Assembly (NCBI GenBank): GCA_020628065.1
Contig: JAHDFR010000002.1
Span: forward strand, 100,630-144,295
Reading direction: 5' to 3'
DNA from: Acidimicrobiales bacterium
Lineage (GTDB): Bacteria; Actinomycetota; Acidimicrobiia; Acidimicrobiales; SZUA-35
Length of the DNA stretch: 43,666 nt
In this document: one piece after another, positions 1 through 43,666 of the stretch
Numbering within the stretch: position 1 is the first letter of the stretch
Layout of the letters: each line of letters opens with the position of its first letter
Notes under the pieces: model-generated
Told to the model about the DNA's origin: nothing
What the model saw: the letters and a program-made list of their open reading frames with translations, nothing else
Databases searched by the model: none
Position numbers and translations under genes: made by a program

Positions 1-1
1 G

Positions 2-64
2 TGGGAGTTTCGCTTTGGCGAAACTCTGAGCGAGACGCTCCGCGTCGAAGCCGGTAGCGTCTAG
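2..64 (+). CDS. C-terminal tail of an upstream gene (partial)
   Basis: Frame 2 is open from the window edge to a TAG at 62-64, giving about 20 residues that end in RVEAGSV. The other two forward frames stop at 27 and 55. The stop lies two bases before the trpF start, as expected for a tightly packed trp operon. The fragment is too short to identify; it does not resemble a TrpC or TrpD end that I know. It contains a strong hairpin, so this DNA could instead be non-coding. Confidence 0.35.
   Translation, partial: WEFRFGETLSETLRVEAGSV
5..26 (+). repeat. Perfect 9-bp hairpin before trpF
   Basis: GAGTTTCGC (5-13) is perfectly complementary to GCGAAACTC (18-26), with a TTTG loop. No T-run follows, so it is not an obvious terminator. 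It lies in the putative tail of the upstream gene, 40 bases before the trpF start. Confidence 0.5.
55..60 (+). promoter_or_regulatory. Candidate -10 box for leaderless trpF
   Basis: TAGCGT sits six bases upstream of the trpF GTG, matching the TAGNNT-plus-short-spacer pattern seen before coaE, uvrB and uvrC in this window. It lies inside the possible upstream coding tail, so an internal promoter is only a suggestion. Confidence 0.35.
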
Positions 65-66
65 GC

Positions 67-699
67 GTGTTTGTCAAGATCTGCGGTTTGACCGATCCGG
101 AAGATGCGCTGCTGGCCGCCGGCTTGGGGGCGACCGCGGTTGGCATGATTTTGACTGCGTCTCCTCGCAGGGTGACGATGGGAGCGGCTCATGACATCGT
201 CAGACGGCTCCCGTCTGAAATCATGACGGTTGGCGTGTTCCGTAACGACGGCAAGGAGCGCGTCGTGGAGCTGGCCAACAAGTTGGGTCTCCAAGCGGTA
301 CAACTTCACGGTGACGAAACACCGGAAACGACCCGATGGGTTTCCGAGCGGGTCCCCCATGTCATCCGAGCGTTTTCCTACGACGATCCGGCGCTCCACG
401 ACCGCAGTGGCTACGGACCCCACCGCCTGTTGATCGACGCTCCGCAGCCCGGGAGCGGTATTCCCTTTGACTGGACCGCTTTGCCGGAGTCGGTTCGTGG
501 TCAGCCGTACATCTTGGCCGGTGGGCTGAATCCGGAAAACGTCGCCGACGCCATTCGTCGAGCCGGGCCATGGGGCGTGGATGTCGCTACCGGAGTCGAA
601 TCGGAACCGGGAAAGAAGGACCCGGCAAAGGTCCGCCGGTTCATGGCCGCCGTCCGAGAAGCCACTGACCAATTGAGTGGCCAGGGCGATGAGCGGTGA
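67..699 (+). CDS. trpF: Phosphoribosylanthranilate isomerase TrpF
   Basis: This cytosolic enzyme performs the third step after anthranilate, converting N-(5-phosphoribosyl)anthranilate to the CdRP precursor of indole-glycerol phosphate. The 210-residue protein is normal length for a single-domain TIM barrel. It opens with the family motif VKICGLT (residues 3-9), which holds the catalytic cysteine. It then has VQLHGDE near residue 78, the catalytic-Asp region LLIDAPQPGSG, the phosphate-binding LAGGLNPENV, and GVDVATGVE near the end, where SSGVE is more usual. The start is GTG, since no ATG lies nearby. A TAGCGT hexamer ends six bases before it, which suggests a leaderless transcript in addition to read-through from upstream. 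trpB follows on the same strand after 185 bases. Confidence 0.95.
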   Translation: MFVKICGLTDPEDALLAAGLGATAVGMILTASPRRVTMGAAHDIVRRLPSEIMTVGVFRNDGKERVVELANKLGLQAVQLHGDETPETTRWVSERVPHVIRAFSYDDPALHDRSGYGPHRLLIDAPQPGSGIPFDWTALPESVRGQPYILAGGLNPENVADAIRRAGPWGVDVATGVESEPGKKDPAKVRRFMAAVREATDQLSGQGDER

Positions 700-726
700 G
701 TGATGACCCGTTGAGGCGTATTGGTC

Positions 727-745
727 GGTCACGTGACGTGTGACC
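727..745 (+). promoter_or_regulatory. Inverted repeat in the trpF-trpB gap
   Basis: GGTCAC (727-732) and GTGACC (740-745) form an inverted repeat. Nested in it is the perfect 10-bp palindrome GTCACGTGAC (728-737). The 185-base gap has no other coding signal I trust. A regulator site or a small RNA hairpin are both possible. Confidence 0.35.
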
Positions 746-884
746 ACTCGCGAATCTGTTCCGCCAGTTGCCACGACAGGTTGACTGGTGGCTGGCACTC
801 CAGCGAACGTGCGCCGCTGGGTGGGCCAGGGCGCCATACTGAACCAGGCCGACGAAGAACGGCCCGAAAGATGAGGTCATAGAG

Positions 885-2138
885 ATGGTTGATACGACAC
901 CGGCCGTCGACGATCAGTCGATTATGGGTGATCCGGGGGAGACGGGTCGCTTCGGCAAGTTCGGCGGTCTGTTCGTCCCCGAGACGCTGGTGCCGGCGTG
1001 CAAGGAACTGGAGAGCGCCTTCAGAGACGCGTGGGCTGATCCGGCGTTCCGCAACGAGCTCGATGAGCTGCTCCGCAACTATGCCGGGCGTCCATCGGCG
1101 CTGACCGAGTGTCGCAACCTGTCGAGCGAATTGGGACTGAGGCTTCTGTTGAAGCGCGAAGACCTCAATCACACCGGATCTCACAAGATCAACAACGTGT
1201 TAGGTCAAACCTTGCTGGCCAAGCGAATGGGGAAGACCCGAATCGTGGCTGAGACCGGGGCGGGCCAGCACGGCGTGGCCACTGCCACCGCCGCCGCATT
1301 CTTTGGTCAGGACTGCGTCGTCTACATGGGTGAAGTGGATGTTCGACGGCAGGCCTTGAATGTATTCCGCATGCGTTTGCTCGGTGCCGAAGTTCGACCG
1401 GCGGTATCCGGTAGCCGGACGCTTAAAGATGCGGTTAATGAGGCCCTGCGAGATTGGGTGGCCTCGGTGGAAGACACCTACTACTGCCTGGGTTCGGTCA
1501 TGGGCCCGCACCCGTACCCGTACATGGTTCGAGAGTTCCATCGTGTTCTGGGCACCGAAGCGTTTGAGCAGTGCCAGAGCTATCTGGGCGACGTTCCCGA
1601 TGTTGTGGTGGCGTCGGTTGGTGGAGGGTCGAACGCCATCGGTATTTTCTCCGGCTTCGTTGACACCAGATCGGAACTGGTGGGTGTTGAGCCTGCCGGC
1701 GGTGCCGCTGTAGGCAGGGGAGTGGCTGGTGTCGTCCACGGTTCAATGTCGTTCCTGATGCAGGACGAGGCCGGCCAGGTTCAGGAAGCCCAGTCGGTTT
1801 CGGCCGGTCTTGACTACCCCGGCGTCGGCCCCGAGCACGCCCACTTGGCCGACATCGGCCGGGCCAGATACGAGGCCGTGACCGACTCCGAAGTGCTTGA
1901 AGCCTTTGAACTGCTGGCCCGCACCGAAGGTATTATTCCGGCACTCGAGTGCGCTCACGCTTTGGCTTGGATCGTGCGATCCAAGGACGAACTGGCGGGG
2001 AAAACAGTGCTTATGAATCTTTCCGGCCGGGGAGATAAGGATGTCGCCCAAGTGCAGGGAATACTCGACGGCGATCCCGAAGCCTTGAAGACCGTTGATT
2101 TCGGCGATGGAGCCGGCGGCAACGGCGAGCACAGCTGA
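885..2138 (+). CDS. trpB: Tryptophan synthase beta chain TrpB
   Basis: TrpB is the PLP enzyme that joins indole and serine to make tryptophan, working as an alpha2-beta2 complex with the trpA product. The 417-residue protein has the PLP-lysine motif HTGSHKINN (Lys101), the catalytic glutamate in AETGAGQHG (Glu123), and the PLP phosphate-binding GGGSNAIG near residue 243. The substrate-channel region [10 protein letters not shown] lies near the N-terminus. The ATG at 885 has a GAGG ribosome-binding site at 873-876. A second in-frame ATG near 924 (MGDPGE) is possible but has no comparable site. It belongs to the classical TrpB1 class rather than TrpB2. trpA begins 13 bases downstream. Confidence 0.96.
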
Positions 2139-2151
2139 CGAAGGGGAGATC

Positions 2152-2982
2152 GTGACAACACAGACCGAAGCCGACGTGACGGCCCAACGCCCCTCTCATC
2201 ATGGACGGCTTGAAAGTCATCTACGCGCCCGGCGCGACGAGGGCCGGAAGCTACTTGTTCCGTACATCACCGCCGGATACCCGGCCGACGATTGGACCGT
2301 TCTGGTAGAGGGTCTGGCCACTGCCGGCGCTGATGCCATCGAGATCGGCATCCCGTTCAGCGATCCCGTCATGGACGGGCCGACAATCCAGGAGTCTTCG
2401 ACGCTGGCGCTGGAGGATGGCATAACCCCGGAATCGGCGTTCGCCCGTTTGGGGGAGGCACCAGCCTTGCCGGTTCCGCTGGTGGCGATGACGTACTACA
2501 ACATCTGCTATCGCATGGGCCACCGACGCTTTGCCAACGCCCTGAACAACGCGGGTATTTGCGCCGCCATTCTTCCCGATTTGCCTCTTGAGGAACTTGC
2601 GCCTTGGAGTCGGGCGGCTGATGCCGCCGACATCGAAACCGTGTTGTTGGCCGCCCCGACCGCGCCGGACGATCGTTTGCCATCGATCATCGGACAGTCC
2701 CGCGGCTTTGTCTACGGGGTTGGTCTGGTCGGAATCACCGGTGAACGGCAGGAGCTGGCGGCCAGCGCCACTGAAATGGCCCGGCGGCTCAAAGAGGTGA
2801 CCGACATGCCGGTACTTGTTGGCGTTGGTGTGTCCAACCCTGAGCAGGCGGCTGAGGTCGTTCAGGTCGCCGATGGTGTCATTGTCGGTTCCGCCGTTAT
2901 CCGGAAGATCTTGGACTCGGGGTCGATAGAGCCCGCCATCGAATTCGTCGCCAGCCTCCGAGCGGCGCTGGACGGACACTAG
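2152..2982 (+). CDS. trpA: Tryptophan synthase alpha chain TrpA
   Basis: TrpA cleaves indole-3-glycerol phosphate and passes indole through a tunnel to TrpB. I chose the GTG at 2152 because AAGGGGAG lies at 2141-2148 and because the longer frame from 2095 would overlap trpB by 44 bases with unconserved sequence. The resulting 276 residues suit the family. The catalytic pair is visible in EIGIPFSDPVMDGP (Glu64 and Asp75). Other family landmarks are ITAGYP near residue 40, LLAAPTAP, GFVYGVGLVGITG, and the phosphate-binding VGVGVSNP and VADGVIVGSA. It is the last gene of the trp set; about 70 bases with no clear terminator separate it from the next gene. Confidence 0.95.
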   Translation: MTTQTEADVTAQRPSHHGRLESHLRARRDEGRKLLVPYITAGYPADDWTVLVEGLATAGADAIEIGIPFSDPVMDGPTIQESSTLALEDGITPESAFARLGEAPALPVPLVAMTYYNICYRMGHRRFANALNNAGICAAILPDLPLEELAPWSRAADAADIETVLLAAPTAPDDRLPSIIGQSRGFVYGVGLVGITGERQELAASATEMARRLKEVTDMPVLVGVGVSNPEQAAEVVQVADGVIVGSAVIRKILDSGSIEPAIEFVASLRAALDGH

Positions 2983-3053
2983 GTCATCCCTTCCTGTTTT
3001 AGCGATAGTTCGTCGTCCGGGAACAGAATTGGGTCTCCGTGGGTTGAAGGCCC

Positions 3054-4517
3054 ATGGAATCTCGCGTCCCAACGTCCTTCCTTTCTCGTCGACGCCTACA
3101 TGCTCTTCGAGCAGAGCATGATCATCGGCCGGTACGTAGCTCTTGGCTGGGCTTGACAGGCGCACGGCCGGCCATCGTCGGTCTGGTCGGAGTAGCTCTG
3201 CTGGCCTCGGGCTGTTCGGCCGGCGGCGAGGAAAACGCCCGGGAAGTCACCAACGATTCCACGGCCTCTGCCGTGGCTGAGGAAGATGAACTGGCCGAGC
3301 AGGAGACCGAGGCGGAAGGCGACCGAGTGGAGGTCTCGGGTCCGACGACCACCTTCCTCCCCGATGTCGGGGTGGACTTCTCCACCGATGGTGGAGTATC
3401 CAGCGGCAACGCCGGGGTCGATGTGATTGAAGACCCGAGCGCAGCCGAGAATCTGCCGTCGACGCTGAGCGGCCTGGATTGGCCAACCGATTGGGGTCGC
3501 AGAACGGTCGAAGACTGGGAGGAGTTCCTCGCCGGTTTGGGAGGATCAGATCCTCGTGACGGCATTCCTCCCATCGACACTCCGGTGTTTGAGACGGTGG
3601 CGCTGGCTAGCCAATGGCTTGGGCCTCGAGAGCCCGGAGCTCTGGTCACGGTCGATGGCGAGTCGCGCTTCTATCCGTTGTCGATCCTGACCCGCCACGA
3701 AATCGTGAACGATGCTTTTGGCGACGTACCGGTGGCGGTCACCTTCTGCCCGCTGTGCAACACAGCTTTGGCGTTTGACCGGCGAGTCGATGGAGAGACG
3801 CTCCGGTTCGGAGTGTCAGGTCTTTTGCGGAACAGCGACTTGGTGATGTGGGACGAGTCAACGACTTCGCTGTGGCAGCAGATAACCGGCGAGGCGGTTG
3901 TCGGCCAGTATGCGGGCACCGAATTGGCTATTCTCCCGACTTCTATCGTGTCGTTCAGCCAGTTTGCCGAGAACTTTCCTGAGGGTCGATCCCTCGCCGC
4001 TGAGAGCGCGTTCGGGCGCCAGAGCTACGGCGTCAACCCGTATGTCGGGTACTCGTCGTCACAACGCCCGTTCCTGTTCAATGGCGACGTCGACGAACGT
4101 CTACCGGCGTTGGCTCGGGTAATTGGTGTCGACACACAAGACGGAGCGCGGGCTTACTCGTTTGCCGCCGCCCAGGAAAGCGGTGTCATCAATGACGCCA
4201 TCGGCGACACCCCGGTTGTGATCTTCGCCGGCGGGGAGACGGCTGATGCCCTCGACCAGCAGGTCATCGGCATTTCGGAAGCCATTGGCACAGGTTTGGC
4301 TCTCGACCCGGTTGTTGAGGGCGAAACGTTGACGTTCACGCCCGGGAGTGAACCGGGGACGTTTACCGACGAACAAACAGGCTCAACGTGGAGCATCGTC
4401 GGCCTGGCGACGGAAGGGCCGTTGGCCGGAACTCAGCTCGGCACGGTAGTTCACCGCAACGAGTTCTGGTTTGCCTGGCAGGCCTTCTTCGGGCCAGACA
4501 CCCTGTTCGAGTCCTAG
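3054..4517 (+). CDS. DUF3179 family lipoprotein
   Basis: This looks like an exported lipoprotein. A hydrophobic stretch ends in the lipobox LLASGC, with the lipid-accepting Cys at residue 54 of the longest form. An acidic, low-complexity linker follows (about 60-125). The C-terminal two-thirds match DUF3179: YPLSILTRHEIVND, then FCPLCNTALAFDR with a conserved CxxC (Cys232 and Cys235), then FGVSGLLRNSDLVMWD and SLWQQITGEAVVG. The biochemical role of DUF3179 is not known to me. An in-frame TTG at 3153 would put the lipobox Cys at residue 21, a more normal signal length, and may be the true start. The gene is convergent with leuA, with a shared hairpin between them. Confidence 0.8.
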   Translation: MESRVPTSFLSRRRLHALRAEHDHRPVRSSWLGLTGARPAIVGLVGVALLASGCSAGGEENAREVTNDSTASAVAEEDELAEQETEAEGDRVEVSGPTTTFLPDVGVDFSTDGGVSSGNAGVDVIEDPSAAENLPSTLSGLDWPTDWGRRTVEDWEEFLAGLGGSDPRDGIPPIDTPVFETVALASQWLGPREPGALVTVDGESRFYPLSILTRHEIVNDAFGDVPVAVTFCPLCNTALAFDRRVDGETLRFGVSGLLRNSDLVMWDESTTSLWQQITGEAVVGQYAGTELAILPTSIVSFSQFAENFPEGRSLAAESAFGRQSYGVNPYVGYSSSQRPFLFNGDVDERLPALARVIGVDTQDGARAYSFAAAQESGVINDAIGDTPVVIFAGGETADALDQQVIGISEAIGTGLALDPVVEGETLTFTPGSEPGTFTDEQTGSTWSIVGLATEGPLAGTQLGTVVHRNEFWFAWQAFFGPDTLFES

Positions 4518-4554
4518 ACCGAACCAACCCGAGACCCTGTTGCCCAACCTGAAC

Positions 4555-4591
4555 CAGCCGGGCCATGCCGCTTAGGGGCACGGCCCGGCTG
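4555..4591. terminator. Bidirectional terminator hairpin between convergent genes
   Basis: CAGCCGGGCC (4555-4564) pairs perfectly with GGCCCGGCTG (4582-4591), and the loop adds TGCC/GGCA (4566-4569 with 4577-4580). There is no T-run on either side. The position between the convergent DUF3179 gene and leuA makes a shared terminator the natural reading. Confidence 0.7.
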
Positions 4592-4602
4592 CTTGGCAAG
4601 GC

Positions 4603-6436
<1,834 letters not shown>

Positions 6437-6592
6437 GGTGCCAACATTGAACGGGACCCACGCTAACGCAGGTCGGTGGCTGCCTGAGGTTTGGCTTGAG
6501 CTTAAGACTTGGTTGTATCCCGACGCGCTCGATTAAGCGGCCGGGCCCAGAAGTCGGAGGTCAAGCGTGGCTAGCACAAGGAGAACTATATC

Positions 6593-6607
6593 GGTCGCCT
6601 GGCGACC
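6593..6607. terminator. Palindrome after rsrA, possible terminator or operator
   Basis: GGTCGCC (6593-6599), one T, then GGCGACC (6601-6607) is a perfect inverted repeat, 28 bases beyond the rsrA stop. As RNA it would fold with a small loop. It has no T-run, so either a terminator of the sigma operon or an operator for leuA is possible. Confidence 0.4.
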
Positions 6608-6634
6608 CTGCGACGTCTATCCGGTTTGGTCGAG

Positions 6635-6919
6635 TCAGTCGGATTCGGCCGGGGGAGCGCCGTCGGCCACCAAACGGTCGGCGAACTGATCCAACTGATC
6701 CAAGATCATGGGATCGAGAACCCGACGCTTGCTGGCCAGTCCTGACTTGATTCGGGTGTAGACCGATGCCTCGTGATCGCAAAGCTGACACTTGTCGAGG
6801 TGCTGGGCGACCTTTCTGGCGGTCTCAGCGTCTACCTCACCGTCGAGGTGGGCTTGGAGAACCTCGAGCACCTCTCCGCACGACATTTCGCCTCGAAGGC
6901 GTCGTAGCAATTTCATCAT
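6635..6919 (-). CDS. Zinc-binding anti-sigma factor, RsrA-like
   Basis: This 94-residue cytosolic protein should hold the neighbouring ECF sigma factor inactive and release it when its thiols are oxidised. The ZAS zinc ligands are plain: Cys14, His40, Cys44 and Cys47 (HLDKCQLC). Their spacing (26, 4 and 3 residues) equals that of RsrA from Streptomyces (Cys11, His37, Cys41, Cys44), which senses disulfide stress; the match supports redox sensing by family knowledge. No membrane segment is present. The ATG follows the sigma gene's stop after one base, so translation is coupled and stoichiometric. A second ATG directly after the first could also serve as start. RshA-type anti-sigma factors are the alternative name. 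Confidence 0.85.
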   Translation of the reverse strand: MMKLLRRLRGEMSCGEVLEVLQAHLDGEVDAETARKVAQHLDKCQLCDHEASVYTRIKSGLASKRRVLDPMILDQLDQFADRLVADGAPPAESD

Positions 6920-6920
6920 G

Positions 6921-7544
6921 TCACCTCACCTCCGAGTCGAGTCCAACAGTTGACAGGTGGTCTCTGATGCGTCCTCTGGCCCGATGTAGGCGGCTCATCA
7001 CCGTTCCAACCGGTACCTCGAGCACCTCGGCCGCTTCCTGATAGGCAAGACCGTTCAGGTCCACCAGCTCGACAACCTGACGAAAGTCGCTTGAGAGCAA
7101 AGCGAACGCATCCTCGATGGCCGCATCCAGCTGCGGTTCCACCACGAGGGTTTCCGGGTCGTCGGTGTCGGCGAAGTCAGTTGATCGCTCGAAGGTCAGG
7201 TCCGGATCGTTGAGCAGATCCGGCGTCTTCTTGCGCACGCGATTGATGTTGGCGTTGCGCATGATCGTCATCAGCCATGCCCGTGGATAACGGCCGTCGA
7301 ACCGGTCGAGCGATCGGAACGCTCTAACCAGCGTGTCCTGGACGAGATCCTGAGCGTCGGCGTCGTTTCGAGTGAGCGACCATGCCGTCCGGTAGAGAAT
7401 GTCCATCTCCGGGCGGATGTACTGCTCAAACTTGGCTTGTGCATCAAGTCCGTTGGATGGGCTGGGTGCATCAACCGAGACCTCGGCCGCTGAATCTGCT
7501 TCTGTAGCCGAGCTTGTGTCGGGTCTGTCCATTACTGCAACCAT
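6921..7544 (-). CDS. ECF RNA polymerase sigma factor (SigR/SigH-like)
   Basis: The 207-residue protein has a short acidic N-terminal tail. Sigma region 2 follows at about residues 38-105 (DAQDLVQDTLVRAFRSL, then RAWLMTIMRNANINRVRKK), then an acidic linker. Region 4, the -35 binding helix-turn-helix, is near the end (YQEAAEVLEVPVGTVMSRLHRAR). Its partner is the ZAS anti-sigma factor encoded one base downstream. A GGAAT-N18-GTT promoter immediately upstream matches the SigR/SigH consensus, so the gene very likely controls itself. The ATG at 7544 lies about ten bases after the GTT, so this transcript may be leaderless. Region 2 is not an exact copy of Streptomyces SigR as I remember it, so I assign the family but not the orthologue. 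Confidence 0.85.
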   Translation of the reverse strand: MVAVMDRPDTSSATEADSAAEVSVDAPSPSNGLDAQAKFEQYIRPEMDILYRTAWSLTRNDADAQDLVQDTLVRAFRSLDRFDGRYPRAWLMTIMRNANINRVRKKTPDLLNDPDLTFERSTDFADTDDPETLVVEPQLDAAIEDAFALLSSDFRQVVELVDLNGLAYQEAAEVLEVPVGTVMSRLHRARGRIRDHLSTVGLDSEVR

Positions 7545-7553
7545 CGAGTAGGG

Positions 7554-7579
7554 AACTTGTGCACGGCCCAGAATATTCC
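7554..7579 (-). promoter_or_regulatory. GGAAT-N18-GTT promoter of the sigma factor gene
   Basis: Read on the minus strand, GGAAT (7579-7575) is followed after exactly 18 bases by GTT (7556-7554). This is the SigR/SigH promoter form GGAAT-N18/19-GTT. The sigma ATG begins nine bases after the GTT, so transcription would start at or next to the start codon. Confidence 0.7.
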
Positions 7580-7638
7580 GTATGGATCAGGTATCCACGT
7601 CGACGCTTCTCAACTGACACGAAATTCGAGGTTGAGGT

Positions 7639-8172
7639 TCAGATCCACTCCACGGTCCAACCAGTGTGGTGTTCGCCGTCGTAGGGCATCGTTCCGTGAA
7701 ATTGCTCTGGGCGTTCGTCAAAGATGAAAGGAACAAAGAGGTGATCCCCCGGCCACATGGGAAGGGCGGCCAGGGCGTCGGCTTGGCCGGCGCAGGCGGC
7801 TAGAAGTCGGGTGCGGGGAATCCACTCAAGATCGCCTTCGTCGTTGCTGGAGGGCGGTTCTCCGGTCCATGCCGTGACCAGGAACATGAACCCCAGCCAG
7901 TCTTCCCGTCGGGGACCGAAGTTGGACCAGGTGACCGTGCCTCGAAGAGCCATGTCGGTCACGTCGATGTCAGCCTCTTCTTTCAACTCTCTCTTCATGC
8001 CGGCGGTGATGGACTCATTCCGTTCGACCTTGCCCCCGAGTCCGTTGACCTTGCCGAGGTGATCATCGTCGGATCGTTTGTTACGTCGCACCATCAGTAC
8101 GTGATCGCTGCTGCTGTCCCAGATGTACCCGAGAGTCCCCACCAGGGGTAGGAACCGTTCGTTGTCAGTCAT
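7639..8172 (-). CDS. Nudix hydrolase, MutT/MTH1-like
   Basis: The protein has a complete Nudix box, GGKVERNES followed by RELKEEADI, fitting GX5EX7REUXEEXGU. The pattern LVGTLGYIWD then LMVRRNKRSDDDHLGKVNGLGGKVE resembles 8-oxo-dGTP diphosphatases, which hydrolyse oxidised nucleotides before they enter DNA. Substrate choice cannot be read from sequence. I start at the ATG at 8172 because AGGGTG precedes it; an ATG at 8196 would add eight residues. The gene lies 94 bases upstream of the redox sigma factor on the same strand, and nucleotide sanitation would fit a thiol-oxidation response. Confidence 0.85.
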   Translation of the reverse strand: MTDNERFLPLVGTLGYIWDSSSDHVLMVRRNKRSDDDHLGKVNGLGGKVERNESITAGMKRELKEEADIDVTDMALRGTVTWSNFGPRREDWLGFMFLVTAWTGEPPSSNDEGDLEWIPRTRLLAACAGQADALAALPMWPGDHLFVPFIFDERPEQFHGTMPYDGEHHTGWTVEWI

Positions 8173-8245
8173 TTGGATCACCCTACCGTCACCCATGAAC
8201 CGCCAGAAATAGCGGACTATCCGACCACGAGGCCCCTAATCTGGC

Positions 8246-8251
8246 TAGTCT
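8246..8251 (+). promoter_or_regulatory. Candidate -10 box for the hup transcript
   Basis: TAGTCT fits the TAGNNT -10 form repeated in this window. Transcription would begin near 8258, just ahead of the structured leader. I see no convincing -35 element. Confidence 0.35.
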
Positions 8252-8270
8252 GACCACTGGCCTGTCATTT

Positions 8271-8340
8271 GATGACACGCTGCAAACCCCGGCAACAACG
8301 CCGGTTTCGGTCCACCTGGATCGACAAGCAGCGTGGCATT
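8271..8340 (+). ncRNA. Candidate three-way-junction RNA upstream of hup
   Basis: The segment folds into three stems. P1 pairs CACGCTGC (8276-8283) with GCAGCGTG (8328-8335), and past one mismatch it adds ATG (8272-8274) with CAT (8337-8339). P2 pairs AAA+CCGGC (8284-8293, two bases bulged) with GCCGGTTT (8300-8307). P3 pairs CGGTCC (8308-8313) with GGATCG (8318-8323) around an ACCT loop. TGTCAT (8263-8268) could instead pair with ATGACA (8272-8277), opening the base of P1. I do not recognise a known riboswitch class. It could be a hup leader or a separate small RNA. Confidence 0.5.
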
Positions 8341-8350
8341 GTGATTAGGA

Positions 8351-8368
8351 GCGCCATACCCTCGGCGC
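8351..8368 (+). promoter_or_regulatory. Small hairpin between the leader RNA and the hup start
   Basis: GCGCC (8351-8355) pairs with GGCGC (8364-8368) and is followed by ACTTT. It lies 28 bases before the hup Shine-Dalgarno sequence and could act as the expression platform of the upstream structured RNA. Confidence 0.35.
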
Positions 8369-8407
8369 ACTTTGGTAAGCAGGTCTCGTAAAGATCAAGG
8401 AGTTCGC

Positions 8408-8689
8408 ATGAACAAGTCTGAATTGGTTGACGCAGTTGCCGATCGCACCGGCGTCAGCAAGAAAGATGTCGACGCTTCGATTTCAGGAATGTTTGATGTT
8501 GTCGCCGACACCGTGTCCGGTGGCGGCGATGTCACCATCCAGGGCTGGGTCAAGTTCGAGCAGGTGGAGCGTAAAGCTCGCACCGGTCATAATCCACAGA
8601 CCGGTGAGAAAATCGCCATTCCCGCCTCCAAGGCGGCAAAGGTGAGCGCGTTGACCAAGCTCAAGGCTGCCGGCAAGGCATCCGTCTAA
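8408..8689 (+). CDS. hup: DNA-binding protein HU
   Basis: This 93-residue nucleoid protein binds and bends DNA as a dimer. It starts MNKSELVDAVADRTGVSKKDV, the usual HU N-terminal helices. It contains the beta-arm sequence VERKARTGHNPQTGEKIAIPASKA, whose conserved Pro intercalates in DNA, and ends with SALTKLKAA. There is no lysine-rich C-terminal tail like that of the long mycobacterial and Streptomyces HU forms. The ATG at 8408 has AAGGAG at 8397-8402; the longer frame starting at 8372 is rejected because it lacks this site. A 13-bp hairpin terminates the gene. The region upstream contains an unusual structured RNA. Confidence 0.95.
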   Translation: MNKSELVDAVADRTGVSKKDVDASISGMFDVVADTVSGGGDVTIQGWVKFEQVERKARTGHNPQTGEKIAIPASKAAKVSALTKLKAAGKASV

Positions 8690-8741
8690 CTAACCTCGAT
8701 TTCTGTGGCGGGCCTTTCGGCCGGCCTCGAAGTTCGAACCT

Positions 8742-8772
8742 GAACGTGAGCACCCTTGTGGTGCTCACGTTC
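8742..8772 (+). terminator. Strong hairpin terminator after hup
   Basis: GAACGTGAGCACC (8742-8754) pairs perfectly with GGTGCTCACGTTC (8760-8772) around a five-base loop. The 13-bp stem lies 52 bases after the hup stop and before fabZ. It lacks a T-run, as is common for actinobacterial terminators. Confidence 0.75.
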
Positions 8773-8803
8773 GCGTCCGGGCTCGGATCGGCGCATGAAT
8801 CTG

Positions 8804-8809
8804 TAGGCT
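8804..8809 (+). promoter_or_regulatory. Candidate -10 box for fabZ
   Basis: TAGGCT ends eight bases before the fabZ ATG, and no Shine-Dalgarno sequence is present. This suggests a leaderless or nearly leaderless mRNA. Confidence 0.4.
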
Positions 8810-8817
8810 GACCGCCT

Positions 8818-9252
8818 ATGAGCGGAGAAGAACTGCCAAAGCCGGACTCAATCCTTCCTCATCGCCCACCCTTTTTGTTCATCGATCAATTCGTTGAGCT
8901 GATACCGGGCGAGAGTGCAGTTGCGATCTGGACGTTGACAGGTGACGAATGGTTCTTCCCCGGTCATTTTCCTGGTCGCCCCACGCTGCCCGGCGTCATC
9001 ATGATCGAGGCTCTGGCTCAGGTCGGAGCAGTCGGTGTTCTGACCGAACCCAGATTCGCCGGCAAGATACCGCTGTTGGCCGGTGTCAACAACGCCAAGT
9101 TTCGTCGTCAAGTAGTACCGGGCGACGAACTTGAGCTCCGAGTCGAACTCACTCGCCTCGGCGGGCGCGCCGGCAAAGGCAAGGGAGTGGCTTCGGTCGA
9201 TGGTGAGACGGCCTGCCAGGCCGATCTTACGTTTGTCATCGCCGACCAGTAG
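8818..9252 (+). CDS. fabZ: 3-hydroxyacyl-ACP dehydratase FabZ
   Basis: FabZ removes water from 3-hydroxyacyl-ACP in the FAS-II elongation cycle. The 144-residue hotdog-fold protein has the family opening ILPHRPPFLFID, the active-site helix start FFPGHFPGRPTLPGV with the catalytic His, and the catalytic Glu in MIEALAQVG. It ends with the usual beta-strands (KFRRQVVPGDEL). It is complete and normal in length. The gene faces the fabD-to-fabF operon tail to tail, with about 50 bases between the stops, so the dehydratase is transcribed separately from the other FAS-II enzymes. An alternative is a related FabA/MaoC-like hydratase, but the HRPPFLFID motif favours FabZ. Confidence 0.92.
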   Translation: MSGEELPKPDSILPHRPPFLFIDQFVELIPGESAVAIWTLTGDEWFFPGHFPGRPTLPGVIMIEALAQVGAVGVLTEPRFAGKIPLLAGVNNAKFRRQVVPGDELELRVELTRLGGRAGKGKGVASVDGETACQADLTFVIADQ

Positions 9253-9302
9253 CCGGCGCGGCAGACCCAGCGTCTCGTTGGACTCGTTCTGACCGGTGTT
9301 CC

Positions 9303-10475
9303 CTAGCTCGCTGGGGTCAGCACGATCGTGCCGTTGTGTCCACCGAATCCGAAGCTGTTCGACAGTGTCGGGCCCGGCGTCCACGGTCGAGCCTCGGTTA
9401 CCAGGTCAATCTGTGGAAGATCAGGATCCGGCTCTCCAAGCCCGAATGTCGGGGGAATCAACCCGTTGCGCATTGACTGAATGGCTGCGGCAGCCTCCAA
9501 CGCCCCCGCCGCTCCCAGCGCATGTCCGGTCACACCCTTGGTCGATGTCACCGCCGGGCCACCACTGGTTCCGAACACCTTGGCCAGTGCCTCGGCCTCG
9601 GCGGCATCGTTCAGCGGGGTCGAAGTACCGTGGGCGTTGATATGGACCACATCCGACGGAGATATGCCGGCGTCGGCCATGGCCATTTCCATGCACCGTA
9701 TGGCCCCTGAACCGCCGGGGGAGGGCGCGGTGATGTGGTGGGCGTCGGCCGTGCTGGCAGCACCAACGAGAAGGGCGAGAATCTCTGCTCCTCGAGCTCG
9801 TGCCTTGTCGGCGTCCTCCAAAACCAAAACAGCAGCCCCTTCGGACATGACAAATCCGTTGCGTCGCTGATCAAAAGGCCTCGACTCGCCGGTGTTTGAC
9901 AGGGCGGTCATATTGCTGAATCCGGCGATCGACGTCGGGCAGAACGGTGCCTCACTCCCTCCGGCGAGAGCGGCGTCAACCCGACCGGCCCGAATAGCGT
10001 GGAGGGCGGCGCCGATGGAATGAGTTCCGGCAGCGCAGGCGGTCACGATGGTCTCGCAAGGTCCCTGCATGCCGTAGCGCATCGATACCGCGGCACCGGC
10101 GGCGTTGGGCATCATCATGGGGATGAGGAACGGCGAGACTCGCCGATCCCCTTTCTCATGACGAGTCACGATCTGGGTTTCGTTGGTGCTGATTCCGCCT
10201 ATGCCGGTTCCGATGAACACGCCGACCCGACTTGGGTCATGCGTGAGTTCCCCGGCCTGTTCGACAGCCTCAGCGGCTGCGGCCAGTGCGAACTGGGTGA
10301 AGCGGTCAGACCGTCGAGCCTCTTTGGGATTGGCAAAGTACGGCGCCGGGTCCCAGTCGGGTACCTTCCTGTCGCCGTGCTCCGGTTCCCGTAGAAGACC
10401 GTCCCAAAACGCCGAGGCACCGACGCCGCAGGGCGCCACTACCCCGAGGCCGGTGACGGCAACCGCCGTTGCCAT
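9303..10475 (-). CDS. fabF: 3-oxoacyl-ACP synthase II FabF
   Basis: FabF condenses malonyl-ACP with the growing acyl-ACP chain in FAS-II. The 390-residue thiolase-fold protein shows the Cys-His-His triad: Cys147 in TIVTACAAGTHS, His282 in NAHGTSTPLND and His318 in KGVTGHALGAAG, with Lys313 in the last motif. GFGGHNG near the C-terminus is the usual glycine-rich loop. It is slightly shorter than most FabF proteins (about 410), with nothing essential missing. The ATG directly follows the acpP stop with no gap, so the two are translationally coupled. The first residues, AVAVTGLGVVAP, support this start. It is the last gene of the minus-strand fab operon. Confidence 0.95.
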   Translation of the reverse strand: MATAVAVTGLGVVAPCGVGASAFWDGLLREPEHGDRKVPDWDPAPYFANPKEARRSDRFTQFALAAAAEAVEQAGELTHDPSRVGVFIGTGIGGISTNETQIVTRHEKGDRRVSPFLIPMMMPNAAGAAVSMRYGMQGPCETIVTACAAGTHSIGAALHAIRAGRVDAALAGGSEAPFCPTSIAGFSNMTALSNTGESRPFDQRRNGFVMSEGAAVLVLEDADKARARGAEILALLVGAASTADAHHITAPSPGGSGAIRCMEMAMADAGISPSDVVHINAHGTSTPLNDAAEAEALAKVFGTSGGPAVTSTKGVTGHALGAAGALEAAAAIQSMRNGLIPPTFGLGEPDPDLPQIDLVTEARPWTPGPTLSNSFGFGGHNGTIVLTPAS

Positions 10476-10715
10476 CTAAAGTTTCCCGACAACGAGATCG
10501 TAGGCGGCGCCCACGGTCTCGATGCCTTCGAGCTCTTCCTCGTCGACGGAAACGCCGAACTCTTCTTCGAGCGCCATGACCAGCTCGACCAGGTCAAGGC
10601 TGTCGGCGTCGAGATCCTCGGCGAACCGCGCCTCGCGGGTCACCTTGGCGGCATCGACGGAGAGCACCTCCACGGCGCACTTCTGAAATGCTTCGAACTT
10701 TGCGTCATCACTCAC
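10476..10715 (-). CDS. acpP: Acyl carrier protein
   Basis: This small acidic protein carries acyl chains on a phosphopantetheine arm attached to the serine of the DSL motif, here [10 protein letters not shown]. The length of 79 residues and the acidic helices ([18 protein letters not shown]) are typical. The start is a GTG with a strong GGGAGGA site six bases upstream. fabF begins in the very next base after the stop. Unlike in many actinobacterial fab operons, fabG lies between fabH and acpP. A 137-base gap upstream, with a hairpin, leaves room for an extra promoter that would raise ACP above the enzymes. Confidence 0.95.
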
Positions 10716-10742
10716 GGAATGTTCCTCCCTGAAAGGGTTTTA

Positions 10743-10759
10743 CCCGGCTCCCCGCCGGG
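10743..10759 (-). promoter_or_regulatory. Hairpin in the acpP leader
   Basis: CCCGGC (10743-10748) pairs with GCCGGG (10754-10759); on the minus strand it is followed by TAAAACCCTTT. It sits 28 bases before the acpP start. It may weaken read-through from fabG or stabilise the acpP-fabF message. Confidence 0.4.
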
Positions 10760-10852
10760 CAACTTGTAATGTAACGGTCGCAGGTCCAGTGACCGCCAAC
10801 CGGGCACCAGCACCTGAGAATTTGTCATGGGTCACGCTAACGGTGCCGGTGG

Positions 10853-11614
10853 CTACTGAGCGCCACCTCCCATGCCCAGCCCGCCATCCACGCCAAGAGT
10901 CACACCGGTTATGTAGCCGGCCTGCTCGGAGGCGAGAAAGGAGACTGCGGCGGCGATGTCATCGGGCTGGCCGATTCGGCCGACGGGAACGGCGTTGACC
11001 ATGGCGTCTATTGCCGACTCGCCCGCTGCGGCCAACATATCGGTCTCAATTGGTCCTGGAGCGACGAGGTTGACCGTGATGCCTCGAGAGGCGAACTCCC
11101 GGGCCATCGATCGTCCCAGTCCAACCAGTCCGGCTTTGGAGGCGGCGTAATTCGCCTGGCCCGTCTGACCCAACGCTCCCACTACCGAGGAGATAAAGAC
11201 GATACGCCCCCAACGGGTCTTCATCATCGGACGGACGGCTCGCTTCGCCACCCGAAAGGCCCCAGCGAGGTTGGCATTTAGGACGGATGTGAAGTCGTCT
11301 TCGCTCATCCTCAACATCAGGGTGTCGGCGGTAATGCCGGCGTTGGACACCAGCACCTGGACGGTGCCCAACTCGTTCTCAATGGCAGAGAAAGCCTGAT
11401 CGACTGAATCACTGTCCGTCACATCACACTCAACCCAGAACATGGTGTCGTCGAGCTCTTCCGGCTTGGATCGTGAGCCTATGGCCACCCGATTTCCTTG
11501 GGCCGCAAGTCGGTGGGCCGTGGCCAAACCGATGCCGCGACTCCCGCCGGTTACAAATGCGACTCGGCGCTCGCCGGATTGCTCTGCGGCGTCAGCGTTT
11601 GCTGTGTTTGTCAT
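10853..11614 (-). CDS. fabG: 3-oxoacyl-ACP reductase FabG
   Basis: FabG reduces 3-oxoacyl-ACP with NADPH in FAS-II. The 253-residue short-chain dehydrogenase has the cofactor loop TGGSRGIG (residues 22-29), SNAG near 90, and the catalytic Ser143-Tyr156-Lys160 set in ISSVVGALGQ then NYAASK. VAPGPIETDM and the C-terminal GYITGVTLGVDGG are also typical. The N-terminus has about 15 extra polar residues. The ATG has GGAG five bases upstream. It sits between fabH and acpP on the same strand, which supports the fatty-acid role over other reductases of the SDR family. Confidence 0.92.
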   Translation of the reverse strand: MTNTANADAAEQSGERRVAFVTGGSRGIGLATAHRLAAQGNRVAIGSRSKPEELDDTMFWVECDVTDSDSVDQAFSAIENELGTVQVLVSNAGITADTLMLRMSEDDFTSVLNANLAGAFRVAKRAVRPMMKTRWGRIVFISSVVGALGQTGQANYAASKAGLVGLGRSMAREFASRGITVNLVAPGPIETDMLAAAGESAIDAMVNAVPVGRIGQPDDIAAAVSFLASEQAGYITGVTLGVDGGLGMGGGAQ

Positions 11615-11680
11615 CCGTTCTCCGTAACGATTGCCACCAGGGGCGTGTTTGAGGCGAGCGGCCCTTCGGGCCTGGTGGGG

Positions 11681-12661
11681 CTACGACCACCGAACGATGG
11701 CGCTGGCCCATGTCATACCGGCCCCGAATCCTACAAACAACACGGTTGAACCGGGTTGTATCCGGCCGTTGTTGATGGCGTTGTCCAGAGCCAAGGGAAT
11801 TGATGCCGCAGACGTGTTGCCGGTGTGTTCAAGAACCATCTCGGTTTTGTCCATGGAGAAGCCCAGCCGTTTCCAGGCAGCCTCCACAATACGAATGTTG
11901 GCTTGATGCGGAACGATCAGGTCAATGTCGTCCACGGTGAGTCCCGCTCGTTCCATGGCGGCGTTGGCCGAGCGCTGAATTACGGTGACGGCCTGGCGGA
12001 ACACCTCTCGTCCGTCCATTTGGATCTTGCCGTCATGTTCGGAGTAGAGGATGTGGACGTGCTGCCCGTTGGACCCGAGATCCCATGACAGAAGCTGACC
12101 CTGGCTGGATTCGTCCCGCTCGACCACTACCGCTCCCGCGCCGTTTCCGAACAAAATGCCGGTCCCGCGGTCGTGGTAGTCGGTCATACGATCCAGCGTT
12201 TCGGCGCCGATGACCAGAATTTTCTTCATGCCCTGTGCAATCAGGCCATTGGCAACGACCAGACCGTACACCCACCCCGAGCAAGCGGCCTGGAGATCGA
12301 ACGCTCCGCAATCGATGCCGAGCTCGCGGGCTACCGCCGGTGCGGTGCCGGGCAACATGTAGTCCGGGCTGGTGGTCGCCAGAATCACCTGTTCGATGTC
12401 GGTCGGGGCTGTACCGGCTGCTTCCAGCGCAGCCCGCGCCGCTTCGGTGGCCAATCCGGATGTTGTCCCTCCGAGTCGCCGTTCGCCGATACCTGTGCGC
12501 TCTCGAATCCACTCGTCTGATGTGTCCATCCACGCGGTCAGGTCGTCATTGGTCAGAACCTTGGGAGGAAGGGCGGCGCCAACGCCGGCCAGCTTGAGGC
12601 CCCACGGCCCCACGCCGGCACCCGAGGGGCCCGACGAGTCAGTTGTCTGTTCGCTACTCAT
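11681..12661 (-). CDS. fabH: 3-oxoacyl-ACP synthase III FabH
   Basis: FabH starts fatty acid synthesis by condensing an acyl-CoA primer with malonyl-ACP. The triad is clear: Cys127 in DLQAACSGWVYGL, His252 in VPHQANIRI and Asn282 in EHTGNTSAASIPLAL. The early motif MDTSDEWIRERTGI and the glycine-rich FGNGAGAVV fit KAS III. The 326 residues include a 20-residue flexible N-terminal extension rich in Ser and Gly. AGGAAG precedes the ATG. It follows fabD after 49 bases in the same operon. Primer choice, acetyl-CoA or branched-chain acyl-CoA, cannot be settled by eye. Confidence 0.95.
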   Translation of the reverse strand: MSSEQTTDSSGPSGAGVGPWGLKLAGVGAALPPKVLTNDDLTAWMDTSDEWIRERTGIGERRLGGTTSGLATEAARAALEAAGTAPTDIEQVILATTSPDYMLPGTAPAVARELGIDCGAFDLQAACSGWVYGLVVANGLIAQGMKKILVIGAETLDRMTDYHDRGTGILFGNGAGAVVVERDESSQGQLLSWDLGSNGQHVHILYSEHDGKIQMDGREVFRQAVTVIQRSANAAMERAGLTVDDIDLIVPHQANIRIVEAAWKRLGFSMDKTEMVLEHTGNTSAASIPLALDNAINNGRIQPGSTVLFVGFGAGMTWASAIVRWS

Positions 12662-12710
12662 AACGCTTCCTGCTCATCTTGGGACTCTGGTAGGTCTGTC
12701 TCTAGGTGTT

Positions 12711-13910
12711 CTACGGGTTGCCGACTGATGATGCCCGTAGCCAGGCCAGCGGTTGGGATGTGGTGACCCGCTCCCCGGCCATGGCCAGCAGGCCCTCAAC
12801 GGTGCCGGCGAATGCTGAAAGTACTTCGGTCGCTCCGACCGTGCCCACGGCATCCCCTCGCTGAATCTCCACGCCTTGGGCGACCGTCGTGCTGGGCTCG
12901 AACACCCCGTTGGCGGGGCTGACGATGAGACGCTCCACGGCGTACAGGCTCTCGCCCTCGGCCACGGCACTTGATTGGCGGGCGCTCGAGAGGTTTTCCA
13001 GCAAAGAGTCGACGTCCGCCGGTGACGCCACACTTAAGCTGTTCGAGCCTTTGAGTGTTCTCTTCACCAGACCGGTGAGGGTGGTGCCGGGTCCTATCTC
13101 CAAAAAGACGGTGGTGCCGGCCTCGTCGAGCGCGTGAAGGGTTTGGCGCCAACGGACCGGACTGGTGAGCTGAGCTCCCAGGAGTCCGGGCCAGTCAGCC
13201 GAGTGTTCGTGGGGAGCGGCATCCACATTGGCAAAGACCGGTCGGTGGGCGTCCCGAAATTCGGTTTCGGCGATGGCTTTTCGCAACCTCTCGCGCGCCG
13301 GTGACATGAACGGTGTATGGAAGGCTCCACCGACCTTGATGGGCATAACCCGTTTGGCCCCGAGTTCCTTGGCCAACTCTCCGGCTTTGGCTAAGCCGTC
13401 TTCGTCGCCGGCGATGACGACTTGACCGGCTGAGTTGTAGTTGGCCACCCAGACCTCACCGTCGGCTCGGCGGCAGGCAAGATCGACCTGTTCATCATCT
13501 AGACCGAGGACCGCGGCCATCGTGCCTTCGGTGCTGTCGGCTGCCGCCTGCATGGCGTCACCGCGCTCGGTGACGAGCTGAACCCCACCGGCAAAACTCA
13601 GCACTCCTGCAGCGGTGAGAGCGGAGTACTCGCCCAAACTGTGTCCGGCGTGGAAAGCCGGTTCGACGCCCGTCCGTTCCACCGCATCGAGGGCGACCAT
13701 GCTGAGAACATAGGTTGCCAGCTGTGAATTTCGGGTTTCGGTCAGCGCGGCGGTATCGGCTTCCAAAAGGAGGTGTTCCAGGTCTCGACCGGCGATTTCC
13801 GACGCCTCGCCAACAAGCTCCCAAGACGGGTGTTCCAGCCATGGCGTTCCCATGCCCTGCTTCTGGGAGCCCTGGCCCGGGTATGTGAATGCAATCATCA
13901 CCGAACTCAT
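12711..13910 (-). CDS. fabD: Malonyl-CoA:ACP transacylase FabD with C-terminal biotinyl/lipoyl-like domain
   Basis: FabD moves malonyl groups from CoA to ACP. The catalytic part (about residues 1-310) has YPGQGSQ, the nucleophile Ser91 in GHSLGEYSAL and the catalytic His198 in GGAFHTPFM, and ends near EIGPGTTLTGLVKRTL. A normal FabD stops there. This one continues for about 90 residues. After a linker, residues 325-392 read like a biotinyl/lipoyl beta-barrel: VSPANGVFEPS, VEIQRGDAVGTVG, SAFAGTVEGLLA and SQPLAWLR. The usual modified lysine of the MKM turn is absent; ATEV stands there. The extension is in frame, with no sign of a lost stop codon. It is the first gene of the fab operon. Confidence 0.9.
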   Translation of the reverse strand: MSSVMIAFTYPGQGSQKQGMGTPWLEHPSWELVGEASEIAGRDLEHLLLEADTAALTETRNSQLATYVLSMVALDAVERTGVEPAFHAGHSLGEYSALTAAGVLSFAGGVQLVTERGDAMQAAADSTEGTMAAVLGLDDEQVDLACRRADGEVWVANYNSAGQVVIAGDEDGLAKAGELAKELGAKRVMPIKVGGAFHTPFMSPARERLRKAIAETEFRDAHRPVFANVDAAPHEHSADWPGLLGAQLTSPVRWRQTLHALDEAGTTVFLEIGPGTTLTGLVKRTLKGSNSLSVASPADVDSLLENLSSARQSSAVAEGESLYAVERLIVSPANGVFEPSTTVAQGVEIQRGDAVGTVGATEVLSAFAGTVEGLLAMAGERVTTSQPLAWLRASSVGNP

Positions 13911-13931
13911 CGAAAGATCAGACCTGGATGC

Positions 13932-13958
13932 AGTTGAGAACGTTTCAACTATCTCAAC
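13932..13958 (-). promoter_or_regulatory. Candidate operator before the fab operon
   Basis: Three copies of TYTCAAC lie within 27 bases: TTTCAAC (13943-13949), TCTCAAC (13952-13958) and, inverted, GTTGAGA (13933-13939). The outer pair is a perfect 7-bp inverted repeat, and AGTTGA/TCAACT (13932-13937 with 13945-13950) is a second one. The site lies 20-50 bases upstream of the fabD start, where a FasR-type fatty-acid regulator could bind. Confidence 0.45.
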
Positions 13959-14085
13959 ACAACCGTCGGCTATCTCGTACGCCCAACACGTTCAGGCGCG
14001 TCGACGCCGTCTGGGTGGTTGATGTTGGTCGCCGGTTGAATCCCGCTGGTTGAAAATGGTCGACTGCTCGCGGCCTCGGCCAATG

Positions 14086-14091
14086 TATGCT
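14086..14091 (+). promoter_or_regulatory. Candidate -10 box for tRNA-Leu
   Basis: TATGCT ends ten bases before the 5' end of the tRNA, the right place for a promoter. I see no clear -35 element at 16-18 bases upstream. Confidence 0.4.
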
Positions 14092-14101
14092 CGTACACCT
14101 A

Positions 14102-14187
<86 letters not shown>

Positions 14188-14207
14188 AAAGTCAGGTTGG
14201 AGAGGTT

Positions 14208-14501
14208 TTGTTTCGCCGCTCGGTGGAAAAGCGTTTGAAGGCAATCACGGATGAGGCCGGTCGATTGCGACAAGAGCTACTTGTTCTCGACGAACAGTTG
14301 TTGCAGGTCACGGACGAAGCGGAGGACTCGCGTCTGAGGTCGTTGGTGTCCGAGACACCGTTGGCCTCCGCCGAGCACCGAGACGCATCTCGGGCGGCCG
14401 CCGCACTGCAGCGGGACCGGGACGCCATCAAGGGCAAGATTGACGACCTTGAGGCCAGGCAGGACCAATTGTTGGACCAGTTGCAGGAGCGGCAGACGTG
14501 A
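14208..14501 (+). CDS. Small coiled-coil protein upstream of pdtaR, function unknown
   Basis: I do not recognise this protein. From the TTG at 14208 it has 97 residues. It is highly charged, almost entirely helical by appearance, and full of heptad-like leucines (LRQELLVLDEQLLQV, then KIDDLEARQDQLLDQL), so a dimeric coiled coil is likely. There is no signal peptide or membrane segment. GGAGAGG lies directly before the TTG, with short spacing; a GTG at 14223 is an alternative. Its stop overlaps the pdtaR start (GTGA, 14498-14501), so the two are translationally coupled and may act together. It follows the tRNA closely. The longer frame from 14160 would start inside the tRNA and is rejected. 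Confidence 0.7.
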   Translation: MFRRSVEKRLKAITDEAGRLRQELLVLDEQLLQVTDEAEDSRLRSLVSETPLASAEHRDASRAAAALQRDRDAIKGKIDDLEARQDQLLDQLQERQT

Positions 14502-15076
14502 GTGCCAAAACAGTTGTCATCGCTGAAGACGAGCCGCTTATCCGGCTTGACTTGCGTGAGTCGCTGAACGAGGTCGGCTATGACGTGGTCGGCGAAGCCG
14601 GCGATGGAGTCGAGGCCGTGGAGATGGTGCGAGAGCTACGTCCCGACGTCGCTATTCTCGACATCAAAATGCCAAGGCTCGACGGCCTGGCGGCGGCCTC
14701 GGACATCGTGGCCGACCGCCTCGCCGCGGTGGTTATTCTCACTGCGTTCTCCCAGCGCGATCTGGTTGAGCAAGCGACCCAGGCAGGCGCCATGGCCTAC
14801 TTGATCAAGCCCTTCAAGGAAAGCGAGCTGGTCCCGGCCATTGAACTGGCTGTCGCTCGATTCCGTGAGCTGGCCGCCCTCTCTGAACAAACCGAGTCGC
14901 TAAACGATCAGTTGGAGACCCGCAAGCTGGTCGACCGGGCCAAAGGGCAGTTGATGGACGCCTATTCCATGGCGGAACAGGACGCCTTTAGGTTCCTCCA
15001 AACCACGGCGATGAGCAAGCGTTTGCAAATGAAGGATGTAGCCGAGCAGGTGATCAGCGGCGAGCTGACCCCGTAG
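14498..15076 (+). CDS. pdtaR: ANTAR-domain response regulator, PdtaR-like
   Basis: The 192-residue protein joins a receiver domain (about 1-118) to an RNA-binding ANTAR domain (about 125-188). The receiver is complete: acidic pocket in AEDEP, phospho-acceptor Asp55 in LDIKMP, Thr82 in LTAFSQ and Lys104 in IKPF. The ANTAR part has the family's alanine and aromatic pattern in DRAKGQLMDAYSMAEQDAFR. In mycobacteria PdtaR is activated by the histidine kinase PdtaS and binds paired hairpins in mRNAs; no kinase gene is in this window. The GTG start overlaps the preceding gene by four bases, with GGAG nine bases upstream. Confidence 0.92.
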   Translation: MSAKTVVIAEDEPLIRLDLRESLNEVGYDVVGEAGDGVEAVEMVRELRPDVAILDIKMPRLDGLAAASDIVADRLAAVVILTAFSQRDLVEQATQAGAMAYLIKPFKESELVPAIELAVARFRELAALSEQTESLNDQLETRKLVDRAKGQLMDAYSMAEQDAFRFLQTTAMSKRLQMKDVAEQVISGELTP

Positions 15077-15084
15077 GTCTTCCT

Positions 15085-15102
15085 CAGCCGGGTGGGCGGC
15101 TG
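15085..15102 (+). terminator. Hairpin after pdtaR
   Basis: CAGCCG (15085-15090) pairs with CGGCTG (15097-15102) around GGTGGG, nine bases after the pdtaR stop. It is a short GC stem without a T-run and a plausible terminator before polA. Confidence 0.5.
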
Positions 15103-15139
15103 CAAGCCGACATGGCCCCCTAAACCCGACGGCCCGCCA

Positions 15140-15145
15140 TAGGAT
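15140..15145 (+). promoter_or_regulatory. Candidate -10 box for polA
   Basis: TAGGAT ends five bases before a GTG and eight before the ATG start of polA. It fits the TAGNNT leaderless pattern of this window. Confidence 0.4.
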
Positions 15146-15153
15146 CGATAGTG

Positions 15154-17850
15154 ATGTCGACCCTAATGCTCATCGACGGGAACTCGCTCACCTACCGGGC
15201 CTTTCACGCCCTTCCACAAGACCTGGCCACCGCCAGCGGGCAGGTGACCAATGCGGTATTCGGGTTCACCTCGATGCTGATCAACTTGGTCCGTGACCAC
15301 CAGCCCGACGGGATCGCCGTCGCTTTTGATCGCCCGGAGCCGACGTTTCGACATGAGCAGGTCGAAACGTACAAGGCCAACAGGTCGGCGGCGCCCGACA
15401 TTCTGCGCCAGCAAATGGGCTTGGTCCGCGAGGTTCTCGATGCGCTCAACATCCCTCAGCTGGAGCTGGTGGGTTTTGAAGCCGATGACATTTTGGCCAC
15501 GCTGGCCACCAGAGCGGCGGCCGAGAAGGTCGATGTTCTCCTGGTCACCGGTGATCGGGACAGCTACCAGCTTGTTGCCGATCCGTATGTTCGCGTTGTG
15601 TACAACAAACGCGGTGTGAGCGACTACGCCCTGTATGACGAGGCGGGCATTCTGGAACGAACCGGTGTTGAGCCGACCATGTACGTTCAGTACGCCGCTC
15701 TGCGAGGCGATACATCGGACAATCTCCCAGGGGTGCCGGGGGTGGGGGAGAAGACGGCGGCCAAGCTGCTCAACAAGTACGGCGGCATTGAGGGCATCTA
15801 TCAGCACCTCGACGAGCAAACACCCAAGCTGCGGGAGAATCTGGCGGCGGCCGAAGACCAGGTTCGGATCAACGTTGTTGTCATGGAGCTGCTGCGTGAT
15901 CTCGAACTTGATGTTGAGATCGACGGCTTGCTGACCCGCAAGGCTTATGACGGTGAGACCGTACGCAAGTTGTTTGACTTCTTGGAGTTCCGGACGCTGT
16001 ACGCCCGCTTCGAAGAGGCCTTTGGTGATCAGCCCTCGGGTTCAGCGGTCGAGAGAACGGTCATCTCGACAACTCCGGTGGCTGCCATTGGTCCCGATGC
16101 CGGTGGTCGCCTCGATGCCATGTCTGCAGGGCCTGAGCCGGTTGCAGTAGTGGGGGCGTTCGACGAGGACGGTGGTTCACTGTCGGGCCTGGCCATGATC
16201 TCGATTGCACCGTCGATTGATGAGGGTCAATCTTCCGGGGAGGCACTGTGGATCAGCGCCGCCGATCTGGTTGATCCATCGCTGACCGATTCGCTGGCCA
16301 AACTCTTGGGAGCAGATGGCCCCGGCATCGTGACCCACGATGGCAAACAGCTCTTAAGGGCCCTTATGGATCACGGTTTTGACGACATCAACCTGATCTT
16401 CGACAATTCGCTTGCCGCCTACTTGCTCGATCCGGCCGGCAACGCCTACCCACTCCCAGCGGTCTTGGAGGCGTACACCGACTATTCGCTGCCGGAGGGC
16501 ACGGCCGCCCCGGAGGGACAGCTGGACTTTGGAGATGCCAGTGTGACCCCGGCTCAAGTGGCAGCGTCCGAGGTGGCCGCTGTGGCTCTGGCCATGCGAT
16601 CCCTGGAGGCACAGATCGCCGAGGACGGACTGGCTGAGCTCAATAGCGGGGTCGAGGTGCCGTTGGTGGCCGTCCTGGCCCGGATGGAGCATGAAGGTAT
16701 TGCCGCCGATGTCGCCCGCTTGAGCGAGCTTAATCAGTCCATGACCGATGAGGCCGGGAGTCTGGCTGAAGCCATCCAGGAGTCGGCCGGCGAGGAGTTC
16801 AACGTCAACTCGACGAAGAAGCTTCGGGAAATTTTGTTTGAGAAACTCGAGCTGACTCCCCAGAAGAAGACAAAGACCGGCTACTCCACCGATCAGGCGA
16901 CACTTGAGAAGTTAAGCGGTGAACATCCGATCGTCGATGAGTTGCTTCGGTACCGGGAGGTAGAGAAGCTTCGTTCAACCTACGGTCAGCCGTTGGTTGA
17001 TGCCGTAGGCGAAGACGGGAGAATCCACGCCACGTTCAACCAGACGGTGGCTCGCACGGGAAGGTTGTCGAGCGAGAACCCGAATCTCCACAACATCCCG
17101 GTGCGTACCGAGCTCGGACGGACCTTTCGCCAGGCTTTTGTGGCATCGGCAGGTTGCCGATTGATAGTCGCCGACTACAACCAGATCGAGCTGCGGTGCA
17201 TCGCTCACCTGGCCGATGACCCGGGTTTGGTTGAAGCTTTCCGAACCGATGCCGACATTCATTCCATCACCGCCGCCCGGGTCTTCGACGTCGAGCCGGA
17301 AGATGTCACGTTCGAGCAGCGGAGCAAGGCGAAGATGGTCTCTTACGGTCTGGCCTACGGCATGGAGGCCTACGGATTGGGTCAACGCCTCGGCATTCCC
17401 ACCAGTGAGGCCCAGACGATTCTGACGGCTTACTTCGAGGGGTTTCCGGCGGTCAAGCAGTACATGGAGGACACCGTTACCGAGGCCCGTAACCGGGGAT
17501 ACACCGAGACGCTCTTTGGTCGCAGGCGGGCGATCCCCGAATTGATGAGCGACAACCGGAACGTCCGTCAGGCCGGTGAGCGCCAAGCGATGAATGCCGG
17601 TATTCAGGGTTTGGCCGCTGACATTTTCAAAGTCGCTCTCGTTCGTTTGGATCAATCGCTTCGCGACGCTGGGCATCCGGCCAAAGTCGTGCTTCAAGTG
17701 CACGATGAGGTCATCTTGGATGTTCCCGAGGGTGACGTCGAGCAAGTTGAAGCGATGGTCGTGTCCGAAATGGAAACGGCGTTTGAACTCAGAGTTCCGC
17801 TGGCCGTGAACGTGGCGGTCGGAACCACTTGGGCCGACTGCAAGGACTGA
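15154..17850 (+). CDS. polA: DNA polymerase I
   Basis: Pol I fills repair gaps and removes RNA primers. The 898-residue protein has three parts. The 5'-nuclease (about 1-290) shows LMLIDGNSLTYRAF, GFEADDILATLA, TGDRDSYQLV and the helix-hairpin-helix region GVPGVGEKTA. The middle exonuclease-like domain (about 310-490) lacks the DxE metal-binding motif (FDEDGGSL stands there), so proofreading is probably lost, as in other actinobacterial Pol I. The polymerase shows motif A IVADYNQIELR, motif B RSKAKMVSYGLAYG and motif C LQVHDEVILD. I start at the ATG at 15154; the GTG three bases earlier is an equal alternative. No Shine-Dalgarno sequence is well placed for a leadered message. Confidence 0.96.
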   Translation: MSTLMLIDGNSLTYRAFHALPQDLATASGQVTNAVFGFTSMLINLVRDHQPDGIAVAFDRPEPTFRHEQVETYKANRSAAPDILRQQMGLVREVLDALNIPQLELVGFEADDILATLATRAAAEKVDVLLVTGDRDSYQLVADPYVRVVYNKRGVSDYALYDEAGILERTGVEPTMYVQYAALRGDTSDNLPGVPGVGEKTAAKLLNKYGGIEGIYQHLDEQTPKLRENLAAAEDQVRINVVVMELLRDLELDVEIDGLLTRKAYDGETVRKLFDFLEFRTLYARFEEAFGDQPSGSAVERTVISTTPVAAIGPDAGGRLDAMSAGPEPVAVVGAFDEDGGSLSGLAMISIAPSIDEGQSSGEALWISAADLVDPSLTDSLAKLLGADGPGIVTHDGKQLLRALMDHGFDDINLIFDNSLAAYLLDPAGNAYPLPAVLEAYTDYSLPEGTAAPEGQLDFGDASVTPAQVAASEVAAVALAMRSLEAQIAEDGLAELNSGVEVPLVAVLARMEHEGIAADVARLSELNQSMTDEAGSLAEAIQESAGEEFNVNSTKKLREILFEKLELTPQKKTKTGYSTDQATLEKLSGEHPIVDELLRYREVEKLRSTYGQPLVDAVGEDGRIHATFNQTVARTGRLSSENPNLHNIPVRTELGRTFRQAFVASAGCRLIVADYNQIELRCIAHLADDPGLVEAFRTDADIHSITAARVFDVEPEDVTFEQRSKAKMVSYGLAYGMEAYGLGQRLGIPTSEAQTILTAYFEGFPAVKQYMEDTVTEARNRGYTETLFGRRRAIPELMSDNRNVRQAGERQAMNAGIQGLAADIFKVALVRLDQSLRDAGHPAKVVLQVHDEVILDVPEGDVEQVEAMVVSEMETAFELRVPLAVNVAVGTTWADCKD

Positions 17851-17908
17851 CAGCCCAAAACGGCACAGAATCAGTAGCAGTTTCGGACTTGGGGCGCAAA
17901 TCTCCTGA

Positions 17909-17939
17909 TAGCCTGGCTAGCGGTCGGGAAAGTCCCGCC
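17909..17939 (+). promoter_or_regulatory. Candidate rpsA promoter and leader hairpin
   Basis: TAGCCT (17909-17914) is a possible -10 box. Just downstream, GG-CGGGA (17922-17929, one T bulged) pairs with TCCCG-CC (17933-17939). This would place a small hairpin near the 5' end of a roughly 95-base rpsA leader. Confidence 0.3.
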
Positions 17940-18013
17940 CTTGTTGGTGCGCCCACTCGTAGTCCGGTGTCATGGCATGCGGGTGGATGTGCGTTCAACG
18001 GCTACCGGAGCCG

Positions 18014-19468
18014 ATGTTCGAAAGTGCCGACAATGATATGAAAGTGTCCCCGATCGTGTCGACTACCGACATCCCAACCGAAGAACTAATGAGCGAAGCC
18101 CTCGAAGACAACTCAGCCGATGAGCTGGCGCAACTAACCGAAGAATACGTGCCGCGTCAGATCACGGCCAACGACCTCGAAGGCTCGTTGGACGACGCCT
18201 ATGCGGCGTCGATGGTGATCGTCGACGACGGTCAGATGGTCAATGGAACCGTTGTCCGAGTCGATAAGGACGAGGTCCTGGTCGACATCGGCTACAAGTC
18301 CGAAGGTGTGATTCCCGCCCGGGAACTCTCCATCCGTAACGACGTTGATCCCGGTGAGCTGGTCTCAATCGGTGATGATGTCGAAGCGCTGGTTCTCCAA
18401 AAGGAGGACAAGGACGGCCGTCTCCTGCTGTCGAAGAAGCGTGCCCAGTACGAGCGGGCGTGGGGCTCAATCGAAGAGATCAAAGAACGCGACGGCATGG
18501 TTTCGGGTCCGGTCATCGAGGTCGTCAAGGGCGGCCTGATCGTCGACATCGGCCTTCGGGGCTTCCTGCCGGCATCGCTCGTCGAGCTTCGCCGAGTGCG
18601 GGATCTCCAGCCCTACATCGGTCGCAGCATCGAAGCCAAGATCATCGAGCTGGACAAGAACCGCAACAACGTCGTTCTTTCACGGCGCGCCTATCTGGAA
18701 GAGACCCAGAAGGAACAGCGCGAGGACTTCCTCACCAACCTCAGCCCCGGCGAGGTTCGCAGCGGCGTGGTTTCGTCCGTCGTCAACTTCGGTGCTTTCG
18801 TCGACCTGGGCGGCATGGATGGTCTTATCCACGTCTCCGAGCTGTCGTGGAAGCACGTTGACCACCCGGGATCGGTCGTGGCCGTCGGCGACGAGGTCAC
18901 CGTCCAGGTTCTCGAAGTCGACATGGATCGTGAACGGATCAGCCTGTCGCTCAAGGCGACCCAGCAGGACCCGTGGCAGGAGTTCGCCTCCGGTCACCGA
19001 GTCGGCGAGCTGGTGTACGGCCGGGTCACCAAGCTCGTGCCGTTCGGTTCGTTTGTTCAGGTCGGCGACGGTATCGAAGGGCTTGTCCACATCTCGGAGA
19101 TGTCGGCTCACCACATCGACTTGCCCGAGCAGGTAGTCACCCCGGGTGAGGAACTGTGGGTCAAGATCATCGACATCGATCTTCAGCGTCGACGCATCAG
19201 CCTGTCGATCAAACAGGCTGCTGAAGGTGGCGTCGTCGCCCAGGAGTACCAGGAGCACTTCGGCGAGCATGCCTTCGACGATCAGGGCAACTACATCGGC
19301 CCGAGCGAGGTCGATCCTGCCGTCGAGGCTGCCTGGGCCGAATACTACGCCGAACTGGAGTCGCCTGGCGACGGTGAGGCTGCGGCCGAGGCCCCCAGCG
19401 CTGAGGCTCCGGCCGAGGCCGCTGGCGAGGAGGCCGCTGTCGCGGCCGAGCCCGAGCCCACTGAGTAG
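18014..19468 (+). CDS. rpsA: 30S ribosomal protein S1
   Basis: S1 helps the 30S subunit bind mRNA. The protein has four S1 RNA-binding repeats: one starting at GQMVNGTVVRVDKDEVLVDIG, a second at DGMVSGPVIEVVKGGLIVDIG, a third at GEVRSGVVSSVVNFGAFVDLG and a fourth at GELVYGRVTKLVPFGSFVQVG. The last two are the best conserved and bear ISLS at their ends. An acidic N-terminus of about 50 residues precedes them, and an Ala/Glu-rich tail of about 45 follows. Four repeats are usual for Actinobacteria, against six in E. coli. I chose the ATG at 18014 because GGAG lies three bases before it; the earlier ATG at 17972 lacks a site, and the ATG at 18038 is an alternative. A strong terminator follows. 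Confidence 0.93.
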   Translation: MFESADNDMKVSPIVSTTDIPTEELMSEALEDNSADELAQLTEEYVPRQITANDLEGSLDDAYAASMVIVDDGQMVNGTVVRVDKDEVLVDIGYKSEGVIPARELSIRNDVDPGELVSIGDDVEALVLQKEDKDGRLLLSKKRAQYERAWGSIEEIKERDGMVSGPVIEVVKGGLIVDIGLRGFLPASLVELRRVRDLQPYIGRSIEAKIIELDKNRNNVVLSRRAYLEETQKEQREDFLTNLSPGEVRSGVVSSVVNFGAFVDLGGMDGLIHVSELSWKHVDHPGSVVAVGDEVTVQVLEVDMDRERISLSLKATQQDPWQEFASGHRVGELVYGRVTKLVPFGSFVQVGDGIEGLVHISEMSAHHIDLPEQVVTPGEELWVKIIDIDLQRRRISLSIKQAAEGGVVAQEYQEHFGEHAFDDQGNYIGPSEVDPAVEAAWAEYYAELESPGDGEAAAEAPSAEAPAEAAGEEAAVAAEPEPTE

Positions 19469-19512
19469 GAGACAAGGAGTGGGTTAGGCCCGCTCACTCA
19501 TAGTTCCGATGT

Positions 19513-19540
19513 AAGGGTCGATCCGATGGGATCGACCCTT
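19513..19540 (+). terminator. Rho-independent terminator after rpsA
   Basis: AAGGGTCGATCC (19513-19524) pairs perfectly with GGATCGACCCTT (19529-19540) around a GATG loop, followed by TGTCGTTG. The 12-bp stem lies 44 bases after the rpsA stop and separates it from the tad genes. Confidence 0.82.
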
Positions 19541-19602
19541 TGTCGTTGCCGCCGCCGGTCCGACGCTGTCCGATTTTGTTGGGCCACTGGCCGCTAACTT
19601 CT

Positions 19603-19643
19603 CCGAAATCCTAACTTGACGTCCGATTTCGGCCGACTAGCAC
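19603..19643 (+). promoter_or_regulatory. Candidate tad operon promoter within an inverted repeat
   Basis: CCGAAATC (19603-19610) and GATTTCGG (19625-19632) form a perfect inverted repeat. TTGACG (19616-19621) lies in its loop, and TAGCAC follows after 16 bases (19638-19643), giving a plausible -35/-10 pair. GTCCGATTT occurs at about 19569 and again at 19621. A regulator bound to the repeat would block the -35 box. Confidence 0.4.
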
Positions 19644-19693
19644 CTCAAGTACGAATGCCGGCGACCAGCTGGTTCTGGAACGAGGAGAGTGTC

Positions 19694-20779
19694 GTGACGT
19701 CACGACGGACGGTGATCCTGATAATTGCGGTGGCCCTTGGTGCCTTCGCCGCGCTGGGCCTGCTCAGTTATGTGCGAAACGCTGAGACCGAAGTCGGTGA
19801 GGCCGGAACGCCGGTGGAGGTCTGGGTGGCCAAGGCGCCAATCCCCAAAGGCACACCGGCTGAACTGGCCATCGAACAGAACCTGATCGGTACTGAAACG
19901 GTAGCGCAGCGGTTGCGGCCGGCGACTGCGGTGGTTGACCCCAATGCCGAGCTGGCCGGTCTGGTTGCCATTGCCGACCTACCGGCCAACATGACGTTGG
20001 TTTCCGGCAGTTTCGTCTCGCCCAGCGTGGCCAAGACGGGAATCACCGATCGCCTGGCCGAGCGGGGTTTGGTGACGGTGACCGTAAGCGTTGATCAGGT
20101 ACGGGGAGCGGCCTATCTGATTGAGCCTGGTGACTTCGTGAACATCATGAGCGAGCGGGCATGGCCCACGCCGTTCTACGAGAACGAGCCTGAGGTCCCG
20201 ATCACCGAGACAGCTACCGCCGAACTGACCGAAGAACTCGAAAAGAACGACACCACCCGGCCGATCATCACCGACGTGTATCCGGTCGACACCCGAATGG
20301 TCTACCAGAAGGCTGAAGTCTTGGCCGTCGGTGGTCAGTTGACTCCGGATCTGGGTGAAACTGCGGCTTCCAATGAGGGCGAGCAACTTCAACAGGCCCA
20401 GGGAATCATCACCTTGGCCGTCCCGCCGGAGGCCGCTCAGGTGATTCTGAATGTGGGTCGCGACAACCTGTACCTCTCCCTGGTCCCCGACGACTACATC
20501 CCCCGAGCCATCCAGCCCCAGGATCCGACACGTCAGGTGCTGCCGGGCGAAGTCGATGGCCGACTGACGCCGTATGAGGATGCCGAGAGCTCCGACTCGA
20601 ACGCTGCCAGCCTGGCGTTCGAAGACGCAGCTGACCGCATCGGCTCGCCTGCCGGTGGGTCATCGGCTGACGAGTCGGGCGAGGGCGACTTGCCGACCAC
20701 CACGACCACCACCGCCCCGACGACAACGACCACCACCGCTCCGACCACCACCACGACGGAGGAGACCCCCAGTGAGTGA
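19694..20779 (+). CDS. cpaB: Flp pilus assembly protein CpaB/RcpC (SAF domain)
   Basis: CpaB is a periplasmic or cell-wall-facing component of Flp/Tad pilus machines. The 361-residue protein has one N-terminal membrane anchor (residues 6-26) and a SAF domain directly after it (VEVWVAKAPIPKGTPAELA, then ADLPANMTLVSG). The RcpC-like part continues to about residue 285 (VTVTVSVDQVRGAAYLIEPGDFVNI, then GIITLAVPPEAAQVIL). The C-terminus is a low-complexity threonine tail (TTTTTTAP repeated). The GTG at 19694 has GAGGAGAG just upstream, which rules out the longer frame from 19616. Its end overlaps the cpaE start by eight bases. Gram-positive organisms lack the secretin that CpaB meets in Gram-negatives. 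Confidence 0.85.
   Translation: MTSRRTVILIIAVALGAFAALGLLSYVRNAETEVGEAGTPVEVWVAKAPIPKGTPAELAIEQNLIGTETVAQRLRPATAVVDPNAELAGLVAIADLPANMTLVSGSFVSPSVAKTGITDRLAERGLVTVTVSVDQVRGAAYLIEPGDFVNIMSERAWPTPFYENEPEVPITETATAELTEELEKNDTTRPIITDVYPVDTRMVYQKAEVLAVGGQLTPDLGETAASNEGEQLQQAQGIITLAVPPEAAQVILNVGRDNLYLSLVPDDYIPRAIQPQDPTRQVLPGEVDGRLTPYEDAESSDSNAASLAFEDAADRIGSPAGGSSADESGEGDLPTTTTTTAPTTTTTTAPTTTTTEETPSE
20696..20758 (+). repeat. Threonine-codon repeat tract at the end of cpaB
   Basis: A run of ACN codons, broken twice by GCN-CCG, encodes T6-AP-T6-AP-T5. The codons vary (ACC, ACG, ACA), so selection for the protein sequence is more likely than recent slippage. A Thr/Pro tail of this type often spans the cell wall or is glycosylated. 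Confidence 0.8.
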
Positions 20780-22067
20780 GTACGACTTCAATAACTTCGA
20801 CGATTTCGACTCCGGCCTGGCAACGGCTGAGCCTGACGAGATCGAGGCTCCGGAATCGATTGAGTCTGCTGCTGTCGGTACGGAAGTGTTGGTGGTTGAC
20901 ACCGACAGCGCTGTACGCGACTACTTGACCGGCCTGATTCCCCAGGGAGCATCAGCGGTCGAGTATCTGACCGATGCCGAGCTGAGGCTGGCCAACGGTT
21001 CGTTTGTCGTGCTCCTTGGCCCGTCATGCTCCAACCCCGAGTCGCTCGACCGGATTGAAGGGTGGGCCCAAAGCTATCCCCGGTCCGAGTCCATTCTCGT
21101 CACTCCCGAACTGACCACGCAGCTGCTGCACAAGGCACTGCGGGTGGGTGTCAAGGACGTCGTGTCGGCCCCAATTGACCAGGATCAGCTTCTGGACACC
21201 ATTGAACGGATAATCGAAGGTATTCCACCCGAGACTCCATCGACCTCATCTGGCGGCTCGGACCCGCTGTCCGGCGATCCGGACATGATGGGGCGGGTCA
21301 TCAGCGTCTTCTCCACTAAAGGTGGTTCGGGCAAGTCGGTCACCGCCACCAATCTGGCGGTCGCACTGGCCAAGCGGACTGATGAGCCGGTTGTCCTGGT
21401 TGACGGTCACCTGCAGTTCGGCGATGTAGCGGTAATGCTGAAGCTGTTCGCCGACTCCAGCGTGGCCGACGCCATTTCCCAGCTCGATGTCCTTGATCGG
21501 GAGATGCTGCGAGACTTGATGACCGAGCATGCCGACAGCGGCCTTATGGTTCTACCGGCGCCGACCGAGCCGACCTTCGCCGACCAGGTCTCCGGCGAGC
21601 AGATGGCGCAGCTCATCGAAGTCCTACGCCGCACCTCGGCGTACGTCATTATCGACCTGCCGGCCATCTTCAATGATGTGGTGCTGAACACCATCGAATC
21701 CAGCGACGACATCATCCTGGTCGCAGGTCTTGATATTCCCAATATCAAGAACGTCAAGATCGGCCTCAGCACGCTGTCGCTGCTCAACGTCCCCAAGGAA
21801 CGACTTCACTTGCTCCTGAACCGAGCAGATTCGAAGGTGAAGCTTGATGTAAGCGAGGTCGAGAGGTCATTGGGTGTCGACACGGTGGCTCATGTGCCGT
21901 CCGATGTCGTGGTGCCCATCTCGGTCAATCGTGGCTCACCGGTTGTGCTTTCGGCGCCCCGTTCCAGCGTTGCTCGAGCGTTTGAGCAGCTGGCGACCCG
22001 TTTCATCGACAACAAAGCCCCCGGTGCTGCCAATCAGCAACAGGGTCGCCGGAAGTTCTTTGGCTAA
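20772..22067 (+). CDS. cpaE: CpaE/TadZ-like pilus localisation ATPase
   Basis: CpaE/TadZ proteins place the Tad machine at the cell pole. The 431-residue protein has an acidic N-terminus, then a receiver-like domain (about 35-150). That domain keeps the fold pattern (VLVVDTDSAVRDYL) but lacks the phospho-acceptor Asp; VVLLGPSC stands where it should be. The MinD/ParA-type ATPase begins near residue 170 with the deviant Walker A STKGGSGKS, then VVLVDGHLQFGDV and YVIIDLPAIFNDVV. The GTG start overlaps cpaB by eight bases, so translation is coupled. The longer frame upstream is the out-of-phase reading of the cpaB threonine tail and is not real. cpaF follows after 83 bases. Confidence 0.88.
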   Translation: MSEYDFNNFDDFDSGLATAEPDEIEAPESIESAAVGTEVLVVDTDSAVRDYLTGLIPQGASAVEYLTDAELRLANGSFVVLLGPSCSNPESLDRIEGWAQSYPRSESILVTPELTTQLLHKALRVGVKDVVSAPIDQDQLLDTIERIIEGIPPETPSTSSGGSDPLSGDPDMMGRVISVFSTKGGSGKSVTATNLAVALAKRTDEPVVLVDGHLQFGDVAVMLKLFADSSVADAISQLDVLDREMLRDLMTEHADSGLMVLPAPTEPTFADQVSGEQMAQLIEVLRRTSAYVIIDLPAIFNDVVLNTIESSDDIILVAGLDIPNIKNVKIGLSTLSLLNVPKERLHLLLNRADSKVKLDVSEVERSLGVDTVAHVPSDVVVPISVNRGSPVVLSAPRSSVARAFEQLATRFIDNKAPGAANQQQGRRKFFG

Positions 22068-22150
22068 GGGTCCACGGGACCAGCCACCTACCCCCTTTGA
22101 CCACGCCGTAAACCACGTTCCCCCACTGGGAATACCAGGAGCCGAAGACT

Positions 22151-23536
22151 ATGTCCCTTTACTCACGACTTAACGAGGGAGCACCTGCGCCGGGAGGATC
22201 CGGCCGGGGCCAAACCTCCAGCAGAAACCGCGATCTGGACGAGCTCAGACACCGGATTCACGGCTCCCTGATTGAAGAGCTCGGGCCGATTCTCTACGAC
22301 AAGACACTGTCGGAGGATGACTTGCGCCGCAAGGTCACCGAGGCTCTTCAGGCCGCCCTGGCCCAGGAGAGGACACCTATCTCGGCGGCGGAAAAGACGC
22401 AGGTCATTCAGGACGTCTCCGACGACATCCTCGGATACGGCCCAATCGACAAGCTTCTGCGAGACGATGACGTCTCCGAGGTCATGTGCAACGGTCCGGA
22501 CCAGATCTTCGTCGAGAAGTCCGGCAAGCTGACCTTGGCCGACGTTACGTTCGCCGATGATCTGCACCTGCGTCGGATCATCGACAAAATCGTGGCCCAG
22601 GTCGGTCGACGAATCGATGAGTCCTCGCCGCTGTGTGACGCTCGTCTGCCCGACGGTTCGCGTGTCAACGCAGTGATTTCACCGCTGGCCATCGGTGGAC
22701 CATTCCTTACGATTCGAAAGTTCGCCGCCGACCCGCTCCATATTGACGATCTCATCCGCTTTGGCACGCTGAGCGTCCATGCCGCCCGGTTCCTGCAGGC
22801 CTGTATTGTCGGCAAGCTCAACGTCATCGTCTCCGGCGGTACCGGCACCGGTAAGACGACGACACTGAACGTCTTGTCATCGTTCATCCCCGACGGAGAG
22901 CGGATCATCACCGTCGAGGATGCGAAGGAGCTTCAGCTGAACCAGGATCACGTGCTCTCTCTTGAAACCCGGCCGGCCAATATTGAAGGCAAGGGCGAGA
23001 TCACTATTCGCGATCTGGTCAAGAACACACTTCGTATGCGACCTGACCGCATCGTGGTCGGTGAGTGTCGTTCCGGCGAGGCTCTGGACATGCTTCAGGC
23101 CATGAACACGGGCCACGACGGCTCGTTGACGACGCTCCACGCCAATAACCCCCGAGACTCGTTGTCCCGCCTCGAGACGCTGGTTCTGATGGCCGGCTAC
23201 GACCTGCCGGTTCGAGCCATCCGTGAGCAGATCTCTTCCGCCGTGGACTGCATTGTCCAGCTGCAGCGCTTGCGGGACGGCACCCGTCGCATCACCCACA
23301 TCACCGAAGTTGCCGGTATGGAGGGTGACATCATCACCCTTCAGGACGTGTTCCTGTTCGACTTCAGCGCCGGAGTTGACGACAAGGGACGCTTCCTCGG
23401 TCAGCTGAAACCAACCGGTGTCCGACCCAAGTTCGCCGAGAAGCTCTCTGACAACGGAATCCGGCTCAGCCCGGAAATGTTCGCTCCTCAGACCGGCGGA
23501 GGCGAGTCCGGTTCCAAGGGCAGGAGACGGGGATGA
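22151..23536 (+). CDS. cpaF: Tad secretion ATPase CpaF/TadA
   Basis: This is the hexameric ATPase that powers Flp pilus assembly (VirB11/PilT family). The 461-residue protein has an N-terminal helical domain ending in the [24 protein letters not shown] signature. The Walker A motif is GGTGTGKTT (229-237), then come the Asp box [10 protein letters not shown], Walker B-like [15 protein letters not shown] and the His box [15 protein letters not shown]. The C-terminus is Gly/Arg-rich. The ATG has AGGAG ten bases upstream. Its stop overlaps the next gene's start in an ATGA. It is complete, with every catalytic motif intact. Confidence 0.93.
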
Positions 23537-25581
23537 GAGCGTTGACACCTTCGTCAGCCGGCACTGCAACCGACCACCGACTCATGGCATTCACTACTCG
23601 ACGAATATTCGTTGTACTGATATCGAGCTTGTTCGCACTGATGGTCATCTCAAGTCTTCCGGCTTCGGCCCAAGACTCGGATGGCTCAGATTCGGGCGGT
23701 TCGGAGTCAGGCAGCTCGGAGTCAGGCAGTGAGGCGCCGACCTCGGAGATACTGGCCGTCTCATCGGTGGACGCTAGCGGAGAGCAACCGGTTGTAGCCG
23801 TGTTCGGTGTTGCCGCCGACACTGCGGCATCCGCCGTCACTACCGAGAGCTCGGCTGGTGACGTCAAGGTTGCCCGTGTCGAAGACTCCGCTGCGGCCGG
23901 TTGGCCTGCCGAAGTGGTGTTTGTCGTTGACGCAGACAACCGAACGGTTTCTAGCGGCTTCGAGGCCGCCATGTCCGCCATCATCACTGAGGCGATGGGC
24001 GACCTGCCCGACGGCTCACGAGTTGCTCTGGTCAGCGCCGGCACCTCGGCCGATATCGAGGTGCCGCTCACGGCCAACGCCGCCCGCGTTCGTCAAGCCG
24101 TCGCTCAGTTGGCCGCCCAGCGAGGTGCCTCGATACTCGACGGTGTCGCCTTGGCCGGCAAGGTCTTGAACGAGTCGGCAACCGGCGGTTCGGCTGATGT
24201 GGTCCGCAGCGTGGTCGTACTGGCCGATGGGCCGGACACCGCCTCCGAGGCGGACGCCCAATCGGCTGGCGCATCTCTACTTCAGTCGGGATCCAAGATG
24301 GTGGCGCTGTCCACTGGTGCCGCGCCCAAACTGGAACTGCTGGCTACCAATACTGCTGGGTCCTTCGGGATGGTGGACTCGTCGGAGCAACTTCCGGCAG
24401 CGGGTGCCTCCGCAGTCGAGTTGGCGGCTCACCGGCTTCTGGTTTCTCTACAGACCTCGGTGGAAACCGAAGAGCGCTTCAACGTCAAGCTGGCCGTCGA
24501 TGGCCGACAGACCTCGTTCTCCTACCCGGCAGGGCTCGTCACCAGTAGCGCCATCCAGCTTGAACCGATATTCGAGACCGAGCCGGGAGCCCTTGCCTTC
24601 CTCGGCCAGCCGATCTTCCTCTACATCTCCATCGGCTTGGCCTTCGCCGGTATCACCCTGGCCATCTGGGTTCTCGGGGCGATGTTCATCCGAGGCGAGA
24701 GCGCTCTGGACAGAATTCTCTCTCGATACGCCGACGGCGACGAACTGGCCGACGAAGAGGTCCAGGAGATGCTGGTGGAAACCGCACTTCTCCAGCGGGC
24801 TGTGGAGCTGACCGAGACGTTCGCCGAGCGGCAGGGTTTCCTGAGCCGGGTGGAGGAGAAGCTTGAACGGGCGGCTGTGCCGATCCGTCCGGGTGAGGCA
24901 CTGTTCTTCCTAGTCGGATTTGTTGTTCTTGTGGCTGCTCTTGTGACTGCGGTTACCGGCGCAATCATTGCCGGGATCATCTTCGGGATGATCGCCGCCG
25001 GAATCGGCGGTGTCTCGCTCGACGTGTTGGCTCGACGCCGGCTGTCCAAGTTCGAAGGGCAACTGCCCGACACCCTCCAGATGTTGGCTGGAACTCTTCG
25101 GGCGGGCTATTCGCTTCCTCAAGGCATCGACGCTGTGTCGAAAGAGATCGATGACCCGATGGGAGTTGAGCTCCGACGGGCAATGACGGAAGCCCAGCTG
25201 GGTCGAGAGATCGACGACGCTCTCGGTTCGGTCGCTGAGAGGCTGAACTCTCCGGACTTTGCCTGGGCGGTCATGGCACTTGGCATCCAGCGTGAGGTCG
25301 GCGGCAATTTGAACGAATTGTTGATGACGGTGGCGGACACCATGGTCCAACGTGAGCGCCTGAAACGTGAAGTGGCTGCACTGACCGCTGAAGGACGGGT
25401 GTCGGCCATGATTCTCTCGTTGATGCCACCGGGCCTGGGAATTGTCCTGTATGTGATGAACCCCGAGTATGTCGGAATTCTGTTCAGCCGGACGTTGGGT
25501 CTGATTCTCATCGGGCTGGCAGTGGTGAGTGCCCTTGTCGGGTTGCTCTGGATGCGCAAGGTGATAACGATCGATGCCTAG
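23533..25581 (+). CDS. tadB: VWA domain-TadB fusion (Tad inner-membrane platform)
   Basis: The 682-residue protein joins two modules. A signal peptide ending at ASA-Q (about residue 46) is followed by a Ser/Gly/Asp-rich spacer (48-70). A von Willebrand A-like domain occupies about 125-310 (AEVVFVVDADNRT, then GSRVALVSAG, then ASILDGVALAGKVL). The MIDAS DxSxS is degraded to DADNR, so metal binding is doubtful. A membrane segment near 365-390 leads to the TadB part: more membrane helices and the T2SSF domain (LPDTLQMLAGTLRAGYSLPQGIDAV). The A domain should lie outside the membrane and the T2SSF loop inside. The ATG overlaps cpaF in ATGA; the ATG at 23584 would give a tidier signal peptide. Confidence 0.85.
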   Translation: MRALTPSSAGTATDHRLMAFTTRRIFVVLISSLFALMVISSLPASAQDSDGSDSGGSESGSSESGSEAPTSEILAVSSVDASGEQPVVAVFGVAADTAASAVTTESSAGDVKVARVEDSAAAGWPAEVVFVVDADNRTVSSGFEAAMSAIITEAMGDLPDGSRVALVSAGTSADIEVPLTANAARVRQAVAQLAAQRGASILDGVALAGKVLNESATGGSADVVRSVVVLADGPDTASEADAQSAGASLLQSGSKMVALSTGAAPKLELLATNTAGSFGMVDSSEQLPAAGASAVELAAHRLLVSLQTSVETEERFNVKLAVDGRQTSFSYPAGLVTSSAIQLEPIFETEPGALAFLGQPIFLYISIGLAFAGITLAIWVLGAMFIRGESALDRILSRYADGDELADEEVQEMLVETALLQRAVELTETFAERQGFLSRVEEKLERAAVPIRPGEALFFLVGFVVLVAALVTAVTGAIIAGIIFGMIAAGIGGVSLDVLARRRLSKFEGQLPDTLQMLAGTLRAGYSLPQGIDAVSKEIDDPMGVELRRAMTEAQLGREIDDALGSVAERLNSPDFAWAVMALGIQREVGGNLNELLMTVADTMVQRERLKREVAALTAEGRVSAMILSLMPPGLGIVLYVMNPEYVGILFSRTLGLILIGLAVVSALVGLLWMRKVITIDA

Positions 25582-26518
25582 TTTTCTCTCCGCTCTACCC
25601 CCTGAGCTGTACGTGCTGGGCCTGGTGGCCGCATTCGGTGCGTGTGTCTTCGTAGTCCTGAATCAGCTGGACGACCGGGCAGCCGCTCGGGCTTCTCTTC
25701 GCCAGTTGGACGGATACAAAGTCGAAGACCAGCGTGAACAGGAGCTTTTGGCTCCCCTCCATCAGCGAGTGCTGGGACCGGCCGTCGGCGTGTTCGGCAA
25801 GCTCGGTGGACGTTTCAATCCTCCTGAGTACGTCGAATCGATTCGCAGTAAACACATGCAGGCCGGTCTTGCCGGTGAGTCAGTGGTCGAGCGGTTCCTT
25901 GCCACCAGAATTCTGCTGTTGGCCATGATTCCCGTGTGGCTGGTGTTTGTTTTCTTCATCAACCCGATGCGCTTCACCGGCATGTTGCAGTTGGCGGCGG
26001 CCGGCATCGGCGTGGCCGGTTTGGCCATGGGTCCGGCGGCGCGGTTGAACAGCAAAGTGGAGGAGCGGCAGCGGTCAATTCAACGCTCACTGCCTGACGT
26101 TCTTGACTTGCTGGTGATCTCGGTTGAGGCAGGCCTTGGCTTTGAGCAGGCAGTCGATCGTGTGATTCACAACGTTCCGGGTGAGCTGTCGGATGAATTT
26201 GCCCGTGTTCTGGGCGAGACCAGTGCCGGCTCAACCAGGGCTGACGCCTTGCGGGCGCTGCAGGAACGAGTGGACATTCCCGAGGTCCGGTCGTTCGTGA
26301 TGGCCATGATTCAGGCCGACCAGTTCGGTGTCAGCATCGGACGAGTCCTTCGTTCTCAGGCCGACGAAATGCGCATCAAACGTCGCCAGCTAGCCCAGGA
26401 ACGGGCGCAGAAAGCGCCGGTGAAGATGCTCATCCCCATGGTCTTTTGTGTCTTTCCGGCTCTGTTCGTTGTCATCCTGGGCCCGGCCTTGATGAGTATC
26501 GTCGAGACTCTCGGCTAG
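25574..26518 (+). CDS. tadC: Tad inner-membrane platform protein TadC
   Basis: TadC pairs with TadB as the polytopic platform on which CpaF acts. The 314-residue protein has an N-terminal membrane helix (LYVLGLVAAFGACVFVVL), a cytosolic stretch, two helices around residues 108-155, the T2SSF domain (RSLPDVLDLLVISVEAGLGFEQAVDRV) and a final hydrophobic helix (MLIPMVFCVFPALFVVIL). This is the normal TadC layout. It overlaps tadB by eight bases, and the next gene starts immediately after its stop, so the block from cpaB onward appears to be one transcript. Confidence 0.9.
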   Translation: MPSFLSALPPELYVLGLVAAFGACVFVVLNQLDDRAAARASLRQLDGYKVEDQREQELLAPLHQRVLGPAVGVFGKLGGRFNPPEYVESIRSKHMQAGLAGESVVERFLATRILLLAMIPVWLVFVFFINPMRFTGMLQLAAAGIGVAGLAMGPAARLNSKVEERQRSIQRSLPDVLDLLVISVEAGLGFEQAVDRVIHNVPGELSDEFARVLGETSAGSTRADALRALQERVDIPEVRSFVMAMIQADQFGVSIGRVLRSQADEMRIKRRQLAQERAQKAPVKMLIPMVFCVFPALFVVILGPALMSIVETLG

Positions 26519-28078
26519 GTGGCCGACGGCGGTCATGTGGTGAACCTTCAAGGCGGCGGTGAAGATAAAAAGTCCTTGCTCAGGGGCCGTCGTCCGGATA
26601 TGGCGACGGCCCTTGGCGTTCTGTTGTCGGCGATCGGATTCTCGATCACTGCAAGATTGACAGCCGACAACAGTTTGCTCACCCATGTGGCCACCGGGCA
26701 GCTGATTCTTGATTCAGGATCGGTTCCGACCGTCGACCCGTATTCGTCTCACTTCTCCGGTCAGTCGTGGACCGTGCAGTCGTGGTTCGCCAGCGTTGTC
26801 TATGCCGCCACCGTCGAAGTTGGTGGCTTTTCCTGGCTTCGGGTGTTGCACGGCTGGATTGGCTTTTTGCTGGTTGCCGGCTTCTGGCAGGTCACGGCGG
26901 CGGCTAGAACCCTGGCCGTTCGCGTTGGTTTGACTGTCGGATTGCTGGTTGTGGCCGATGCCTTCTGGTCACCGCGACCGCTGTTGTTCGGACTGGTCGG
27001 GCTGTTAGCTGTTGTTTTGGCCTTGGAAGGCAGGCTGAAGCCCATGTGGCTGGTGGCCGTCATGTGGGTGTGGGTGAACACCCACGGGTCGTTTCCACTG
27101 GCTGCGATTCTTTGGGGGACCACTGTTGTAGGCACCGTTCTCGATGCGGTGTTGGCCCGGCGTTCGGGTGTCCAGCCGGTCGATTCACTGGTCGGCGCCG
27201 TTGTCGGTGCTGTTGGGCAAGTTCCCAATCGTCTTTGGCGCGTCGGTTTCGCGGTGGTCGCCGGGACCCTGGCCGGAGCGATCAGTCCGCTCGGTCCAAG
27301 GTTGCTGTGGTTCCCGTTCGCCACTGTTCTTCGGCGTCAATCGATGGAGCGAGTGGTCGAGTGGCAGCCACCGACGTTCTCGTCGGCGGGGGAAATCGTC
27401 TATTTGTTGCTCATCGCAGCGGTGGCACTGGCCGCCACCCGTAGGCGATTCGGTTGGCGTTATCTGCTGCCTGTCGTTGCCTTTGTGGCTGTCGGGTTTC
27501 TGGCGGTCCGAAACATCGCCCCGGGGGCAATGGTGGCGTTGGGGCTGTTGGCCAATGGTCTGGAGTCCGAACAGCGGGTCGGGGCCCCTCAACCGTCAAC
27601 GGCCCGGTCGTCCGGTCCGGCCATCCTTGGTGTTGTCGGCGGACTACTGCTGGTATTGGCGTTGGCCGCCGGCGCATCTTTGGGGCCAGGTTTGAATTTG
27701 GACCGCTATCCGGTCTCGGCCGTCGACTATTTGGAGGATCGAGGCCTGGTGGCGAGCGAAGAGGTGTCGCTGGTCCACCGTGAGGCGGTTGGCAACTACC
27801 TGACCTTCCGTTACGGGAACGAGGCCTCGGTCTACATGGACGACCGTTTTGACTTCTATCCGCTGGAGCGGACATCTGATCATCTGGACCTCGTCTACGG
27901 GGGACGTTACGACGAGGTTCTGGCCAAGGTTGAGGCTTCGGTTGTGCTGTGGCAGTCGGACGGGTTGTTGGCCGACTGGTTGCGGCGGTCCGACGGATGG
28001 TCCATGGCGTTCGAAGATGACGAATGGATCGTCGCCTGTCGGAAGTCAGCCTCCACCTTTGACCGCTGTATGGACTGA
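26519..28078 (+). CDS. Polytopic membrane protein, possibly GT-C-like, at the end of the tad operon
   Basis: The 519-residue protein has about ten hydrophobic segments up to residue 395, then a soluble domain of about 120 residues (LNLDRYPVSAVDYLEDRG, ASVYMDDRFDFYP). The early loop HVATGQLILDSGSVPTVDPYS, followed by WTVQSWFASVVYA, resembles the first extracytoplasmic loop of GT-C-fold membrane glycosyltransferase-like proteins. I cannot name a donor or acceptor. The GTG start is the base right after the tadC stop, so it probably shares the tad transcript. A role in glycosylating the pilus is an inference from position only. Tandem hairpins follow the gene. Confidence 0.65.
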   Translation: MADGGHVVNLQGGGEDKKSLLRGRRPDMATALGVLLSAIGFSITARLTADNSLLTHVATGQLILDSGSVPTVDPYSSHFSGQSWTVQSWFASVVYAATVEVGGFSWLRVLHGWIGFLLVAGFWQVTAAARTLAVRVGLTVGLLVVADAFWSPRPLLFGLVGLLAVVLALEGRLKPMWLVAVMWVWVNTHGSFPLAAILWGTTVVGTVLDAVLARRSGVQPVDSLVGAVVGAVGQVPNRLWRVGFAVVAGTLAGAISPLGPRLLWFPFATVLRRQSMERVVEWQPPTFSSAGEIVYLLLIAAVALAATRRRFGWRYLLPVVAFVAVGFLAVRNIAPGAMVALGLLANGLESEQRVGAPQPSTARSSGPAILGVVGGLLLVLALAAGASLGPGLNLDRYPVSAVDYLEDRGLVASEEVSLVHREAVGNYLTFRYGNEASVYMDDRFDFYPLERTSDHLDLVYGGRYDEVLAKVEASVVLWQSDGLLADWLRRSDGWSMAFEDDEWIVACRKSASTFDRCMD

Positions 28079-28141
28079 ACAAGGTTGTCACCTGACCGGC
28101 CATTGCCGGTTGGTTGACCGGCGGAGGCTGGAACACTGCAC

Positions 28142-28208
28142 GACAACGGGCACACTTCCGCCCGTGTCAGCGTGCAGACGCGGGCAAGCGGGCCCGGAGG
28201 CCCGCTTG
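28142..28208. terminator. Two tandem hairpins between convergent genes
   Basis: Hairpin one pairs GAC-ACGGGC (28142-28151, one A bulged) with GCCCGTGTC (28160-28168). Hairpin two pairs CAAGCGGGCC (28185-28194) perfectly with GGCCCGCTTG (28199-28208). They sit between the convergent membrane protein gene and the response regulator gene, as a two-way terminator would. Confidence 0.7.
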
Positions 28209-28252
28209 TCGGCTTGTTGGAAGTGATGCCCCGCCCTAATGACGGCGGTCGG

Positions 28253-29008
28253 CTAGTTGAGGCTGACGATACCCATACGAACGGCTTGCAGCACGGCCTG
28301 GGTCCGGTCTCGGGCGTCCAGCTTCCGGTAGATGGAGGCCAGATGGTTCTTCACCGTCTTTTGGGAGATGAACAACTGCTCGGCCACCTCCGGCGTTGAA
28401 CAACCGTTGGCGATCAGCTGGAGGACTTCTTCCTCCCGGGGGGTGATCACTCGCTCGTCTTTGCTGTGGCTGTCCTGTCGCCGAACCTCGGCCAGCATGG
28501 TGGCGGCCAGGCGGGGCGAGAGGGCTGTCTCTCCGGTCACTACTGCGTCAATGGCGGAGCCAATCTCGTCGGTACTGCAGTCTTTGACCAGATAGCCGCT
28601 GGCTCCGGCCCGAATGGCCTGTGACAGAAAGTCCTGGTCGGCGTGCATGGTGAGAATGACAACGAAGGTTCCCGGCAGCCGCTCTTTGAGCTGCTTGGTG
28701 GCTTCGATGCCGTCCATGTCCGGCATGCCAACGTCCATCAGCACGACATCGGGCTGAATGGCGGCCGCCAGGTCGACGGCCTCGGTCCCGTTGCGGGCCT
28801 CCCCGATGACGTCAAAGCCAAGATCCTTGAGGCTGCGACGAAGACCTTCGCGCAGCATTCGGTGATCGTCGGCCAACATGACTCGGATGGAGGCACGGGC
28901 CGACTTTAGATTTGATCGGGCTTGTTCCCTTGGATCTACAGCTCGATGCTGTAGACCGGCTGATGGCGGGCCGCCGGGGCGACCGCCTAGTTCTGGCCGT
29001 GGTTGCAC
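28253..29008 (-). CDS. NarL/LuxR-type response regulator
   Basis: The protein pairs a receiver domain with a LuxR-type helix-turn-helix. The receiver begins at SIRVMLADDHRMLREGL (acidic pair DD) and has the phospho-acceptor in VVLMDVGMPDMDG, Thr in VILTMHAD and Lys in YLVKD. The DNA-binding part reads ITPREEEVLQLIANGCSTPEVAEQLFISQKTVKNHLASIYRKL. The start is uncertain. The frame is open to 29167, but the first 50 residues look non-coding, being proline- and arginine-rich. I use the GTG at 29008, with AAGGGA eleven bases ahead; it still leaves about 38 odd residues before the receiver. No sensor kinase is adjacent. It could regulate the tad operon or itself. Confidence 0.8.
   Translation of the reverse strand: MQPRPELGGRPGGPPSAGLQHRAVDPREQARSNLKSARASIRVMLADDHRMLREGLRRSLKDLGFDVIGEARNGTEAVDLAAAIQPDVVLMDVGMPDMDGIEATKQLKERLPGTFVVILTMHADQDFLSQAIRAGASGYLVKDCSTDEIGSAIDAVVTGETALSPRLAATMLAEVRRQDSHSKDERVITPREEEVLQLIANGCSTPEVAEQLFISQKTVKNHLASIYRKLDARDRTQAVLQAVRMGIVSLN
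28935..28955 (-). repeat. 8-bp inverted repeat ahead of the receiver domain
   Basis: TCTACAGC (28935-28942) and GCTGTAGA (28948-28955) form a perfect inverted repeat around TCGAT. It lies between the chosen start codon and the first receiver strand. If this DNA is really upstream of the gene, it is a good operator or leader hairpin; otherwise it is coincidental. Confidence 0.4.
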
Positions 29009-29111
29009 GGGTTGTTCCGTCCCTTCATATTCGACAGGCCGACGTGGAGCGACTTGGTGTCCGCTCACGCCCTTGATCACTAGATCGGAGGGATCAGGCC
29101 GCAAATGAGCA

Positions 29112-29123
29112 GTTGGATCCAAC
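29112..29123. promoter_or_regulatory. Perfect 12-bp palindrome between divergent genes
   Basis: GTTGGATCCAAC is its own reverse complement. It lies in the region between the divergent response regulator gene and coaE, 60-75 bases before the coaE -10 box, where a dimeric regulator could bind. Confidence 0.35.
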
Positions 29124-29167
29124 CGAGTAGGGTCTGACTCCGGTGACAAGGCGGCCAGCGGACGCAA

Positions 29168-29190
29168 CGGCCAGTGGTTCCCGCTAGTTT
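29168..29190 (+). promoter_or_regulatory. Candidate leaderless promoter of coaE
   Basis: TAGTTT (29185-29190) ends six bases before the coaE ATG. CGGCCAGTG lies exactly eight bases upstream of it (29168-29176). It matches six of nine positions of TTGTCRGTG, the upstream element of the mycobacterial RecA-NDp damage promoter. There is no Shine-Dalgarno sequence, which fits a leaderless transcript. Confidence 0.45.
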
Positions 29191-29196
29191 GCGGAC

Positions 29197-29853
29197 ATGA
29201 TTCTTGTGGCTCTCACCGGCGGGATCGGATCCGGTAAGTCGTCGGTGGCCAAGCGGCTGGTGGACCGGGGAGCGGTCTTGATCGATGCCGACGCCACTGT
29301 CCGGGAGCTTCAGCAGCCCGGTGAGCCGGTGTTCGTCTGGATGATTGAGCGTTGGGGCGATCCCATCATCGGTCAGGATGGTGGCCTGAATCGGCAGGCG
29401 GTGGCTGACATTGTGTTCAACGACGCCGATGAGCTGAAGGCGTTGGAAGCCGTTATCCACCCTGAGGTGCGTCGCCGTATGACCGAACGGATCGGTTCCC
29501 TGGCGTCGAGCGATTCGGTTGTTGTTCAGGATCTTCCGTTGATGGTGGAGTGGGGTGGCGGCCGTCGCGGGGCGTCGGGGGTGATAGTGGTCGACACCCC
29601 TGTCGAGCTGGCCATTGCTCGTCTGGTGGAGCATCGGGGGTTCACCCGGGCGGACGCCGAAGCCCGAATGAAGAACCAGGCCACCAGAGAAGAACGTCTT
29701 GAGCTGGCCGACTTCGTGGTTGACAACAGCGGCTCGTTGAGTGATCTTGATGATCAGATCGACCGTTGTTGGCAGTGGATCGCCGAGTTGGGCCCGACCC
29801 CGTGGCCGCCTGCCGACACCGATCCGGGCTTGGTCGATGGAGGACCCGGCTAG
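29197..29853 (+). CDS. coaE: Dephospho-CoA kinase
   Basis: CoaE adds the 3' phosphate in the last step of coenzyme A synthesis. The 218-residue P-loop kinase begins with its Walker A motif [11 protein letters not shown] (residues 6-16), then [11 protein letters not shown], the CoaE signature loop. [20 protein letters not shown] and the lid region [23 protein letters not shown] complete the family pattern. It lacks the extra C-terminal GrpB-like domain present in mycobacterial CoaE. The location just before uvrB is common in Actinobacteria. The ATG has no Shine-Dalgarno sequence but has a -10-like TAGTTT six bases upstream. Confidence 0.93.
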
Positions 29854-29890
29854 CATCCGGTCAGCGGTCGCCCGGTTTGGCCGGCGTCGG

Positions 29891-29896
29891 TAGTGT
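29891..29896 (+). promoter_or_regulatory. Candidate -10 box for leaderless uvrB
   Basis: TAGTGT ends seven bases before the uvrB ATG. No good match to the TTGTCRGTG damage element precedes it. Confidence 0.45.
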
Positions 29897-29903
29897 GGTG
29901 GGT

Positions 29904-31925
29904 ATGCCCGAGTTCAAAATGGTCTCGTCGTACTCCCCGGCCGGAGACCAACCCAAGGCCATTGAAGGCCTGACCAACAGCATCAACGCCGGCGAGCAGA
30001 TGCAGACGTTGCTGGGCATCACCGGCTCGGGTAAGTCGGCGACGTTGGCCTGGACCATTGAGGCGGTGCAGAAACCGACGCTGGTTATCGCCCCCAACAA
30101 GTCGTTGGCCGCCCAGTTGGCCAACGAGTTCAAGGAGTTCTTCCCCCACAATCGGGTGGAGTACTTCGTCAGCTACTACGACTATTACCAGCCCGAGGCC
30201 TACATGCCTTCGAGCGACACGTACATCGAGAAAGACTCGTCGGTCAATGACGAAATTGATCGTCTGCGCCACTCGGCAACAGCAGCCCTGCTGACCCGTC
30301 GGGACACCATTGTCGTCGCCTCGGTCTCATGCATTTACGGTTTGGGCTCTCCGGAGCAGTACAAAGACAAACTGCTGATCCTGCGGGCTGGTGAGGAGTA
30401 CGATCAACGGTCGATTTTGGCTGATTTGGTTGACATGCAGTACGAGCGCAACGACATGAATCTGACTCGGGGTCGGTTCCGGGTGCGGGGTGACACCATC
30501 GAGATTCACCCGGCCTATGAGGAGTTTGTCGTCCGAGTCGAGCTGTTCGGCGACGAGATCGAAGCGATGACGGCTGTTGACCCGCTGACCGGAGAGCGGC
30601 TTGAACAGTTGGACGAGCTGGTCATGTTCCCGGCCTCGCACTATGTGGCCTCCGATGACCGGATGCAGAAGGCCATCATCGGTATCGAAGCCGAGCTGCA
30701 GGAACGGCTGACCCTGCTGGAGGGTGAGCAGCGGCTGCTGGAAGCTCAGCGCTTGCGGATGCGGACCCAGCACGATCTCGAGATGATGCAGGAAATGGGC
30801 TTCTGCAACGGCATCGAGAACTACAGCCGCCACATCGACGGTCGGGCGCCGGGGGAAAGACCCTACACCCTGTTGGATTTCTTCCCCGACGACTACTTGA
30901 TGGTGTTGGACGAATCCCATGTTGCCATTCCCCAGCTCCACGGTCAGTACGAGGGGGATCGCAGCCGAAAGGAAACCCTTATCGACCACGGGTTCCGGTT
31001 GCCGTCGGCGGCCGACAACCGACCTCTTCGGTTTGATGAGTGGTTGGAGAAGGTCAACCAGGTGGTGTTCCTGTCAGCCACGCCGGGCCCGTTTGAGATG
31101 GAGCATTCATCCACGGTGGTGGAACAGATCGTGCGACCCACCGGACTTATCGACCCTGAGATTTCGGTGCGGCCGACCAAGGGTCAGATCGACAATCTGA
31201 TGGAGGAGATTTCAACCGTCGTCGACAACGACGGGCGGGTGCTGGTTACCACCTTGACCAAGAAGATGGCGGAGGATCTGACCGACTACCTGGTCGAGCA
31301 GGGCGTACGGGTTCGTTACCTGCATTCGGAGATCGACACCATCGAACGGATTGAGACTCTTCGGGGCCTACGTCTGGGCGAGTTCGATGTTCTGGTCGGT
31401 ATCAATCTTCTGCGAGAGGGACTTGACCTCCCGGAGGTCCAGTTGGTCGCTATTCTCGACGCTGACAAAGAGGGCTTCCTCCGATCGGAGACGTCGTTGG
31501 TTCAGACGATCGGTCGTGCGGCCAGAAACGTTGAGGGCCGGGTCATCATGTACGCCGACCAGGTGACGGCCTCGATGCAACGGGCCATTTCGGAGACGAA
31601 TCGTCGTCGTGGCCTGCAAATGGCCTACAACGAAGCCAACGGCATCGATCCCCAAACGGTACGCAAGGCGGTCACCGACATCTTGTCTCTGATCCGACCG
31701 CAGGAGACGGCGCCGGTGCCGGACGGCGGGCAGCGTAAGCGTCGCCCGGAGGAGAAGAAGCGCCTCAAGGAGCTGGCTGAGCTCCCTGAGGATCAGCTGC
31801 GTCGCCTGATTGACTCTCTGGAGGACGAGATGATGGAGGCGTCGGCCGATCTTCGATTTGAGTACGCAGCACGACTGAGGGACGAGATAAAGGATCTCCG
31901 GCGCGAATTGCGGGAGATGGTCTGA
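29904..31925 (+). CDS. uvrB: Excinuclease ABC subunit B (UvrB)
   Basis: UvrB is the damage-verifying helicase of nucleotide excision repair, loaded by UvrA and the platform for UvrC. I start at the ATG at 29904 ([20 protein letters not shown]), the conserved N-terminus; the frame open from 29766 overlaps coaE. The 673 residues include Walker [10 protein letters not shown] and the damage-probing beta-hairpin with [15 protein letters not shown]. They also include the DESH box [11 protein letters not shown], helicase motifs [10 protein letters not shown] and [25 protein letters not shown], and a C-terminal UVR domain ([22 protein letters not shown]). All motifs are intact. Confidence 0.97.
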
Positions 31926-31927
31926 TC

Positions 31928-31954
31928 CCGGCCGGCCGTGCCGCTACCGGCCGG
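31928..31954. terminator. Hairpin between convergent uvrB and the membrane protein gene
   Basis: CCGGCCGG occurs at 31928-31935 and 31947-31954. The two copies pair to give an 8-bp stem with an 11-base loop that contains the stop codon of the minus-strand gene. It is probably a shared terminator. Confidence 0.6.
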
Positions 31955-33782
31955 CTGGATTCGTTGACTGCATAATCACCACCGCATCGCCGGGTACCAG
32001 TCGTGACGCGTCTTCCCGGCTTTGGTTGTCTAGTGCCGATGCATTGTTGGTGCCTGGCTGGTAGAGGCCTTCAAGTGCAGCGACGTCGGAATCGGGAGTG
32101 AACGACACGAGAGCGAACTCGGAAACGTTCGCCCGCTGGAGGCCCTTGGCCAGCTCGGACAGCTCGGCAGAGTCGACTAGAAGCCAACGGGTCTCATCGT
32201 AGATGGCCCACGAAACCCGTCCGGCCAGGGGCACGGTGGAAACCACGACCGGGGCCGGACTCCCGCTCGACACGTCAACGGTGGCTGTTTCGATTTCGGC
32301 CACCAACTCGGCGGTGGATTGGCGGACCCCGTGCAGGCTGTACAAGCCCAGCAGGTTGAGACACAGCCCGGCGGCGACGAACAAGGTCACCGTCGGGCGC
32401 CGAGCGGCCTTTGTCAACCGCTGAACGGCTTCTGACAGTGGGACCACCACTGCGACGACTCCCAATGGAATACCGGCGGCAAAGTATCGTCCGCCCCACT
32501 CAGCGACCCCGCCGTAGGTGTACTGGGTGGCGATGACGGCGAGAGCGTACAGACCGAAGGCCACCAGGCAGACTCGATTGGGGCCAGAAGAGAGGTGGGC
32601 GGGGCGAACGAGCAAAAGCCCGGCAACCAGAAGGGGACATGCGAACAGTAGGCCCGACACCATCACGCTGTCGCCCATGACGGCCCGGATGGCGATGGCC
32701 AGCACCGCCAACGCGCCGGCGGCGGGCGGGATCCAAGGCCGCGAATGGAACAACGCCTGTTCGCCTTGACGCCGCCCGGCTGTAAAGGCCATGCAGAGTA
32801 GGGCGATGGCGGCGGCGACGATCAGCAGATCAGCAGGCGAGCGGCCGGGATTCAACCAGGTTTGGGCGAATCCGAGCCAACGACCCACCAGGAATCCGGG
32901 CGACGTTGGTCGCCAAGCGGGGTTGGCCGGCCCGGTCACGTCCATCGCCACCGCCCGGTCGGTGGCAACGGCAATAACAGCACCGGCCAGTAACCATGCA
33001 CTGGTTTTGAGCGCTTCCCGTTGTCGTCTGGGGGTTGGGCGAACAGCCGATGGCTCCGAGGTTAAGGAGGTTTGCTCGGCCTCAACACCGGCCTTGGCAA
33101 GAATGCGGACGGGGACGGCGAGCGATGCCATCGCCATGGACAGGGCAATGGCGGCCGGCGCACCTTCGGTTCTGGCCAGGCAGGCCAGGCCAATGAGAAT
33201 GGCAGCACTTGCCCGATGGCGTCTCGCCTGCTCGGCAGCAGTCGATCGCAGGGCGAAGAACGCCGCCCAGGCAGCGGCGGCGGCGGCCACGGTGTGGGCG
33301 TATCCGATGTAGGCATCGAAGAACAGCGGGCTTAGCAGACCGGTGATCCAAAGCGACCATAGGGCCAGATCCGGTCGGAACAAGGCGGTGATTCGCGCCG
33401 CCGCCACGGCGGACGCGATGGTCCCGACCGCTGAGAGAACCAGAACCAACCCGAATCCGCCGACTGACAGCAGGCCGGCCACGGTCCAGGTCAGGAATGG
33501 ATGTTTGGCCAGTGTCACGTACCGGTGGGGATCGCCGGCGGCCAGCGTCGGCCGTTGAGCCAGGTGCAGGCCGTAGTAGTGGCCTTGGGGATCGGCTTGG
33601 GGGAGTGGATGGCGTGATGTCCATCCGGTGCCGTCAAGCAGGTGAGAGCTCTGATGGAGTTGTGCCCCAACGTCGGCCGACCACACGGCGTCGCTGCCGA
33701 TCAGCGGCAGCAGGGCGAGTATCAGCGCCGCCAGTGCTAGCCCGTGTCGTCCCAGCCCGGCCGCCGGTGGCTCAAGAGTCAT
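31944..33782 (-). CDS. Polytopic membrane protein, predicted GT-C-type glycosyltransferase-like
   Basis: The 612-residue protein has a first membrane helix (residues 12-30) and then an extracytoplasmic loop with an acidic residue ([15 protein letters not shown]). About ten further hydrophobic segments reach to about residue 480. A soluble C-terminal domain of about 130 residues ends the protein ([20 protein letters not shown]). This is the outline of GT-C glycosyltransferases that use lipid-linked sugars, but no diagnostic motif allows a substrate to be named. It stands on the opposite strand between uvrB and uvrA, interrupting a usual actinobacterial order. It may serve the surface-glycan genes further right. 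The ATG at 33782 is the only good start. Confidence 0.65.
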
Positions 33783-33849
33783 TGGGATTCAATCGGCTTG
33801 GCTGTTCGGGAAGTGAACCGTGGCACCTTTCGCTTCGGTGGCTGATCGA

Positions 33850-33872
33850 CTGTCACAGGCGGCCGGTAGCCT
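33850..33872 (+). promoter_or_regulatory. RecA-NDp-like damage promoter of uvrA
   Basis: CTGTCACAG (33850-33858), an eight-base spacer, then TAGCCT (33867-33872) follow the layout TTGTCRGTG-N8-TANNNT of the mycobacterial RecA-independent, PafBC-dependent damage promoter. Six of nine upstream positions match, and the spacing is exact. The uvrA GTG lies nine bases beyond. Confidence 0.5.
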
Positions 33873-33881
33873 TGGGCGTAC

Positions 33882-36758
33882 GTGGCTGGAAAAATCGTGG
33901 TTAGAGGAGCCCGTGAGCACAATCTCCGGGGTGTAGACGTCGAACTCCCGCGCGACAAACTGATTGTCTTTACCGGATTGTCCGGTTCTGGCAAGTCATC
34001 GCTGGCTTTTGACACTATTTATGCCGAGGGCCAACGGCGCTATGTGGAGTCGTTGTCGGCCTACGCCCGGCAGTTCCTCGGCCAGATGGACAAGCCCGAT
34101 GTGGATTTCATCGAAGGTCTGTCGCCGGCCATCTCCATCGACCAGAAGTCGGCCAGCCGGAACCCTCGCTCGACCGTCGGCACCATCACCGAGGTGTACG
34201 ACTATCTCCGACTGCTGTTCGCACGGGTCGGCATTCCGCACGATCCCGAGACGGGTGAGCCCTTGGTTCGCCAGACCCCGCAGCAGATCGTTGACCGTGC
34301 GTTGACGCTGGCCGAGGGAACCCGCTTTCAGGTTCTGGCTCCGGTCGTTCGGGGAAGGAAGGGAACCTATGAGACCCTTCTGACCGACATGAGCAAACAG
34401 GGTTTCGCCCGGGCGATCGTGGATGATGAGCTGGTCGAGCTGGGTGGTGACCTGCCCGAACTTGCCCGCTACGAGACCCATGACATCAGGATCGTCATCG
34501 ATCGGCTTGTACGTCGCGATGGCATTGAGCGTCGACTCACCGACTCAATCGAGACGGCCCTGAAGCTGGCTGACGGCGTGGCCGAGGTGCAGATCGTTCC
34601 GGCCAAGGGCAGTGACGACGAACCCGAGACGCTGGTGTTCAGCCAGCACTTGTCCAGACCGAGCGACGGCAAAAGTTTCGAAGAACTCGCCCCCCGAAAT
34701 TTCTCATTCAACTCGCCGTACGGCGCCTGTGAGTCATGCGACGGCTTGGGTACAACGTTTGAGGTCGACCCTAATCTCATCGTGCCGAATCCCGACCTGT
34801 CGGTGGCCGATGGTGCCATCCACCCCTGGTTCTCCCGACGCAGCCAGTACTTCGAGCGTTTGACCTTCAGCGTTTGTGACAAGTTCTCCATCCCCACCGA
34901 CGTCGCCTGGAGCGAGCTTGAGACCAAGCAGCGGAACATTTTGCTGCATGGCCAGGCTCGCCCGTCGGCCAACCCCAGCGGTGCGGCTCGCAAGGTTAAG
35001 GTCACCGTCCGGTACAAGAACCGGTTCGGTCGCCAGCGGACGTATAACGCAACGTTTGAAGGGGTCGTACCCTATCTTCGCCGTCGTCATCGCGAAGCCG
35101 AGTCCGACGGTACCCGAGAGCAAATCGAAGGGTATATGCGGGAGGTTCACTGCCCGGTTTGTGGAGGGGCCAGGCTAAACCCGCTCTCGCTGGCATCACG
35201 GATCGATGGTCGGAACATTTTCGATATTTGCTCGATGTCCATTGGTGAAGCAGCGAAAGTCTTGGCCGGTTTGGAGCTGACCGACCGCGAGCTCATCATC
35301 GCCGACCGGGTCATCAAAGAGATCAACTCCCGGCTGAGCTTCCTTCTCGATGTGGGGCTCGACTACCTCAGCCTCAGTCGCTCGGCCGCTACTCTCTCCG
35401 GCGGCGAAGCACAGCGCATTCGGCTGGCCAGCCAGATCGGTTCCGGCCTGGTCGGTGTGCTCTACGTTCTCGACGAACCGTCGATCGGGCTGCACCAACG
35501 AGACAACGCCAAGTTGATATCAACCCTCTGTCGACTCAGGGACATCGGAAATACCGTCCTGGTGGTCGAACACGATGAAGACACGATTCGTGTCAGCGAT
35601 CACGTGGTTGATATCGGCCCCGGAGCCGGCGAGCATGGCGGCGACGTGGTCTACAGCGGCCCGGTCAAGGGCTTGCTGAAGCGTCGAGGTTCGGTGACCG
35701 GGCAGTACCTGAGTGGCAAGAAGACCATTCCGTTGCCCGAGCAGCGCCGCCAGCCCGGTGAGGCACGCCTGCAGATCAAGGGTGCCAGGGAGAACAACCT
35801 CAAAGACATCGACGTTGACATTCCTTTGGGCTGTTTTGTGGCTGTGACCGGTGTTTCTGGGTCAGGCAAGTCGACCTTGATCAACTCGATCCTCCTGCGA
35901 TCGCTGATGCAGCAGGTCTATGGCTCCAAGGTTCCCCCTGGTCTGCACAAGTCGATTACCGGGCTTGAGTATCTGGACAAAGTGATCGACATCGACCAGT
36001 CGCCAATCGGTCGGACCCCTAGGTCAAACCCTGCGACATACACCGGCGTGTTCGACTCGATCCGCAAGCTGTTCGCCCAGACCAACGAGTCCAAGGTCCG
36101 CGGTTACATGCCCGGCCGTTTCAGCTTCAACGTTGCCGGCGGACGGTGCGAGACATGCTCTGGTGACGGCACCATCAAGATCGAGATGCACTTCCTGCCC
36201 GATGTGTATGTGCCATGCGAGGTCTGCAAGGGCGCTCGATATAACCGGGACACGTTGGACATTCAGTTCAAGGGCAAGAGCATCGCCGACGTCTTGAACA
36301 TGCCGATTGAAGAGGCGCTTGAGTTCTTCTCCAAGCAACCGCCGATCGCCAGGCACCTGCAGACCCTGACCGACGTTGGTTTGGGCTATGTGCGGTTGGG
36401 GCAGCCCGCTCCAACCCTTAGCGGGGGCGAGGCTCAGCGGGTGAAGCTGGCGTCCGAACTGGCCAAGCGGTCGACAGGACACACCATCTATCTGCTGGAT
36501 GAGCCCACCACCGGCCTTCACTTCGAGGACATCCGCCGCCTGCTCACGGTCCTGAGTCGCCTTGTTGAGCAGGGAAATACCGTTTTGGTCATCGAGCACA
36601 ATCTCGATGTGATCAAGACCGCTGACTGGGTGATCGATCTCGGCCCCAACGGTGGTGACGGTGGGGGAACTGTGGTGGCTACCGGCTCGCCGGAGGACAT
36701 CGTCAAGTCCAACAGTTTCACCGGCCGCTTCCTGGCGCCGGTGCTGTCTTCCGACTGA
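33882..36758 (+). CDS. uvrA: Excinuclease ABC subunit A (UvrA)
   Basis: UvrA is the damage-recognising ATPase of excision repair. The 958-residue protein has two ABC modules. Module I has Walker [10 protein letters not shown] near residue 32, zinc ligands in CESCDGLG and CPVCGGAR, the signature [19 protein letters not shown] and Walker [14 protein letters not shown]. Module II has Walker [10 protein letters not shown], zinc ligands CETCSGDG and [21 protein letters not shown] and [12 protein letters not shown]. All catalytic parts are present. The GTG at 33882 starts [15 protein letters not shown], the expected N-terminus. No Shine-Dalgarno sequence is seen, but a damage-type promoter is close by. 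Confidence 0.97.
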
Positions 36759-36869
36759 CCTCGTTTCAATTGAGCTGACAACGGCCTAGGCCATCAGGTT
36801 TATGGTCTGACCTATCCGGGCCGATAGAGACGGCATGTCCGTCCGAGTCGGTTGCCATGAGGGTCGTAG

Positions 36870-38219
36870 GTGAATCCGGCCGTCCGCCTGAGCTATAGCT
36901 TCGGCGCGGTCACCCTGATCGCCGTCGCCGCCTACCTGCACTCGGTTTATCTGGCCCCGGAACCGTATCTGCTAGTGGCAAACGTTCGCCTGGTCTGGTG
37001 GGCACTGCTGGCCGCCACCCACCTTGTGTTGACCTATGTGGTCGGCCTTCCCGATCTTCCGTCCTCGCGTCATGGGGCGATGGTAAGAGGTTTGGTGGCG
37101 GTCGGCCTTGCCTTCGCCGTAATCGCCTCGTTTCAGACGATCTTGGCCACGCCGCTATTGCCTCGATCGTCGTCAGCATTGGTCGGTGTAATCCTGCCGG
37201 TTTGGGCCGTGGTCGGCTGGCATCTGTCCCGGGACGTGTCGGCTCGTACCGCTGCTCGCCATCAGGTGTTCGCTGTGGTCGGGCGGGACGAGGACGGACT
37301 GAGCCTCAGGGATGATCTGGCTCAAAGGATGGAGCGTCCTGCGGTGCTCGTCGGCTGGATGACCGTGGCCGAGGTGGCCGCATCCACCACTCCACGGCTG
37401 ATCGAGAAGGTGGAGGAACGCAACGCCTCGCTCATTGTGCTTGACACCGAGGCTCAAGGATCGACCGCTGTGGTTGATCAGGCTGCGATTCTCCACCGGC
37501 GAGGTTGTCGGATTCGCCCTCTGACTCTGTTTTACGAAGAGTGGATTGGGAAGCTACCGCATAGCGAGTTGGCCCGCACCTCATTGCTGTTTGACATCGG
37601 TGAGTTGCACCGAACCCGCTACGTGCGGGCTAAGCGCATCGTGGATGTTGGCTTTTCCGCTGTTGGTCTGGCGGCGCTGGGTTTGATCACGCCCCTTGTC
37701 GCTTTGGCCAATCTGCGATGGAACCGGGGTCCGCTGTTCTATCGCCAGATGAGGGTGGGGAAAGACGGTGAGCCGTTTGAGATTTTGAAGCTGCGTACCA
37801 TGACGCCGAGTGTCGGCCGAGCGGCTTCCGCCGACGAATCGACCGATAGCGAGTGGACATCAACCGATGACACGCGCATCACGGCGTTGGGCGGCCTATT
37901 GCGGCGCTCTCACCTTGATGAGTTGCCCCAGGTGGTGAACGTTCTTCGAGGTGAACTGTCATTGGTCGGGCCCCGTCCGGAGCAGATTCACTACGTCGAG
38001 GAACTGTCGGCCAAAATCGCCTTCTTCGACACCCGGCACGTGGTGCGTCCCGGCATTACCGGTTGGGCTCAGGTCAAGCAGGGATACGCCTCCAGTGAGG
38101 GCGATGCCTTCGACAAGCTGCAGCATGACTTCTATTACCTGCGACGTCAGAGTCTGGGACTCGATGCCCGCATTTTGTGGAGGACGTCCCGGCAGGTAAT
38201 CCATCGGCGGGGTCGGTAG
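36870..38219 (+). CDS. Polyprenyl-phosphate sugar-1-phosphate transferase (bacterial sugar transferase family)
   Basis: Enzymes of this family attach the first sugar phosphate to undecaprenyl phosphate and so start synthesis of an exopolysaccharide or other surface glycan. The 449-residue protein has four N-terminal membrane helices (about 5-125) and a cytosolic CoA-binding-like stretch. A fifth hydrophobic segment (VGFSAVGLAALGLITPLVAL) leads to the catalytic domain: FYRQMRVGKDGEPFEILKLRTM, then RRSHLDELPQVVNVLRGELSLVGPRPE, and the C-terminal GITGWAQVKQGY. These are WbaP/CpsE-like motifs. The GTG has GAGGG seven bases upstream. The glycosyltransferase gene starts two bases after its stop. 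The sugar carried cannot be predicted. Confidence 0.9.
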   Translation: MNPAVRLSYSFGAVTLIAVAAYLHSVYLAPEPYLLVANVRLVWWALLAATHLVLTYVVGLPDLPSSRHGAMVRGLVAVGLAFAVIASFQTILATPLLPRSSSALVGVILPVWAVVGWHLSRDVSARTAARHQVFAVVGRDEDGLSLRDDLAQRMERPAVLVGWMTVAEVAASTTPRLIEKVEERNASLIVLDTEAQGSTAVVDQAAILHRRGCRIRPLTLFYEEWIGKLPHSELARTSLLFDIGELHRTRYVRAKRIVDVGFSAVGLAALGLITPLVALANLRWNRGPLFYRQMRVGKDGEPFEILKLRTMTPSVGRAASADESTDSEWTSTDDTRITALGGLLRRSHLDELPQVVNVLRGELSLVGPRPEQIHYVEELSAKIAFFDTRHVVRPGITGWAQVKQGYASSEGDAFDKLQHDFYYLRRQSLGLDARILWRTSRQVIHRRGR

Positions 38220-38221
38220 CG

Positions 38222-39457
38222 GTGGCGTCGCCTCGAACCGATGACGGCCGGCAAAGCCGATCGGGCGATCAGCCACCGACCTCGCCGTCGGTTCGTGTCG
38301 CTCAGGTGGTGACCAGCCTCGCTCACGGCGGCGCTCAGGAGACGGTGCTGGGAACGAGCCGAATACCGGTTGAACGTCGGAAACAGTTCGAGGTGAGCGT
38401 ACTGGCCGGAGACGGTGCCAGCGCCGAGCCGACACTGTGGGACGAGTCGTGTGTTGACGGGCTGGACATCATTCCGGTACCGGCACTGGTTCGTCGGCTG
38501 AGCATGATCGATGATGTGCGGGCGTTGCGGTGGCTGATCCGATGGCTTCGTACCAATCAGCCTGATGTGGTGCACACCCACTCGTCGAAGGCCGGGGTGC
38601 TGGGCCGTCTGGCGGCTTTTGTCGTCGGGATTCCGGTGGTGCACACCGTTCATGGCTGGGGTTCGACCCCGGTGAGCCATCCGCTGGCCCGCCGAGGGGT
38701 GTTGGGGCTCGAGCGCCTGCTGGCCCGAATCACCGATCGGCTCGTGGTTGTCGGAGAGGGCGACCGCCGTCAGGGTTTGGAGTGGGGTGTTGGTTCCGAC
38801 AGCCAGTATCGGTTGATTCGTAGTGGGATCTCCATTTCGACCGATCCGGCGGCGGCAGTTGGACTGCGTCGTCGTCTGCGCCGGGAACTGGGAATAGACG
38901 ATCGCTTTGTTGTTGGAATGGTTGCTCGTTTCAGCCGTCAAAAGGACCACGACACGTTGCTGCGAGCGATCGCCGAGGTCGCTCGAACCGATCTTGGTCC
39001 GTCGCTCACCCTGCTGTTGGTCGGTGACGGTCCAACCCGTCGCGAAGTTGAGGCCACCGTCTCTCAACTGGGTTTGGCTGATCAAGTAGTGTTCCTCGGT
39101 CATCGGGTCGACGCTGCGCAGCTGGTACATGCGGTTGACGTTTCGGTGGTGTCGTCGAGGTGGGAGGGTCTGCCTCGTACGGTGCTCGAGGCGGCTGCTG
39201 CCGGTGTTCCGGTCGTTGCTTCGAATGTGGGCAGCGTCGGCGACTTCATCGAGAACGAGCACACCGGTCTGCTTGTCGAGCCTGGTGACGCCGCTGGGAT
39301 GGCACGATCGATCATCTCGCTGGGGCTGAATTCCGCTCTTCGGAGTCGCTTGGCTGACGCCGCGTCGCTGCGAGTGCAGGAGTTCAGCGACGACGAGATG
39401 CGGTCCCGCACTATGGAACTATGGCTTGATGTGGCCGGTTCCGTCTACCGTCGCTAG
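38222..39457 (+). CDS. GT4 family glycosyltransferase
   Basis: The protein is a retaining GT-B glycosyltransferase that probably adds a sugar to the lipid-linked intermediate made by its neighbour. The N-terminal half has VVTSLAHGGAQETVLG, HTHSSKAGVLGRL and VVHTVHGWG. The C-terminal half has VGMVARFSRQKDHDTLL, LLLVGDGPTRREVE, and the nucleotide-sugar site SSRWEGLPRTVLEAAAAGVPVV with its E-x7-E pair. I start at the GTG at 38222, two bases after the upstream stop. A GTG at 38177 would overlap the upstream gene by 43 bases and add 15 unconserved residues. The resulting length of 411 residues is usual. It lacks membrane segments. Confidence 0.88.
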   Translation: MASPRTDDGRQSRSGDQPPTSPSVRVAQVVTSLAHGGAQETVLGTSRIPVERRKQFEVSVLAGDGASAEPTLWDESCVDGLDIIPVPALVRRLSMIDDVRALRWLIRWLRTNQPDVVHTHSSKAGVLGRLAAFVVGIPVVHTVHGWGSTPVSHPLARRGVLGLERLLARITDRLVVVGEGDRRQGLEWGVGSDSQYRLIRSGISISTDPAAAVGLRRRLRRELGIDDRFVVGMVARFSRQKDHDTLLRAIAEVARTDLGPSLTLLLVGDGPTRREVEATVSQLGLADQVVFLGHRVDAAQLVHAVDVSVVSSRWEGLPRTVLEAAAAGVPVVASNVGSVGDFIENEHTGLLVEPGDAAGMARSIISLGLNSALRSRLADAASLRVQEFSDDEMRSRTMELWLDVAGSVYRR

Positions 39458-39468
39458 CTGGGTTGTTG

Positions 39469-40749
39469 ATGAATCGCTGGTTTGGTCGCATCGCTTGGTC
39501 GGTGGCGGCGCAGGGAGCGTCGAGCGTCCCCAACTTCGGCCTGTACGCGGTTATGGCCTGGGCATTGACGCCATCGAACTTTGGTCGATTCGTCGCCTTG
39601 ATGGCGGTTTACCACCTGGTTTTGGCCCTCGCCCGTTCTGCTCTGTTTGAACCGTACGTGGCCGATCCCTCTCGTTCCACCGGTCGGTCGGGCAGGTCGA
39701 TCGCTCTGGCGGCAGGCGGCGCCCTGGCGGTGGTGGTTGTCGGCCTCATTGTTGATTCACCGTCGGCCTCATGGGTCATTATGGCCTTGGCCATGATTCC
39801 CCTGCTGGCCCAGGACGGACTTCGCCACCTGGGTTGGGCCTCCGGGAGGCCCTGGATTCCCCTTGTCCTCGATCTCACCTGGGTCGTGGTCTTTGCCATT
39901 GGATTGGTGGCCGTGACCGGCGTCGGGACGTGGTCTGGTGCGGCCATCGACACCAACAGCCTGGAGCCGCTGTTGCTTGGTACATGGGTGGCGGGAGGCG
40001 CCGCCGGCGCGCTACTGGGAACGATCGGATGGCTTGTGCAGGAGGCGCCTGATGTCACTTCACCTGACGCCGCTTCGGGCCGGACGGCTCCGGATCCCTC
40101 AGACTCCGAGCAGATGTCCGCCGTGCGCATCATGGGTCGAAGCCAGGCCATTCAGAGCACGGCATTCAATTTGTTGCCGCTGATCGTCGCTGTCGCCATC
40201 TCTCCGTCGACGGCTTCGGCGGTCAAGTCGGTGCTCCTTCCGTTCACCCCGATTTTGACCACGGTGGCGGGAACACGCCTGGTGACTCTTCCGGCTATGC
40301 GACAGGCGGTGGCCGGTGGTCGTCACGCCATTGATCGGCTGGCGGTAACCATCGTCGGAGCCGGTACAGGCTTTGCCCTGGTCGGCGGGCTGCTCACCGT
40401 CGCTGCTCTGACCTGGCTTCCTCTTGGGGCCGAGGGGTCGGCGCTGGCCTACAGCCGCTCGGTGGCCTGGTGGGGCTTGGCCATTACCACCATGTCGGTG
40501 GTTGACAAGTTTTTGGCCGATGCGTTGGCCCTGGGACGTCGGGACCTGCCGGTGATTCCAATGCGCCTGCTGGCGCTGGCCATTGAGTGGGCGGTTCTAA
40601 TCACCGTCACGCTGAGTAAGCCGGAGGCCGACGTTGCCGTGGCCTGGGCGGTCGGCTTGGCTCTCGGCTCGATGGTTTGGGTTGCTCCGACGGCGGTAGG
40701 TCGACGGGCATCGGCGGGTTTGTCCGGACGATCGGTTAGGTCGGCGTAG
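39469..40749 (+). CDS. Polytopic membrane protein, likely Wzx-type polysaccharide flippase
   Basis: The 426-residue protein is almost wholly hydrophobic, with about 11-12 membrane segments. It begins SVAAQGASSVPNFGLYAVMAWALTP and SNFGRFVALMAVYHL, which resemble the first helices of Wzx/MVF polysaccharide exporters (the F-G-R-F pattern after the second helix). It follows the sugar-phosphate transferase and glycosyltransferase genes directly, which supports a role in flipping the lipid-linked glycan. I prefer the ATG at 39469 to the two TTG codons just before it. Motif conservation is weak, so the name rests partly on context. It ends 142 bases before uvrC. Confidence 0.65.
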   Translation: MNRWFGRIAWSVAAQGASSVPNFGLYAVMAWALTPSNFGRFVALMAVYHLVLALARSALFEPYVADPSRSTGRSGRSIALAAGGALAVVVVGLIVDSPSASWVIMALAMIPLLAQDGLRHLGWASGRPWIPLVLDLTWVVVFAIGLVAVTGVGTWSGAAIDTNSLEPLLLGTWVAGGAAGALLGTIGWLVQEAPDVTSPDAASGRTAPDPSDSEQMSAVRIMGRSQAIQSTAFNLLPLIVAVAISPSTASAVKSVLLPFTPILTTVAGTRLVTLPAMRQAVAGGRHAIDRLAVTIVGAGTGFALVGGLLTVAALTWLPLGAEGSALAYSRSVAWWGLAITTMSVVDKFLADALALGRRDLPVIPMRLLALAIEWAVLITVTLSKPEADVAVAWAVGLALGSMVWVAPTAVGRRASAGLSGRSVRSA

Positions 40750-40879
40750 CCACTCGACCTAGTCGGTGTCACGGGGCCAGTCCACCTTGGTTGCGCCTTC
40801 TGAGTCAAGCCGGTCTGAGTTGGTCCGACTGACGTAGCCCAACTGGGTTATGGGGCCACGAGTTGGATGGTGCCGGAGT

Positions 40880-40885
40880 TAGATT
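40880..40885 (+). promoter_or_regulatory. Candidate -10 box for leaderless uvrC
   Basis: TAGATT ends six bases before the uvrC GTG. TTGGATGGT stands eight bases upstream (40863-40871), but it matches only four of nine positions of the damage element TTGTCRGTG. Confidence 0.45.
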
Positions 40886-40891
40886 GAACTG

Positions 40892-42754
40892 GTGGTAGTC
40901 CGTCCACCGGCCAGTGAGATCCCCGACGCTCCGGGCTCCTATCAATTCAAAGACGGCGAGGGGCGCGTTATCTACGTGGGCAAAGCCAAGTCTCTTCGCT
41001 CCCGCGTAAACAGCTACTTTGCCAATCCGGCTACTCAACACCCCCGGACGGTACAGATGGTGGCTACGGCCGAGTCGGTGGAGTGGATCCAGGTCCGCAA
41101 CGACGTTGAGGCCTTGATGCTGGAATACAACCTGATCAAGGAGCATCGGCCGCGGTTCAACGTTCGGCTGGTGGACGACAAGAGCTTCCCATACCTGGCG
41201 GTGACGGTCAGCGATGAGTGGCCTCGGGCCAGGGTGATGCGTGGGGCCAAGAAGAAGGGAACTCGATACTTCGGGCCCTATGCCCATGCGTATGCCATTC
41301 GGGAAACGCTTGACCATTTGCTTCGGACGTTCCCTATCCGCACCTGTTCCGACAACAAGCTGGAGCGGCACCGCAAGCTCGGCAAACCGTGTCTGCTGTT
41401 CCACATCGAGAAGTGCTCGGGCCCTTGTGTTGGTGAAGTAACCGACGAGGCTTACGCCGCCATGGTTGACGAGTTGTGCAACTTTCTGGATGGAGACACC
41501 GAGCCGGTGTTGGAGAAACTCCAGACCGAAATGGAGGCCGCAGCCGGCGAGCTGGAGTTTGAACAGGCGGCTCGGTTACGGGACCGCCTGGCCACGGTCC
41601 GTAAGGCCATCGAGAAACAGCAGATGGTCGCCTCCAGGACCGAGGATCTGGATGTGATCGGTCTGGCTCAAGATGATCTTGAGGCCGCGGTCTTTGTCCT
41701 TTTCGTTCGCAAGGGCCGCGTGATGGGGAGGCGCAGCTTCATCGTCGACAAAGTCGAGTACTTGACGGACTCCGAACTGGTGGACAAGGTGCTGGAGGGG
41801 GTCTACGACGAAGAGCCGGTATCGGGGATGCCGAAAACCGTTTTGGTGCCGTTTGAGCCCACTGACGGCGAGCTCTATTCGGAGTGGTTGGCGCTGTTGC
41901 GTGGCTCCCGAGTGGAGATTCGCGTTCCGCAACGGGGAACGAAGCGTGAGTTGCTGGAAACGGTTGAACGCAATGCCGAAGAGGAGTTCACCCGCCACCG
42001 GTTGCGTCGTGCCACCGATCACAACAGCCGGGCCAAAGCGCTGAACGAGCTGCAACGGTGGCTGGAACTACCGGAGTCACCGCTGCGGATTGAGTGCTAC
42101 GACATGAGTCACCTTCAGGGCAGTGACTACGTCGGCTCAATGGTTGTGGTGGAAGATGGGCTGGCCAAGAAGTCGGAGTATCGACGATTCAAGGTGCGCA
42201 CCGTTGACGGAAACGATGACTATGCCGCCATGGAAGAGGTCTTGACCCGCCGACTAACCAACTACCTCAAGGATCGAGAGATGCCAATCGCCGAGCGGGG
42301 CAAGTTCCAATATCCACCGCAGCTGCTGATGGTCGATGGTGGCAAGGGCCAACTCGGTGTAGCCGTTCGGGTCCTGGACGAGCTGGGCTTGAGCGACGAG
42401 ATTGCGGTGTGTGCTCTGGCCAAGCAGTTGGAGGAGGTTTTCGTCCCCGGGCGCTCGGATCCGATTGTTATTCCCCGGCGTTCCGAGTCGCTGTATTTGC
42501 TGCAGCGATTGCGGGATGAGTCTCACCGGTTTGCTGTTGCCTACCACCGGAAGTTGCGAAACGCCCGCATGACCACTTCGATTCTGGACGGCATTCCCGG
42601 GTTGGGGCCGGCCCGCAAGAAGCGTTTGACCAAGGAGCTTGGAGGAGTGAATGCGGTGAAGCGGGCCAGTCTCGAAGAGCTGCAGGCGCTGTCGTGGTTG
42701 CCGGACGAGGTGGCGGTTCAGGTGTACGCCAAAGTGACGGGACGAATGGCGTGA
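40892..42754 (+). CDS. uvrC: Excinuclease ABC subunit C (UvrC)
   Basis: UvrC makes both incisions around a lesion in the UvrB-DNA complex. The 620-residue protein has the GIY-YIG nuclease (PDAPGSYQFKDGEGRVIYVGKAKSLRSRV) for the 3' cut and a cysteine-bearing linker (FHIEKCSGPCVG). A UVR domain binds UvrB (AAAGELEFEQAARLRDRLATV). The RNase H-like domain makes the 5' cut (IECYDMSHLQGSDYVGSMVV, then LMVDGGKGQLGVA). The C-terminal helix-hairpin-helix pair is LDGIPGLGPARKKRL and SLEELQAL. All modules are intact. The start is GTG, with no Shine-Dalgarno sequence. The gene lies downstream of the glycan cassette rather than next to uvrA. Its stop overlaps the next start codon. Confidence 0.96.
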   Translation: MVVRPPASEIPDAPGSYQFKDGEGRVIYVGKAKSLRSRVNSYFANPATQHPRTVQMVATAESVEWIQVRNDVEALMLEYNLIKEHRPRFNVRLVDDKSFPYLAVTVSDEWPRARVMRGAKKKGTRYFGPYAHAYAIRETLDHLLRTFPIRTCSDNKLERHRKLGKPCLLFHIEKCSGPCVGEVTDEAYAAMVDELCNFLDGDTEPVLEKLQTEMEAAAGELEFEQAARLRDRLATVRKAIEKQQMVASRTEDLDVIGLAQDDLEAAVFVLFVRKGRVMGRRSFIVDKVEYLTDSELVDKVLEGVYDEEPVSGMPKTVLVPFEPTDGELYSEWLALLRGSRVEIRVPQRGTKRELLETVERNAEEEFTRHRLRRATDHNSRAKALNELQRWLELPESPLRIECYDMSHLQGSDYVGSMVVVEDGLAKKSEYRRFKVRTVDGNDDYAAMEEVLTRRLTNYLKDREMPIAERGKFQYPPQLLMVDGGKGQLGVAVRVLDELGLSDEIAVCALAKQLEEVFVPGRSDPIVIPRRSESLYLLQRLRDESHRFAVAYHRKLRNARMTTSILDGIPGLGPARKKRLTKELGGVNAVKRASLEELQALSWLPDEVAVQVYAKVTGRMA

Positions 42755-43542
42755 GCGTCGATAGTGGAAATCACACCGCCGGCCTCGACGCTGGTTCGGG
42801 TGACCCCAACACGGAGCTGTGGCGCCAGAGTGCTGAGTGGTGGCAGCGCGAGTTCACCGACGGAGTGGATCCGGAGTACACCGAGCAGATTCTCCCCATC
42901 GTTACCTCGTCGCTGAGCGATCCGGGATTGGTCCTCGACGTCGGCACCGGAGAGGGCCAGGTCGCCCGAGCCCTTGTGGCTCATGGCCACCAAGTGGCCG
43001 GTGTTGACCCGATCGAGTCTCAAGTTGTGCTGGCCCAAGAGCGTTCGATGGCCACGCAAGCCGGTTCCAGCTGGTTCGCCCAGGCGGCGGCCGCAGGGCT
43101 GCCGTTCCGTTCGGACTCGTTTGACCATGCCGTGGCTTGTCTGGTGTTCGAGCACATCGACGATGTCGACGGAGCGATCTCCGAGCTTGCCCGGGTTGTG
43201 AGACCGGGCGGTACTTTTCTGTTCCTGTTGAACCACCCGTTGCTGCAAACGCCCGGTAGCGGATGGATCGACGACCAGATCATCGAGCCTCCTGAGCAGT
43301 ATTGGCGTATCGGCCCCTACCTTGTCGAGACGGCCACGGTGGAAGAAGTCCAAAAAGACGTTCACATCCGGTTTGTTCACCGGCCGCTGTCCCGCTATGT
43401 CAACACGCTGGCCGACCACGGATTCGTTCTCGTCGAGATGATGGAGCCGTCACCACCGCCGTCATTCCTGGCTCAAGCACCGGAATACGAGGATGCTTCA
43501 ACCATTCCTCGGCTCATGGTCCTTCGTTTGAAGCTGCGATAG
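42751..43542 (+). CDS. Class I SAM-dependent methyltransferase
   Basis: The 263-residue protein has the SAM-binding motif I VLDVGTGEGQVARAL (residues 61-75), the acidic residue of motif II in VAGVDPIESQV, and later motifs HAVACLVFEHIDD and ELARVVRPGGTFLFLL. It thus belongs to the small-molecule UbiE/BioC-like group. The substrate is unknown. The GTG at 42751 overlaps the uvrC stop (GTGA), so it is translationally coupled to uvrC; the earlier frame from 42694 would lie inside uvrC. The C-terminal part (QYWRIGPYLVETATVEEVQKDVHI and HRPLSRYVNTLADHGFVLVEM) resembles those of methyltransferases acting on small acceptors. A DNA-repair role is not implied by the coupling alone. Confidence 0.85.
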   Translation: MSVDSGNHTAGLDAGSGDPNTELWRQSAEWWQREFTDGVDPEYTEQILPIVTSSLSDPGLVLDVGTGEGQVARALVAHGHQVAGVDPIESQVVLAQERSMATQAGSSWFAQAAAAGLPFRSDSFDHAVACLVFEHIDDVDGAISELARVVRPGGTFLFLLNHPLLQTPGSGWIDDQIIEPPEQYWRIGPYLVETATVEEVQKDVHIRFVHRPLSRYVNTLADHGFVLVEMMEPSPPPSFLAQAPEYEDASTIPRLMVLRLKLR

Positions 43543-43604
43543 TGCTCTTTCAGCCAGCGCCGGCTGACAGCTTCAGAGGTGCATGGCAGCGAGGCGGACC
43601 TCCC

Positions 43605-43634
43605 ATCGAAGGTCATCGAAGGACACTGAAGGTC
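43605..43634 (+). repeat. Three 10-bp tandem repeats upstream of the last gene
   Basis: ATCGAAGGTC, ATCGAAGGAC and ACTGAAGGTC follow each other without gaps. The 10-bp period is one helical turn, so a protein could bind one DNA face. The array ends 11 bases before a probable start codon. Confidence 0.55.
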
Positions 43635-43645
43635 ATAGGCGGGCG

Positions 43646-43666
43646 ATGACGGCCGAAAGATCACAA
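43646..43666 (+). CDS. Start of a downstream gene (partial)
   Basis: An ATG followed by six sense codons (MTAERSQ) reaches the window edge. GGCGGGCG precedes it. In many actinobacteria and Firmicutes, uvrC is followed by rapZ, yvcK and whiA, so this could be the start of rapZ, but seven residues cannot show it. Confidence 0.35.

Follow-up and report, generated by a model that had tools for sequence, protein, structure and literature searches.

Introduction

To our knowledge, how bacteria set the amount of HU, their main DNA-packing protein, is poorly understood beyond a few models. In an Acidimicrobiales bacterium (GenBank assembly GCA_020628065.1), the HU gene hup lies in a stretch of 43,666 nucleotides on contig JAHDFR010000002.1 (positions 100,630 to 144,295), which was analysed as a whole and is called the window here; positions below count from its first nucleotide. 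The region directly upstream of hup can fold into a three-way junction. Does this region control hup, and does it do so as RNA or as DNA? An earlier note on the sequence had described the junction and read it as an aptamer with an expression platform, leaving room for a new leader element, an HU autoregulatory site or a free small RNA. The observation was confirmed and the interpretation is partly supported. We put at about 55% the probability that a lineage-specific structured hup leader evolved between two older, helically phased DNA boxes that serve a looping regulator of hup; we favour such a regulator over a riboswitch. The available parts of the literature matches listed held no description of this leader element or of the box pair at hup, and none of the matches listed dealt, by title and start of abstract, with HU gene control in Acidimicrobiia.

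Results

A stable three-way junction precedes hup

The hup gene (8408–8689; Pfam PF00216, E 3.8e-27) is preceded by the Shine-Dalgarno sequence AAGGAG (8397–8402), whose GGAG is present in 24 of 24 aligned loci; the gene, the fold, the promoter elements and the boxes described below all lie on the forward strand. A divergent Nudix gene lies upstream. HU homologues were placed in 130 of 148 genomes, and the regions 5' of hup were read for 70 loci. Genes for an ECF sigma factor and a zf-HC2 anti-sigma factor occupy 6635–7544 of the window, and an ECF sigma gene adjoins hup in many loci of the window's family. At the start codon, GTTCGCATGAAC (8402–8413) can form a 4-bp hairpin with the A and U of the codon in its loop, and GTTC 5' of the start codon is common across the family.

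The fold spans 8261–8349 and comprises an outer set of pairs between two repeats (box 1 and box 2, see below), the stems P1b and P1, and the hairpins P2 and P3, which together make a three-way junction; it was found in three species only. Stems P1–P3, reported at 8271–8340, are present there. P1 has 8 bp (8276–8283 with 8328–8335; whole stem 8276–8335) and encloses P2 (8289–8304) and P3 (8307–8324). Its extension beyond the mismatch A8275·G8336 holds 4 bp with a terminal G·U (8271–8274 with 8337–8340) rather than the 3 bp first described. The 5-bp core of P2 (8289–8293 with 8300–8304) stood, whereas its three further pairs (8284–8286 with 8305–8307) are possible but absent from the energy minimum. 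P3 has the 6 bp ascribed to it (8308–8313 with 8318–8323, including one G·U), or 7 bp when U8307–A8324 is counted. The minimum free energy of 8258–8370 was −53.0 kcal/mol, compared with −35.0 ± 3.6 kcal/mol for 200 dinucleotide shuffles (z −5.0), none of which was as good, so the thermodynamic stability exceeds chance. The same minimum also pairs 8261–8268 with 8341–8349, an outer stem absent from the earlier note.

The fold is shared by three closely related species

A DNA search of 99 genomes found matches in three: the window's own, G009 (80% identity) and G007 (79%). As to conservation of the stems, P1–P3 are kept in these two nearest species, but no shared fold emerged from the remaining eight hup-bearing members of the genus. 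In folds of the full-length leader, P1–P3 remain in all three species; the outer box 1–box 2 pairs are partly replaced in G009 and wholly in G007. Three pairs in P1 and P1b changed on both sides and still pair, namely 8273–8338 (P1b), 8278–8333 and 8280–8331, and one P1 pair, 8283–8328, is broken in G009. In the two relatives, P2 shows changes only to G·U pairs, and P3 retains its form with a shifted junction.

The three-species element gave alifold z scores of −4.5 to −4.9, matched by 0 of 1000 column shuffles. With a structure derived from the same sequences, the proportion of paired cells was 94.6% and the number of two-sided changes was 4; 6 of 500 shuffles reached each of these values. 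Of 889 overlapping windows placed elsewhere in the same three sequences, 61 also had four or more two-sided pairs, so the covariation is weak alone. In the three-way alignment of 5.3 kb, divided into 316 windows, the element came next behind two windows over hairpins 3' of hup, by alifold z and by mean single-sequence z; its mean single-sequence z was −3.4 to −3.5 and its SCI 0.79–0.83, with 68–72% of columns identical in all three species. A window over neighbouring genes (10452–10544) reached an alifold z of −3.74. Because these two controls temper the evidence from conservation, we regard selection on the leader fold in the three-species lineage as probable and put it no higher. The two strong hairpins 3' of hup (8691–8788) score best of all structures in the 5.3 kb alignment, with a mean z of −5.9 to −6.4, and presumably form the hup terminator, though the consensus scan did not flag them.

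Beyond the three species, the other eight genus members with hup yielded no consensus structure (alifold z −0.04), and none emerged in the wider family. The covariance-model search proposed earlier was run on 41 genomes; strong matches came only from the same three loci, the fourth match had an E value of 0.70, and the filters of such a search can lose weak matches. A conserved hairpin in the short untranslated region of the relatives was considered as another candidate and found no support (genus z −0.73; none in the family).

No shared expression platform was seen

The hairpin at 8351–8368, assigned to the platform, is present in the window, but it contains broken pairs in both near relatives (alifold z +1.34 for 8351–8410). 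The alternative pairing of TGTCAT exists in the window as a perfect 6-bp match with ATGACA; the perfect form is absent from G009 and G007. In the window this alternative costs 7.7 kcal/mol (−35.3 versus −43.0 kcal/mol). The local alternative hairpins have −4.2 kcal/mol in the window, −2.7 kcal/mol in G009 (4 bp) and −4.7 kcal/mol in G007, there in another register. Rfam models, run at gathering and permissive thresholds, gave chance-level matches only at the element and none at the 10 genus loci; apart from these, the sole Rfam match in the window is a tRNA at 14102–14184. A scan of 8100–8800 for terminator-like sites returned only 8243–8262 (0.4 expected), which lies before the fold and overlaps the proposed transcription start, and nothing 3' of the fold. 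Neither a terminator nor a sequestered ribosome site was seen coupled to the junction, and no aptamer core was seen conserved across many species. With no shared platform in the three species and no consensus fold in the other eight genus members, the layout of aptamer plus expression platform was not borne out.

Promoter-like elements upstream of hup differ between the lineage and the family

An element that may serve as −35, TATCCGAC (8218–8225), stands 20 bp before TAGTCT (8246–8251), the −10-like element of a putative upstream hup promoter; TCTGGCTAGTCTGAC does not vary among the three close species. The arrangement TATCCGAC-N20-TAGTCT (8218–8251 in the window) recurs with the same spacing in 4 of 10 genus relatives, 190–193 nt 5' of the hup start codon; the carriers are G009, G007 and two relatives that keep the downstream promoter. 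The consensus scan recorded no −35/−10 pair at this position. From these elements we infer a transcription start near 8256–8259 and a leader of about 150 nt. TAGTCT was also considered as part of a Nudix promoter, which is less likely: locus L040, one of the two relatives that keep the downstream promoter, retains the element although no Nudix match was found there, which favours assigning it to hup.

In a 24-locus alignment, most family members carry a −35-like TTGACW where the window has the degenerate GTGGCA (8333–8338), and G009 and G007 share with the window this degenerate state of the downstream −35; TTGAC-N18-T....T had no match in L004–L006. TACCCT (8357–8362) could be a leftover −10 of the downstream promoter, since all three species have TACCYT, with no conserved −35. 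In the family, the hup promoters lie some 50 nt 5' of the start codon and appear to be of an unusual type: the second base of the −10 is C or G instead of the usual A, and this position stands at a fixed 17 bp from TTGACW.

Paired DNA boxes flank the fold and are more widespread

Two direct repeats of TTGTNATTYG flank the fold in the window and lie upstream of hup in most family members. Box 1 (CTGTCATTTG, 8262–8271) and box 2 (TTGTGATTAG, 8339–8348, 77 bp after box 1) both contribute to the base of the RNA fold in the window. Each has one mismatch to the consensus; operator function may therefore be weakened in the window. In most family members box 2 falls within the 17-bp spacer of the promoter-like TTGACW-N17-TCNNCT. 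There the stretch between the boxes lies upstream of this promoter and so would act, if at all, as DNA. When the stretch between the boxes was folded for single loci, z was mostly close to 0, the exceptions being L014 (−3.4) and L013 (−2.0), whose folds differ.

Of 32 family loci, 30 could be anchored (L018 was dropped at a contig end and L115 for want of an anchor). Both boxes were found within one mismatch in 22 of the 30, and in four more (L029, L114, L120 and L123) the pair stood at 76–78 bp with two mismatches in one box; the remaining four (L025, L027, L028 and L121) have neither. Although the scoring of anchored loci broke ties towards 78 bp, a motif search without spacing preference picked the same places in the four two-mismatch loci. 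The spacing at hup in this family is 76–79 bp, with an SD of 0.9 bp over the 22 loci, and the median identity of the sequence between the boxes is 39% (72 equal-length pairs). A few other loci have one strong and one weak copy. These data show two copies of one site at the promoter, kept and lost together. The strict box pair occurred seven times in 39 genomes, every time directly upstream of a placed hup gene; a looser promoter-box pattern had background matches besides hup, four of them in the window's own genome.

Two further arrangements were seen at these loci. Several genus members (L007–L014) have a half-palindromic element near CCGCWCYRNTGGAGCGG between the boxes, seemingly in either orientation across the family, which could be a third binding site. 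L025 and L028, which lack TTGTNATTYG, share a different, mutually inverted pair, with TTGTCCCC upstream and GGGGACGA within the spacer of the promoter, which would fit a joint change of box and regulator.

Box spacings in other families mostly fit helical phasing

Among 38 loci of other families, 10 had any box and four had two (L020, L132, L141 and L026, from families f54, f27 and f24). Since loci of f54 and f27 had already shown two boxes, these two families were examined further. In four families together, 62 of 76 loci hold both boxes above a fixed score: 24 of 31 in the window's family (f1), 1 of 1 in f24, 21 of 27 in f54 and 16 of 17 in f27. In shuffled sequences the mean was 0.2 loci; with 100 column-permuted motifs it was 0.95, and the maximum 20. 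The motif was built from boxes of the window's family, and f54 and f27 (37 of 44) are therefore the fairer test. Strong boxes were absent from all six loci of genus g282 and from three loci of genus g5.

In f54 and f27 the downstream copy is often at, or just past, the −10, and the spacings are 87–88, 97–99, 109 and 119–123 bp; genus g285 holds both 98 and 109, one turn apart. Three outliers at genus level, 53, 95 and 113, are out of phase. The resultant length of the spacings peaked at periods near 10.5 bp, with 0.75 over loci and 0.71 over genus medians; the many values near 78 in the window's family lift it whatever the period (genus medians still give 0.51 at 8 bp). For 12 values, with that family collapsed to one, medians for the other genera and the three outliers kept, the best value for periods of 10 to 11 was reached in 1.2% of 2000 uniform draws (p 0.012, in a post hoc test). 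By this post hoc test the spacings are in helical phase. Steps near 10.5 bp suggest the operators of a DNA-looping regulator: phased spacing is the pattern expected of a pair of operators that share a face of the helix, and is hard to explain by RNA.

Search for a regulon and a regulator

The window's own genome contains 23 exact single boxes, compared with 7 for a reversed control pattern. Despite this excess no clear box regulon emerged, as 19 of the 23 lie within open frames of at least 300 codons; the other four (L197, L199, L210 and L218) are ambiguous. No regulator of the boxes was found in these searches. TTGACWTTGTSATTYG was found in 0 of 246 genomes of the phylum, among which, of those listed, only the window's own comes from its family, and its copy is degraded.

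Discussion

We propose that the hup control region has two layers, an older one of DNA and a younger one of RNA. The DNA layer would consist of two direct 10-bp boxes, mostly set whole helical steps apart: an upstream copy and a second copy within or next to the core promoter. One putative regulator would bind both, bridge them in a short loop and thereby tune hup transcription. In the three-species lineage the downstream −35 appears to have decayed, and transcription probably begins near 8256–8259, from the upstream TAGTCT promoter. The stretch between the boxes would have become a three-way-junction leader of about 90 nt with both boxes in its base. Its most likely role is in cis: a stable structure at the 5' end that tunes the stability or translation of hup mRNA, and not a ligand switch.

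The DNA layer resembles the looping repressors of the E. coli gal, lac and ara systems, where one box likewise occurs twice, at the core promoter and upstream, and where the differences between spacings are mostly whole turns of the helix. Like the hup boxes, araO2 and araI1 are direct repeats. The hup boxes differ in that the box is an asymmetric 10-mer, the regulator is putative and the target is the HU gene itself. The gal operators are about 113 bp apart, and the spacing in the window's family is shorter than this. HU assists gal looping. A bold but improbable extension is that HU senses its own level: the regulator would bridge the phased boxes over 78 to 120 bp, the tight loop would need bending by HU, and rising HU would shut off hup; in the window's lineage the same stretch would have turned into a junction RNA, which might likewise be bound by HU.

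Several other explanations of the fold were weighed. Only the DNA boxes might matter, the inverted arms having arisen by drift in GC-rich DNA. The absence of a shared fold from eight other genus members is in keeping with such an incidental origin, as are the 61 of 889 control windows that match the two-sided changes of the fold and the z of −3.74 over neighbouring genes. Against this, the element is the best window after the hairpins 3' of hup by both alifold and mean single-sequence z, 0 of 1000 column shuffles matched it, and three compensated pairs in P1/P1b face a single broken P1 pair; we consider an incidental fold rather unlikely. HU might instead bind the three-way junction of its own leader and lower translation or mRNA stability. 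The fold adjoins hup and contains a junction, and binding by HU has been reported for DNA junctions with three and four arms (PMC5683647) and for rpoS mRNA and DsrA RNA (PMC6523023), according to the portions available of these papers. The rpoS and DsrA case would offer HU a route to a structured leader; it concerns other organisms and targets. However, the fold was found in three species only, compared with HU genes in 130 of 148 genomes; the three species showed no common way in which the fold would sequester the ribosome site; and HU binding is described as not sequence specific in the same portions (PMC6523023, PMC5683647). Autoregulation through the leader RNA is accordingly doubtful.

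A riboswitch for HU is the reading that the layout had first suggested. The junction does sit in a leader, an alternative pairing is possible in the window, and a stable multi-stem leader before a single gene is what catalogued structured leaders and riboswitch candidates look like, as far as the available text of PMC2864571 describes them. Unlike those candidates, the hup leader was found in three species only and has no conserved ligand core; the main text of PMC2864571 has no mention of histone-like, nucleoid, DNA-binding protein HU or Acidimicrob. With the core not seen beyond three species, the platform hairpin and exact alternative pairing not conserved, no terminator-like site past the fold in the scan and no Rfam match at the element, a riboswitch is extremely improbable. 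A free small RNA made from the upstream promoter would account for a stable fold close to a possible start site. No evidence for one was found: the only terminator-like site lies before the fold and none follows it, and conservation continues into the ribosome site and the start codon of hup. We judge it very unlikely.

The preferred reading is therefore a structured leader within an older pair of operators. The box pair was seen here only at hup and is mostly helically phased over several families of Actinobacteria, which makes control of the HU level testable by spacing mutants. More broadly, hup seems to be an instance of a folded mRNA leader that evolved within a DNA control element older than itself.
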